Below, one piece after another: positions 1-51,076 of a DNA stretch of 51,076 bases (positions are counted from its first letter, which is position 1; every line of letters begins with the position of its first letter). The translations under genes and the position numbers were made by a program. Where the stretch lies: assembly GCF_964222135.1 (NCBI RefSeq), contig NZ_CAXQBR010000098.1, positions 1-51,076 of the forward strand, read 5' to 3'. The stretch comes from Euzebya sp. (lineage in GTDB: Bacteria; Actinomycetota; Nitriliruptoria; Euzebyales; Euzebyaceae). The notes under the pieces were generated by a model, which was given only the letters and a program-made list of their open reading frames with translations, was not told where the DNA came from and did no database searches.

Positions 1-958
1 ACTGCTCGGGTTCGAACGTCGGGTAGGACGCCATCGCGACGACCTCGCCGGTGTCGGCGTCCAGCACGAGGGCCGCGCCAGCGGGCGCCTCGAAGGTGCC
101 CCCTCGGCCGACGCCGCTCTCGCTGTCGTTGGTCTCCCGCGCCAGGTCGATGCCGCGGGCGAGGGCGTCCTCGACGACCTGCTGCACCTCGAGGTCGAGG
201 GTCAGCTGGACGGTGTCGCCCGGCATCGCCTGCGGGGCGTCGGGGCCGGTGACGTCCTCGATGATCTCGCCGCGGCTGTTCACGCGCACGCGGCGCTCAC
301 CCGGGGTGCCCTGGAGGTGGTCCTCGTAGGTGCGCTCCACGCCGGCCCAGCCGATGATGTCGCCCGGGTCGTAGTCGGCGTACTCCGGCTGCTCGAGCTC
401 CTCGGCGGAGATCTGCCCGGTGTAGCCGATGACGTGGGCGGCGAGGTCACCGTGGGGGTACTCGCGCAGCGGGATCCGCTCGGCGATCACGCCCGGGAAC
501 CGGGTCGCCGAGTTCTGGTGGATGTAGAAGATCACGTCGTCGGGGACGTCGATGGCGATCGGCCGGTTCGCGAACGGGCCGGCCCGGTCGTCCTCGATGC
601 GGGCGGTGATCTCGTCGGGCGGCATGTTGAGGATGCGGGACAGCTCCAGGATCGTCTCCCGCTGCGTCTCCTCGTCACCCATCTGGTCGGGGCGGACGCT
701 GACGACCTGGGCGAACCGGTTGTCCACGATCGGCAGGCCGTTGCGATCGAGGATGTCCCCTCGCGGCGCCTCCACCTCGATCGTGCGGATCGACTGGTCC
801 TCGGCCCGGGTCGCGAAGCGGTCACCGGTCATGACCTGCAGGAACCACAGCCGGCCGACGAGCAGCACGAACAGCGCGGCCACCAGCGCGCCCAGGAAGG
901 TCAGGCGCAGCGCAGTGCTCTCGCGGGGGATCGGCGGTCGGGCGTTCGTCGGCTGCAC
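1..958 (-). CDS. mrdA: Penicillin-binding protein 2 (MrdA), 3' end beyond window
   Basis: This is the elongation-specific peptidoglycan transpeptidase of the rod complex, anchored in the cytoplasmic membrane. Reading the minus strand from a GTG at 958 gives a short cytoplasmic leader, one membrane segment at about residues 17-38, then the class B PBP dimerisation region beginning with the APRGDILDRNG motif. Further on, YPHGDLAAHVIGYTG and GWAGVERTYEDHL are typical of PBP2. The frame stays open to base 1, so the transpeptidase SxxK, SxN and KTG motifs lie outside the window. The gene is the fourth of mreB-mreC-mreD-mrdA, which strengthens the assignment. A nearby GTG further upstream is out of frame. 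The 105-base gap to mreD is larger than the others in the operon. Confidence 0.93.
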   Translation of the reverse strand, partial: MQPTNARPPIPRESTALRLTFLGALVAALFVLLVGRLWFLQVMTGDRFATRAEDQSIRTIEVEAPRGDILDRNGLPIVDNRFAQVVSVRPDQMGDEETQRETILELSRILNMPPDEITARIEDDRAGPFANRPIAIDVPDDVIFYIHQNSATRFPGVIAERIPLREYPHGDLAAHVIGYTGQISAEELEQPEYADYDPGDIIGWAGVERTYEDHLQGTPGERRVRVNSRGEIIEDVTGPDAPQAMPGDTVQLTLDLEVQQVVEDALARGIDLARETNDSESGVGRGGTFEAPAGAALVLDADTGEVVAMASYPTFEPEQ

Positions 959-1063
959 GGGTCGTCCACCGTACCGAGCAGTCCCGAGCGCAGCGAGGCC
1001 ACGACTGGGCGGAACGGACATATGGCGGCGCAGCCGCGCCATGCCCTCATCGCCGTAGGCGGA

Positions 1064-1573
1064 TCAGCCCGCGGAGGCCGGTGGGAACTGGCGCAGGACC
1101 GATCTCACCGGGCGGAGCACGAGCGGCGACACCACCGCCGAGTACAGCCCGACCACCAGCGTCGCGACCAGCACCCGCCCGAGGGTCGGCTCGGTGGTCC
1201 CGAACATCCGCCCGAGCATGCCGAAGGCCGCCGTCGCCGCGGCCGTCAGTCCCCCGCTGAGCACGATCGGACCGGTCTGGGCGGACGCCGCGATGTAGGG
1301 GCGGAGCCGCCCGGCGGCGTACCCCGCGCCCATGACCACCAGGGCGCCGACGCCGACGAGGGCGCTGCCGCCGCTGATCAGGTCCTGGACCAGGCCGGCG
1401 GCGAACCCCACGCGCACGCCGCTCTCGGGCCCCTCCGCCAACCCGATCGCGACGACGACGAGGACCAGGACGTCCGGGCGGAAGCCCGCGACGGCGACGG
1501 CGGGGAGGACCGTCGTCTTCAACAGGATGGCCAGCAGGATCATCACCCCGAAGGCCGCGACGCGGACTCCCAC
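1064..1573 (-). CDS. mreD: Rod shape-determining protein MreD
   Basis: A 169-residue hydrophobic protein with about five membrane segments, the usual size and layout for MreD. The MreD family is an integral membrane component of the elongasome that works with MreC, MreB, RodA and PBP2 to direct lateral wall growth. Sequence conservation of MreD is low, so the call rests mainly on hydropathy, length and its place directly after mreC. Its start lies 3 bases after the mreC stop, which implies translational coupling. No catalytic motif is expected. Confidence 0.88.
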   Translation of the reverse strand: MGVRVAAFGVMILLAILLKTTVLPAVAVAGFRPDVLVLVVVAIGLAEGPESGVRVGFAAGLVQDLISGGSALVGVGALVVMGAGYAAGRLRPYIAASAQTGPIVLSGGLTAAATAAFGMLGRMFGTTEPTLGRVLVATLVVGLYSAVVSPLVLRPVRSVLRQFPPASAG

Positions 1574-1576
1574 GCC

Positions 1577-2590
1577 CTACTGGCTCGCCGCCGGGGAGGG
1601 ATCGGGGGATGCACCCGCGGTGGGTGAGGCCCCGGGCTGCGGTGCCTCGGTCGCCGGGGCGGGGACGTCGACGCCGGGGATCGGCGTGCCCTCCGCGTTG
1701 GGTCGCGGCTCGACGGTGGGCGCGGGGACCAGCTCCGGCACGTCGATGATCTCGCCCTCGTCGAACTGGCCGTCGCTCTCGCGGCCTGCCACCACGACGG
1801 CGACCGTGGACAGGGCGCTGAAGTCCACGTAGGGCCGCACCTCGTAGAAGCGCTCGCCCTGGAAGTCCCCGTCAGGTGGGGTCTCGACCACCCCCACCGG
1901 CAGCCCGCCGGGGATGAGGGACCCCTGGAAGGTCTGGGTGACCACCACCGGCGTCTCGTCGGTGGGGAACCGCGGATCCGCGTCGACCATCTCGAGCTCG
2001 AGCAGGTCGCTGCCGCGGCCGGTCAGCAGGCCGCGGTCGCCGGACTGCGCGACGCGGACGGTGATGCGACCCTCGGTCGAGGACAGGAGGTTGACCCGCG
2101 CCCGCGTGGCGGTGACCTCGACCACCACCCCGACGACGCCGCGGCTGTTCACCACCGCCATCCCGTCGACGACGCCCTCGGACGCGCCGACGTCGATCAG
2201 GATCGAGCGCTCGAAGGTGCCCGGTGGCGCGGCGATCACCCGCGCGCCGACCAGGTCGACCGTCCGCTCTGCCGACATGTCGAGCAGCGCCTCGGCCTCG
2301 GACAGGCGGCGCTCGAGGTCGGCCTGCACCAGCAGCTCCTCGCGGAGCGCCTCGTTGTCGGCCTCGAGCTGCTCGATGCGGCTGCGGAGCGTGCCGATCT
2401 CGAGGATCGAGCCGAAGAAGTCGCCGACCGGCCGGACGACCGACGCGAAGCCGCTCTGGACCGGTGAGAACACCGCGTCCGCGCCGCGCTGCAGCGCACC
2501 CACCGGTCCGCCCGTCTCGCGGAAGTCGAGGGTGATGAAGGCCAGGGCGATCAGGACGAGCGCCCCGACCAGCGTCCGCCGCCGGTTCAC
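1577..2590 (-). CDS. mreC: Rod shape-determining protein MreC
   Basis: MreC is a bitopic membrane scaffold whose extracytoplasmic part binds PBP2 and MreD. The 337-residue product has one N-terminal membrane segment (about residues 7-24), a coiled coil at about 70-105 rich in Leu, Glu and Arg, and then the two-lobed MreC beta domain with the family pattern GVVDGMAVVNSRGVVGVV near 140. The last 60 residues, after about 275, are a Pro/Thr/Ala/Glu-rich tail ending in repeated SPxPS-like stretches; this extension is longer than in many homologues and is probably disordered. The gene lies 7 bases after mreB. Confidence 0.95.
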   Translation of the reverse strand: MNRRRTLVGALVLIALAFITLDFRETGGPVGALQRGADAVFSPVQSGFASVVRPVGDFFGSILEIGTLRSRIEQLEADNEALREELLVQADLERRLSEAEALLDMSAERTVDLVGARVIAAPPGTFERSILIDVGASEGVVDGMAVVNSRGVVGVVVEVTATRARVNLLSSTEGRITVRVAQSGDRGLLTGRGSDLLELEMVDADPRFPTDETPVVVTQTFQGSLIPGGLPVGVVETPPDGDFQGERFYEVRPYVDFSALSTVAVVVAGRESDGQFDEGEIIDVPELVPAPTVEPRPNAEGTPIPGVDVPAPATEAPQPGASPTAGASPDPSPAASQ

Positions 2591-2597
2591 GACTCGA

Positions 2598-3656
2598 TCA
2601 GTGCCGCGAGGAGCTGATCAGCACCCGCTTCAGGGCCTCGAACTCCTCCAGGCACTTGCCGGAGCCGATCGCGACGGAGTTGAGGGGCGCGTCGGCCACG
2701 TGGATGGGCATCCCCGTCTCGTGCTTCAGCCGCTCGTCGAGGCCCTGCAGGTGCGCACCGCCACCGGTGAGGACGATCCCCTTGTCCATGATGTCCGCAG
2801 CGAGCTCGGGCGGGGTGCGGTCGAGCGTGTTCTTCACCGCATCGACGATGGAGTTGACCGGCTCCTCGATGGCCCGCCGGATCTCCTCGGCGGAGATGAT
2901 GATCGTCTTCGGCAGCCCGCTGACCAGGTCGCGGCCGCGGATCTCCGCGTGGGACTCCTCCGGCATCGGGAAGGCCGAGCCGATGGCCATCTTGATCTCC
3001 TCAGCCGTCCGCTCGCCGAGCATCAGGCTGTACTCCTTCTTGACGTAGTTGATGATCGACTCGTCGAGCTCGTCCCCGCCGATGCGGATCGACGCCGACG
3101 TCACGATCCCGCCGAGGGAGATCACCGCCACCTCGGTCGTCCCTCCCCCGATGTCGACGACCATGTTCCCGGCGGGCTCGTGCACCGGGAGCCCGGCACC
3201 GATCGCTGCGGCCATCGGCTCCTCGATGATGTAGGCGGCCCGCGCGCCCGCCTGGATCGAGGCCTCCTCGACCGCCCGCTGCTCCACGCCGGTGATGCCG
3301 GAGGGGACGCACACCACGACGCGCGGCTTGTTGAGCCAGGTCATGTAGCGGCGCCGGTGCACCTTCCGGATGAAGTAGTTGAGCATCTTCTCGGTCACGT
3401 CGAAGTCGGCGATCACGCCGTCCTTCAGCGGCCGGATGGCGACGATGTGCCCGGGGGTGCGGCCGATCATCCGCTTGGCCTCGGCTCCCACGGCCAGGAT
3501 CGCGCCGTTCTTCGTGTTGATCGCCACGACCGACGGCTCGTTCAGCACGATGCCCCGGCCGCGCACGTACACGAGCGTGTTCGCGGTGCCCAGGTCGACC
3601 GCGATGTCACGGCCGAACAGGGGGAGCGTGTTGAGCTGCTGGGGAGGAGTCGACAA
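2598..3656 (-). CDS. mreB: Rod shape-determining actin homologue MreB
   Basis: MreB is the actin-like ATPase that forms membrane-bound filaments and steers cell-wall synthesis in rods. The 352-residue product is of standard length. It shows the phosphate-1 motif DLGTANT near residue 21, the phosphate-2 motif [10 protein letters not shown] near 167 and the adenosine motif [11 protein letters not shown] near 298. The ATG at 3656 leaves a short acidic-free leader that precedes GRDIAVDLG, as in other actinobacterial MreB proteins. It is the first gene of the mreBCD-mrdA operon, and a possible -10 box lies about 55 bases upstream. Its presence predicts a rod-shaped cell. Confidence 0.98.
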
Positions 3657-3709
3657 GACGGGTGTCCGGGGAAGTCGGTCAGCGACGGTCGGGGCCGCCG
3701 CGTCGTGCG

Positions 3710-3715
3710 AGTGTA
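3710..3715 (-). promoter_or_regulatory. Possible -10 box of the mreB operon
   Basis: The minus strand reads TACACT here, matching the TANNNT consensus. It sits 54 bases before the mreB start codon. No convincing -35 hexamer is visible at 16-18 bases, so this is a weak call. Confidence 0.35.
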
Positions 3716-3810
3716 GCCCCGCGATCCCGTGGGGGGACGGGGCCGCGCCGTCGGCCGCATGGACACCTGCCCACCCGGCCCGGTCGCGGCCCGCCCGAGC
3801 CGGGGTGCGC

Positions 3811-3816
3811 TAGCGT
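3811..3816 (+). promoter_or_regulatory. -10 box of a likely leaderless ferritin transcript
   Basis: TAGCGT lies exactly six bases before the ATG at 3823. That spacing places the transcription start on or next to the A of the ATG, so the mRNA would be leaderless. No Shine-Dalgarno sequence is present, which agrees. Confidence 0.5.
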
Positions 3817-3822
3817 CAGGCC

Positions 3823-4329
3823 ATGGACCCCGAGCTCCTCGATGCCTTCAACCACCAGATCTCCCTGGAGCAGGAATCGGCCCAGGCCTACCTCCAGCTC
3901 GCCATCTGGGCGGAGTCCCGCGACCTGACCGGCATGGCCCGCTGGTTCCGCGCGCAGGCCGCCGAGGAGCGCGAGCACGCCGACATCTTCATCGACCACG
4001 TGCTCGACCGGGACGGGCAGGTCGTCCTGCGGGCCCTGTCAGCACCGGCGCACGACTTCACCGACGCGGTCGCGGCGTTCGAGGCCGCCCTGGCGCACGA
4101 GGAGAAGGTCACCGCCGCGATCGCCGAGCTGTACGGCAAGGTGACCGAGGCGCGCGACTACCGCAGCGTCCCGCTGCTGACCCGCTTCCTCGACGAGCAG
4201 GTGCACGAGGAGTCCGCGGTCCGCACGATCGTCGCCGAGCTCCGGATGATCGGGGGCGACGCGTCGGCGCTGCTGATGCTCGACCGGGAGCTGCCGGGGC
4301 GCCGGGCGTCCCAGACCGAGGCGGTGTGA
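3823..4329 (+). CDS. Ferritin (non-haem iron storage protein)
   Basis: A 168-residue four-helix ferritin that would oxidise ferrous iron and store it as a ferric mineral in a 24-subunit cytosolic cage. The opening segment aligns with the bacterial ferritin pattern NxQIxxExxSAxxYLQ. Ferroxidase ligands can be placed at Glu16, Glu49 and His52, with a second set in the HEEK segment near residue 90 and in DEQVHEE near 125. There is no Met haem ligand arrangement typical of bacterioferritin, so FtnA-type is preferred. It runs towards the YceI-like gene and the two stop codons are adjacent. No iron-regulator box was recognised upstream. Confidence 0.93.
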   Translation: MDPELLDAFNHQISLEQESAQAYLQLAIWAESRDLTGMARWFRAQAAEEREHADIFIDHVLDRDGQVVLRALSAPAHDFTDAVAAFEAALAHEEKVTAAIAELYGKVTEARDYRSVPLLTRFLDEQVHEESAVRTIVAELRMIGGDASALLMLDRELPGRRASQTEAV

Positions 4330-4330
4330 G

Positions 4331-5131
4331 CTAGGCCTCCGGCGTGAACCAGAGCTGCAGCTCGATCGTCCCCTCGTCGGCGATCGAGATGACCGGCCCG
4401 GCCTGGGGCGCCTGGATCCCGTAGTCGGCGAAGACCACGGGGGAACGGCCGACCGCGAGGAGGTTCCCGTCGGCGATCTGGGCCTCCACCGCCACCTCGA
4501 CGGGGTTCGTCATGCCGTTGACGGTCAGGTCCCCCACGGCGGTGAAGGTGATCGTCTCCCCCTCGGCGGGGATCTCGCCCAGGTCGACGGGCTGGGTGAG
4601 GGTGAAGGTCCCGGTCGGGTGCGCGTCCACACCCATGGCCCGCTTCATCGCGTCGTCGCGCCGGGGGACGTCGGAGACCATCTGGGTGAAGTCGGCCTCG
4701 ACGGTGACGTCGGTCACGGTCGTCCCGTCGATGACGAGCTCGCCGCTGACGGCCGGCGTGCGCCCGACCGCCTCGGTCTGGCCGACCTGCTGGAGCTCCT
4801 CGGCGACCCGGAAGCCCGCGAAGGTGGAGGTGGCGTCGGCGAAGTCGAACTCCCCGATCTCCGTGTCCACCACCCAGGTGCCGGAGACGTCGGCGACGTT
4901 GCCCCCGCCCTCCCCCTCGGTGGCCTGTGACTCCGACGGGGAGGCGGTCGGGGCGTCGCCGGCGGCGAACGCGTCGACGTCGTCGACCGGCCCCTCGGTC
5001 GGCGTCAGCGCCTCGAGGGCGTTCTCGATGCTGGCCTCCTCGGCAGCAGGCCGGTTGAGGTACCAGACGACCAGGCCGATGCCGATGATGGCGACGAGGG
5101 CGACGACACCGGTGATCTTCTTCGCGTCCAT
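4331..5131 (-). CDS. YceI-like lipid-binding domain protein with N-terminal membrane anchor
   Basis: A 266-residue protein. Residues 7-24 form a membrane segment or uncleaved signal anchor, residues 25-80 are a Glu/Ala/Ser-rich linker, and about 82-264 form a YceI-type lipocalin-like beta barrel. Family features include GTWVVDTEIGEFDF at the domain start, an HPTGTFTLT strand and GDLTVNGMTNPVEV. YceI proteins bind long polyisoprenoid or amide ligands, usually outside the cytoplasm; the ligand here is unknown. It is transcribed alone, convergent with the ferritin gene. Confidence 0.87.
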   Translation of the reverse strand: MDAKKITGVVALVAIIGIGLVVWYLNRPAAEEASIENALEALTPTEGPVDDVDAFAAGDAPTASPSESQATEGEGGGNVADVSGTWVVDTEIGEFDFADATSTFAGFRVAEELQQVGQTEAVGRTPAVSGELVIDGTTVTDVTVEADFTQMVSDVPRRDDAMKRAMGVDAHPTGTFTLTQPVDLGEIPAEGETITFTAVGDLTVNGMTNPVEVAVEAQIADGNLLAVGRSPVVFADYGIQAPQAGPVISIADEGTIELQLWFTPEA

Positions 5132-5218
5132 GCGCGAGAACCTAGCCCCGGGCGGTCACGGGCCGATGACCCTGCGGGGACTCTTTCCGGTTCGAACGAT
5201 CTCTTTGCCGGCCCATGA

Positions 5219-5317
5219 CCCTCGCTACGCGTCGGGGAAAAAAGCCCGGTCACGCCGCTGCGCGGCGAGATCGCCCCCCGGCCTGTCCTGCTCTTCCCCT
5301 CGCTACGCGTCGGGGAA
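5219..5317. repeat. Duplicated 21-bp end of ndk (direct repeat)
   Basis: The 21 bases at 5219-5239 are identical to 5297-5317. The second copy contains the last codons and stop of ndk; the first lies 78 bases beyond the gene. It looks like a local duplication of the 3' end of ndk. Confidence 0.75.
5238..5267 (-). terminator. Intrinsic terminator of ndk
   Basis: On the minus strand a perfect hairpin of CGCCGC and GCGGCG with a 3-base loop (5253-5267) is followed, after nine bases, by six consecutive T residues (5238-5243). It is placed about 35 bases beyond the ndk stop. The gap before the T tract is longer than in a textbook terminator. Confidence 0.55.
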
Positions 5318-5713
5318 GAACAGGGCCACCTCTCGCTCCGCCGACTCGGGGCTGTCCGAGCCGTGGATGATGTTCTCGCCGATCACGGTGGCGAACTCGC
5401 CGCGGATGGAGCCCGGGGCGGCCTCGAGCGGGTTCGTGGCGCCGGCGAGCTGGCGCATCGCGGCGATGGCCCCCTCCCCCGACACGACCATGGCGACCAG
5501 CGGGCCACCGGTGATGAAGTCGACCAGCTCGCCGAAGAACGGCTTCTCGCGGTGCTCGCCGTAGTGCTGCTCGGCGACCTCGCGCTCGAGGGTGCGCAGC
5601 TCCATCCGGTCGATGGTCAGGCCCTTGGCCTCGATGCGGCGGACGACCTCGCCGATCAGTCGGCGCCGGACGCCGTCGGGCTTGATCAGGATCAGGGTGC
5701 TCTGGGTGCTCAT
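5303..5713 (-). CDS. ndk: Nucleoside diphosphate kinase
   Basis: Ndk transfers the gamma phosphate from ATP to nucleoside diphosphates through a phosphohistidine, balancing NTP and dNTP pools in the cytosol. The product is 136 residues, the normal length. It has the [10 protein letters not shown] opening, the Arg and Asn contacts in the middle, and the active-site block [20 protein letters not shown] with the catalytic His at about 116. An open frame continues far upstream on this strand, but the ATG at 5713 is the only start that gives the family's N-terminus. It belongs to the valS-folC-ndk neighbourhood seen in many actinobacteria, although here a plus-strand gene separates it from folC. 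Confidence 0.97.
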
Positions 5714-5800
5714 CGCCGGGCAGGGTATGTGCTGCTGGCGATCACCGCCGACCTCCCCGGTTCCGCCTCGCCGGTCGAGGTGTGGAATCGTAGGGTCCCA

Positions 5801-6850
5801 ATGCGCCACGACGACCGCACCGACGACCTGCAGCTGGACACCGAGGCCCTGGCGGCCTGGATGGGTGACCGCACCACGATCACGCCGCCGCTCGAGGCCT
5901 CGCAGATCTCCGGGGGCCGGTCGAACCTGACCTACCGGGTGGTCGACGCGGAGGGCCGGGCCTTCATCGTCCGCCGGCCGCCGCTGGGCAACCTGCTGCC
6001 CGGCGCGCACGACATGAGCCGTGAGCACCGGGTCATGCACGCTCTGGCCGACACCCCCGTCCCCGTGCCGCAGATGATCGGGCACTGCGACGATCCCGAC
6101 GTGATCGGCGCGGAGTTCTACGCCATGTCCTTCGTCGACGGCCTGATCCTGCGGACCGCCGAAGATGCCGAGGCCGTCGAGGTCGGCGTGCGCGCCACAG
6201 CTACCCGCAGCCTGGCAGCGACCATGGCGGCGATGCACGCCGTCGACCCGGCCGAGGTGGGGCTGGGATCCCACCTGAAGGGCCAGGACTACCTCGCCCG
6301 ACAGCTGCACGTCTGGCGGCGGCAGCTCGACGCCCAGAAGGGGCGGGAGCTCCCCGACGAGGAGGCGCTCCACGCCCGGCTGGCCGCCAACATCCCCGAG
6401 CAGCGCGCAGTCTCGATCGTCCACGGCGACTACCGCCTCGACAACGTCGTCCTGCACCCGGATGGCACCGTGGCCGCGGTGCTGGACTGGGAGCTGTGGA
6501 CCCTCGGCGACCCCCTCGCCGACCTCGCGATCACGATGACGTACTGGGCGGACGGCGACGACCCGGCCCTGGCCGTCATCGGGCGACCGACGACCGCCGA
6601 GGGCTTCGGCGACCGCCACGCCTTCCGGGCGGCCTACGAGGAGGCGGGAGGCCTGGCGATGCCCGACGACCTGGTCGGCTACTACCTGGCGTTCGGGGTG
6701 TGGCGGCAGGCGGCGATCCTCGAGGGCGTGTACCAGCGAAACCTCGCCGGGGCCTATGGCGAGGGTGCAGAGGGGTGGCGGGTCTTCGAGGACCTCGTGC
6801 CGACCATGCTCGACCGCGCGGCGGCCTTCGCCGACGAAGCAGGCATCTAG
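5801..6850 (+). CDS. Aminoglycoside phosphotransferase-like (APH/ACAD10-type) kinase
   Basis: A 349-residue protein of the APH/choline kinase fold. It shows an N-lobe [11 protein letters not shown] nucleotide loop near residue 37, the catalytic loop [13 protein letters not shown] near 207 and the metal-binding [16 protein letters not shown] near 228. Close relatives are the kinase domains of ACAD10/ACAD11 and the actinobacterial phosphotransferase family proteins often found with acyl-CoA dehydrogenases; these act on hydroxyacyl groups. True drug resistance is unlikely. The in-frame codons upstream overlap ndk and are rejected; the ATG at 5801 follows a TAGGGT box at 5791. The gene sits between ndk and folC on the opposite strand. 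Confidence 0.88.
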
Positions 6851-6885
6851 TTCGACGGCGCGGGTCGGGCCGGGACGCAGAGCCC

Positions 6886-7023
6886 GGGTGCACCAACCGC
6901 CCCCACCGGCGGCAACCGCACCCACTCCGACCCGACCACCGGCCACCGGGTGCACCGACCGCCCCCACCGGCGGCTACCGCACCCACTCCGACCACCCAC
7001 CGGCCACCGCCCTCACCGGCGGC
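6886..7023. repeat. Tandem repeat of about 61 bp, 2.2 copies
   Basis: Unit 1 spans 6886-6947 and unit 2 spans 6948-7008, differing at a few bases, with a partial third copy to 7023. Each unit starts GGGTGCACC and contains CCCCCACCGGCGGC and CGCACCCACTCCGACC. It fills the space between the converging kinase gene and folC. No function is evident. Confidence 0.8.
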
Positions 7024-7034
7024 CGCCGGCGAAC

Positions 7035-8375
7035 CTACGCCGGGTCGAGGTCGAGGATGGAGCGGACCTCCCCGACCAGGTACAGCGACCCGGCGACGAC
7101 CACCCCGTCCGAGGGGCGGGTGACGCCGTCGGCCAGGTCCATCGCGTGCTCGGCGTCGTCGGCCTCCTCGACGGACAGCCCGACCGCCTCGCAGGCCGCT
7201 GCGATCCGGCCGGGATCGGCTGCGCGGCGGTTGTCCGGGGCGACCGCGACGACGTGGTCGACCGCGGGGGCGATGGCGGTGACCATCCCCTCCACGTCCT
7301 TGTCGTCGAGGATCCCGAGGACCGCGACGCGGCGCTCGAAGGCGAAGTCCTGGCCGAGCGCCTCGGCGAGGGCGGCCATGCCCGACGCGTTGTGCGCCCC
7401 GTCGAGGAGGACGAGGCTCTGGCCGTCCCGCGGGATCGGCTCCAGGCGCCCAGGGACGCGGGCGTTCGCGAACCCCTCCTGGATCAGGTCGCGCTCGAGC
7501 TCGATCTCGTACCGGCTGTAGGCCTCGAACGCGGCGAGGGCCATCGCGGCGTTGGCGGCCTGGTGACGTCCGAACAGCGGCAGGTACAGCTCGTGGTACT
7601 CCCCGCGGACACCGCGGAGGTCGATCTGCTGCCCGCCGACGGCCGGGGTCCGGCCGAGAAGCTCGAAGTCGGTGCCCGCGACCTTGACCTGGGCGTTCAT
7701 CTCGTCCGCCCGCTGGCGGATGACCTCGGCGACCGCGGGCTCCTGGGCGGCGGACACCACGTGGGCGTCCGGCTTGATGATCCCGGACTTCTCGACCGCG
7801 ATCTGGGCCGGCGTGTCGCCGAGCTCGCGGTGGTCGAGCGCCACCCGGAGCAGGACCGCGACGCCGGCGTCGATGACGTTGGTGGCGTCCCACGTACCGC
7901 CCATCCCGACCTCGAACAGCCCGACGTTGACCGGGACGTCGGCGAAGTGCAGGAAGGCGATGGCCGTCAGCACCTCGAAGTACGTCACGTCGTCGCCGTG
8001 CCGCGCGTCGACGACCTCGAGGAACGGCGTCGCGAAGGCCAGGTGGCGCGCCAGGTCCTCACCGTCGATCGGCCGTCCACCGATGCGGATGCGCTCGCGG
8101 ACGTCCTGGAGGTGCGGGCTCGAGAAGGACCCGGGGACCAGCCCGGCGGCCAGCAGCAGGCTCGACAGGATCGCCGTGGTGGAGGTCTTGCCGTTCGTGC
8201 CGGTCAGGTGGATCGTGTCGTAGGTCGTCTGGGGCTGGCCGAGCAGCTCGACCAGGTCGGTGATGCGGTCGAGGTCGGGGACCATGCGGCCGGCCGAGCG
8301 GGCCCCCAGCGCCGCGACGGCGGACGGGAGGTCGGTGATCGCGTCGGCGGGCGGGCGCGAGGCGTCGCTGGTCAC
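7035..8375 (-). CDS. folC: Folylpolyglutamate/dihydrofolate synthase
   Basis: FolC adds glutamate to dihydropteroate and to folates, using ATP, and is a Mur-ligase family enzyme of the cytosol. The 446-residue product has the P-loop HLTGTNGKTST near residue 57, the folate-loop SPHLQDVRERI near 87, and the family blocks ALDHRELG and LLDGAHNASGM. Length and motif order are normal. It follows the gene at 8389 with a 13-base gap and is therefore the probable third gene of a valS operon. Whether it has both DHFS and FPGS activity cannot be told from sequence. Confidence 0.95.
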   Translation of the reverse strand: MTSDASRPPADAITDLPSAVAALGARSAGRMVPDLDRITDLVELLGQPQTTYDTIHLTGTNGKTSTTAILSSLLLAAGLVPGSFSSPHLQDVRERIRIGGRPIDGEDLARHLAFATPFLEVVDARHGDDVTYFEVLTAIAFLHFADVPVNVGLFEVGMGGTWDATNVIDAGVAVLLRVALDHRELGDTPAQIAVEKSGIIKPDAHVVSAAQEPAVAEVIRQRADEMNAQVKVAGTDFELLGRTPAVGGQQIDLRGVRGEYHELYLPLFGRHQAANAAMALAAFEAYSRYEIELERDLIQEGFANARVPGRLEPIPRDGQSLVLLDGAHNASGMAALAEALGQDFAFERRVAVLGILDDKDVEGMVTAIAPAVDHVVAVAPDNRRAADPGRIAAACEAVGLSVEEADDAEHAMDLADGVTRPSDGVVVAGSLYLVGEVRSILDLDPA

Positions 8376-8388
8376 AGGTGGGCTCTCG

Positions 8389-9327
8389 TCACTGCGCCAG
8401 CGGGTTGGGCGCGTTGAGGACCTGGAAGATGACGAACAGGGCCAGTCCGGCGATCCCGAGCAGGAAGACGATCGGCGCGATGATGCGGTTCGGGACCGGC
8501 TTGGTGGAGAGCACCTCGACCGGGAGGGGTTCGGGCTCCTCCTCGAGGTCCTCGCGGATGCGCTCCGCGCGGGCGAACGCCTCGGCCCTGGTCTGCATCT
8601 GAGCGGTGTCGCCGAGCGGCGACCGGATCCGCTCGGGCTCGGGAAGGTAGGTCTCGTGCGGTGCCGGATCGGCCGGAGCGGCGCTCGCCGGGGTGGGGTC
8701 GGCCGGGGCTGCGTCGGCCGGGGCTGCGTCGGCCGGGGCGTGGGCGGCGACGGCCCGCGAGGCGACGGCGATCCGCTCGACCAGCTCGGCGAGCGCCTGC
8801 TCGGCCTTGCGGACCATCCGCTCGGCGCGGTCGTGCTCGCCGCTGATCACGCGGACGCGCACCTCGCCGTAGACGTGCCCGACCGCCCGCCAGTAGTTCT
8901 TGACGGCCTTGACCAGCGCCCGGCGCTGCCGGGCCTCGAGGCTCGAATCCCCCTCCGCCTCGTCGAGAGGTGCCCGGGCGTACTGGGCGCGGCTGGCCGT
9001 CGCGCAGTCCGCCGCTGCACGCCCGGCGACTGCGGCGTCGCCCTCCCTGCCCCGCAGCACCTGGTCGCAGAGCGCAGCCGCGGTCGTGCGCGGCCGACCC
9101 GCCCCGAGCGGCCCGATCGCCGCCCAGAACGACGCGGTCAGCGACGGGAGCCCCGGGAGGTCCTGACGGGCCCACATCGTGAACTGCTGCGTGACCCGCT
9201 CGGGCTCCCGGCCGAGCAACCGCTTGGCGGCGAAGCCCAGTCCGGCGAGGTTCAACGCCTCCAGGTGCGCGGCGACGTCGGCCGGCCCGGGACCTGCCGA
9301 GGCGCGCGGGGTGTCGGCCACGCTCAC
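8389..9327 (-). CDS. Unknown protein with C-terminal membrane anchor
   Basis: I do not recognise this 312-residue protein. The first 180 residues are an alpha-helical domain rich in Ala, Arg and Glu. Residues about 185-220 form an Ala/Pro/Asp-rich linker containing the repeated peptide PADAA, and one hydrophobic helix near residues 280-303 would anchor it in the membrane, leaving a cytoplasmic domain. The start is a GTG whose GTGA overlaps the valS stop codon, which marks translational coupling; a longer start at 9429 would run through the 18-bp repeat and is less likely. Position between valS and folC may mean only co-transcription. Confidence 0.75.
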   Translation of the reverse strand: MSVADTPRASAGPGPADVAAHLEALNLAGLGFAAKRLLGREPERVTQQFTMWARQDLPGLPSLTASFWAAIGPLGAGRPRTTAAALCDQVLRGREGDAAVAGRAAADCATASRAQYARAPLDEAEGDSSLEARQRRALVKAVKNYWRAVGHVYGEVRVRVISGEHDRAERMVRKAEQALAELVERIAVASRAVAAHAPADAAPADAAPADPTPASAAPADPAPHETYLPEPERIRSPLGDTAQMQTRAEAFARAERIREDLEEEPEPLPVEVLSTKPVPNRIIAPIVFLLGIAGLALFVIFQVLNAPNPLAQ

Positions 9328-11996
9328 CCGTCCTGGACCTTCGACGAGCTCTGGACCTTCGACGAGCTCTGGACCTTCGACAGGAGCTCGTCGAGCTGGG
9401 TCTCCAGCTTCTGGATCGCCGCCGTCCACTCCTCGGCCTTGCGGCGCTCGGCATCGACCACCGCGTCGGGGGCCTTCGCGACGAACGACTCGTTCGCGAG
9501 CTTGCCCTCCGCTCGCCGCAGCTCCCCGCGGGCCTGCTCGAGCTCGCCGCGCAGCCGGTCGAGCTCCTCGGAGGGGTCGACGATTCCCTCGAGGGACACG
9601 TAGACCTCGGCCCCGGCGGCGAGGACCTTGCCGACCAGGCCGTCGGGCGCGGCGTCGGCGAAGCGCAGATCCTCGACGCCGGCCAGCCGGCAGATGCCGT
9701 CACCACCGGCCTCGAGCGGCTCCCGCGCGGCGTCGCCGCACACCACGGTCACCCGGATCGGGTGCTTCGGCGACATGCCGTACTCCGCCCGCAGCGTCCG
9801 CAGCTCGGTGACGACCTGCTGCACCGCGGCGAAGGCGGCCTCCGCGTCGGGGTCGGTCCCCCGGTCGGCGGCGGGCCAGGCCGCGCGGATCAGCGCGGTG
9901 TCGGTGTCGTCGGGCGTCAGGCCGTGCAGACCGCGCCACAGCGCCTCGGTCACGAACGGCATGATCGGGTGGAGGAGCCGCAGCGACCGGTCGAGCACGG
10001 TGACGAGGACCTGGGCGCACGCCCGGTCGTCGCGCAGCTTGGCGAGCTCGAGGTACCAGTCGGCGAACTCGTCCCACACGAAGTGGTACAGCCCCCGGGC
10101 GGCTGGGGCGATGTCGTGGGCGTCGTAGGCGGCGTCCGCCTCGGCCCGGGCCGCTTCGAGGCGGCTCAGGATCCAGCGGTCCTCGATGCGCAGCTCGTCG
10201 TCGGCCGGCAGCCCATCCGCGGGCGTGACGTCGCCGGCGCGGTCGGCCACCAGCCGGGCCGCGTTCCACAGCTTGTTGGCGAAGCGACGTCCGCCCTCGA
10301 CCCACTCCTCGGCCATGGGGACGTCCTGGCCGGGAGGGGCCGCGCGGAGGAGCGCGAACCGGAGGGCGTCCGCGCCGTAGCGGTCGATCAGCACCAACGG
10401 GTCGATGACGTTCCCGAAGGACTTCGACATCTTCTTGCCGGTGGCGTCACGGACGAGCCCGTGGTTGACGACGGTGCGGAACGGCACCTCGCCGTGGACC
10501 CACAGGCTGATCATCAGCATGCGGGAGACCCAGAAGGTGTTGATGTCGTACCCGGTGACGAGGACGTCGGTCGGGAACCAGGTCGCCAGCTCGGCGGTGT
10601 CCTCGGGCCAGCCCAGGGTCGTGAAGGGCCACAGCTGGCTCGAGAACCACGTGTCGAGGACGTCCTCGTCCTGGTGGGTCAGGCCCAGCTCGGCGATCTG
10701 CTCCTCGGTCGGGTCCTCGCGCAGGACGTGGATGCCACCGTCCGCGTCGTACCAGGCGGGGATGCGGTGGCCCCACCACAGCTGACGGGAGATGCACCAG
10801 TCGTGCAGGTTCTCCAGCCAGTCGAGGAAGCCCTTGGTGTTGCGCTCGGGCACGAACACCGTGCGGCCCTCGCGGACCGTATCGATGGCCGTCGCGGCCA
10901 GCGGGCCGACGTCGACGAACCACTGGTCGGACAGGCGTGGCTCGATCGGGACGTTGGTCCGCGAGGAGTGGCCCACGGAGTGGCGGTGCGGCTCGATCTT
11001 GACGAGCAGCCCGCGGGTCTCGAGGTCGGCCTGGATCGCCTTGCGGGCGTCGAAGCGGTCCATCCCCTCGTACGGGCCGCCGTTCGCGTTGATGACCGCG
11101 TCGTCGGTCATCACGTCGATCATCGGCAGGTCGTGGCGGACCCCGATGTCGTAGTCGTTGGGGTCGTGGGCCGGCGTGACCTTCACCGCGCCGGTCCCGA
11201 AGGCCGGGTCGACGTGGGCGTCGGCGATGACGGGGATCTCCCGCTCGACGAAGGGCACCACGACGGTCTGGCCGATGAGGTCGCGGTAGCGCTCGTCGTC
11301 GGGGTGCACGGCGACCGCGGTGTCGCCGAGCATCGTCTCGGGCCGCGTGGTGGCGACCACGACCCCCTCGCCACCGTCCGCGGCCGGGTAGCGCATGTGG
11401 GTCATCGTCCCGTCGACCTCGACGTGGTCGACCTCGATGTCGCTCAGCGCCGTGCTGGCCTTCGGGTCCCAGTTGATCAGCCGGTTGCCCCGGTAGATCA
11501 GACCGGCGTCGTACAGGTCGCAGAAGACCTTGCGGACCGCCGCGGACCGCGGCTCGTCGAACGTGAACGCCTCGCGCTCCCAGTCGCAGCTGGCCCCCAG
11601 GCGGCGCAGCTGGGTCAGGATCGTGCCGCCGGACTGCTCCCGCCACTCCCACACCCGCTCGACGAACGCCTCGCGCCCGAGGTCGTGGCGGGTCCGCCCC
11701 TCGGCTGCCAGCTGCCGCTCGACCACCGTCTGGGTGGCGATCCCCGCGTGGTCGGTGCCGGGCAGCCACACCGCGTTCCGGCCCTGCATCCGCGCGCGGC
11801 GGATGAGCACGTCCTGGATGGTGTTGTCGAGCGCGTGACCGATGTGGAGGGATCCGGTGACGTTCGGCGGGGGGATGACGATCGCGTACGGCTCGCCGTC
11901 GTCATCCGGCTCGGCGTGGAACAGCCCGTTGTCCGCCCACCACGCGTACAGCTCGGACTCGAGGGCCGTCGGGTCGTAGCTCTTCGGCAGGTCCAT
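9324..11996 (-). CDS. valS: Valyl-tRNA synthetase
   Basis: ValS charges tRNA-Val with valine and edits threonine. The 890-residue product is a class Ia synthetase with the HIGH motif in NVTGSLHIGHALDN near residue 45, the editing (CP1) domain with TTRPETMLGD near 215, the KMSKS motif in GKKMSKSFGN near 520, an anticodon-binding helical domain, and the C-terminal valine-type coiled coil at about 805-870. The extreme C-terminus is unusual: the peptide SSSKVQ is repeated because an 18-bp DNA repeat has entered the end of the gene. The stop codon overlaps the start of the next gene. Confidence 0.98.
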   Translation of the reverse strand: MDLPKSYDPTALESELYAWWADNGLFHAEPDDDGEPYAIVIPPPNVTGSLHIGHALDNTIQDVLIRRARMQGRNAVWLPGTDHAGIATQTVVERQLAAEGRTRHDLGREAFVERVWEWREQSGGTILTQLRRLGASCDWEREAFTFDEPRSAAVRKVFCDLYDAGLIYRGNRLINWDPKASTALSDIEVDHVEVDGTMTHMRYPAADGGEGVVVATTRPETMLGDTAVAVHPDDERYRDLIGQTVVVPFVEREIPVIADAHVDPAFGTGAVKVTPAHDPNDYDIGVRHDLPMIDVMTDDAVINANGGPYEGMDRFDARKAIQADLETRGLLVKIEPHRHSVGHSSRTNVPIEPRLSDQWFVDVGPLAATAIDTVREGRTVFVPERNTKGFLDWLENLHDWCISRQLWWGHRIPAWYDADGGIHVLREDPTEEQIAELGLTHQDEDVLDTWFSSQLWPFTTLGWPEDTAELATWFPTDVLVTGYDINTFWVSRMLMISLWVHGEVPFRTVVNHGLVRDATGKKMSKSFGNVIDPLVLIDRYGADALRFALLRAAPPGQDVPMAEEWVEGGRRFANKLWNAARLVADRAGDVTPADGLPADDELRIEDRWILSRLEAARAEADAAYDAHDIAPAARGLYHFVWDEFADWYLELAKLRDDRACAQVLVTVLDRSLRLLHPIMPFVTEALWRGLHGLTPDDTDTALIRAAWPAADRGTDPDAEAAFAAVQQVVTELRTLRAEYGMSPKHPIRVTVVCGDAAREPLEAGGDGICRLAGVEDLRFADAAPDGLVGKVLAAGAEVYVSLEGIVDPSEELDRLRGELEQARGELRRAEGKLANESFVAKAPDAVVDAERRKAEEWTAAIQKLETQLDELLSKVQSSSKVQSSSKVQDG
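9334..9383. repeat. 18-bp tandem repeat at the end of valS
   Basis: TGGACCTTCGACGAGCTC occurs at 9334-9351 and 9352-9369, and a partial third copy follows at 9370. It encodes the SSSKVQ repeats of ValS on the minus strand. The core resembles the CCTTCGAC(A/G)AGCTC family of small dispersed repeats that I know from many bacterial genomes. Confidence 0.8.
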
Positions 11997-12005
11997 GGGC
12001 CGTGC

Positions 12006-12011
12006 AGTGTA
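12006..12011 (-). promoter_or_regulatory. -10 box of valS
   Basis: The minus strand reads TACACT nine bases before the valS ATG, so the 5' leader would be at most two or three bases. Confidence 0.45.
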
Positions 12012-12022
12012 TGGGCGGTGAG

Positions 12023-12028
12023 TACCTT
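12023..12028 (+). promoter_or_regulatory. -10 box of the M50 protease gene (leaderless)
   Basis: TACCTT stands six bases before the ATG at 12035. This supports that ATG as start and a leaderless transcript, divergent from valS across 38 bases. Confidence 0.5.
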
Positions 12029-12034
12029 GGCCCC

Positions 12035-13297
12035 ATGCGTGGCCTGACCTTCCGCCTCGGCGGCATCCCCGTGCGGGTCGATGCGACCTTCTGGATCATC
12101 ATGGGGCTGTTCGGGGTCCAGCGGGCCACCGTCCGCGGGTCCCTCGACGTGGTCGTGGTCGTCGAGTGGATCGCGCTCGTCTTCGTCGGGATCCTGGCCC
12201 ACGAGCTCGGCCACGCCATCGCGTTCCGCGGCTTCGGGCGCCAGCCGTCGATCACCCTCCACGGGATGGGCGGGCTGACGAGCGCGTCGGGGCGGCTCAC
12301 CCCCGGCCGCCGGCTGGTGTCGACCCTCGCCGGTCCCGGTGTGGGCTTCGCGCTCGGCGGCATCGTGCTGCTCGCCCAGCGGACCGGCCTGTGGTCCCTG
12401 CCGCGCCTCGATGACGTCGGGGTGGCCGAGCTGATGCGGCTCGCACTGTCCGCCCCCTTCATCGCGGACATCCAGATCAGCGAGCTGATCTTCCTCGACC
12501 TCCTGTTCATCAACGTCGGCTGGGGCCTGTTGAACCTCGTCCCGCTGCACCCCCTCGACGGCGGGCAGTCCCTCGAGGCGCTGCTCGACGTGCTCAAGGT
12601 GAAGGCCGCGAAGACGGTGACCTCCGCCGTCGGTGTCGTCGTCGCGGCCGGCATCGGCGTCTGGGCCCTGCAGCGCCAGCAGATCTTCCTGCTGCTGATC
12701 ATGGTCTTCCTCGGCCTCGCGAACGTCCGGCGGCTGAGCGCGATCAACCGGCCGGCCCCGGCCGCAACCCAGGGCCCCGCGGAGGGTGGCGAGGACCTCG
12801 GCCCCCACCTGCAGCACGCGATGCGCCTGGCCGACCAGGCGCTGCAGCAGGGCCGTGAGGACGAGGCGGTCGAGCTGCTCGCCCAGGAGCACCGGTACCG
12901 GCCGACGCCGGCCAGCGCGCGCATGTACCTGGCGGTGCTGGCCCGGACGCGGCGCTACGGCGACCTCGAGCAGGCCCTCGGCGAGGCTGGCGGACGCCTG
13001 GACGCCGGCACCCTCGCGAACGCCGGCGCGGCCCTGGTGGCGGGCGGCCGGTACGAGTCGGCGTTGCGGGCGGCCGAGGCGGCGTGGAACGCCGACGGGG
13101 ACACCGACTGGCGCCCCGCCGTGACGGCGGCGGCCGCCCGCGCCGGGTTGCGGGACGTCGACGGTGCGGTGCGGTGGCTCTACACCGCCGCGGACCGCGG
13201 CTGGGCGGACCGGCGACGGCTGGAGACCGATCCGATCTTCGCCGAGGTCCGCGCCGACCCGCGGCTGCCGCAGGTGCTCGACCGGATGGGGGCCTGA
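12035..13297 (+). CDS. Site-2-type zinc metalloprotease (M50 family) with C-terminal helical repeats
   Basis: A 420-residue intramembrane protease. The zinc motif is HELGH with His56, Glu57 and His60 inside a membrane helix, and the third ligand motif is HPLDGG with Asp at about 174. Four to five further hydrophobic helices surround them up to about residue 240. There is no PDZ domain, as in the SpoIVFB/Rip3 class. Residues 260-420 are soluble and TPR-like (Ala/Leu-rich helix pairs), which suggests partner binding on the cytoplasmic side. S2P enzymes usually cleave membrane-bound anti-sigma factors or signal peptides; the substrate is unknown. A start 33 bases upstream is possible but the -10 box favours 12035. 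Confidence 0.9.
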   Translation: MRGLTFRLGGIPVRVDATFWIIMGLFGVQRATVRGSLDVVVVVEWIALVFVGILAHELGHAIAFRGFGRQPSITLHGMGGLTSASGRLTPGRRLVSTLAGPGVGFALGGIVLLAQRTGLWSLPRLDDVGVAELMRLALSAPFIADIQISELIFLDLLFINVGWGLLNLVPLHPLDGGQSLEALLDVLKVKAAKTVTSAVGVVVAAGIGVWALQRQQIFLLLIMVFLGLANVRRLSAINRPAPAATQGPAEGGEDLGPHLQHAMRLADQALQQGREDEAVELLAQEHRYRPTPASARMYLAVLARTRRYGDLEQALGEAGGRLDAGTLANAGAALVAGGRYESALRAAEAAWNADGDTDWRPAVTAAAARAGLRDVDGAVRWLYTAADRGWADRRRLETDPIFAEVRADPRLPQVLDRMGA

Positions 13298-13378
13298 GCC
13301 CGCGGTCGCCTGCCGGTCGATGACCCCGGGTGGTCGATGGCTCTGGTGGGCAGCCGCTCCGAGCGGTAGAACCGGGAC

Positions 13379-13801
13379 ATGAGCATCCACGAGCCGACCA
13401 TCGCCCCCGACCGGGACCACGACGGCAGCCTCCACGGGGGTGGGGGCAACGCGGTGGCGCTCGATGCGGATCTGCTCCCCGAGGAGTTCCCCGACGACCG
13501 TCCCCTCGCGGCCCGCGAGTACGGCATCACCGAGGCCGAGCAGGCCCGCCGGGAGTCCCTCGACCGGCGGCTGCGGCGGGAGGAGCCCGAGGACCTGCCG
13601 GTGGGCGCCCGGGACGACGACGAGTCGCCGGACCTGCTGAGCGACGGCGACGACGACGGGCACGACCTCGTCAAGGACCTCACCGCGCTGCGCGCCCGCT
13701 GGGACGCCGATCGCGACGACTCCGGCCAGCCGCGCAGCCCGCGGTCGGCGGAGGAGGACGCCGTCCACGTCGTCGACGAGCCCGACCTGCTCGACGACTG
13801 A
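13379..13801 (+). CDS. DUF5709-like acidic protein, copy 1
   Basis: A 140-residue, strongly acidic and probably disordered protein. The family signature is the block EEFPDDRPLAAREYGITEAEQ followed by ESLDRRLRREEPE, which matches actinobacterial DUF5709 proteins of unknown function. The C-terminal half is Asp/Glu-rich and ends in a stretch naming no domain. A paralogue lies 580 bases downstream, with the same block order. The start ATG is preceded at the same distance by a GGTANNAC element in both copies, which hints at common control, perhaps by a stress sigma factor; that is inference. Confidence 0.78.
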   Translation: MSIHEPTIAPDRDHDGSLHGGGGNAVALDADLLPEEFPDDRPLAAREYGITEAEQARRESLDRRLRREEPEDLPVGARDDDESPDLLSDGDDDGHDLVKDLTALRARWDADRDDSGQPRSPRSAEEDAVHVVDEPDLLDD

Positions 13802-13802
13802 G

Positions 13803-14345
13803 GTGGCCGCGGCCCGACCCCCCGTCAGGATCGGTCCGCCCACGGCGGAGGACGAGGACGCGTTCCTCGAGGCGGTGGCGCACAGCCGCGGGGCGCACCA
13901 CCCGTGGGTCAGCCCACCGGCGACCGCCGAGGCGTTCCGCGCGTACATCGCCCGTCGCGACGACCGCAACCGGTCGTACCTGATCCGCGCGGACGAGCCG
14001 GACGGCGAGCTGGTCGGTGTGGTCAACGCCAACGAGATCGTCCGCGGGGCGTTCCTCTCCTGCTACCTCGGCTACTACGGGTTCGCGCCGGCAGCGGGGC
14101 GCGGCCTCATGACCATCGGCCTGCGCCTGGTCCTCGACGACCTGTTCGGTCCGGTCGGCCTGCACCGGGTCGAGGCCAACATCCAGCCGGCGAACGCCCG
14201 GTCGATCGCCCTCGTGCGGCGCCTGGGGTTCCGGAAGGAGGGCTTCAGCCCCGACTACCTGCGCATCGCCGGCGCATGGCGGGACCACGAGCGCTGGGCC
14301 CTCCTCTCCCACGAGCACGGGCGCGCCCTGCCACCACCAGCCTGA
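13803..14345 (+). CDS. GNAT N-acetyltransferase (RimJ/RimL type)
   Basis: A 180-residue acetyl-CoA-dependent acetyltransferase of the RimJ/RimL group. It has the central strand GVVNANEIVRG, a helix with GRGLMTIGLRLVLDDLFGPVGLHRVEA that binds CoA through the GRG turn near residue 98, and the closing motif NARSIALVRRLGFRKEGF. These groups acetylate N-termini of ribosomal proteins or small amines; the substrate cannot be named. The GTG start is one base after the stop of the upstream DUF5709 gene, so the two are coupled. Confidence 0.9.
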   Translation: MAAARPPVRIGPPTAEDEDAFLEAVAHSRGAHHPWVSPPATAEAFRAYIARRDDRNRSYLIRADEPDGELVGVVNANEIVRGAFLSCYLGYYGFAPAAGRGLMTIGLRLVLDDLFGPVGLHRVEANIQPANARSIALVRRLGFRKEGFSPDYLRIAGAWRDHERWALLSHEHGRALPPPA

Positions 14346-14382
14346 CGTGTCGTCGGGCACCGCCACGGGGTACGACGCTCAC

Positions 14383-14847
14383 ATGAGCGACTTCGACCCG
14401 ACCGTCACCGACGACGTCGTCGACGACACCGACCAGCCAGGCGAGCGCCTCGACGCCGACAAGGTGCCGACGGAGTTCCCGGACCGCCCGACCGCCTCGT
14501 TCGAGCACGGCACGACCGCCCGCGAGATGGCGGAGGGGGAGTCGCTCGACGACCGGCTCTCACGCGAGCTGCCCGATGACGCCGGCGCAGCGCGGACCCC
14601 CGCCGAGGACACGCCCGCGGTGCCGCTCCAGGACGACGCCGACGACGACGGCCTCGACCGGGAGAAGGACCTCGTGGCCGAGTCCCCGGTCGCCGAGCCC
14701 CACGTCGACGACACCGGCCAGCCCACCGCCCCGGTCGCCGCCGAGGAGGCCGCCATCCGGCCCGAGGCCACCGACGACGTGCCCGGCACCACCGAGCACG
14801 AGGTCATCCGACGCGAGGACGACCTCGAGCGTCCCACCGACGTCTGA
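14383..14847 (+). CDS. DUF5709-like acidic protein, copy 2
   Basis: A 154-residue acidic protein that shares with copy 1 the core of FPDRP followed by FEHGTTAREM and ESLDDRLSRELPD. The remaining two thirds are Asp, Glu, Pro and Ala-rich and look disordered. A GTG 36 bases upstream is also open, but the ATG at 14383 gives the same MSxxEP/DFDP-like opening as copy 1 and the same GGTANNAC element before it. The function of the family is unknown; the pairing around an acetyltransferase is a tandem duplication or a small stress-related unit. Confidence 0.75.
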   Translation: MSDFDPTVTDDVVDDTDQPGERLDADKVPTEFPDRPTASFEHGTTAREMAEGESLDDRLSRELPDDAGAARTPAEDTPAVPLQDDADDDGLDREKDLVAESPVAEPHVDDTGQPTAPVAAEEAAIRPEATDDVPGTTEHEVIRREDDLERPTDV

Positions 14848-14860
14848 ACCCCCACTGGCG

Positions 14861-14975
14861 ATGGATTCGACATCCCGCTGCGCGTGACCGTGTCACAGGT
14901 GGGGCGCGCGACCACACCTGAGGTCACAGTGACCTCCTGAGCGTGACCCGTCAGCCCCGGCGGTGTCGAGTCCAT
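14861..14975. promoter_or_regulatory. Nested palindromes between convergent genes
   Basis: An outer inverted repeat pairs 14861-14872 with 14964-14975 (one mismatch in 12). Inside lie CAGGTG/CACCTG arms and a perfect 15-base palindrome AGGTCACAGTGACCT at 14931-14945. It may act as a bidirectional terminator or a protein-binding site. Confidence 0.4.
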
Positions 14976-15027
14976 CCCGGGGGGGGTCCGCGCCGGCGGG
15001 TGCGCAGACGCGGCTGCGCCGGTCCTC

Positions 15028-15044
15028 ACCCTCCCCCTGAGGGT
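15028..15044 (-). terminator. Hairpin at the clpX stop codon
   Basis: ACCCTC and GAGGGT form a six-base stem with a 5-base loop immediately after, and touching, the clpX stop. There is no T tract, so termination would be of the weak or Rho-assisted kind. Confidence 0.4.
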
Positions 15045-16327
15045 TACGCCGAGCGGCGGCGCTGCTCGAGCTCCTTCGCGGGCACGAGCGTCGGGTTGGC
15101 CTTCTCGCGGACGACCTCGCCGGTGATGATCACCTGCGAGACGTCGGTCATCGAGGGCACCTCGTACATCGTGTTGAGGAGCACCTCCTCGAGGATGGCC
15201 CGCAGGCCGCGCGCACCGGTGCCGCGGAGGATCGCCAGGTCGGCGATCTCCTCGAGGGCGTCGTCGGTGAACTCGAGCTCGACCCCGTCGAACTCGAACT
15301 GCTTCTGGTACTGCTTGACCAGCGCGTTCTTCGGCTCGGTCAGGATCTGGATGAGCGCCTCGCGGTCCAGCTTCGACACGTTCGTCACCACCGGCAGGCG
15401 GCCGACGAACTCGGGGATCAGACCGAACTTGAGCAGGTCCTCGGGCAGCACCTCGGCGTGGAGGGCGCTCGGGTCCTGGTCGTCGGCGACCGCGATGTCC
15501 GCGCCGAACCCGACGACGGTCCGGCCGAGGCGGCGCTCGATGATGTCCTCGAGGCCGGCGAACGCGCCGCCGCAGATGAACAGCACGTTCGTGGTGTCGA
15601 TCTGGATGAACTCCTGGTGGGGGTGCTTCCGCCCGCCCTGGGGCGGCACGCTCGCCACCGTGCCCTCGAGGATCTTCAGGAGCGCCTGCTGGACGCCCTC
15701 ACCGGACACGTCCCGCGTGATCGAGGGGTTCTCGGACTTCCGGGCGATCTTGTCGACCTCGTCGACGTAGATGATCCCCGTCTCGGCCTTCTTGACGTCG
15801 AAGTCCGCCGCCTGGATCAGCTTCAGGAGGATGTTCTCGACGTCCTCCCCGACGTAGCCGGCCTCGGTCAGCGCGGTCGCGTCGGCGATGGCGAACGGCA
15901 CGTCGAGCAGGCGGGCGAGGGTCTGGGCCAGCAGGGTCTTGCCCGAGCCGGTCGGGCCGAGCATCAGGATGTTCGACTTCGCGATCTCGACGTCACCGGA
16001 CTTCGACCCGGCACCCGGCCGGGTGCCGCTGGCGGCGCGGATGCGCTTGTAGTGGTTGTAGACCGCGACGGCGAGCGTCCGCTTCGCCGGGTCCTGGCCC
16101 ACCACGTAGCCGTTGAGGAACTCGAAGATCTCCCGCGGCTTGGGGAGGTCCCCCGACGCCACCTCGGGCGTCTCGGCGAACTCCTCCTCGATGATCTCGT
16201 TGCAGAGGTCGATGCACTCGTCGCAGATGTAGACCCCGGGCCCGGCGATGAGCTTCTTGACCTGCTTCTGGGTGTGCCCGCAGAAGGAGCACTTCAGCAG
16301 GTCGCCCCCTTCGCCGAACTTGGCCAT
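15044..16327 (-). CDS. clpX: ATP-dependent Clp protease ATP-binding subunit ClpX
   Basis: ClpX is the hexameric AAA+ unfoldase that feeds substrates to ClpP. The 427-residue product has the N-terminal C4 zinc-binding domain (CSFCG near residue 14 and CDECIDLC near 36), Walker A GPTGSGKT near 121, Walker [10 protein letters not shown] near 184, and the [18 protein letters not shown] sensor region. Length and motif order are standard. It lies downstream of clpP on the same strand with 146 bases between them, which is enough for its own promoter. Confidence 0.98.
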
Positions 16328-16473
16328 CGCGCTCTGTCCCTCTCGATCTCGTGATCAGCCGCTGCCCGTCCGGGACCGGCCGGCGCCATCGTAACGCCGT
16401 CGTGTGTCACGCCGATGGCCCGAACGACGGTTTCTCCCTCTGATCGGCCGACGCACCCCCCGTGTGAGGGGTC

Positions 16474-17094
16474 CTACATCATGCTCCGCTCGCCCTGCTC
16501 CGCGCGGGAGGCGAGGACGCGGTCGACGATGCCGTACTCGACGGCCTCCTGGGCGTTCATGATGAAGTCGCGGTCGGTGTCCTCGGTGATCTTCTCCTTG
16601 GGCTGACCCGTGGAGGTGGCGAGGATCTCGTCGAGCAGGTCCCGGATCCGCTGGACCTCGCGGGCGGCGATCTCGATGTCGGTGGACTGGCCCTCCGCAC
16701 CGCCGTGGGGCTGGTGGATCAGCACGCGCGCGTGCGGCAGCGCGAAGCGCTTGCCCTTCTCCCCCGCCGCGAGCAGGATCGCCGCCGCCGACGCGGCCTG
16801 GCCCATGCAGATCGTCGACACCTTCGGCTTGATGAAGGTCATCGTGTCGTAGATGCCGAGGGCGCTGGTGACCGACCCGCCCGGGGAGTTGATGTACAGG
16901 TTGATGTCCTTCTCGGGGTCCTCGCCCTCCAGGTGGAGGAGCTGGGCCATGATCAGGTTCGCGATCTCGTCGTTGATCGGCGTGCCGAGGAAGATGATCC
17001 GGTCCTTGAGCAGCCGCGAGTAGATGTCGAACGCCCGCTCGCCGCGGTTCGTCTGCTCGATGACGGTCGGGACGACGTAGCTCGAGATGTCCAA
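16474..17094 (-). CDS. clpP: ATP-dependent Clp protease proteolytic subunit ClpP
   Basis: ClpP is the tetradecameric serine protease core. The 206-residue product has the catalytic Ser102 in MGQAASAA, His127 in VLIHQPHGG and the Asp in the DTDRDFIM segment. No ATG is available before the conserved N-terminus; a TTG at 17094 with an AGGAG element eight bases upstream gives the expected first residues [14 protein letters not shown]. It is transcribed away from the gene at 17147, with only 52 bases between start codons. The usual tig-clpP-clpX order is interrupted by that gene. Only one clpP copy is in the window, whereas many actinobacteria have two. Confidence 0.96.
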
Positions 17095-17146
17095 GGGGCT
17101 CGCTCCTGGCGGTGGTCGGCGAGTCGCCACGATAGCGTCGCCGCCC

Positions 17147-18403
17147 ATGGCGGACACGGTGCGCGAGCCCGGCGCGGAGCGGCTTCCCGGGCCGACCCGG
17201 CGACACCGCCTGGGGCTGGTCCTGGTGGTCGTCGCGGTGCTGGTCGGCGTGGTCGGGCTGGCGCGCTCGACCGGCCGGGCGACCGCGACCGACGTGCTCG
17301 CGATCCCCGCCTTCGAGACCGTCCGCGCCGACCGGCTGGCCAACGGGACACCGGTGTTCGTCGTCCACGGGCCGACCCCGGAGGGAGGGGAGGGACCGGT
17401 CCTCGACGTCATCCAGGCGTTCACGCCGGAGGTGGAGGGGCCGATCACCGAGCTGGTCGCGTGGTGCGCCGCGTCCCAGCAGTTCGTGGCCGCCCACCAC
17501 GGGCCGCTGTACGACAGCCGCGGGCGGCGGCTCCCCTCCTCCACCGCCGGACGGGACCCGGGGGCGGCGGCGTTCGCCGAGCGCACCGCCGTCGACGACC
17601 TCGTCCACCGGCAGGTGGAGGTCGTCGAGGGCCGGACCGATCCCGAGGACCCGATCGTCGTCGGCGCCGTCCAACCCCTCCGTCCGTGGCAGGTCGAGGA
17701 TCGGCCGTACCTCCAGGCCGCCACGCCCTCCCCGTCGTGCCGACTGACGGCTGACCCGCCGGGAGGCCGCACGGGCGACGAGCCGTTCCGCCGGGTCGTG
17801 GACCACTCCTTCCTCGCCGGGCCGGTCGATCCCGAGGCCGCCGGGTGGCAGATCACCGACGGGTGGCTGCTCATCGCCTCCGACGGGAGCGTGACCTGGT
17901 GCGACGAGGCGCCGGCCGCCGGGCTCACCCCGTCGTGCCCGTCACCGAGGGAGGACGTCGAGGTCGGCTTCGGGTTCGAACCCGCGGATGTGGGCGGCGT
18001 GGCGACGGCGATCGGCGGGCCGCTGGCGGTCCGCTTCGCCAACGGGGCGGTCGCCCGCGCGGCGGTGCTGGCGGACAGCAGCTGGCACGGGTCGTCGCTG
18101 CGCGGAACCGAGCGCCACCGCGGCCGTCTGGTGACCTCGTGGACCGCCGAGGACCCGCGGATCGGCCTGGCCGACCTGGCGGCGCTCCCGGGCGGAGGGG
18201 CCGCGGGCTGCCGGGCTGCGTTCCCCACGGGCGGGGACCCGGCCCGCACCGCGGTCCCCGTGACCGGTCAGACCGCCGTCGACGTCGGGGGCGTCGACGA
18301 CCTGGCCGCGCTGGACGATCTGGCCGGCCGCGGCGCGCCCGTGGAGGTGGTCGTCGACGCGGTCACGTGCACGGCGCTCGCCGTGGTCGATCCTGGGAGG
18401 TAG
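17147..18403 (+). CDS. Membrane-anchored protein with degenerate Rieske-like motif, function unknown
   Basis: A 418-residue protein with a basic N-terminus, one membrane segment at about residues 23-39 and an extracytoplasmic remainder. Near residue 105 the sequence [22 protein letters not shown] has the spacing of the second Rieske box (CPCHGSxFDxxG), but only one His and the GPxYDxRG frame remain; the cluster-binding Cys pairs are absent. A second WCDE motif and CPSP lie near 250-265, so disulphides are possible. I do not recognise a family. A TAGCGT box eight bases before the ATG suggests a near-leaderless transcript. It lies antiparallel inside the tig-clpP-clpX locus, its stop four bases from the tig stop. 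Confidence 0.72.
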
Positions 18404-18406
18404 GGC

Positions 18407-19900
18407 CTACTCCTCGTCGTCCTCGGGTGAGTCGACGGAGTCGGGAGAGTCGGGAGAGTCCGGGGAGTCGGGCGAATCCGGGGAGTCGGGGGAGTCCGGG
18501 GACGCGGCGGCGTCGGGCGCCACCGGGGCCTCGACGTCGGTCACGACCGTGTCGTCGGGCGTGGCCAACGCCTCGTCGAGCTCGTCGGGCTCGGGCTCCG
18601 GCGGGACGTTGGTGATCTCGACGGACGCGAGGATGTGGTCGATCGTCTTGCGCCGGTACGCGTCGGCGTAGAGCGCGCCGATGCGGTCGGGCTGGGTCAT
18701 CAGCTGCGCGAGCTCCTGGGGGTCGCGGCCCAACCGCATCGCCTGGCGCGTCACCTCGTGGCCGAGGTCGGCCTGCTCGACGGTGATGCCGGCCGCCTGG
18801 CCGATCTCGTCGACGACGAGCTGGGCCTTCACGGTCTGCTCGGCCTCGGCGCGCAGCTGGTCGATCAGGACCTGCGGGTCGCCGCCCGCCACGATCTGGA
18901 TGAACTGCTCGAAGTCGATGCCGCTCTGCTCCGCCTGGTGGGCGATGCGGTTGAGGCGGAACCGCTGCTCCTCCTCGACCAGCGACTCCGGCAGCGGGAT
19001 CTCGACGAGGTCCGCCACGGCCTCGACGACCGTGCCGCGCAGGTTCGCCCTGGCCATCTGCAGCTTCTCGGTGCTCAGCTGCTCGCGGACGTCGGCCCGC
19101 AGCTCGTCGATGGTGTCGAACTCGCTGGCGGTCAGCGCGAAGTCGTCGTCGAGGTCGGGGAGGGTCTTGGTCTTGACCTCCTTGACGATCGCGGTGAAGT
19201 CGAGCTGCAGGCCGGCCAGCTCCTCGGGGTAGTCCGGTCCGAGCTCGTCGCTGAAGCTGACGATGGCCCCCGCCTCGGCGCCCACCAGCGCCTTGTCGAG
19301 CTCGGAGTCCGTCTCGTCCGCGGGGATCTGGTAGAGCTGGTCCTCGACCGACACCTCGTCGACGACGGTGCCGTCGGGCCGCTTGCCGGTGAGGGTCACG
19401 GTGACGAAGTCGCCGGGCTGGGCGGGGCGCTCGACGGTGTCCACCTCGGCGAAGCGCTCGCGCATGTCGTCGAGCTTCGCGTCGACCTCGTCGTCGGTGA
19501 CCTCCCACTCGGGGTGCTCGATGGTCATCCCGGCGTACTCGGGGACATCGAAGGCCGGGCGCACGTCGACCGTGGCGGTCAGGATCCCCTCCTGACCGCG
19601 CTCGAAGGACTCGACGTCGAAGCGGGGCTGGCCGACCGGCTCGATCTCCGCCTCCTGGAGGGCCTCGGAGTAGAACGCCGGGAACGCGTCACGTGCGGCC
19701 TCCTCGAGGACCGCGCCCTTGCCCAGGCGGGACTCGAGCACCTTGAGGGGCGCCTTCCCGGGACGGAATCCGGGGATCTTCACCGAGCCGGCGAGCCGGC
19801 GGGTCGCGTCGTCGATCGCCCGCGTGACGCGATCGGCTTCGACGGTGATGGAGAGCTTGACGGTGGTGTCGTCGATCTTCTCGACAGCGGTGGTGACCAC
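18407..19900 (-). CDS. tig: Trigger factor
   Basis: Trigger factor is the ribosome-bound chaperone and peptidyl-prolyl isomerase. The 497-residue product has the ribosome-binding signature GFRPGKAPLKVLESRLG near residue 44, an FKBP-type PPIase domain at about 150-235, and the helical chaperone body to about 425. The C-terminal 65 residues are unusual: an acidic linker followed by about seven SPD repeats and EDDEE. The repeat is nine bases long at DNA level (18427-18505). Similar acidic tails occur in some actinobacterial trigger factors, but this one is long and very regular. Confidence 0.97.
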   Translation of the reverse strand: MVTTAVEKIDDTTVKLSITVEADRVTRAIDDATRRLAGSVKIPGFRPGKAPLKVLESRLGKGAVLEEAARDAFPAFYSEALQEAEIEPVGQPRFDVESFERGQEGILTATVDVRPAFDVPEYAGMTIEHPEWEVTDDEVDAKLDDMRERFAEVDTVERPAQPGDFVTVTLTGKRPDGTVVDEVSVEDQLYQIPADETDSELDKALVGAEAGAIVSFSDELGPDYPEELAGLQLDFTAIVKEVKTKTLPDLDDDFALTASEFDTIDELRADVREQLSTEKLQMARANLRGTVVEAVADLVEIPLPESLVEEEQRFRLNRIAHQAEQSGIDFEQFIQIVAGGDPQVLIDQLRAEAEQTVKAQLVVDEIGQAAGITVEQADLGHEVTRQAMRLGRDPQELAQLMTQPDRIGALYADAYRRKTIDHILASVEITNVPPEPEPDELDEALATPDDTVVTDVEAPVAPDAAASPDSPDSPDSPDSPDSPDSPDSVDSPEDDEE

Positions 19901-19925
19901 GGTGGGTGTCCTCGGGGAGTCGGCT

Positions 19926-19947
19926 GAGCGCGGAATGCTACGCGCTC
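19926..19947 (-). promoter_or_regulatory. tig promoter -10 box inside a palindrome
   Basis: GAGCGCG and CGCGCTC form a perfect 7-base inverted repeat with an 8-base centre. On the minus strand the centre holds TAGCAT (19935-19940), a good -10 box 34 bases before the tig ATG. A repressor or activator bound here would control tig directly; which protein is unknown. Confidence 0.5.
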
Positions 19948-19958
19948 GCCCGAGGACG

Positions 19959-20156
19959 TCAGTCGGCCCAGCGGCTGCTCTCGGGCTCGTCGTCGGCGGG
20001 GTCGGCGACCTCGAGGTCGAACCGGTCCAGGCAGTCCGCGCAGCGGTAGGCGACCCAGTCGCCCGGCTCGAACCCCTCCTCGGGCGCGTGGCCGAGCCGG
20101 TGGCAGGTGCCGCGGCACTCGACGCAGGTGATGGTCTCGGGGACGGGGACGGGCAT
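19959..20156 (-). CDS. Small zinc-ribbon protein
   Basis: A 65-residue protein with two CxxC knuckles: CVECRGTC near residue 11 and CADC near 40. They would bind one zinc ion. The C-terminus is acidic. The ATG at 20156 is preferred over an in-frame start 21 bases upstream because it directly precedes the domain. Proteins of this type are common in actinobacteria and have no assigned role. It lies upstream of tig on the same strand, 58 bases away. Confidence 0.75.
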   Translation of the reverse strand: MPVPVPETITCVECRGTCHRLGHAPEEGFEPGDWVAYRCADCLDRFDLEVADPADDEPESSRWAD

Positions 20157-20274
20157 GCGCCCCAGTGTGCCTAGCATGCGTCTGCCGGACCGGAGTCCCT
20201 CGTGGTTTGGGGCGGAGGGGGAGGGCGTAGGGTGCAGGCCGATCAGCAGTTGGTGAGGCAGTCAGGGAGACGAC

Positions 20275-22227
20275 ATGAGCGGGATGGTCACGACGGGGCT
20301 GGTGGGCGATCTGCGGGGGTTCCTCGACGGGGAGCGGGCGTGGGCGCGGGACGAGGTCCGCGAGCAGGTGCTCCGTTCCCCGGAGTTCGCGCCGGTGGTC
20401 GACCTCGACGACGCGGCGTACCGCGAGCGGGTCTTCTCCCAGCTCCAGACGCTGGCCCGCAAGGAGGGCGGCACCGCCGTCGGGTTCCCCACGTCGGTGG
20501 GCGGCGAGGCCGACATCGGCTCCTACGTGACGGCCTTCGAGACCCTCGCGATGGGCGACCTGTCGCTGCTGGTGAAGGCCGGCGTGCAGTTCGGGTTGTT
20601 CGGCGGGGCGATCCAGCACCTCGGCACCGAGCGCCACCACCGCGCGTACCTCCCCGGCGTGATCAGCTGCGACCTCGTCGGGTGCTTCGCGATGACCGAG
20701 ACCGGTCACGGCTCGAACGTCCAGCAGCTGCGGACCACCGCCACCTACGACCCGGACACCCGCGAGTTCGTGATCGACACACCCGACCGGGAGGCGTGGA
20801 AGGACTACATCGGCAACGCCGCGGTCCACGCATCGACCGCGGTGGTGTTCGCCCAGCTCGTCACCGGCGGGGAGTCCCACGGCGTCCACGCCTTCGTCGT
20901 CCCGATCCGCGAGGGGACCGCAGGCGCGGAGCGGCCCGGCGTGACCGTGGAGGACGACGGGCACAAGGCGGGGTTGAACGGCGTCGACAACGGGCGGCTG
21001 GCCTTCGACGGGGTGCGGATCCCGAAGGAGGACCTGCTCGACCAGTTCGCGACCGTCGAGGACGACGGCACCTACCGCTCGTCGATCGAGGGGGACACCA
21101 AGCGGTTCTTCACCACGATCGGGACCCTCATCCAGGGCCGGATCAGCGTGGCCGGCGGGGCGATCGGGGCGACCAAGCGGGCGCTCGCCATCGCGGTCCG
21201 CTACGGCCTGCAGCGCCGCCAGTTCGGGGCGCCGGGGTCGGACACCGAGGTGCGGATCCTCGACTACCGCGTGCACCAGCGGCGGCTGCTGCCGGCGATC
21301 GCCACCACCTACGCCCTGCAGTGCGTGCAGACCGAGGACGTCGACGAGCTCCACCGGATCTTCAGCCTCGGCGAGGGCGACGAGCGGGAGCGCCGCCTGC
21401 TCGAGTCCCGCGCCGCCGGCGTCAAGGCCGTCGCGACCTGGCACGCCACCCACACGATCCAGACCTGTCGTGAGGCCTGCGGCGGGGCGGGCTACCTGGC
21501 GGAGAACCTGCTGCCGCAGCTGAAGGCCGACACCGACGTGTTCACGACCTTCGAGGGCGACAACACGGTCCTCCTCCAGCTGGTCGCGAAGGGGTTGCTG
21601 ACGGACTACCGGGAGGAGGTCAGCAACCTCGACGCGATCGGCACGGCCCGGTTCGTCGCGGACCTGGTGACCGACGTGGTCATCGAGCGCACCGCCGCGC
21701 GGCGGCTGGTCCAGTCCCTCATCGACCGCGTCCCCGGTCGTGAGGAGGAGGCGCACCTGGGGGACGCCGGGTACCACCTGCAGCTGCTCAGCTTCCGGGA
21801 GGAGCACATCCTCGACGGGGTCGCGCGGCGACTGCGGGCGGGGATCCAGTCCGACGGCGGCGACCCGTTCGAGGTGTTCAACGACTGCCAGGACCACGTG
21901 CTCGCGGCGGCCCGGGCCCACATCGACCGCCTCGTGCTCGAGGCCTTCGTCACCGCGGTCGGCGAGGTCGAGGAGGGACCGGCCCGGGAGGTCCTCGAGC
22001 AGCTGTGCGAGCTGCACGCCCTGAGCGTCATCGAGGCTGACCGGGCGTGGTTCCTCGAGCACGGCCGGCTGAGCGCGACCAGGGCGAAGATGGTCATCCG
22101 CCGCGTCAACGAGCTCTGTGCGGAGCTGCGCCCCCACGCCGCCGCGCTCGTCGAGGCGTTCGGCGTGCCGGAGGAGCAGCTCACCGCCCCGATCGCCCAG
22201 CCGGGGGCGGGGTACGGCGCGACCTGA
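20275..22227 (+). CDS. Acyl-CoA oxidase/dehydrogenase family flavoprotein
   Basis: A 650-residue FAD enzyme of the acyl-CoA oxidase branch, about 250 residues longer than a dehydrogenase. The FAD-binding motif CFAMTETGHGSNV is near residue 136, the middle beta domain follows, and a hydrophobic helical domain carries RRQFGAPGSDTE. Near residue 425 TFEGDNTVLLQLVAKGLL contains the Glu that acts as catalytic base in peroxisomal oxidases. CREACGGAGYLAEN precedes it. It would introduce a trans-2 double bond into acyl-CoA, with oxygen or ETF as acceptor; that cannot be decided. The ATG at 20275 has a GGGAG ribosome-binding site six bases upstream and a TAGGGT box at 20228. Confidence 0.92.
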   Translation: MSGMVTTGLVGDLRGFLDGERAWARDEVREQVLRSPEFAPVVDLDDAAYRERVFSQLQTLARKEGGTAVGFPTSVGGEADIGSYVTAFETLAMGDLSLLVKAGVQFGLFGGAIQHLGTERHHRAYLPGVISCDLVGCFAMTETGHGSNVQQLRTTATYDPDTREFVIDTPDREAWKDYIGNAAVHASTAVVFAQLVTGGESHGVHAFVVPIREGTAGAERPGVTVEDDGHKAGLNGVDNGRLAFDGVRIPKEDLLDQFATVEDDGTYRSSIEGDTKRFFTTIGTLIQGRISVAGGAIGATKRALAIAVRYGLQRRQFGAPGSDTEVRILDYRVHQRRLLPAIATTYALQCVQTEDVDELHRIFSLGEGDERERRLLESRAAGVKAVATWHATHTIQTCREACGGAGYLAENLLPQLKADTDVFTTFEGDNTVLLQLVAKGLLTDYREEVSNLDAIGTARFVADLVTDVVIERTAARRLVQSLIDRVPGREEEAHLGDAGYHLQLLSFREEHILDGVARRLRAGIQSDGGDPFEVFNDCQDHVLAAARAHIDRLVLEAFVTAVGEVEEGPAREVLEQLCELHALSVIEADRAWFLEHGRLSATRAKMVIRRVNELCAELRPHAAALVEAFGVPEEQLTAPIAQPGAGYGAT

Positions 22228-22404
22228 CCGCGCAGGAGCGGACCACCGGCACGCGCGGGGGTCGGGCGCGCTCCGGGGCCCGTGGTGTGAGACCGCCGAC
22301 CAGTGTCACCGATCACCGCCGCGCCCGCGATGACACGTCGTGATGCTCTTCCTCCCCCCATGTACGTACGCATCCACCGCCGTCCGACGTAGCCTCCGCG
22401 GCTG

Positions 22405-25275
22405 ATGCAACCCGTCCACGCCCCGGTGCCGAGCGGCATCCACGGGGTCCTGTCGGTCCTGGCGGACCTCGCGGACACCGAGTCCGGCGGTGGTCGTCGC
22501 ACGCGCCCGTCGGCGCCGCCGGCGACCTTCCGCTGGCTCCCGCTGTCGAACCTGCGTGCCCTCGCCAACCCGGACGCCGGAATCCCCCTCGAGATCGGCC
22601 GTCGACAGGTCGTGCAGCACCTCGCGGCCATCGACGCCATCCGTCCCGGCGAGAACAACCTGCGCCTCGGCTGGCTGTGGGCCGCGGGGCGCTTCCCGGA
22701 CGGCGACGGCGGGACCGTCACCGCCTTCGAACCGCTCGTCACCGCCGAGGTCGTGATGCGCGACGAAGCGGCCACGGTCACCGGGGACCTGCTGGTCAGC
22801 CCGCTGATCGAGGACCACACGACCCGCCTGCAGCTCGAAGCGCGCGTCGTCGGCGCGCTCGGCGGGGGCGTCTTCGCCGGCATGGGGCCCGACGCGCCCG
22901 CCGCCATGATCCACCACATGCCCAACCTGCGGGCGTTCGCCGAGCAGGCGGCGGCCGCCGCCGGGTTGCCGGCGACCCGGATGACGTCGGCCCACTCGAC
23001 CCCGGCCTGGTTCGCCGAGCGGGAGGATCCGCGCATCGTCGTGGGACTCGGGATCTACGCAGCCGAGACGCGACCGGACTTCAGCGCCGCCGGGTCGCTC
23101 AGGCTGTGGCACGAGCGGATCGGGAACACCTGGACGGCCCTGCACGCCCTGTACCTCGACCGCGGAGGACCGCCGGCGCAGCCCGGCGACGACATCCCGA
23201 GCGCGTACCGGCTGACCGTGGCCCAGCACCGCTGCGTCGTCGAGGCGCGGACCGCGCCGGTCACGGTGATCTCCGGAGCACCGGGCACCGGCAAGACCCA
23301 CACGATCGCCGCGATCGTCGGTGACGCGGTGGCGCACGGCCGCTCGGTGCTGGTGGCGGCGAAGTCCCCGGCGACCGTGCAGGCCGTCAGCGAGCTGGTC
23401 GCCGCGCGGCCGGGCCCGGACCCGGTCCGGTTCGGCTCGGTCCACGACCGCTACGACCTGTCACGGCGCCTCGCCGCCGGACGCCCGACCCCGATCCCCG
23501 GTGCGGAGACCGACCGGCGTCACGCCGCGATGGCCGAGGCGCTGGAGCGGCGCGACGAGCTGTGGACGGACCTGGCCCGCGCCCTCCACGGCCTCGAGCT
23601 GCTCGGCGACCACGCCCGCGCCCGCGCGTTGCGGGACCGGCTGCCCGGCCTCGGCCGGCCCGACGTCAGCCTCCACGAGGTGGCGACGCTCGCCGCGGAG
23701 ACCCGTCTGCAGCCGCCCGCCTGGCACCAGTTCGGCCGACGCCGGCGCTGGCGGCGCCTGGTCGAGCTGCTCGGCACCAGCACCCCGCCGGACCGGGCGG
23801 ACCTGTACGACGCGATCGCGCTGGCGATCGCCACCCGCGGGTTGGTCGACGGGGCGGGGCGCCTGGATGCGGGTCTGGGCCTCGACAGCCTGCTGGCGGC
23901 CCAGGACCGCCTCGAGCACCTGACCGGGGAGTGGATGGATGCGCTCGCCCGCGACGAGCGGCGGCTCACCCGGGAGGTCCGCGGTGCCCGCGGCGCGCTG
24001 GCCCCCGCGCTGCGGTCGGGACGGGCCACGCGGCGCGCCAAGCTCGCCGAGCTGGGTCGCCACGTCACCACCGCCCTCCCGGTCTGGGTCGGGACGCTCG
24101 GGGACATCGACGACCTCCTGCCGATGCACCCCGCCCTGTTCGACCTGGTGATCCTCGACGAGGCGTCCTCGATCGACCAGCCGCGTGCGGCGACCGCACT
24201 GCTGCGGGGCCAGCGTGCGGTCGTCGTGGGCGATCCCCAGCAGCTGCGCCACGTGTCGTTCCTGCCGACCGCCGCTGTCGATGCGGCACGCGCCGCGCAC
24301 CTGCCGGACGCCTCGCCGGCGCTCGCCGCCAAGCTCGACGCGAGGGCCAACTCGATCTTCGACGTCGCGGCCTCGACCGCGCCGGTGCGCCAGCTCGACG
24401 AGCACTTCCGATCGGGCCCCCACCTCTTCGACTTCGTCGGGCGCGAGCTCTACGACGGCACGGTCGCGCTGGTCACCGCGACACCTGCCAACGCCGACGA
24501 GGACCTGATCGACGTGACGCGCCTCGACGACGCGCGCGGCCCGGACAAGGTCGTCGCCGCCGAGGTCGACGCGGTCCTCGACCGCCTGGCGGCGCTGCAC
24601 GCCGCGGGAGCGGACAGCGTCGGCGTCATCTCGCCGTTCCGCGCGCAGGCCGACGCCATCGAGCAAGCCGCCCTCGACCGGCTCCGCCACGTCGGGATCC
24701 GCGAGCTCGGCCTGCGCGTCGGGACGGTCCACGCGTTCCAGGGCATGGAGCGCGACGTCGTCATCGTGTCCCTCGGCATCGGGACCGGTGACGGCCCGGC
24801 GGTGTGGCGATTCGCCGACGACCCGCACCTGTTCGCCGTCATGGCGACCCGCGCGCGGCGCCGCATCGAGTGGCTGGTCTCGGCCGACCCGCCGGACGGG
24901 TCCCTGATCGGGGCGTACCTCGTCGAGTCGGACCGGCCGCCCGGTGCCGCCACCGCCCCGGTCCGCGGGACGTCCTGGACCGTCCGGCTGTCCGGCGCCC
25001 TCGTCGACGCCGGGCTGTCGGTGGGCGCCCCGTACCGCGTCGGGCGGCACGCCGTGGACCTGTGCGTCCTCGACGCCGACCCAGCCCTCGCGGTCGAGAC
25101 GTCCGTGCACCCCGGCGGCCCCCACGACCACATCCGGCGCCACCTGGAGCTGCGCCAGGCCGGCTGGTCGGTCGCGACGGTCCTCGAGCACGTCTGGGGC
25201 GACCGCCTGGGCGAGGTCGCGGTGCAGCTGCGCCACCACGCCCTCAGCGGCACCCCACCGGTCACATCGCGATGA
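22405..25275 (+). CDS. UPF1/DNA2-like superfamily 1 helicase with C-terminal Vsr-like fold
   Basis: A 956-residue protein. An N-terminal domain of about 260 residues is unrecognised. Walker A GAPGTGKT is at about 291-298, motif II is LDEASS near 585 with GDPQQLRHV soon after (motif III), and motifs V and VI are VHAFQGMERDVVIVSLG near 776 and MATRARRR near 813. The final 100 residues look like a Vsr/DUF559-type nuclease fold: YRVGRHAVDLCVLD, then AVETSVHPGG, then LELRQAGW and a closing VW. The Lys of the (D/E)xK motif appears replaced by Ser. Similar helicase-nuclease proteins occur in accessory and in core regions of actinobacteria; a role in DNA repair or defence is inferred only. A TAGCCT box lies nine bases before the ATG. 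Confidence 0.85.
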   Translation: MQPVHAPVPSGIHGVLSVLADLADTESGGGRRTRPSAPPATFRWLPLSNLRALANPDAGIPLEIGRRQVVQHLAAIDAIRPGENNLRLGWLWAAGRFPDGDGGTVTAFEPLVTAEVVMRDEAATVTGDLLVSPLIEDHTTRLQLEARVVGALGGGVFAGMGPDAPAAMIHHMPNLRAFAEQAAAAAGLPATRMTSAHSTPAWFAEREDPRIVVGLGIYAAETRPDFSAAGSLRLWHERIGNTWTALHALYLDRGGPPAQPGDDIPSAYRLTVAQHRCVVEARTAPVTVISGAPGTGKTHTIAAIVGDAVAHGRSVLVAAKSPATVQAVSELVAARPGPDPVRFGSVHDRYDLSRRLAAGRPTPIPGAETDRRHAAMAEALERRDELWTDLARALHGLELLGDHARARALRDRLPGLGRPDVSLHEVATLAAETRLQPPAWHQFGRRRRWRRLVELLGTSTPPDRADLYDAIALAIATRGLVDGAGRLDAGLGLDSLLAAQDRLEHLTGEWMDALARDERRLTREVRGARGALAPALRSGRATRRAKLAELGRHVTTALPVWVGTLGDIDDLLPMHPALFDLVILDEASSIDQPRAATALLRGQRAVVVGDPQQLRHVSFLPTAAVDAARAAHLPDASPALAAKLDARANSIFDVAASTAPVRQLDEHFRSGPHLFDFVGRELYDGTVALVTATPANADEDLIDVTRLDDARGPDKVVAAEVDAVLDRLAALHAAGADSVGVISPFRAQADAIEQAALDRLRHVGIRELGLRVGTVHAFQGMERDVVIVSLGIGTGDGPAVWRFADDPHLFAVMATRARRRIEWLVSADPPDGSLIGAYLVESDRPPGAATAPVRGTSWTVRLSGALVDAGLSVGAPYRVGRHAVDLCVLDADPALAVETSVHPGGPHDHIRRHLELRQAGWSVATVLEHVWGDRLGEVAVQLRHHALSGTPPVTSR

Positions 25276-26101
25276 GCGCGGTCCCCGACAGCGCCAGGCC
25301 GACGCCCAGCAGCTGGACGCGGCCCAGCCGTTCGCGCAGCACCAGCCAGGCGAGCACGACCACCCCCACCGGGTAGAGGCCGGTCACGACCGAGGTCAGG
25401 ACCAACAGCCCCTCACGCGTCGCCAGCAGGAACAGCACGTTCGCGGCCATGTCGAGCAGCCCGGACACGGTGGCGAACCCCACCGCGTCACGGGCTGGGC
25501 GGGCGGGGCGCCGCAGGGCCAGCACGCCGAGCAGCAACGCCATGCCGGCGACGCGCGCGCCCACGAGCGGCCACAGACCCGAGTCGTCAGGAGCGCGGTC
25601 GAGGGCGACGAAGAAGAACCCGAACAGCACGCCCGCAGCCGCCGCGGCGATGAGACCGGCGCGCTGCGCCGCGGGATCGGCCGTCGGGTCGGCGTCGGCC
25701 GGCCGGGACACCAGGACGGTCGCGACCACGCCGAGGACGATCCCGGCAGCTGCGGTGATCTCCGGGCGCTCGCCCAGCCCGAGGCCGACACCGACCGGGA
25801 TCGCCGCGCCGACCAGCGACGCCACCGGGGCGGTGACCCCCATCGCGCCGATGCTGAGCGCCCGGAAGTACAGCATCAGGCCACCCGCGCCGCCGAGCCC
25901 CGCCGCCAGCCCCCAGGCGAAGGCGGCGGCCGAGAGCCGGCCCGGGAGCACCAGCATCGCCCCCAGCAGGACGACCAGCCCGACGACCTGGCTGAGCAGC
26001 GCGACGGGGATCGCGTGCGCCTTGCGGCTGGCCAGGCCGCCAAGGAAGTCGGCGGCGCCGAAGGTGGCGGCCGACCCCAACGAGAGCAGCAGAGCGGTCA
26101 T
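25262..26101 (-). CDS. DMT superfamily transporter (EamA type)
   Basis: A 279-residue membrane protein with ten hydrophobic helices in two five-helix EamA repeats (about 1-135 and 145-279). Such proteins export or import small metabolites such as amino acids or sugars; the substrate is unknown. The gene converges on the helicase gene and the two coding ends overlap by 14 bases. It diverges from an XRE-cupin regulator, and a palindrome lies between them, so local control is likely. Confidence 0.9.
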   Translation of the reverse strand: MTALLLSLGSAATFGAADFLGGLASRKAHAIPVALLSQVVGLVVLLGAMLVLPGRLSAAAFAWGLAAGLGGAGGLMLYFRALSIGAMGVTAPVASLVGAAIPVGVGLGLGERPEITAAAGIVLGVVATVLVSRPADADPTADPAAQRAGLIAAAAAGVLFGFFFVALDRAPDDSGLWPLVGARVAGMALLLGVLALRRPARPARDAVGFATVSGLLDMAANVLFLLATREGLLVLTSVVTGLYPVGVVVLAWLVLRERLGRVQLLGVGLALSGTALIAM

Positions 26102-26132
26102 CGAAGTGTTCTCCAGGTCCAGTACAGTGGAT

Positions 26133-26155
26133 CACGACAGTACGGTCCGGTCGTG
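26133..26155. promoter_or_regulatory. Inverted repeat between the transporter and its regulator
   Basis: CACGAC and GTCGTG form perfect six-base arms with an 11-base centre in the 109-base divergent spacer. It is a candidate operator for the XRE-cupin protein. Confidence 0.45.
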
Positions 26156-26210
26156 CTCTAGGCAAGTGGAATGCGCCACCGGCACAGTCCGATGAACCGG
26201 AGGCACAGCG

Positions 26211-26816
26211 GTGGACGTCGAGGAGCTCGCAGATGTCATCGGCGCCAACGTGCTGCGCTTCCGCCAGGCGCTCGGCTGGTCGCAGGACGCGCTCGCCACG
26301 GCGTCGGGGTTGTCGAAGGGCACGATCGTCGCGATCGAGCAGCACCGCTCCAACCCGTCGGTCGCGACGCTCTGCGCCCTCTCCGAGACCCTGGGCGTCG
26401 GCCTCGCCACCCTCCTCGAGCGTCCCGCGGGCCCGCTGGTCAAGCACCGCGGCACCGCGGACGCGGTCGTCCTGTGGAGCACGCCCGCGGGGAGCCGGGC
26501 GGAGCTCCTCATCGGCACCGACCCGCCGATGGGCATCGAGCTGTGGCGCTGGCGCCTCGAGCCGGGCGAGGGGTTCGGCGGTGCCCCCCACCCCCGCGGC
26601 ACCCGCGAGACCGTGCACGTGGACGGCGGCGCCCTGACCGTCACGATCGCGGACCGGACCGTCGACCTCGCCGCCGGGGACGTGATCGTCTTCGAGGCCC
26701 ACGAGCCCCACCGCTACGAGAGCGCGGGGGACGGGGCCGCCACGTTCTCGATGTGGATCATCGTCGGCGACCAGGGCGACATGCCCCTCCCCCGGCCGGA
26801 CGCCGACGAGGGATGA
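26211..26816 (+). CDS. XRE-family regulator with C-terminal cupin domain
   Basis: A 201-residue transcription factor. Residues 8-62 form an XRE helix-turn-helix (LGWSQDALATASGLSKGTI with recognition helix and the family ending SNPSVATLCALSETL). Residues about 95-195 form a cupin barrel (EPGEGFGGAPHPRGTRETVHV and HEPHRYES), which in related regulators binds a small ligand. The GTG start has a GGAGG site seven bases upstream. It diverges from the EamA transporter; regulators of this class usually control an adjacent exporter, which is the likely job here. Its stop touches that of the following TetR gene on the other strand. Confidence 0.9.
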   Translation: MDVEELADVIGANVLRFRQALGWSQDALATASGLSKGTIVAIEQHRSNPSVATLCALSETLGVGLATLLERPAGPLVKHRGTADAVVLWSTPAGSRAELLIGTDPPMGIELWRWRLEPGEGFGGAPHPRGTRETVHVDGGALTVTIADRTVDLAAGDVIVFEAHEPHRYESAGDGAATFSMWIIVGDQGDMPLPRPDADEG

Positions 26817-26817
26817 G

Positions 26818-27447
26818 TCAGCCCTCGCCCTGCACGCCCAGCAGGGCGGGGAGGACGCGGTCCACGACCGCGCCGACGAGCGCGTCGGCCTCGTCCGCGT
26901 CGAGCAGCACGCCGAGTCGCACGACCGCTCCCGCGAGGTGGCTCGCGAGGAACGCCAGCCGGTCGAGATCATCCGCCGCGTCGTCGTCGACGACACCCCG
27001 CAGCGCGCTCGCCAGCAGCGCGCCGTTCCGGCGGCTGTCCTGCACGTCGAGATCGACCAGGGCGGGGTCCGCCACCGCCGCGGACCACACCGCCGCGAAG
27101 GCCGGGTCGCTGCGGTACAGGGCCCAGTAGGCCCGCATGGCCTCGCCGAGGGCGGCCCTCGCCCCCGCTCGCGAGGACGGCGGGGTCATGGTCGCCGCCA
27201 GCTGCTCGCGGACGCGCGCCGCGTAGCGCTGGACCAGCGTCGCGACGATCGCCTGCTTCGACGGGAAGTAGCGGTACACCGAGGGCAGTGAGACCTCGGC
27301 GGCCTCCGCCAGCCCGCTCATCGTCATCGCGTCCACGCCGGTCGTGGCGATCAGCTCCGCCGCGACGTCCAGGATCCGCTCGACGCGAGCACGGCTCCGG
27401 CCCTGCTCGGGCAGGCGGCGGACGCTGGCCTCCTCGGACGCGGACAT
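26818..27447 (-). CDS. TetR-family repressor, probable regulator of the adjacent monooxygenase
   Basis: A 209-residue TetR protein. The N-terminal helix-turn-helix spans about residues 20-66, with the family pattern TMSGLAEAAEVSLPSVYRYFPSKQAIVATLV. The rest is the helical ligand and dimer domain, which is not conserved enough to name a ligand. It diverges from the flavin monooxygenase gene, and two identical-plan inverted repeats fill the space between, so autoregulation and repression of the monooxygenase are strongly suggested. Confidence 0.92.
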   Translation of the reverse strand: MSASEEASVRRLPEQGRSRARVERILDVAAELIATTGVDAMTMSGLAEAAEVSLPSVYRYFPSKQAIVATLVQRYAARVREQLAATMTPPSSRAGARAALGEAMRAYWALYRSDPAFAAVWSAAVADPALVDLDVQDSRRNGALLASALRGVVDDDAADDLDRLAFLASHLAGAVVRLGVLLDADEADALVGAVVDRVLPALLGVQGEG

Positions 27448-27470
27448 GCGCAGATCCTCGCACGCAGCCC

Positions 27471-27519
27471 TTGACGTGACACACGCTCACGTCTAGAAGA
27501 CGTGAGGAACTGTCACGTC
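27471..27519 (+). promoter_or_regulatory. Promoter with twin TetR operators
   Basis: Two inverted repeats of the form GACGTGA-N7-TCACGTC lie at 27473-27493 and 27499-27519, 26 bases centre to centre. A sigma-70-like promoter is embedded: TTGACG at 27471-27476, a 17-base spacer, and TAGAAG at 27494-27499. A repressor bound to either site would block the -35 and -10 boxes. Confidence 0.75.
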
Positions 27520-27539
27520 CTGTCGCACGGGAGGTCGCC

Positions 27540-28874
27540 ATGTCCAGGAGAGTCGCCGTCGTCGGCGCCGGGCCGAGCGGGCTGCTGACCGCACGCGCCC
27601 TGCGCGCCGAGGGTCTCGAACCCGTCGTCCTCGAACGCAACCCCGACGTGGGAGGGATCTGGGACATCGACGCGCCGGGGTCACCGATGTACGAGTCGGC
27701 GCACTTCATCTCCTCGCGCACCCAGTCGGGGTTCCCCGGCTTCCCGATGCCCGAGGACTACCCCGACTACCCCGACCACCGCGAGATCCTCACCTACATC
27801 CGCTCCTTCGCCGACGCCTTCGACCTGCGTCGCCACATCCGGTTCTCGGCAGCGGTGCACCACGCCGCCCCCGCCCCCGAGGGGGGCTGGACCATCACCA
27901 CGGGGGAGGGTGAGGAGGCGTTCGACGCCCTCGTCTGCGCCAACGGGGTGACGTGGGAGCCGAACGTCCCCGAGCTACCGGGCCACTTCGACGGCGAGAT
28001 CCGCCACTCCGTGACCTACCGCGACCCCGTGGAGTTCGAGGGACGGCGGGTCGTGATCGTCGGCGGGGGGAACTCCGGCGTCGACATCGCCTGTGACGCC
28101 GCGGTCCGCGCCGACCACGCCGTGCTGAGCCTGCGGCGCGGCTACTGGTTCATCCCCAAGCACCTGTTCGGCGTGCCCACCGACGTGATCGTCGCCGACC
28201 CGCCGCCCCTCCCGATCCCCCACCGGGTGGAGACCTGGGCCCTCGAGGCGCTGCTCCGCGTCGTCGTCGGGCGGCCCGAGCGCTACGGCCTACCCGCCCC
28301 CGACCACCACGTCCTCGAGACCCACCCGATCGTCAACACCGTGGTCCTGCACCACCTCTCCCACGGGGACCTGACCGCGAAGCCCGACGTCGCGCGGCTC
28401 GACGGCGACGGGGTGGTCTTCACCGACGGCTCGCGGGTGGAAGCCGACTTGGTGCTGCTGGCGACCGGCTACCACCACGCGATCCCGTTCCTCGACCCCG
28501 GCGTGCTGGCGTGGCGCCACGGCCGGTCGGACCTGTACCTCAACCTGTTCCCGCGCGACGTCCCGTCGCTCGCGGTGGTCGGGATGATCGAGTTCGCCTC
28601 GGCAGCCTACGGCCACTTCGACCGGATGGCCCAGCTCGTCGCCGGCGTGCTGGCCCTCGACGCCGACGACCCGCGACGCGCCCGCACCGACGCGCTGCGG
28701 CGCACCCACCACCCGGACCTGCGCGGCGGCCACCGCTACGTCGACTCGCCCCGGCACGCGAACTACGTCGAGGCCGAGACCTACGACCGGGTCCTCGACG
28801 AGGTCCGCAGCCGGATCGGGTTGGGCCCGTGGCGGACCTGCGAGGCCCCCCACCCCTCCCCCGCCCGGGTCTGA
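27540..28874 (+). CDS. Flavin-containing monooxygenase
   Basis: A 444-residue FAD- and NADPH-dependent monooxygenase of class B. The FAD Rossmann motif GAGPSG is near residue 8, the FMO-identifying motif FDGEIRHSVTY (FxGxxxHxxxY) is near 149, the NADPH motif GGGNSG is near 174, and LATGYHHAIPF, the usual C-terminal family block, is near 310. Such enzymes oxygenate N, S or carbonyl groups of small molecules; the TetR control suggests an inducible xenobiotic or catabolic function. A GGGAGG ribosome-binding site lies six bases before the ATG. Confidence 0.93.
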   Translation: MSRRVAVVGAGPSGLLTARALRAEGLEPVVLERNPDVGGIWDIDAPGSPMYESAHFISSRTQSGFPGFPMPEDYPDYPDHREILTYIRSFADAFDLRRHIRFSAAVHHAAPAPEGGWTITTGEGEEAFDALVCANGVTWEPNVPELPGHFDGEIRHSVTYRDPVEFEGRRVVIVGGGNSGVDIACDAAVRADHAVLSLRRGYWFIPKHLFGVPTDVIVADPPPLPIPHRVETWALEALLRVVVGRPERYGLPAPDHHVLETHPIVNTVVLHHLSHGDLTAKPDVARLDGDGVVFTDGSRVEADLVLLATGYHHAIPFLDPGVLAWRHGRSDLYLNLFPRDVPSLAVVGMIEFASAAYGHFDRMAQLVAGVLALDADDPRRARTDALRRTHHPDLRGGHRYVDSPRHANYVEAETYDRVLDEVRSRIGLGPWRTCEAPHPSPARV

Positions 28875-28908
28875 ACGGCCGGTCTGAGCGTCGGGTCCGC
28901 GCTGCGGC

Positions 28909-30213
28909 TCAGCCGCGGATGTGGTGCAGCTGGGTGAACCGGCTGCGGAAGGCGGTGGTGCGCGCCTCCACGGCGGTCGGGTCGCCGTCCAGCGCCTCGG
29001 CGATCAACCCGGCCAGCTCGGCCATGTCGTCGGGACCCATGCCCCACCGGACGACCTCGGGCGTGCCGAGGCGCAGCCCCTCCCCCGTCGGCAGCCCGAT
29101 GCCGCTGGCCAGGACGTTCGCCCTGCGGAGGTGGTCTGCGGTGGCCTGCCCGCCGCCCCACCGGTCGGCGTGGATCGCGAGCTGGTGGGTCGTGGTCGGC
29201 CCCTCGGTGGTCGTGAAGACCGGCACCGCGGCGTCCGCCAACGCGTCCGCCAGCGTCCGGGCGGTGTCGACCATCGCCTGGGCGTACGCGGTGCCGTGGT
29301 CGACCCAGTCGAGCAGGGCGACAGCCAGCGCCGCGGTGTTGGCCACGTCGAAGTTGGCGGTCAGGCCGGGGTGGGTGACCGCGTCGATGCGGGCGGCGAG
29401 GTCGGCGTCGTCGGTGAGCACCAGCCCGGCCGGCGGGCCGCCGAGGCTCTTGTAGGTGCTCATCGTGATCAGGTCGGCACCCTGGGCGAGCGGGTTCGGC
29501 CACACCTGCCCCGCGAGCATCCCGCAGGCGTGCGCGGCGTCGAACAGCACGCGCGCACCGGTGGCCCGGGCGACGTCGCTGATGGCCTCGACGGGGTGCG
29601 GGGTCAGGTTGAGGGAGCCGCCGACGGTGATCAGCGCAGGACGGACCCGCTCGGCCAGGTCGGCGAGACCGTCGACGTCGATCGTGTACCGGGCCGCGTC
29701 GATCGGCGCGTGGTGGATCTCGAGGCCGTACAGCCCGGCGGCACCGGCTCGGTCGTGGGTGACGTGCCCGCCGATGGCGGGCGGGGGGACGATGATCGCG
29801 TCACCCGGGCGGCAGGTGGCCATGAACGCGATCAGGTTCGCGATCGATCCGGACGGCACCCGCACCTCGGCGTAGGTCGTCCCCATGACCTCACATGCGA
29901 GGTGGGCGGCGATGACCTCGATCTGCTCGATGGCCTCGAGGCCCGTCTCGTACTTCTCCCCGGGGTGGCCGAGGGACGGCCGGGTCCCGAGCCGCGAGGA
30001 CAGCAGCGCCTCGGCGGCCGGGTTCATCACGTTGGTCGCGGGGTTGAGGTTGACGCACTCCTCGACGTGGATCCGGTCGCTCTCCGCGGCAAGCTCGTCG
30101 ACGGCCGTCGCGATCGCGTCGCTGCCCGTCGGCAGGCCGGCCAGGATCTCGGCCTCCCGGGCCTGGGCGGTGGGTGACAGCCAGGGGCGTGCGGCGGCGG
30201 CGGTGCGGTGCAT
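28909..30213 (-). CDS. Serine hydroxymethyltransferase-like PLP enzyme
   Basis: A 434-residue fold-type I PLP protein of the SHMT family. The N-terminal ECVNLNPATNVMNPAAEALLSS and the GHPGEKYETG block are recognisable SHMT signatures, and the Schiff-base Lys is in MSTYKSLGGPPAG near residue 250, where classical SHMT has TTHKTLRGPR. The altered active-site segment and the presence of a second SHMT being usual in actinobacteria suggest a variant activity such as an alpha-methylserine or threonine-type aldolase; not proven. I choose ATG 30213 rather than the GTG at 30228 because CATCAT stands six bases before it, as in other leaderless starts here. Confidence 0.85.
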   Translation of the reverse strand: MHRTAAAARPWLSPTAQAREAEILAGLPTGSDAIATAVDELAAESDRIHVEECVNLNPATNVMNPAAEALLSSRLGTRPSLGHPGEKYETGLEAIEQIEVIAAHLACEVMGTTYAEVRVPSGSIANLIAFMATCRPGDAIIVPPPAIGGHVTHDRAGAAGLYGLEIHHAPIDAARYTIDVDGLADLAERVRPALITVGGSLNLTPHPVEAISDVARATGARVLFDAAHACGMLAGQVWPNPLAQGADLITMSTYKSLGGPPAGLVLTDDADLAARIDAVTHPGLTANFDVANTAALAVALLDWVDHGTAYAQAMVDTARTLADALADAAVPVFTTTEGPTTTHQLAIHADRWGGGQATADHLRRANVLASGIGLPTGEGLRLGTPEVVRWGMGPDDMAELAGLIAEALDGDPTAVEARTTAFRSRFTQLHHIRG

Positions 30214-30230
30214 GGGCGCATGATGCACCG
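30206..30230. promoter_or_regulatory. Palindrome over the start of the SHMT-like gene
   Basis: CGGTGCAT and ATGCACCG form perfect 8-base arms around a 9-base centre. The element covers the putative -10 box and the first codon, so a bound protein would block initiation. Confidence 0.5.
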
Positions 30231-30259
30231 GACGGGGCCACCGTCCCGCATCGCGGGCG

Positions 30260-31222
30260 TCAGGCCTCGTCGGTGGCCACGCCGGAGGTCCGGGGGCCGT
30301 GGTCGCCGAACGGCTCGTCGCGCTCGCGGACCGCCTGTCGGAAGCCGGCCTCGGCAGCCCGCTGCGCGAAGGCGTACCCCTCGGGCGTGTGGCGGGTGAT
30401 GCCGTCGAAGACGGTTCCGAGCACCTGGGTGGCGTGCAAGCCCTGGGCGTGGACCTGGGTGTTGACCAGCAGCTTCATCATCGCCAGCTGGTTGCGGGGC
30501 ATCCGCGCGATCCGCGCGCACAGCGCGTCGGCGCGGGCGTCGAGCTCGTCTGCCGGCGGCGCCTCGATCGCGAGGCCCCACTCGAGCGCCTCGGTCCCGG
30601 ACAGCGAGTCGCCGGTGAACAGCAGCCGCTTGGCCCGCTGGGGGCCGATCCTGCTGGCCCACAGCGCGGTGGTCGGCGATCCCCACACCCGTGCCGGCGG
30701 GTAGCCGATCTTGGCATCGGCAGCGATCACGAGCAGGTCGCTGCAGAGGGCCAGGTCGGTGCCGCCGGCGACGCAGAACCCGTGGACCTTGCAGACGACG
30801 GGGGTCTGGGCGTGGAACAGGGTCATGAACGCCCGGACGTTCCGGCTCATCATCGCGTGGTCGACCATCGGGTCCCAGGTGCGGGAGGGGTCGTGGTTGG
30901 CCGCGATGACCGCCGGGTCGAGGGCTGAGCCAGGCGGCGCGTCGCCGTGGGGCTGGCCGAGGGATGTGCCCCCTCCGGCTGTCCCCTCGGCTGACTCCAC
31001 CAGGTCGTAGCCGCCGCAGAACCCCTTGCCGTTGCCGGCGAGGAGGATGACGTGGACGGCCGGGTCCAGGTCGGCCTGCTCGACGGCGGCGGCGAGCTCG
31101 CCGATCAGCTGGGCGGTCAGGCCGTTGCCGCGCTCGGGCCGGTCGAGGGTGATCCGGCAGATCCGGTCGGTGACGTCGTAGGTGAGGGTCTCGTACGGCG
31201 CGTGGGTCGGGTCGGCGGGCAC
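30260..31222 (-). CDS. Enoyl-CoA hydratase/isomerase (crotonase) family protein
   Basis: A 320-residue crotonase-fold protein with the oxyanion-hole blocks GNGKGFCGGYDL near residue 65 and KVHGFCVAGGTDLALCSD near 150. The first catalytic Glu of enoyl-CoA hydratase is replaced by Asp and the second (QPE) position reads YPPAR, so simple hydration is doubtful. An insertion of about 40 residues follows the first block. The GTG start is 14 bases from the stop of the upstream acyl-CoA dehydrogenase, and the two form an operon for acyl-CoA turnover. No ribosome-binding site is obvious. Confidence 0.88.
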   Translation of the reverse strand: MPADPTHAPYETLTYDVTDRICRITLDRPERGNGLTAQLIGELAAAVEQADLDPAVHVILLAGNGKGFCGGYDLVESAEGTAGGGTSLGQPHGDAPPGSALDPAVIAANHDPSRTWDPMVDHAMMSRNVRAFMTLFHAQTPVVCKVHGFCVAGGTDLALCSDLLVIAADAKIGYPPARVWGSPTTALWASRIGPQRAKRLLFTGDSLSGTEALEWGLAIEAPPADELDARADALCARIARMPRNQLAMMKLLVNTQVHAQGLHATQVLGTVFDGITRHTPEGYAFAQRAAEAGFRQAVRERDEPFGDHGPRTSGVATDEA

Positions 31223-31236
31223 GGCGGTCGGGCGGG

Positions 31237-32865
31237 TCAGACCGCGAGGGCCCGGTCGATGATCGCCGCGGTGTCGAGGCCCGCGGGGAGGGTGCCGTAG
31301 ACCCGGCCGCCGTCGCCGAGCCGGCCGGCGCAGAACGCGTCGGCGGAGGCTGCCGGCGCGTGGCGGACCATCATGCTGGCCTGGAGGGCCACGGCCATGT
31401 CCTCGACCAGGGTGCGGGCGCCGTACTCGACGTCCTGCGGGTCCTCGGTGCGCCACAGCGCGGTGACCTGGGCCTCGACGGCGTCGAGGTGGGCGTCCAG
31501 GCGGGCGTCGGCCCCCTCGGCGAGGCGGCACTCGGCCATGAACGCGGTCACCGCCTCCGGCGACTTGGCCATGGCGCGGAGGACGTCGAGGGCGGCGACG
31601 TTCCCCGACCCCTCCCAGATGCCGTTGAGGATCGAGTCGCGGTAGACCAGCGGCATGCCGGAGTCCTCGACGTAGCCGTTGCCGCCCAGGCACTCGAGGG
31701 CCTCCGCGGCGTGGGCGGCGGAGCGCTTGCAGATCCAGTACTTCTCGATCGCCGTGCCCAGCCGCCGGAAGGCCGCCTCACCGGCGTCGACGTCACCGGC
31801 GTCGTAGGCGCGGGCGAGGCGCAGCGCGGTGTGGGTGGCGGCTTCGGACTCGATCGCCAGGTCGGCCAGGACGTTCGCCATCGCGGGCTGGTCGGCGAGC
31901 CGCCTGCCGAACGCGGTCCGGTGGCGGGTGTGGTGGACGGCGTGGGTGGTGCCGGAGCGCAGCCCGGCCACCGCGCCGATGATGCAGTCCATCCGCGTCT
32001 GGTTGACCATCTGGATGATGGCGGGGACCCCGCGGCCCTCCTCGCCGACGAGCCGGCCCTCGATGCCGTGGAACTCGACCTCGGAGGAGGGGAGGGAGCG
32101 GCTGCCCAGCTTGTCCTTGAGTCGCTGGAACTCCAGGCCCGGTCCGCGCTCGACGAGGAAGCACGACAGGCCGGCGTCGGTGTGCGCCAGCACCAGGAAG
32201 ATGTCGCACGGCGGGTAGGAGCAGAACCACTTGTGGCCCCAGATCGCGTACCGGTCGCCGCCGAGGGGCTCGGCCCGGCTGACGTTGGCGCGGACGTCCG
32301 AGCCGCCCTGCCGCTCGGTCATCGCCATCCCGCTGAGCGCGACGGTCTCGTAGTCGGTGCGGGTGAGGGCCGGCTCCCACTCCTCCGCCAGGTGGGGCGC
32401 GGCCCTGCGGAGCGCGGGGACGACCGCGGTGGTCATCGAGACGGGGCACATCACGCCGGCGTTGACCTGGCTCCACAGGCCGAACCGGGCGACCCGGGCC
32501 ACGTGCCCGCCCTCGGGCGCGGTCCAGGGCACCGAGTGCATCCCATGTGCGATCGCCGTGCCGAGCAGGTGGTGCCACGACGGGTCGAGCTCGACGACGT
32601 CGACCCGGTTGCCGAACCGGTCGTAGGGGTGGAGCACCGGGAGGTTGCGCTCGGCGCGGCGCGAGTGGTCCCAGGACTCCTCGCTGCCGGCGAGGACCCC
32701 GATCTCGACCAGGTGGTCGTGGTCCCAGGCCGCGCCCTCCCGCGCGACGCCCTCGACGAGGGCGACGTCGGCGGTGAACGCGTTGTAGGGCCGGAGGTCG
32801 GGCGGCTGGTTGCGGACCTCGCGGACCTCGGGACGGCTCGTCTGGTCGGCGGGGAGCGTGGTCAT
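31237..32865 (-). CDS. AidB-like acyl-CoA dehydrogenase
   Basis: A 542-residue FAD protein of the AidB branch, longer than catabolic dehydrogenases because of an N-terminal extension (NQPPDLRPYNAFTAD). MTERQGGSDVRANVS near residue 185 is the hallmark of this branch, followed by HKWFCS and the C-terminal LECLGGNGYVEDSG and NGIWEGSGNV blocks with the catalytic Glu position at WEG. E. coli AidB is induced by alkylation and binds DNA; most actinobacterial members are simply acyl-CoA dehydrogenases, so the reaction is uncertain. The gene diverges from a TetR regulator, with a perfect 18-base palindrome at its promoter. Confidence 0.92.
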   Translation of the reverse strand: MTTLPADQTSRPEVREVRNQPPDLRPYNAFTADVALVEGVAREGAAWDHDHLVEIGVLAGSEESWDHSRRAERNLPVLHPYDRFGNRVDVVELDPSWHHLLGTAIAHGMHSVPWTAPEGGHVARVARFGLWSQVNAGVMCPVSMTTAVVPALRRAAPHLAEEWEPALTRTDYETVALSGMAMTERQGGSDVRANVSRAEPLGGDRYAIWGHKWFCSYPPCDIFLVLAHTDAGLSCFLVERGPGLEFQRLKDKLGSRSLPSSEVEFHGIEGRLVGEEGRGVPAIIQMVNQTRMDCIIGAVAGLRSGTTHAVHHTRHRTAFGRRLADQPAMANVLADLAIESEAATHTALRLARAYDAGDVDAGEAAFRRLGTAIEKYWICKRSAAHAAEALECLGGNGYVEDSGMPLVYRDSILNGIWEGSGNVAALDVLRAMAKSPEAVTAFMAECRLAEGADARLDAHLDAVEAQVTALWRTEDPQDVEYGARTLVEDMAVALQASMMVRHAPAASADAFCAGRLGDGGRVYGTLPAGLDTAAIIDRALAV

Positions 32866-32881
32866 GGCCCGATCATGCGCC

Positions 32882-32899
32882 TGCGAATCCGGATTCGCA
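32882..32899. promoter_or_regulatory. Perfect 18-bp palindrome, operator of the AidB-like gene
   Basis: TGCGAATCCGGATTCGCA reads the same on both strands. On the minus strand it overlaps TTGCGA (-35) and, after 17 bases, CATGAT (-10), which is six bases before the ATG at 32865. It is a good operator for the divergent TetR protein. Confidence 0.6.
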
Positions 32900-32919
32900 A
32901 GCGGTTGCCGGGCGGGCGG

Positions 32920-33044
32920 CCCGCCATCGCCCCACGGGCGCCTCGCGGGGTCCCTGCCGCGCCTGGACGTCCCGCCATCGACCCACGGGTGCCTCGCGGG
33001 ACTCGCCTCCGCCCTCAACCGACCCGCCATCGCCCCGTGGGCGC
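32920..33044. repeat. Three-copy GC-rich repeat
   Basis: CCCGCCATCGCCCCACGGG and two variants occur at 32920, 32971 and 33023, spaced by about 51 bases, two of them followed by GCCTCGCGGG. They fill the divergent spacer. Confidence 0.7.
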
Positions 33045-33075
33045 ACGGTGGGCCACGCCCGGTACCGTTCCCGCC

Positions 33076-33654
33076 GTGATCACGACCGCACCGACCCGGG
33101 ATCGCCTGGTCGCCGCCGCCCACGACGTCGTCCGCGAGGGCGGGTACGCCGCCGCGAGCGTCGCCGCCGTCGCCGAGCGAGCCGGGACGGGGGCGAGCAC
33201 GCTCTACCGGCACTTCCCCTCGAAGGGCCAGCTCTTCGTCGAGGTGTTCCGCACCGTCTGCGAGGGCGAGATCCGGGCGGCCGAGGCCGCCGCGGCGGCC
33301 CACGACGACCCGGTGGCGCAGGTGCTCGCGTGGGTCCGCACGTTCTGCGCGCGGGCGTTGGCCGCGCCCCGGCTGGCGTGGGCGCTCATCGCCGAGCCGG
33401 TCGACCCGCTGGTGGAGGCCGAGCGGCTGGCGTTCCGGCGCAGCTACCGCGACGGCATCGCCGGCCGCATCGCGGCGGGCGTGGCGGCCGGCCGCCTGCC
33501 CGCACAGGACCCGCACCTCTCCGCCGCCGCGTTGGTGGGCGCGCTGGGTGAAGCGCTCGTGGGACCCACCTCGCCGGACGCGGTGGATCCGGACCTGTCG
33601 GCTCACCTCCAGGAACTGATGGCGTTCACCCGACGGGCGCTGGGGGACGCCTGA
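33076..33654 (+). CDS. TetR-family regulator, probable repressor of the AidB-like operon
   Basis: A 192-residue TetR protein with the helix-turn-helix at residues 8-56 (ASVAAVAERAGTGASTLYRHFPSKGQLF) and a helical C-terminal domain. The GTG start lies seven bases after TACCGT, so the mRNA would be leaderless. The region upstream of the GTG in the same frame overlaps the AidB-like gene and is not coding. Its position opposite the dehydrogenase and the palindrome between them support repression of acyl-CoA genes. Confidence 0.9.
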   Translation: MITTAPTRDRLVAAAHDVVREGGYAAASVAAVAERAGTGASTLYRHFPSKGQLFVEVFRTVCEGEIRAAEAAAAAHDDPVAQVLAWVRTFCARALAAPRLAWALIAEPVDPLVEAERLAFRRSYRDGIAGRIAAGVAAGRLPAQDPHLSAAALVGALGEALVGPTSPDAVDPDLSAHLQELMAFTRRALGDA

Positions 33655-33756
33655 CCCGCGTGGTCGTCAGTCGTGCGAGCCGACGATGTTGACACCTCCA
33701 GCGTCGTGGCTGCGGACGCTACCCCTCCACCGACGGGGGAGACCCGACCTGCACGA

Positions 33757-36700
33757 TCACGGCAACCGCCCGCACACCTCCCCCGCGACGCGGCCACCCA
33801 GCCTGCAGCGCGCCGAGCGGGTGACCACATCGGCGATCGCGTTCTCCGACCCGAGGGCGTTGGCGCTGATGTTGGTGCCGACCACCTCGCCGGTCGACAG
33901 GTCCACCGACGTCTGCCCGCCCAACGGCCCGAGCTGCCCCTGGAAGCGACCGTCCAACCGCCCACAGGAGTCCAGGCGGACGTGGCCGGTGCCGGCCGCG
34001 GGGCCGCACTCCACCCCTCCCTCGACGTAGATCGCGGTGCCGTCGTCCTGCGCGCCCTCGTTGGAGAGCGCGAAGCCGCCTCCGGCACCGAACCCGACCT
34101 CACCGCACAGGGAGACCGCGTCGCTGTCGAGGCACAGCGAGATGCCGCCGCCGACGCCGCCGTAGGCGCTGAACCCGAAGCAGATCAGCCCCGTGGGATC
34201 GCGGCGGGCGACCGGATCACCGCCGACGTAGGCGTACAGGTCGACCTGCCCGCCGTCGAGCAGGAGCGGGTCGCGAGCCATCCACCGCCCGGTGAGGGGC
34301 TCGTAGTCGCGGTGGCCGAAGCGGACCAGACCGGTGAGGGGATCCTCGATCCCGCCGGCGAAGCCGAGCACGAGCCCGGGCACCTCGACCGGCGTCTCGC
34401 CCGGCAACGCCATCCCCCAGACGTCCCTGGCCGGCAGCGGCGTCGTCGTGTCGCCGTCCACCGGCCGGACCGCGATCGGCGTGCCGACCTGGTCGACGGC
34501 GACGACGGACCGCTCGACGTCGCCGGCCACGTGGCGGTCCATGGCGACGAGAACCCGTCGTCGTCGTAGCGGTAGATCGTCAGCACCCCGTCGGGCCCGA
34601 CGGAACCGGAGACCTGGAGGGCGTCGGAGGGGTTGGCGTACAGGTAGGTCGTGGTGGTGCCGCCCGCGGTCCGTGCGACCCGGCGGTGAAGCGCGTCGTA
34701 GGCGTAGGTGACCTCGGTGCCGTCGACCACGGCCCGCAGGAGCTCACCGACGGCAGACCACTCGAAGGTGTCGTCGCCGCGCACCACGTCGGTGCGACGC
34801 GGCTGGCCGCCCGCCGTGCTGCTCCGCTCGGCGGTGGTGCGCGCCCCGTCGGCGTCGTAGGCGTAGGCCTCGACGACGTCCCCGCCATCGGTCACGGTCA
34901 CCAGCTGCCCGTCGGCGTCGTAGCCGTAGGTCAGCGTGCGGGGCGCGGCATCCGCGATCTGCACCGTCCGGGAGGCGATGCGCCCGGCCGCGTCGAACGT
35001 CACCGCGTTGTCGGCCACGCCGACACCGCCGACCGTCGCGGTCCGCTAGACCTGGCGCGCAAGCGCGTCATAGCCGAACGTCACCGACATCCCGTCGGTC
35101 GCCGTGACGGCGCCGAGGGCCCTGCCCGGTCCGGTGCGCTCGTGGACGAGGTCGCCGACACCGGTCAGCTGACCGTCTGCGTCCCGGCTGATCAACCAGT
35201 CGACCTCGGCGCCGCCGGCGGCGAGCTGCAGCCGGGTGAGGAACCGGTCGGCGTCGTAGGCGTAGTCGACCTCGGCCTCGGCCGCGCCGCTCAGGACCAA
35301 CGACGTCGGCAGCCCGCCGTCGTAGCCGTGGGCCATCACCTGGGCCGGGCCGACCGCCGGGTCGCGACTCATCGACGCCGGGCGGTCCGTCTCGTCGTCG
35401 TAGGCGAAGTCGATGGTCGCCGCCGGGTAGGTCAGCCCGGCTGGTCGGTCGGCGGCGAAGGACTGCGTGATCGCGTCCCCTGACGGCAGGGACCGCTCGA
35501 CCAGCCGGTGGTCCTCGTCGTAGGTCCGGCGGTAGGTGCCGGTCGCGGGCGGGGTCGCGGCGGTGCGCATCCCGACGGCATCGACGTCGAGGTCGAACGT
35601 CGCCCCCGAGGGGGTGGTGAGCCCGATCTGCCGGCCGGCGGCGTCGTGGTCGACCTCGATGACGCGCCCGACGTCGGGCCCGTCGGCTGAGGGCATCTCG
35701 GTGCGGACGACGCGGTTGGCGGCCTCGTGGACCCACCGGGTGGTGCGTCCGAGCGCGTCGGTGCTCGATTCGCGCCGACCCAGCGCGTCGTAGGCGTAGG
35801 TCCAGGACTGGTCGCCGCGGGTGACGGACGCCAGCTGGCCGTCGGCGTCGTAGGCGAAGGAGGTGGGGGCCACCCCGGCTGCCGGGATCTCGGACGTGGG
35901 GCGCTCGAGCTGGTCGACGACGGTGGTCCGCTGCACCCCTTCTGCGGAGGTCTGGACCGTCTGGCCGCCGGCGGGCTCGCCGTCGCCGTCCCGCGTGCGC
36001 GTCCACGTGCCCGTGGTCGTCCGTCCGTTGGTCGTCACGATCTCGGTGAGCACCTCGAGCCCGAACGGGTCGTCGAGGATGGGCGGGTCCGTCCCGCGCG
36101 ACACCGTCGTCGTGGTGGTGAGCCCGTCCGGGCTCGTCACGGTCGTCTCGCGGTCGACGGGCGCGGCCATGCCGAACCGGCCGTCGGCGGCGGTGCGCTG
36201 CACGATGGTGGTGCCATCGGGTTGCACCGTCGTGCGGGTTCCGTCAGGTGTGGCCGTCGTCGTCGTGATCGCTCCGGCGGGGTCCACGAGGGTGCTGGTG
36301 GAGCGACCGCGCAGTACCCGCTGGGAGTAGACGGTCTGGAGACCCTCCGCGGTGGTGAGGACGACGTCGCTGCCGGTGTCGGAGACCGTGCGGGCGAGCA
36401 GGGTGACGCCGCCGACCGGGTCGCGATCGGCGACGAGCAGGCCCGTCGGGTCGTACTCGTACATGTGCCGGCCGCCGACGGGGTCGACCATCGCGGTGAG
36501 CAGGCCACCCCCCGTGGTCTCGGGCGCCGGGTCGGCGTCGTCGTCGTACTCGAGGGCGACGGCGCCGCCCGCGGGGTCGGTGACGCGGGTGAGGTAGCCG
36601 GATGATCCCGTGACCAGCTCGGTGCGCTGGCCGAAGGGTCCGACGACCGCGGTCGCGCGTCCGTCGGCATCCCGTTCGATGGTGGTCGTCGTCCCCTCCC

Positions 36701-38757
36701 CCACGAGGTCGTGCTGGGTGACGGCTGTCAGCAGGCCGTCGGTGTAGGCGAAGGTGCGGACGACCTCGCCCGTGCGGGCCAGCCGGGTGGTCAGGTGCCG
36801 TCCCTCGGCGTCGAAGGTGTAGACCTCCCGGCCGTCGTCGCTCGGGATGAGGACCTCCTCCGCCCCGTAGCCCGGCAGCGCCGGGGTCACGCGGAACAGC
36901 TCGGTGTCCGCGTCGCCGGTTCCCTCGAACTCCTGGCACCCCGTGGCAGCGACCGCGGGTGCGGCGCGTGCGACGACCAGCAGCGCGGCCACGGCGACGG
37001 CTGCCACCGCGACCACCCCGAGGACGGTCGTGCCGATCGGGCGCGGCTCCGCGACGCCGGTGCGCAGGCACAGGGCCAGGGACGCGACGGCCAGGAGCGC
37101 CAGGACGGCCACCGCGGTCGGGACGCTGACGGCGTCACCCCCAGCGCCTGGTGGGAGCGCCCGCAGCTCGGACGGCAGGCAGTCCTGGTCGGCCCGTACG
37201 AGCAGGACGGCGCCATCGGGCATGGCGATGGCGGTGCTCGTGTCGAGGTGGACCTGGGTGGGCGGGGTCCCGACGGGCGCCCCTCCGGCGGACTGCTCGC
37301 CCCCTCCGGCGAAGGTGGTGAGCGTCCCGTCGACGTCGACCACGTACGTGCGGCCGTGTCCCGCGTCGACGACCAACAGGCGCCCGTCGGGCGCGACCTC
37401 GACGTCGCTGACGGTGGCCAGCGAGACCTCGGTGGCCGGGACCCCGGTGCCATCGTCGAGCGACGAGCAGGGACCGGGCTCGCACGTGCCCCCGCCGACG
37501 ACCGTGGTGAGGACCCCGGCGGTGTCGAGTGAGAGGACGCGCCCGGACCCCTCGTCCTCCCCCACCGCCAGAAGGACGGCGCCGTCGGGGCGGACGGCGA
37601 GGGCGCGGATGGGCGGGAGGGGCGCGTTGCGCGCCACGACGGTCCCCGCGGGCACCTCGTCGGGTGCGGCACAGTCGCCGGGCGCACAGGTGGTGCCGTC
37701 CCCGGCGATGGTGCGCATCACCCCGCCGGTCGAGATCTCGCGGAGCACCCACGCGACCCCGTCAGCGGTCTGCCAGCGATCGGCGACGAGCACGACGCCG
37801 TCGGCCGTCACGGCCAGTGCGGTCGGGTCGATGGCACCCGACGTCCCGAGTCCGAAGTCGCCGTTGGCGGTGACGAACGGAGCGCCGTCCTCGGGCTCCC
37901 CGGGCAGCAGCGTCCCGTCGTCGGATCCGGGCATCGTCCCGTCCCCCGCCACGGTGGTGATCGTCCCGTCGGGCGCGACGCGGCGGACCGCCCGCCCTCC
38001 CTCCTCCGCGATGACGAACCCGCCGTCAGGTGTCACCGCGACCGCGACGGGGTCCTCCAGCTCCACCTCCGTCGCGAGGGCCGTGCCGTCGGCGTCCTCC
38101 TGTGCGAACCCGGCGACGTCCTGCGGCACGCCGGCGACGACCTCGACCGTGGCGCCGTCGGGGGCGATGCGCCGGATCACGTCATCCTGCGGGTCGGCCA
38201 CCAGCACCGAGCCGTCCGGGAGGGCGTCGGCGGCAGCGGAGCCCTCCACCGCGGCGAACCGGCGGATGCCGCCCACCGCGAGGACCTCGGCGGCGCGGAG
38301 GCTTCCGTCGCCGCGCTCGAGCACGCGCGCGACGGGGTCGAAGCGGTGGTGCACGTCGAGGGTCCACCCGCCGATGCCCTCCGCCCGGGCATCGCGCACC
38401 GCCGGCAGCACCACGTCGTGGACGACCTGCTCGGTGTAGGTCCGCCGGACCTCGGTGCGCCGGACGCGGCAGCCCGGGTGTTGGCGCTCCCACTGGCGGC
38501 ACTCCCACGTGCCCCGCGTGATCCGGTAGGTGTACTCGACGGGGTAGCTGATCGTGACCCGGGCGGGCTGGGCGCCGAGGGTGGGTCGACCGTAGGCGTC
38601 GAGCCCGTCGTACGTGAACGTCATGGCGAAGTCGGTGCCGGCGTCCTCGGGACGCAGCTGGTGGACGGACGACCGGCCCGCGACGTCGACGGTGACGGTG
38701 ACATCCCCGTCCTCGGGCAGGAACCGCCCGGCCGCCTCCAGTGGCGTGCACGCCCCG
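33757..38757 (-). pseudogene. RHS/YD-repeat polymorphic toxin-like gene, disrupted
   Basis: Reading the minus strand, the remnant starts abruptly at 38757 inside a domain (TFTYDGLDAYGRPTLGAQ). An NHL-type beta-propeller follows (repeats of DGxxLVAD and VAPDGxxTTVAGDG), then two membrane segments (37.05 kb), then many YD repeats. An in-frame TAG at 35046-35048 interrupts the frame; the same frame then continues to near 34,550, where it shifts. The RHS core GHRDYEPLTGRWMARDP with LYAYVGGDPV is in the other frame, followed by a Cys/Gly-rich variable C-terminus of about 140 residues ending at 33757. RHS proteins normally deliver such a C-terminal toxin. Three lesions mean it is no longer intact, unless the base calls are wrong. 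No dedicated immunity gene lies directly downstream. Confidence 0.85.
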
Positions 38758-39057
38758 ATGGCGGAGGCGGACGGGACGACCGTCGTCGCGCACCTGCTGC
38801 TCGGACTGGGACACCGACGCCGGGCCGCGCAGGTCCTCGGTCGAGTCCAGGCGGTCCTGACCAGCGCGGACATGGGCGACGGCAGGGCGCTGCCGGGCAT
38901 CGCCAGCACCCGGGCTCAGGTCATCGCGGCATTCGTCGACGACCCGGGCGGGTTGGAGGAGCTGATCGTGCACGGGGCGACGCTGACAACCGCCGAAGTC
39001 ATCGCCCTGACGGACCTGGATCGGACCGACCCACGAGAGGACGGGGCCGTCACCTGA
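38758..39057 (+). CDS. Gene fragment, unknown
   Basis: A 99-residue reading frame whose codons end almost always in G or C, unlike the opposite strand here. The sequence looks globular (VAHLLLGLGHRRRAAQVLG, then AFVDDPGGLEELIVHGATLT) but matches no family I know. The nominal ATG is at the very point where the RHS remnant begins on the other strand, and no ribosome-binding site is visible. It is probably the 3' end of a gene cut by a rearrangement. Confidence 0.5.
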   Translation: MAEADGTTVVAHLLLGLGHRRRAAQVLGRVQAVLTSADMGDGRALPGIASTRAQVIAAFVDDPGGLEELIVHGATLTTAEVIALTDLDRTDPREDGAVT

Positions 39058-39067
39058 CCGCTGGATC

Positions 39068-39110
39068 TGGTCGGGACGGCCGGATTCGAACCGGCGACCC
39101 CCGCACACAA
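39068..39110 (-). tRNA. 3' remnant of a tRNA gene (likely attachment site)
   Basis: On the minus strand a T arm with stem GCCGG/CCGGC and loop TTCGAAT is followed by CGTCCCG, a discriminator A and an encoded CCA. The matching 5' acceptor strand CGGGACG and a D arm are not found in the next 80 bases, so only the 3' part is present. The amino acid cannot be determined. Truncated tRNA 3' ends are the usual att scars of integrative elements. Confidence 0.7.
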
Positions 39111-39167
39111 AAGGCCTGGTCAGAGACCTTTTCGGTCATCAAGAACTGGCTGTGGATGCCTTGGTTT

Positions 39168-39196
39168 GATGCGGAGGACGGGATGGCCTCCGCATC
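39168..39196 (-). terminator. Hairpin downstream of the Imm26/RraB-like gene
   Basis: GATGCGGAG and CTCCGCATC form a perfect nine-base stem with an 11-base loop, 86 bases beyond the stop of the minus-strand gene. There is no long T tract. Confidence 0.4.
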
Positions 39197-39281
39197 ATCG
39201 ATCCTAGCGGATGCTGGTCCTCGGAGGCGTCGCTTCCGGTCGTTTCGGGTGGGTAGGTGCGGGCCGGGGGCCGGCCAACGG

Positions 39282-40322
39282 CTAGCCCGATCCCAACGGT
39301 CCCACCTCATGCCCGTCGTACTCCACTCCCGCTCGAGCGGCCAGTTCCTCCAACCGCTCGGCCTCCGCGTCCACGTCGTCGCCTTCGGTGAAGACATGGA
39401 TCCCCCACTCACCGGCCCTCGGACCCTCGCGAACGTCAACGCTCGTGGCGTCGACCACCGACGACACGGATTCAGCGAACTGGCGCGCGACGTCGGCGCT
39501 CGTTGCATACACGAAGTGATGTACAGGGATCGGTGTGGGAGATGACTCCGACCCACCAACCCTCTGCTCCGCTTCAACGGCTCCCAGATAGTCGACATCG
39601 CCAGCCCGGCTGAGTTCGCGCAAAGTCAACGAATCCCGGACTGCGTCACGAGCCGGTGCGACGACGCTCATCCGAGGACGTCCTTCCAACCACGACCCGA
39701 CACGGACGTTGTCGAACGGGAACAACTCCCACAGGTGCCTCAACGTCGCTTCCGCCACGTCGACGCCGACGTGCAGGAGGTGGGAGACCATTTCGGAGGA
39801 GAACTGCTCAGCGCCTTCAACGGGCAGCACGGGCGTCGGCGGTTCCTGGTAGTTCCGCCTCCAGAGCTCGTGCATCTCAGCCACGCCGTCGCGCGGGGTC
39901 CAGCCCTGCTGGATCCGACGCGCGATCTCCTCGTAGCCAGCTATCTCGTACGGCGAGTGGTCGCGGATCGACTCAACCGATGCCGGCGTGTGGACGCCGG
40001 TCATCGGATCGACTGTTCCCCATTGCGCGTCGAACGGCTGTGTCCAGTCACGTCGATAGCTGCGATAGCGAATCGCGACGCCGTCGGGAACAGGGTGAAC
40101 ACCACAGTCGCGTAGTCCCGAATCGTTCGGGAGGATTGGCTCCCAGGCGAGCCACAGCTCCGGTTGCCGAACCAGTTCAGGGATGCGGGGTCGGTGTCCA
40201 TGCACGCCCGGCAAGGTTCTGCACATGCTCATGCCCAGTACGTCGGTACCGAGGAACTGCAGGTAGACCAGACCGACGTTGGTAGCAACCTCGATCACCC
40301 GGCCATGCTGCAGCAGGACCAT
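39282..40322 (-). CDS. Two-domain protein: Imm26-like N-terminus, RraB-like C-terminus (copy 1)
   Basis: A 346-residue protein. Residues 1-90 resemble immunity protein 26 (GRVIEVATNVGLVYLQFL, then CRTLPGVHGHRP and ELVRQPELWLAWEP). A block at about 100-175 includes VDPMTG and GWTPRDGVAEMHELW. The last 75 residues (HHFVYATSADVARQF, EWGIHVFTEGDDVD and ARAGVEYDGHE) resemble RraB, the inhibitor of RNase E. Its paralogue at 48826 shares both ends but lacks about 65 residues in the middle. A GGGAGG site stands four bases before the ATG. It lies just inside the presumed island, next to the RHS wreck. Function is unknown; an immunity role is an inference from the N-terminal domain. Confidence 0.75.
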   Translation of the reverse strand: MVLLQHGRVIEVATNVGLVYLQFLGTDVLGMSMCRTLPGVHGHRPRIPELVRQPELWLAWEPILPNDSGLRDCGVHPVPDGVAIRYRSYRRDWTQPFDAQWGTVDPMTGVHTPASVESIRDHSPYEIAGYEEIARRIQQGWTPRDGVAEMHELWRRNYQEPPTPVLPVEGAEQFSSEMVSHLLHVGVDVAEATLRHLWELFPFDNVRVGSWLEGRPRMSVVAPARDAVRDSLTLRELSRAGDVDYLGAVEAEQRVGGSESSPTPIPVHHFVYATSADVARQFAESVSSVVDATSVDVREGPRAGEWGIHVFTEGDDVDAEAERLEELAARAGVEYDGHEVGPLGSG

Positions 40323-40460
40323 GCACCCTCCCGACGGTCGAGTTCGCTTCTACCCCCATCGGCGTCCAGTGCCCGACGGGACGCGACGGAGCCCCCCTGG
40401 GATCGTATCCGTGAGCAACCTCCGATGGGCGGTGTGCGTGGACGTGGTGTGGTTGACGGC

Positions 40461-40970
40461 ATGACCAAGACGGCGGCGGCAGAAGACGTCGCTGCCTTCG
40501 AGCACGTGTACCGGTCGGCGTACGCCGGCACGGTCCGGGCTGCGATCGGGTTGTGCGGTGACAGGCACGAGGCCGAGGAGGTCGCCCAGCAGGCCTGGAC
40601 CAACGCCTACCGGCGACATCTGCGGTCTCCGCTCGAGGACGTCGTGCCGTACGTCCACCGGGCGGTGGTGAACGAGGTCCGCAGTCGCGCACGACGCGCA
40701 GCCGTCGTGCGTGCCCACGCACGACTCCGCCGCCCGGGCGTCGCAGTGGCCGACGCCTCGGACGCGGTCGCGGACCGATTGGTGCTCGCACCCCTGCTGG
40801 CGCGGCTGCCGCTCAGGATGCGCGCCGCCGTGGTGCTGCGGGTGGTGGCTGACCTCTCCGTCGCACAGACCGCGACCGTGCTGGACATCACCGAGGGCGC
40901 AGTGAAGTCCGCCACCTCGCGCGGCCTGGCCCGACTCCGCGCGCTGCAGGAGGAGACGACGGATGGTTGA
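40461..40970 (+). CDS. ECF-type RNA polymerase sigma factor (SigE-like)
   Basis: A 169-residue sigma-70 family protein with region 2 at about 10-75 (FEHVYRSAYAGTVRAAIGLCGDRHEAEEVAQQAW) and region 4 at about 105-160 (LPLRMRAAVVLRVVADLSVAQTATVLDITEGAVKSATSRGLARL). No regions 1 or 3. The ATG at 40461 is chosen because earlier in-frame codons overlap the preceding gene's start. The next gene overlaps its end by eight bases and encodes a membrane protein, the standard layout of an ECF sigma factor with its anti-sigma partner. Promoters it recognises cannot be read from the window. Confidence 0.92.
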   Translation: MTKTAAAEDVAAFEHVYRSAYAGTVRAAIGLCGDRHEAEEVAQQAWTNAYRRHLRSPLEDVVPYVHRAVVNEVRSRARRAAVVRAHARLRRPGVAVADASDAVADRLVLAPLLARLPLRMRAAVVLRVVADLSVAQTATVLDITEGAVKSATSRGLARLRALQEETTDG

Positions 40971-42420
40971 CCCAGGATCCCCGCGACTAGCCAGCGACCC
41001 CACCGCGCGGGCACTGCGCGACGAGCTCGCAGCCGTGCACGTCGACACCCCCGCACTCGACGACCTGGTCGCCGACGTCGGCCGCGCCGGACCGCACCGG
41101 GCTCGGCGTGTGCCGGGTGCGGCGGTCATGGGTGTGGCCGCGGCGGTTGTCGTCCTGCTGGTCGCCGTCGTCGGGCTCGTTTCCCGACCGGCCGATGAGT
41201 CGGTGCAGCTGGGCACACCCCCGCCCGCCGCGCAGCCGACGACCGCTCCTGCTCCCGTGGACGCCGTCGAGCTCCTCGGAACCTCCTACCGGTCCGTCGA
41301 CGAGCTCCCCGACGCCCCCCTCCCCGACGCCACGTTGACCCTGCTTTTCCAGGACCCCACTACCGATGACGCCGAACCTTCAGGTGGCGATGTGATGCTC
41401 GGTTTCGGCACCCATCCGGGGTGCAACGGCGGCACCGTCGCCATCGAGCTGGACGACGATGGAACCATCCACACCGTCAGCTCCGTCATCTCGACCGCCG
41501 CGGGATGCCCTGACGACGAGACCGCGATGGACCGCTGGGCGACGGACCTCATCACCGGCCAGCCGACGCTCCTCGGCGTCGGCGAGGATCGCCTCCGGCT
41601 CACCACCACGGACGGGGTCGCCATCGACCTCGTCCGCCAGGCGCCCGGGTGGGTCGCCACCGCGACACCCGCCCCGGACACGATCGGCGAGCCGCCGCCC
41701 GCATCGGTCCCGCCGACGGCCAACGCCACGGACGCGGACGGCGACCCCATCGCGGCAGAGATGCTGGTCGGCCACATGATCGGCGAGGGCGCGGGTCTCG
41801 GCTACGTCGTCCGGCCCATCCAAGGCGCGCTGGTCATCCCACCCGACGGTGTCGTCGCCCGCCATTGGGATGGGCAGGCCTGGCAGGCGACACCGAGCGA
41901 GCGGTTCGGCGTCAACGCGGACGCGGGGCTGCAGGCAGGACGGCCGTTCCCGGCCGGGGTCATGCCCGACGCCGGCGCGGAGGGCTTCGAGCCCGGTTGG
42001 TATGAGGTGCAGGCCACCGTCGTGTCGCGCGGCGAGTCCGAGCCGCCTGCCACGCTCACCATCGGGACCCGCGTTATCGTCCCTCCACCCGACGCCGACC
42101 TCTCCACCCTCGCCGACGTCCTGCCAACCCACACGACCGCCACCTCCGGTGACCAGACCGTCGAGATGGCCATCGACAACGGCACGCTCACCATCGCCAG
42201 CGCCGGCTCCCCCCACGTCACGCTGCCCGACGTCCGCGTCAGCCGCTACGACGCCCGAGGGTGGATCCCAGGTCCAACGGTCGTACCCCAGGGCACCAGC
42301 CTCGATCCAGGACAATCGATCGACATCGCACTGGACCCCCTGCTCGACGGCGCGGACGCGCTCCGAATCGAGATCGGCGTCCTGGAGCCGCTCTACGCCG
42401 CCCTCGAGTACGTCGGCTGA
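40963..42420 (+). CDS. Membrane protein with META (HslJ-like) domain, probable sigma partner
   Basis: A 485-residue protein. A cytoplasmic N-terminus of about 50 residues precedes one membrane helix (about 51-72), a Pro/Thr/Ala linker, and then a META-type domain near 100-225 (LLGTSYRSVDEL, FGTHPGCNGGTVAIEL, STAAGCPD and GEDRLRLTTTDG). The rest is an extracytoplasmic beta-rich region with no family I know. The start overlaps the sigma gene by eight bases. Location and topology fit an anti-sigma factor or its sensor, although no zinc-binding HxxxCxxC motif is present in the N-terminus, so the anti-sigma role is not certain. Confidence 0.83.
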   Translation: MVDPGSPRLASDPTARALRDELAAVHVDTPALDDLVADVGRAGPHRARRVPGAAVMGVAAAVVVLLVAVVGLVSRPADESVQLGTPPPAAQPTTAPAPVDAVELLGTSYRSVDELPDAPLPDATLTLLFQDPTTDDAEPSGGDVMLGFGTHPGCNGGTVAIELDDDGTIHTVSSVISTAAGCPDDETAMDRWATDLITGQPTLLGVGEDRLRLTTTDGVAIDLVRQAPGWVATATPAPDTIGEPPPASVPPTANATDADGDPIAAEMLVGHMIGEGAGLGYVVRPIQGALVIPPDGVVARHWDGQAWQATPSERFGVNADAGLQAGRPFPAGVMPDAGAEGFEPGWYEVQATVVSRGESEPPATLTIGTRVIVPPPDADLSTLADVLPTHTTATSGDQTVEMAIDNGTLTIASAGSPHVTLPDVRVSRYDARGWIPGPTVVPQGTSLDPGQSIDIALDPLLDGADALRIEIGVLEPLYAALEYVG

Positions 42421-42442
42421 CCCCACCGACCTCCTCCGCGGC

Positions 42443-42769
42443 CTACGTCGACGGGGAGCCCCGCTCGCGATCGTCGACCGCTGCTGCTCGAGTGATGGTC
42501 CACCACCCGAGGACCCCGAAGGCGATGAATGCCCCCGCGTAGAACAGGGCCATGCCCGTCCGTCCTCGCACCATCCAGATCGGGCCCGGGATCGCCCAGA
42601 CGGCCCCATGGAGAACACCCCACAGGACGGGGTGGCGCTTCAACCACGCCGACGAGCGCGCACCCCACCGGAGGTCCCGGTCCGTGGTCGCTGCCCATGC
42701 GAACACTCCCATGACGAGGACGAACGCAAGGGGGCCTGCAACGAGGAGCACGACCTGCCACCACCTCAT
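42443..42769 (-). CDS. Small membrane protein, unknown
   Basis: A 108-residue protein with three hydrophobic helices (about residues 4-28, 45-66 and 72-92) and a charged C-terminus. I choose the ATG at 42769 because GGAG lies six bases upstream and the hydrophobic run begins directly after it; the frame remains open 75 bases further. No family is recognised. It converges on the META-domain gene. Confidence 0.65.
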   Translation of the reverse strand: MRWWQVVLLVAGPLAFVLVMGVFAWAATTDRDLRWGARSSAWLKRHPVLWGVLHGAVWAIPGPIWMVRGRTGMALFYAGAFIAFGVLGWWTITRAAAVDDRERGSPST

Positions 42770-43186
42770 TGCGACTCCGCGTCCATGACTGACCTTCCTC
42801 GGTGCTGCGGTGACCGTCCTACCCCCGAGACGGAACGATGGCACAGCCGGACGTCATGGAGTCGGTCGGGCAGGCCATCGCAGGTCTGACGTCCCGGGCG
42901 ATGACCACAGCACCTCTGGGTCCGCGGACGGTCGACGCACGGTCTGGGTTGGACCCGACGCGCTCCATGCCACCCGACTTCACCGCGCATGCCAGTCCCC
43001 GGCGTGCGCGTAGCCTGTTGATAGGGCGAGTTCAGCGCCGCCACCGGCAGGAGAGCAGCCGTTCCCGCATGCGTGGTCGCCCTGTTGATAGGGCACGTTC
43101 TGCCGCCGGCTCGGAACCATGAGCACCCGGGCCGGTTTGTGCCTCACCATGGAACGTCTCGCGTGGAGGTCACGTCTGACACGGCA
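42770..43186. other. Intergenic stretch of 417 bases
   Basis: I see no convincing gene here. Its right half carries the CCTGTTGATAGGGC pair and one core of the island repeat family. Reading frames in it are short and lack start signals. Confidence 0.55.
43014..43105. repeat. Island repeat, type A copy
   Basis: CCTGTTGATAGGGC occurs at 43014-43027 and 43081-43094, and between them is GAGAGCAGCCGTTCCCG (43051). The second CCTGTTGATAGGGC forms a hairpin GCCCT-GTTGAT-AGGGC. A variant of the same arrangement recurs at 50189-50229. Confidence 0.65.
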
Positions 43187-43636
43187 ATGTGGGCCCGACT
43201 ACTCGTACTCAGCTCGTTGCTGGTACTGACCGCGTCCTGCACGACGGTGACCGCGCCGACAAGAACGGCGGAGGTCGAGCCGGTCTTCACCGGTGGCGAA
43301 TCCCTGCAGACGCTCCTGCCCACGGCGGGCGAGGGCGCCTTCGAAGAGCTGCGGGAACGGCTGGCGGTCTTCGAACGCAACCGCTATGGCCAGGAGTGGA
43401 CCACAACCGACCTGCTCCTCGGTCTCGTCGGCGATCTCGGTGATCTGGCCAAGCTCGTCCAAGCACACGAAGGCAAACGGGATGTCGCAGACCTCGACCG
43501 AGCCCTCGTCCACGAGCTCGGGGACTGCCTGTGGGCACTCATCGTCATCGCTGACCGACTCGGAGTGGACCTAGACGATGCGCTTCAGACGATGTCCAGC
43601 GACGTCCACCGCTGGCTGGACGACCAGGCGCAGTGA
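43187..43636 (+). CDS. Putative lipoprotein with MazG-like domain
   Basis: A 149-residue protein. The first 18 residues have a basic residue, a Leu/Val-rich core and the lipobox TASC, as in lipoproteins. Residues 45-140 resemble the MazG nucleotide pyrophosphohydrolase fold: LLLGLVGDLGDLAKLVQ, where the first metal motif uses Asp rather than Glu, and HELGDCLWALIVIADRLGVDLDDAL, where ExxD is intact. MazG enzymes hydrolyse NTPs in the cytosol, so a lipid-anchored export form is odd. A GTG at 43163 is an alternative start and would place the hydrophobic segment inside a longer leader. An island repeat copy begins 27 bases after the stop. Confidence 0.65.
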   Translation: MWARLLVLSSLLVLTASCTTVTAPTRTAEVEPVFTGGESLQTLLPTAGEGAFEELRERLAVFERNRYGQEWTTTDLLLGLVGDLGDLAKLVQAHEGKRDVADLDRALVHELGDCLWALIVIADRLGVDLDDALQTMSSDVHRWLDDQAQ

Positions 43637-43663
43637 GTCTGGAGGCTGACGGATCACTGACAG

Positions 43664-43690
43664 GATTCGAAGAGCAGCCGATACCCGAGG
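43664..43690. repeat. Island repeat, short copy
   Basis: AGAGCAGCCGATACCCGAGG follows GATTCGA. It shares the AGAGCAGCCGNTNCCCG core with the other copies and lies between the MazG-like gene and the end of the large NTPase gene. Confidence 0.55.
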
Positions 43691-43805
43691 TTGGCCAGTC
43701 GCGCCTTAACCCGCCACGGACGTGCAGCGGTCACGGCCAGAGGCGCGACCCACGCGCATAGCGCCCAGTCGCGTGATGCCCGTGCGGTCAGGTTGGCTCG
43801 TCGGG

Positions 43806-46800
43806 TCAGCAGTTGAGTCGGTCGTTGATCTGGCGGATGGTGTGGACTGCCGTCTGGCCTGCTTCGGGGTCGAGGTCCATGGGCAGTGCTTTGATCAGGG
43901 CGATGCTGTCGCGGTCGCCGCAGTGGCGGAGCAGCCGCACGCACCTGCTGAGCTTGAACCTCGGCAGGTGCTGCTCGAGCGCGGCGTGCAGGAGCGGGCG
44001 GATTCGGTCAGCGTTACCTGTTATGAGGTCCTCGAGCGGACCCGTGCGGTCGTGGATGGCCATGCCGAGCAGGATGACAGCCCGCCCGGCCGCCGCCCGA
44101 TCGCCATCCAGCACGGCCCAGCAGTTCTCGGCGAGGTCGTCGGGGGGCTCCGACAGCAGAGTGAGCAAGGCGTGGGAGCGGCGCTGCTGCTCGTCGGCGT
44201 CGGCCGGAAGCGCAGGGTGATGCTGGAGGGTGACGGCGGCCTGGGCGGCGGTGACCATCAACTCCGCGTCCCCGCTGGGGTTGGGCGTGTCGCCAATCGG
44301 GGTCGTGAACAGCCGGGTCAGCAGCATGTGGATCCGCCGCTGGTGGTCAGGGTTGGCGTGCCCGGCACGGACGACGATTTCGCGAAGGTAGATTGCCGCC
44401 CAGAACGACGTGACGTAGGAGTCGGCCTGAGCGGCTCGCAGCAGCAGCTCGAGCTGGCTGGGTTCGTCGAGGGTCTGGAACGCCTCGTCGACGGGCCCGA
44501 CGATTTCCTCGGGCTCGAACCGCAGGCCGAGCACGTCCAGTGCCTGGTCGGCGACGGCGGCCGCGTCGGGGGTGCCGGTGAGGTCCCGCATGGCAGTCAC
44601 GAGGTCGTCGAGGTGCGGCGCACCGGTGAGGGCGCCAAACGTCGCGAGCACCTCGGTCTGGGTCGACGTAAGGAACATGTGGTTGGTCGGCAGGGTGCTG
44701 ACGGCCTTGGCGATCGCCGATCGGCCGGCCGGCGTGTCGATGGCCTGGGCGTGCTGCTGGGCGGCCCACAGGACATTCAGCCGGAGGTGGTACATGCGGT
44801 GTGACCAGGCGAGGTTGACCAGCTCGACCAGCGCTTCGACGTCGACGGTCTGAGCCCACCGTCCGTGGAGGGCCGCAACGTCGAGCCGCACCGGCCCGGC
44901 GGATGGGTTGAGAGGGATCAGCTGGTCCCATGGCGTCGTCGTCGACTGCGGCCCGGACATCTGCACGCCGCGGAGCACCTCGGCGATTCCGACCGTTGCC
45001 CTGTCGCTGACGGTCCCGGCGAACATCGTCTCACCAATCAGCTCCGATGTGGCGTGCCCGCCGACCGATGATGGAAGGTCGGCGAGCTGCCGGGCGACCA
45101 GCTGATCGGTGCCGTCGGCAAGCTCGAGGACTTCGTCGATGAACCGGCCGAGCCGCAGACCGGCGGTGTGCAGCAGCGCCCGGCCGTGCCGGTGGGTCCC
45201 TGACCAGTAGCTGGTGTGGAAGTCGCGCGGGATGAAGACGGCGGCGGTCTCGTTGTCGGCGCAGGCGCGGAGCTCCCGCCGGATAGCCGTCTCGGCGGCG
45301 TGGCGTAGGTCGTCGCCCAAGTGCCCGTCGACGGCGCCGCACAGCAGGTCGGTCCGGTCCAGCTGCGACAGTGCCGCTGCGGCGACGTCCCGGTCGTCGT
45401 GCAGCGTCAACGCGGCGGCGGCGTGCGGCGCGTTGGCGTTGATGGTTAGCACGGCGACGAACTGCTCGGCAGTGCTCGCCTTGCGGCTGAGCGACTCGGC
45501 GATGAGGTGGTCGCGGAACAGCTCGTGGGCGAACCCGACGCGGTGGCCGCGGCGGTCCAGCAACCCGCAACCCAGCGCGGCGTCGATGGTCGCCGGGCTG
45601 CTCCCGTGCCGTTCCAGCTGGGCGATGGCGTCGCTGAGCCGAAGCGTCGACACGAGTTGGTCGTGCATGCGCGAGGCGATGTGGCGGACCGCCGCCCGCG
45701 TTGGCTCGGCGGGCGCGACCGCACGGATGTAGGTCTCGTGCAGGTCCGTGACCGTGGCGGTCGCCGGCAGGGCCGCGTCGCAACGGGCTGCGAGCGCAAG
45801 CTCGTGAGGGCTGGTGAAGGTGCCGGCTGCCCGGCGCGTATCGGCAGCCCCGTGGACGCGCAGCAGGGCGGCCCGGGCGTCGTCGTGGGGCGGGCCGATG
45901 TGGACCGTCGTGGCCGTGGCGGTCTCGACGTGTGAGAGGTCGTGCCCCGTGAGCAGCACCCCCGCCGGGGTCCGCAGCGTGCAGGCGTTGAGCTGCTCCA
46001 GCAGGACCGCGCGTCGGTCCTCGGGGAGCCGCTCGGCGCCATCGACGATCAGCGTGATGCCGCTTTTGGCGGTCCCGGCGGTGCGGCACAGGTCTGCCCA
46101 CGGGCGTGTGCTGTACGGCGCCATGCTACGGGCCAGCAGGTCTGACAGACGCCCGTCGAAGTCGGTGGCACGTAGCCAGACGACGAGCCGCCCCGCGGCG
46201 GCATGGCGACTAGCGACGTGGCGGGCCAGATGGGTCTTGCCGGCGCCGGGGGGACCGAGCAGGGCGACGTGGTCGCCGGCGCGCGCCGCTGCGTCGATGT
46301 CGTCGAGCGTCGCCGTCCTTGGCCCGTGACCTGCGGGCTCGGCGTTGAGCAGCGGCAGCGGCACCCAGTCGCGGAGGTCGTGCTCTAGGGACCGGCAGGT
46401 CCGGCTGACATACTCCGCCATGTCAGCCTCGGCCTGGGCCTGGGCCGGGTCAACCGTCTGTTCGGCGTTGGTGAGGCCCAGGTGGCGGATGTAGGCGTCC
46501 CAGTTGTCTGGACCCCACGGGAAGGTCTGGGGCTGGTCGCTGGTGGCCCAGGTGAGCAGGTCCCTGTACCCCAGCACCTCCACGAAGCGGGGCGGCTCGA
46601 TCTGTGACCCGGCGGGGATCTGCTCCCACATCACCACCGCTGCGTTGAAGTGCCGCTTGAAGTCCACGTCAGGACCGTCGATGACGGCCCGGTGGGTCAG
46701 GCGCCGCATCTCATCGGCTATCGCGTATTTCGCGTCCAGCGCCTGCCGGCCGGCGTTAGTCCGCTCTAGCAGCCGCCCGTCGGGGGTTTGCTGCGCCCAC

Positions 46801-47054
46801 TGGTTCGGCGTGCCGATCACAGGCAGCTCCGCCGACCACGCCTTGACCTCCACGTGCAGCACCGCACGGTTGACGATGACCAGCAGGTCGATCTGCCGCT
46901 TGTTGTCCGCGATGAAGTTCGCGAGAAGCACTGCGCCCCGGCCCGCCTCACGAAGGTCTGTCCGGAGCCGGTGGATGAGCGCTAACTCGCCCGGGTCGGT
47001 GACGGGGTCTCCGACGTACAGCGGAACGAACGCAGCGATTGGGGTGTTGTCCAT
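43806..47054 (-). CDS. NERD nuclease-P-loop NTPase fusion, candidate defence protein
   Basis: A 1082-residue protein. Residues about 18-130 form a NERD domain of the PD-(D/E)xK type: Glu23 in PGELALIHRL, Asp56 in QIDLLVIV, and Glu69 and Lys71 in LHVEVKAW, all catalytic positions kept. After a linker comes an NTPase with Walker A GPPGAGKT at 267-274, Walker B TLIVDGAE with Asp338 and a sensor-like GVLLTGHD near 367, similar to NACHT/STAND ATPases. Residues 480-1082 are helical and repeat-like (HEAT or TPR type). Effector, switch and sensor in this order are the plan of STAND anti-phage proteins such as Avs. No known defence gene is adjacent. A TAAGGT box lies 35 bases before the ATG. Confidence 0.85.
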   Translation of the reverse strand: MDNTPIAAFVPLYVGDPVTDPGELALIHRLRTDLREAGRGAVLLANFIADNKRQIDLLVIVNRAVLHVEVKAWSAELPVIGTPNQWAQQTPDGRLLERTNAGRQALDAKYAIADEMRRLTHRAVIDGPDVDFKRHFNAAVVMWEQIPAGSQIEPPRFVEVLGYRDLLTWATSDQPQTFPWGPDNWDAYIRHLGLTNAEQTVDPAQAQAEADMAEYVSRTCRSLEHDLRDWVPLPLLNAEPAGHGPRTATLDDIDAAARAGDHVALLGPPGAGKTHLARHVASRHAAAGRLVVWLRATDFDGRLSDLLARSMAPYSTRPWADLCRTAGTAKSGITLIVDGAERLPEDRRAVLLEQLNACTLRTPAGVLLTGHDLSHVETATATTVHIGPPHDDARAALLRVHGAADTRRAAGTFTSPHELALAARCDAALPATATVTDLHETYIRAVAPAEPTRAAVRHIASRMHDQLVSTLRLSDAIAQLERHGSSPATIDAALGCGLLDRRGHRVGFAHELFRDHLIAESLSRKASTAEQFVAVLTINANAPHAAAALTLHDDRDVAAAALSQLDRTDLLCGAVDGHLGDDLRHAAETAIRRELRACADNETAAVFIPRDFHTSYWSGTHRHGRALLHTAGLRLGRFIDEVLELADGTDQLVARQLADLPSSVGGHATSELIGETMFAGTVSDRATVGIAEVLRGVQMSGPQSTTTPWDQLIPLNPSAGPVRLDVAALHGRWAQTVDVEALVELVNLAWSHRMYHLRLNVLWAAQQHAQAIDTPAGRSAIAKAVSTLPTNHMFLTSTQTEVLATFGALTGAPHLDDLVTAMRDLTGTPDAAAVADQALDVLGLRFEPEEIVGPVDEAFQTLDEPSQLELLLRAAQADSYVTSFWAAIYLREIVVRAGHANPDHQRRIHMLLTRLFTTPIGDTPNPSGDAELMVTAAQAAVTLQHHPALPADADEQQRRSHALLTLLSEPPDDLAENCWAVLDGDRAAAGRAVILLGMAIHDRTGPLEDLITGNADRIRPLLHAALEQHLPRFKLSRCVRLLRHCGDRDSIALIKALPMDLDPEAGQTAVHTIRQINDRLNC

Positions 47055-47598
47055 CTGTGCCGGTGGGCCTCCACCGACGGCTGCGGACCACCTTACCGGA
47101 TGGCCGAGGCACCCGCGCTAGACATCGACAACCAGCCAGGTGGGCGGCAGCCGATGAGGATGGCTAATCCACGACCCGTTCTACGACGGAACGACATGAA
47201 CGTCGTCATGATCGACTGGCTGCCCACCTGCATCGTCCTCGCCCACGGCGATCAGGCCCCCTTCCTCTCCGCGTGGGGCCAGCCCGGTGGAGAGTTCCTG
47301 TGCCCACCAAACGGACGCTGGTTGGCTCCGTCCGACGCCGGGACACCCAGGAGCGGACGTCACCTTTGACCGCCGCGTGGACGCGGGCGTGAACGACCTC
47401 AACCCCGGACTTGCTGACGCTTCCATGAGGCGACGGGAGCCCCGGCTCTCCCGATGCGCCCCAGCCCACTTGCACGTAGCCCCCGACCTCCTCAAGAGTC
47501 GGGCCGTCTCCCGAAGGAGCCTGAGACCAGCCGCTCTCCCATGCCGAGGACGTTTCTGCGGAAACGCCCGAGAGCAGCCGTTCCCGTAGGGTCTGGCA
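47055..47598. other. Intergenic stretch of 544 bases
   Basis: The left end carries the promoter of the large NTPase gene; the right end holds a full copy of the island repeat and the promoter of the HIT-like gene. A plus-strand frame at 47100-47369 is open but has no ribosome-binding site and no family resemblance, so I do not call it a gene. Confidence 0.5.
47523..47592 (+). repeat. Island repeat, full copy with promoter
   Basis: Two GAGANCAGCCG cores (47525 and 47572) are exactly 47 bases apart, with GCCGAGGACGTTTCTGCGGAAACG between. The 3' end runs into TAGGGT (47587-47592), which is six bases before the ATG of the HIT-like gene and is a good leaderless -10 box. Confidence 0.7.
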
Positions 47599-48222
47599 AT
47601 GGATAAACCCACGGAGGACCCGACCGACAGCCCCTCCCTCGCGCCGGATCTGCTCGGCCATCTCCCCATCGGGGAACGGCCGGTGCTGGACCCAGACGGG
47701 ATCGCCGGGTGGGAGATCTTCCCCTACGAGGTCGACACGCTCACCCCGAAGGTCCTGGAGCCTCCGGTGCTGCCCGAGCCGCCCCGCCAGGGCGAGGACG
47801 GCCCGACGAACTGCAGGGTCTGCGCCCCCAGCGACAACGAGGTCTGGACCGACGGACGCTGGTGGGTTCACCACACCGGGGGACCGACCGCAGTTCCCGC
47901 CCAGGTGTGGCTGGGACCCGTCGCCCACCACGACCTGGATGACCTGCCTGTCGACCTCGTTAGCGAGTTGGGGCCGATGCTGCAGCGCGTTAGCCGTGCC
48001 ATCGCCCGGCTGCCCGGTGTCGGACGGGTCCACGTCAACCGATGGGGTGACGGGGCCGCGCACCTGCACCTGCTGCTCATCGCCCGTCCTGCCGGGATGA
48101 TGCAGCTCCGCGGTTCGTGCCTGATCTCCTGGGACGACCTGCTGCCACCCATGCACCGGCAGACCTGGGAGACCAACATGCACGCGATCGCCGCCGCGCT
48201 CGAAGCCGACGAGGACACCTGA
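47599..48222 (+). CDS. HIT-like family protein with zinc knuckle
   Basis: A 207-residue protein. A CRVC pair near residue 72 suggests zinc binding. The HIT-type core follows: VWLGPVAHHDLDDLP near 105, then VNRWGDGAAHLHLLLIARP near 150, which contains HxHxx but not the third His of the classical triad. After it, MQLRGSCLISWDDLLPP is a block I associate with actinobacterial HIT-like proteins. HIT enzymes act on nucleotide phosphoesters; the missing residue makes the reaction uncertain. The ATG lies six bases after TAGGGT, and the island repeat directly precedes it. Confidence 0.75.
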   Translation: MDKPTEDPTDSPSLAPDLLGHLPIGERPVLDPDGIAGWEIFPYEVDTLTPKVLEPPVLPEPPRQGEDGPTNCRVCAPSDNEVWTDGRWWVHHTGGPTAVPAQVWLGPVAHHDLDDLPVDLVSELGPMLQRVSRAIARLPGVGRVHVNRWGDGAAHLHLLLIARPAGMMQLRGSCLISWDDLLPPMHRQTWETNMHAIAAALEADEDT

Positions 48223-48312
48223 CGAGCCACCGCACGCGAGTCGAAGCCAGTAATCCATCCGCGCGGTCCCCATGAGTCCGTCCGGGATCAGCGATCCCTA
48301 AGGTCGGCCTTG

Positions 48313-48388
48313 CCGCGGAAACGTCGCGGAGCAGCCGATGTCCGAGGCCGAGGACGTTTCCGCGGAAACGCTTGAGAGCAGCCGATAC
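48313..48388. repeat. Island repeat, tandem copy (47-bp period)
   Basis: CCGCGGAAACG occurs at 48313 and 48360, exactly 47 bases apart, each followed by GAGCAGCCGAT. Between them is GTCCGAGGCCGAGGACGTTT. CGTTTCCGCGGAAACG (48356-48370) is a perfect palindrome. Confidence 0.75.
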
Positions 48389-48450
48389 ACCATGACTCGC
48401 AGACGGTTCGAGGAGCCGCAATTGCGCCGTGTTCTGGTACGGTGAATGCG

Positions 48451-48747
48451 ATGTCCGGAGGCGAGTGGGTCGTCCTCATCGGGACGGGATTGATCGGGGT
48501 CTATGGCCTTCTGAACTTGTTGACGCCTCGTTTGACTATTCGCTGGCAACTTCGCTCTACCAATCGCCAGGAAGCTGCGAGGCATCGTTTAGGTCTGTCG
48601 GTCGGGAGGGCCTTCGCCGAATTGGTCAGGGCTACAGGGACGAGGCCGTGGACTGATGCGCGTGTGAGACGGCGAGTCAGGTGGATTGGGCTGGTCGAGG
48701 TAGCTCTCGCGGCGGTCATGGGCGTCGCGCTGCTGGCGACCGCATGA
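48451..48747 (+). CDS. Small membrane protein, unknown
   Basis: A 98-residue protein with a hydrophobic helix at about residues 6-24 and another near the C-terminus (VEVALAAVMGVALLATA). The middle is basic. The ATG is seven bases after TACGGT, which supports a leaderless start; a GTG nine bases upstream is less likely. GC content is lower than in the first 39 kb. No family is recognised. Confidence 0.65.
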   Translation: MSGGEWVVLIGTGLIGVYGLLNLLTPRLTIRWQLRSTNRQEAARHRLGLSVGRAFAELVRATGTRPWTDARVRRRVRWIGLVEVALAAVMGVALLATA

Positions 48748-48825
48748 CAGGGAAGTGGTGCGCTCCCAAGCCCCACGCGGGCAGATATGAAACCAATCTC
48801 GCGGAAAGCAAGGCCGCCGGTGCCC

Positions 48826-49650
48826 TTAGTCCGCGTCCAGTGGTCCTAGCTCATGACCGTCGTACTCCACACCGGCTCGAGCGGCCAGCTCCTGGAGTCG
48901 CTCAGCGTCAACATCAACGTCTCGGCCCTCAGTGAAGACGTGAATCCCCCACTCTCCGGCCATGGGTCCCTCCTGAACCTCAACACTCTTGGCGGGGATG
49001 GCCGACGCAGCCGCTTCAGCAACTCGTTGTGCCACATCCACGCTGCGCGCATACATGTAGTGGTGAATTCTCATCGATGCCCGACTGGACGAGGAGTGCT
49101 GGGATGACCTTTCGTCTGACGTTGACGTAGGTGCCTCTGATGACTTCTGCTTCCAGATGGCGTGCATCTCTGCCACGCCATCGCGAGGTGTCCACTGGCG
49201 CCTGATGCGATCTGCGATCTCTGAGAAGCCGATCGCCTCATATGGCGAAAGATCCATGATCTCATCGACGGCCGCTGGAGCGTAGTCTCCCGTCATCGGG
49301 TCAACTATGTACCACTGCGTCTCAAATGCCTGTGTCCAGGCGCGGGCGAAGCTCCGATAGCGGATTGCGACATCATTCTCTGGCACGGCATAGATGCCGC
49401 AGTGTCGGAGCTCTTGATGCCGCGATTGCAGCGGTTCCCAGGGAAGCCACAGCTCTGACCGCCGAACTAGTTCACCTAGTTCTGGCGCTCTCTCGTACAC
49501 ACCGGGAAGGGCACGGCAGATGCTCATGCCCAGAGCGTCATGGCTTAGGAATTGCAGGTAGACAAGTCCTGAATCAGTCTCGATCTCGAACACACTTCCG
49601 CGCTGCAGTCCGGCCGCCGTGCGCTTCTTCCCGAGGGAGAACGGCTTCAT
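48826..49650 (-). CDS. Two-domain protein: Imm26-like N-terminus, RraB-like C-terminus (copy 2)
   Basis: A 274-residue paralogue of the gene at 39282. The N-terminal part (GSVFEIETDSGLVYLQFL, CRALPGVYERAPE, LWLPWEPL) fits the Imm26 pattern better than copy 1. VDPMTG and WTPRDGVAEMH are shared. The C-terminal RraB-like part (EWGIHVFTEGRDVD, ARAGVEYDGHELGP) is nearly identical to copy 1, and the middle is about 65 residues shorter. The ATG overlaps the upstream stop as ATGA, so the two genes are translationally coupled. GC content is visibly lower than the core genome, consistent with transfer. Confidence 0.78.
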   Translation of the reverse strand: MKPFSLGKKRTAAGLQRGSVFEIETDSGLVYLQFLSHDALGMSICRALPGVYERAPELGELVRRSELWLPWEPLQSRHQELRHCGIYAVPENDVAIRYRSFARAWTQAFETQWYIVDPMTGDYAPAAVDEIMDLSPYEAIGFSEIADRIRRQWTPRDGVAEMHAIWKQKSSEAPTSTSDERSSQHSSSSRASMRIHHYMYARSVDVAQRVAEAAASAIPAKSVEVQEGPMAGEWGIHVFTEGRDVDVDAERLQELAARAGVEYDGHELGPLDAD

Positions 49651-50027
49651 GTGCGTTCCCATGACTGGGCGTTGCGATCGGTCAGCTCGTCCGTGTCGGT
49701 CCGACTGCTGGATGTGGGCCAGGTGGTCGCAGATCCGGTTAGGCGCTTGTTCCTCTGGCGTCGCCAGATCATGTAGATGATGACGACCAAGAGGGCACCG
49801 AAGAGGACGACCAGATTCGCCGTGGCTTCGCCATGAGGCTCGGCGAGGACGTTCCCGAGCAGAAGTGCACCAAGTACTCCTATGGCACTGCTCGTGGCCC
49901 AAGCAGCCGTCTTCCATGCGGACGTCTCGGCGTCAGGCTCATCTACTCGGTAGAGCACGCTGTTGTCGTCGAACTCGCCAAGCCGCTCTGAGATTCGACC
50001 CATGGCGTGGGGATACCCCGCGGGCAT
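49647..50027 (-). CDS. Small two-helix membrane protein, unknown
   Basis: A 126-residue protein with a charged N-terminal 45 residues, two membrane helices (about 48-68 and 74-92, WATSSAIGVLGALLLG and LVVLFGALLVVIIYMIW) and a Ser/Thr/Asp-rich tail. The ATG at 50027 has GGGAG eight bases upstream; an internal ATG at 50003 is an alternative. It is the first gene of a two-gene operon with the Imm26/RraB-like gene. No family is recognised, but small membrane proteins next to immunity-like proteins are common partners. Confidence 0.62.
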   Translation of the reverse strand: MPAGYPHAMGRISERLGEFDDNSVLYRVDEPDAETSAWKTAAWATSSAIGVLGALLLGNVLAEPHGEATANLVVLFGALLVVIIYMIWRRQRNKRLTGSATTWPTSSSRTDTDELTDRNAQSWERT

Positions 50028-50470
50028 GCCAATGACTCCCGCGCGGGTTGGCGGAGCAGCCACGGAGAGATGCATGCGCGCTCTTGGGGACATCCTCGCT
50101 GGACCGTCGTCGCGCTTGAGCCAGCCATCGTGCCGGCAGCTCGCAGCACCGTTGGGTCGATCTCCTCCCAACACCCCTTTCCTGGGGGTAGCAGCCGCTA
50201 CGACACGCCCGGTGTCCTGCTGGTAGGGCGCGTCCACCTCCGATCCGCCTACTTCGGGAACTTGCCGGATGCCCCCGGCGATCCCCCCGGCCAGGGTCCA
50301 TGCATGTGCCGGCCGAACGGGCTTCCCTGCCGTTGGTAGCTTCGGCCCCCGGGAGGTGGCAGTCTGGGTGAACCTATGAGTTATGGCGACTGCGACAGCG
50401 TGCCGGTGACAACGGGTCGTGAGTGAAGCCGCAGCACCTCCTTTGATCTGCCACTGTGGCCGTTCATCCC

Positions 50471-50527
50471 GTCTCCGAGGCCAAGGACGTTTCCGCGGAG
50501 ACGCCCGAGAGCAGCCGCTCTCGTAGG
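50471..50527. repeat. Island repeat copy
   Basis: GTCTCCGAGGCCAAGGACGTTTCCGCGG is followed by AGACGCCCGAGAGCAGCCGCTCTCGTAGG in one block. It keeps the palindrome with one change and the AGAGCAGCCG core, and ends in CGTAGG like the copy at 47587. Confidence 0.7.
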
Positions 50528-50607
50528 TCTGGGAACCGGGCAGCCACCATCCGGTGCGTCCACCCCATGCTGACCGACGATGGATTGCTCCACCCTGGCA
50601 CGTGAAG

Positions 50608-50625
50608 CGATATCATGCGCTATCG
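50608..50625. promoter_or_regulatory. Inverted repeat and -10 box before the antitoxin gene
   Basis: CGATA and TATCG are separated by eight bases, and TATCAT (50611-50616) is a good -10 box. Antitoxins of this class repress their own promoter, so this is a likely operator. Confidence 0.45.
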
Positions 50626-50641
50626 ACGAGGAGGCCATCGG

Positions 50642-50863
50642 ATGTCAGACGTGCTGATCAGGGACGTGCCCGACGAGGTCGTCTCCACCATCGACGCCCG
50701 CGCCAAGCGGATGGGGATCTCGCGGACCGAGTACCTCCGGCGAGCCCTCATCCGTGACGCCCGGGTCAACGCTGGGGCCGTCAGCGTCGATGACCTCCGC
50801 GCGTTCAGCGAGCGCCACAGGGACCTTGACGATCCCGACATCATGCGGTCCGCCTGGTCGTGA
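50642..50863 (+). CDS. VapB-type ribbon-helix-helix antitoxin
   Basis: A 73-residue protein with an N-terminal ribbon-helix-helix: the strand DVLIRDVP, helix 1 ([14 protein letters not shown]) and helix 2 after [11 protein letters not shown]. The C-terminal tail of about 30 residues would wrap the toxin. A GAGGAGG ribbon before the ATG is a strong ribosome-binding site; a start 27 bases upstream would place it inside the gene and is rejected. The stop overlaps the toxin start as GTGA. Confidence 0.85.
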
Positions 50864-51076
50864 CCGAATGGCTCGCCGACAAGTCCGCACTCGTGCGCCT
50901 CGGTGAGAGTCCGGACGCCCAGGCGTGGGCTGACCGCATCCAGCGTGGCCTGGTGCACGTGACCACGATCACCCGCCTGGAGGTCGGCTTCTCCGCCCGC
51001 TCCGGCGCGGACCTGCGCACCGGGTGGCGGACCCCGCCGCTGGCTGCCATGTCAGTGCAGTTCCTGACCCCGGCCA
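50860..51076 (+). CDS. vapC: VapC-type PIN-domain toxin, 3' end beyond window
   Basis: The frame begins with a GTG overlapping the antitoxin stop and stays open to the end of the window (72 codons). [12 protein letters not shown] carries the first conserved Asp of PIN domains, and [12 protein letters not shown] the conserved Glu. VapC toxins are RNases that cut tRNA or rRNA and stop growth when the antitoxin is lost. The remaining catalytic Asp residues lie outside the window. Confidence 0.85.

Follow-up and report, generated by a model that had tools for sequence, protein, structure and literature searches.

Paired inverted repeats as putative operators between divergent TetR-family regulator and flavin monooxygenase genes

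According to the available part of a mycobacterial survey (PMC4482099), about 60% of TetR-family genes are transcribed divergently from an adjacent gene, and the gaps commonly contain palindromic motifs. Regulators encoded less than 200 bp from a divergent gene acted as repressors in five of five tested cases, as described in the accessible text of Ahn et al. (PMC3511530). The same text describes SCO7222 of Streptomyces coelicolor, which represses the monooxygenase SCO7223; the gap between the two carries three perfect palindromes, and both binding and repression were demonstrated. The locus analyzed here shares with that pair, as far as it is portrayed there, a TetR gene divergent from a monooxygenase gene, a gap shorter than 200 bp (146 bp in S. 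coelicolor) and several perfect palindromes, but it carries two copies of GACGTGA-N7-TCACGTC in place of three operators of the form TGGAACG-N-CGTTCCA, and the likeness is one of arrangement, not of protein comparison.

The window, i.e. the whole stretch of DNA that was analyzed, comprises 51,076 nt of a host genome that was searched at 5.06 Mb in 111 contigs. The regulator and monooxygenase genes are divergent and separated by a gap of 92 nt (27448–27539), the features of which are listed in Table 1. An earlier note on this DNA had described two copies of GACGTGA-N7-TCACGTC placed 26 bases apart and, with them, the sequence TTGACG-N17-TAGAAG, and all of these are present exactly as described. 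The two sites have identical 7-bp arms at an identical spacing of 7 bp, and the letters of their spacers are unrelated. They lie 26 bp apart start to start, leaving 5 bp between the 21-bp sites, and together occupy 47 nt in the middle of the gap. The facing half-sites of the two copies form an inner inverted repeat, which is probably a by-product of having two operators.

Table 1. Coordinates of the regulator–monooxygenase locus, given as positions in the window
Feature	Position	Strand	Description
TetR-family regulator, 209 aa	26818-27447	-	Pfam TetR_N + TetR_C_22; divergent from monooxygenase
Promoter-like TTGACG-N17-TAGAAG (weak)	27471-27499	+	-35-like hexamer 27471-27476; TAGAAG 27494-27499
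Operator site 1 (putative)	27473-27493	.	GACGTGA-CACACGC-TCACGTC, exact; overlaps -35-like hexamer and promoter spacer
Inner inverted repeat	27486-27506	.	CTCACGTC-TAGAA-GACGTGAG; made by facing half-sites; perfect 8-bp arms
Operator site 2 (putative)	27499-27519	.	GACGTGA-GGAACTG-TCACGTC, exact; over presumed transcription start
Presumed target, a class B flavin-containing monooxygenase of 444 aa	27540-28874	+	Pfam FMO-like

The regulator matches TetR_N (PF00440; 53.8 bits against a cut-off of 24, residues 25–69) and TetR_C_22 (PF17928; 65.6 bits against 26.4). Its AlphaFold2 model consists of helices only (mean pLDDT 89.4), and the best Foldseek matches are TetR-family regulators, with E-values from 2.9e-5 and query-length TM-scores of 0.55–0.70 among the 50 listed, EthR and DNA-bound SaFadR being among them; as modelled, the protein has the TetR fold. 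The solved structure closest in sequence, 3bni, is a putative Streptomyces TetR regulator, and no inducer can therefore be transferred from it. The class B flavin monooxygenases are recognized by two dinucleotide motifs and an FxGxxxHxxxY fingerprint. The presumed target enzyme scores 206.6 bits against the FMO-like family (PF00743; cut-off 22) and carries two GxGxxG motifs (residues 9 and 175), one FxGxxxHxxxY motif (residue 150) and LATGY at residue 307. Identification as ArsO was rejected at 129.3 bits against an NCBIfam cut-off of 425, as was identification as trimethylamine monooxygenase at 96 against 675 bits.

The exact site pattern occurs only twice in the host genome, as sites 1 and 2. 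Among 66 genomes of the class, the host alone has an exact copy, and it is likewise the only one of 396 genomes of the phylum with the exact double-site pattern. Allowing up to two mismatches, the genome contains 54 forward matches (2 exact, 2 with one mismatch and 50 with two) against 6 for a reversed control pattern, an excess that we attribute to codon preference, not to operators, because 37 of the 48 inspected places are in called genes. Both one-mismatch sites are inside reading frames, which we read as NrdR-like and beta-glucosidase-like. Given that 50 matches are distributed over 819 possible two-mismatch variants, about 0.06 matches are expected per variant, so that a pair of adjacent exact copies is far beyond what chance would give. 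Perfect inverted repeats with 7-bp arms (spacer 0–12) recurring within 100 bp with identical arms and spacer length were found once in the window, as sites 1 and 2, and in none of 60 shuffles of the window or 20,000 shuffles of the gap. A scan of the window at three mismatches was too loose to be informative (5 found, 6.05 expected).

The earlier note had also suggested searching the genome for the same half-sites in order to define the regulon, and no wider regulon is supported by such a search. Surroundings were read for 48 of the 52 non-exact places at up to two mismatches, namely both one-mismatch sites and 46 of the 50 two-mismatch sites; 11 were placed outside genes by a rough codon-usage caller, and some of these may lie in missed genes. 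Among the outside places, one (L046) is between a GHMP kinase and a nucleotidyltransferase gene, and at another (L075) the two adjoining frames gave no Pfam match. None of the 46 two-mismatch places had a second two-mismatch site within 100 bp, and since there is neither another exact site in the genome nor a paired site among the 48 of 52 places, a broader regulon is not seen.

Because the site pattern was defined from the data themselves, a related genome provides the independent test. Within the class, a TetR match at E ≤ 1e-25 was obtained in 2 of 66 genomes, the host and a genome of the same genus (G001, 6.4 Mb), which holds the only orthologous regulator–monooxygenase pair found, in a locus of 4.3 kb (L013). 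The TetR proteins are 59% identical over the alignment, with only two positions differing in the HTH segment MTMSGLA-AAEVSLPS-YRYFPSKQAI, and the monooxygenases are 79% identical. The genes are again divergent, with a gap of 89 nt if the downstream ATG (L013 4882–4884) is taken as the start of the regulator. The regulator frame (L013 4249–4926, minus strand) also offers an ATG farther upstream, which would run into operator site 1, and comparison with the host gene favours the shorter start. Outside the pair, the inspected neighbours are not the same: the host has an EamA transporter, a cupin regulator and an enzyme resembling serine hydroxymethyltransferase, and G001 has an alcohol dehydrogenase and a regulator of the CRP type, which suggests that the TetR and monooxygenase genes stay together as a unit.

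The G001 counterpart of site 2, AACGTGA-CATAGTT-TCACGTC, retains 13 of 14 arm bases, having lost one in the left arm; it lies in the orthologous gap, and nowhere else in the 6.4 Mb does the pattern match with one mismatch or fewer. The counterpart of site 1, GACGTGA-CACTCAA-TCATGTA, is found 28 bp upstream with 12 of 14 arm bases, two having been lost from the right arm, and these two are the only matches at up to two mismatches in the 4.3-kb locus. When a 90-nt stretch of the G001 gap was shuffled, a site with at most one mismatch appeared in 10 of 50,000 shuffles and a pair comparable to that observed in none of 50,000. The sites are not simply preserved in G001 but are kept in a weaker form. 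Each of the eight half-sites in the two genomes retains the inner TGA. Under one of three MAFFT settings, the arms are more conserved between host and G001 than the spacers (25/28 against 6/14 identical; Fisher P = 0.0025); under the other two, which do not bring site 2 into register with its counterpart, arms and spacers show no difference. As this comparison depends on the alignment, we place the weight on the alignment-free results, i.e. the 6.4-Mb scan and the pair shuffles. Because the left arm of site 1 shares bases with TTGACG, conservation of this arm may reflect the promoter. Given where the sites lie, how rare they are and that they persist in the single ortholog pair found, the proposal of the earlier note that the sites would be operators of the adjacent TetR is well supported at the level of sequence. 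The G001 gap also holds an extra perfect palindrome with 8-bp arms, CACTCAAT-CATGT-ATTGAGTG (L013 4916–4936), which the two-operator model leaves unexplained. It has no counterpart with the same letters in the window, and perfect 8-bp-arm repeats of any kind arose in 446 of 20,000 shuffles; the palindrome may be due to chance or may be the site of another factor.

Two further genomes of the genus (G002 and G003) gave neither a TetR match at E ≤ 1e-25 nor a monooxygenase match at E ≤ 1e-80. One-mismatch sites are absent from G002, and G003 has five single ones, two in called genes and three (L091, L093 and L094, each at 1501–1521) in stretches of more than 1 kb without a gene called by the rough caller; there is no second site within the 3-kb locus around any of the five. 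Paired sites were found in no genome other than the two holding the TetR, the host and G001. Among the 396 phylum genomes, which include the host and exclude G001, no other has the TetR at E ≤ 1e-18 or the monooxygenase at E ≤ 1e-120. A scan of genome contigs returned at least six distant TetR loci with 31–34% identity in the best segment and no orthologs among the matches listed, and 135 plasmid records gave partial matches, each below 60% identity and with less than 80% of the query covered. For 18 of 23 distant monooxygenase homologs (39–47% identity), inspection with flanks of up to 1.5 kb revealed no site with fewer than three mismatches; 2 of the 18 have a TetR-similar reading frame (E ≤ 1e-3), which lies on the same strand as the monooxygenase gene and is not divergent from it.

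The earlier placement of the sites over a promoter of the monooxygenase gene stands in part. The -35-like TTGACG is kept in G001. TAGAAG, by contrast, lacks the final T of a -10 element and is represented in G001 by TTGAGT at the same spacing, and no good -10 element lies 14–20 bp from TTGACG in that genome. Scanning with the sigma-70 consensus, which requires the final T absent from TAGAAG, detected no promoter on either strand of the host or G001 gap. The loose pattern TTGACN-N16–18-TANANN occurs once on the two strands of the window, at the promoter-like site at 27471. TTGACG/TAGAAG is a likely, though weak, candidate for the forward promoter of the monooxygenase gene. No promoter for the tetR gene could be assigned in the gap.

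Taking these observations together, we consider it highly probable that the two repeats are operators of the adjacent TetR, which would repress the monooxygenase gene, and probably its own gene, as long as no small molecule is bound. The two half-sites read by a TetR dimer are approximately one helical turn apart, and the inner GTGA and TCAC of each site, 11 bp apart centre to centre, would fit such a dimer. Each site would probably accept one dimer. Since the sites lie in mid-gap over the presumed monooxygenase promoter, the bound regulator should shut off that promoter and probably also the one for its own gene. The 26 bp between the sites correspond to about 2.5 helical turns, from which we infer that the two dimers would occupy roughly opposite faces of the DNA. 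Together they would cover the region from the -35 element through the start, blocking transcription until a ligand, perhaps the substrate of the monooxygenase or a related compound, releases the regulator and turns the enzyme on. The small-molecule switch proposed in the earlier note is plausible for a member of the TetR family. The available part of one report (PMC6449355) describes QacR dimers bound on opposite sides of the helix and, for FadRSa, a mode with two dimers.

A more far-reaching alternative, which we regard as unlikely, is that the four alternating half-sites form one short array, which an oligomerizing TetR would read and so occlude the promoter region, the extra palindrome in the G001 gap serving a further factor and the gene pair being a portable, self-contained small-molecule switch. 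Half-site centres are 14, 12 and 14 bp apart in the host and 14, 14 and 14 bp apart in G001. We consider it quite improbable that the recognized unit is the inner repeat TCACGTC-N5-GACGTGA, with one dimer bound mid-way and the outer half-sites auxiliary. The 8 bp of its perfect arms, compared with 7 bp in the outer sites, speak for this arrangement, but in G001 the distance between the facing half-sites is 7 bp instead of 5 bp and one of the two is degenerate, whereas site 2 retains the N7 plan with 13 of 14 arm bases.

Turning to the two-operator reading and the direction of control, the regulator might activate, or both repress and activate, as a minority of TetR regulators do according to the accessible text of Ahn et al. 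(PMC3511530). Such a mode has a low probability here, given that the sites cover the presumed -35 element to the start, the position expected for repression, and that the five tested regulators of the same source with gaps below 200 bp all repressed. A still lower probability attaches to the sites serving another regulator encoded elsewhere, with the TetR neighbour being incidental. The further palindrome in the G001 gap and the five unpaired one-mismatch sites of G003, a genome without the TetR, would be consistent with this; however, the pairing follows the TetR gene in both genomes where it occurs, and the host genome offers no other exact site and no pair among the 48 of 52 near matches. 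That the repeats are a by-product of chance or base composition is barely credible, for although half-sites are not rare (17 of GACGTGA/TCACGTC in the 51-kb window, including the four of sites 1 and 2) and the 54 loose genome matches fall largely in called genes where inspected, no gap shuffle reproduced the pair and it persists in G001.

Next to the TetR gene in the window, an EamA-type transporter gene (25262–26101, minus strand) is divergent from a gene for an HTH-cupin regulator (26211–26816, plus strand; best NCBIfam match PuuR, below cut-off), and the two are likely to be a second regulator–target pair. Further along, a second TetR-like frame (about 33076–33654, plus strand), as read from translations, is divergent from an acyl-CoA dehydrogenase-like gene, and the 160 nt before its start contain no perfect palindrome with 7-bp arms. 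On the other side of the monooxygenase gene, 28909–30228 (minus strand) encodes a serine hydroxymethyltransferase-like protein, scoring 255.8 bits for SHMT (NCBIfam cut-off 335) and, against a cut-off of 650, 166 bits for fluorothreonine transaldolase; the protein may be a divergent amino-acid aldolase. For the pair itself, a specific putative operator sequence and a clear single presumed target for one TetR offer a direct start for binding and inducer work, and the link of a flavin monooxygenase to a dedicated sensor could help to find the substrate of the enzyme.

EthA of Mycobacterium tuberculosis is also a flavin monooxygenase. Its gene is divergent from that of the TetR repressor EthR across a short gap, of 75 bp, as given in the accessible text of PMC3511530. 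The EthR motif is described in the available part of PMC4482099 as larger, more complex, multi-copy and not a classical palindrome, in contrast to the palindromes found here, and the stretch of EthR that best matches our regulator is confined to the N-terminal region (query residues 20–83). PA3973 of Pseudomonas aeruginosa is TetR-like and has a palindrome and a pseudopalindrome around the -10 element, and removal of the first site and part of the second abolished binding; it differs from the present case in having 14-bp sites 11 bp apart, another sequence and many genomic targets, as far as the available portion of that report goes (PMC9736018). The proposed layout corresponds to that of tetR/tetA, for which the accessible texts describe divergent genes with two palindromic operators in a short gap of 81 bp (PMC3511530, PMC9736018), the two 15-bp operators being 11 bp apart and thus having the same 26-bp centre spacing as here (PMC9736018). 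In the host and G001, too, the genes are divergent across less than 200 bp, and the gap contains, at the sequence level, two like palindromic sites as putative operators. The operator sequence and half-site spacing of tetR/tetA differ from ours, as does its target, an efflux pump; since the presumed target here is an FMO-like enzyme, the locus would work like tetR/tetA but is not that operon. SCO7222/SCO7223 provide an experimental precedent for such a plan with an enzyme in the target position. No description of GACGTGA-N7-TCACGTC as a TetR operator, including near FMO or Baeyer–Villiger enzymes and in work on the nearest FMO structure, was found in the open-licence literature; this word, which very probably marks the regulator's binding sites, is the module's own. 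The arrangement itself is ordinary and its principle is textbook, and the locus is a clear further example of the known plan of a TetR regulator with operators facing a divergent gene.
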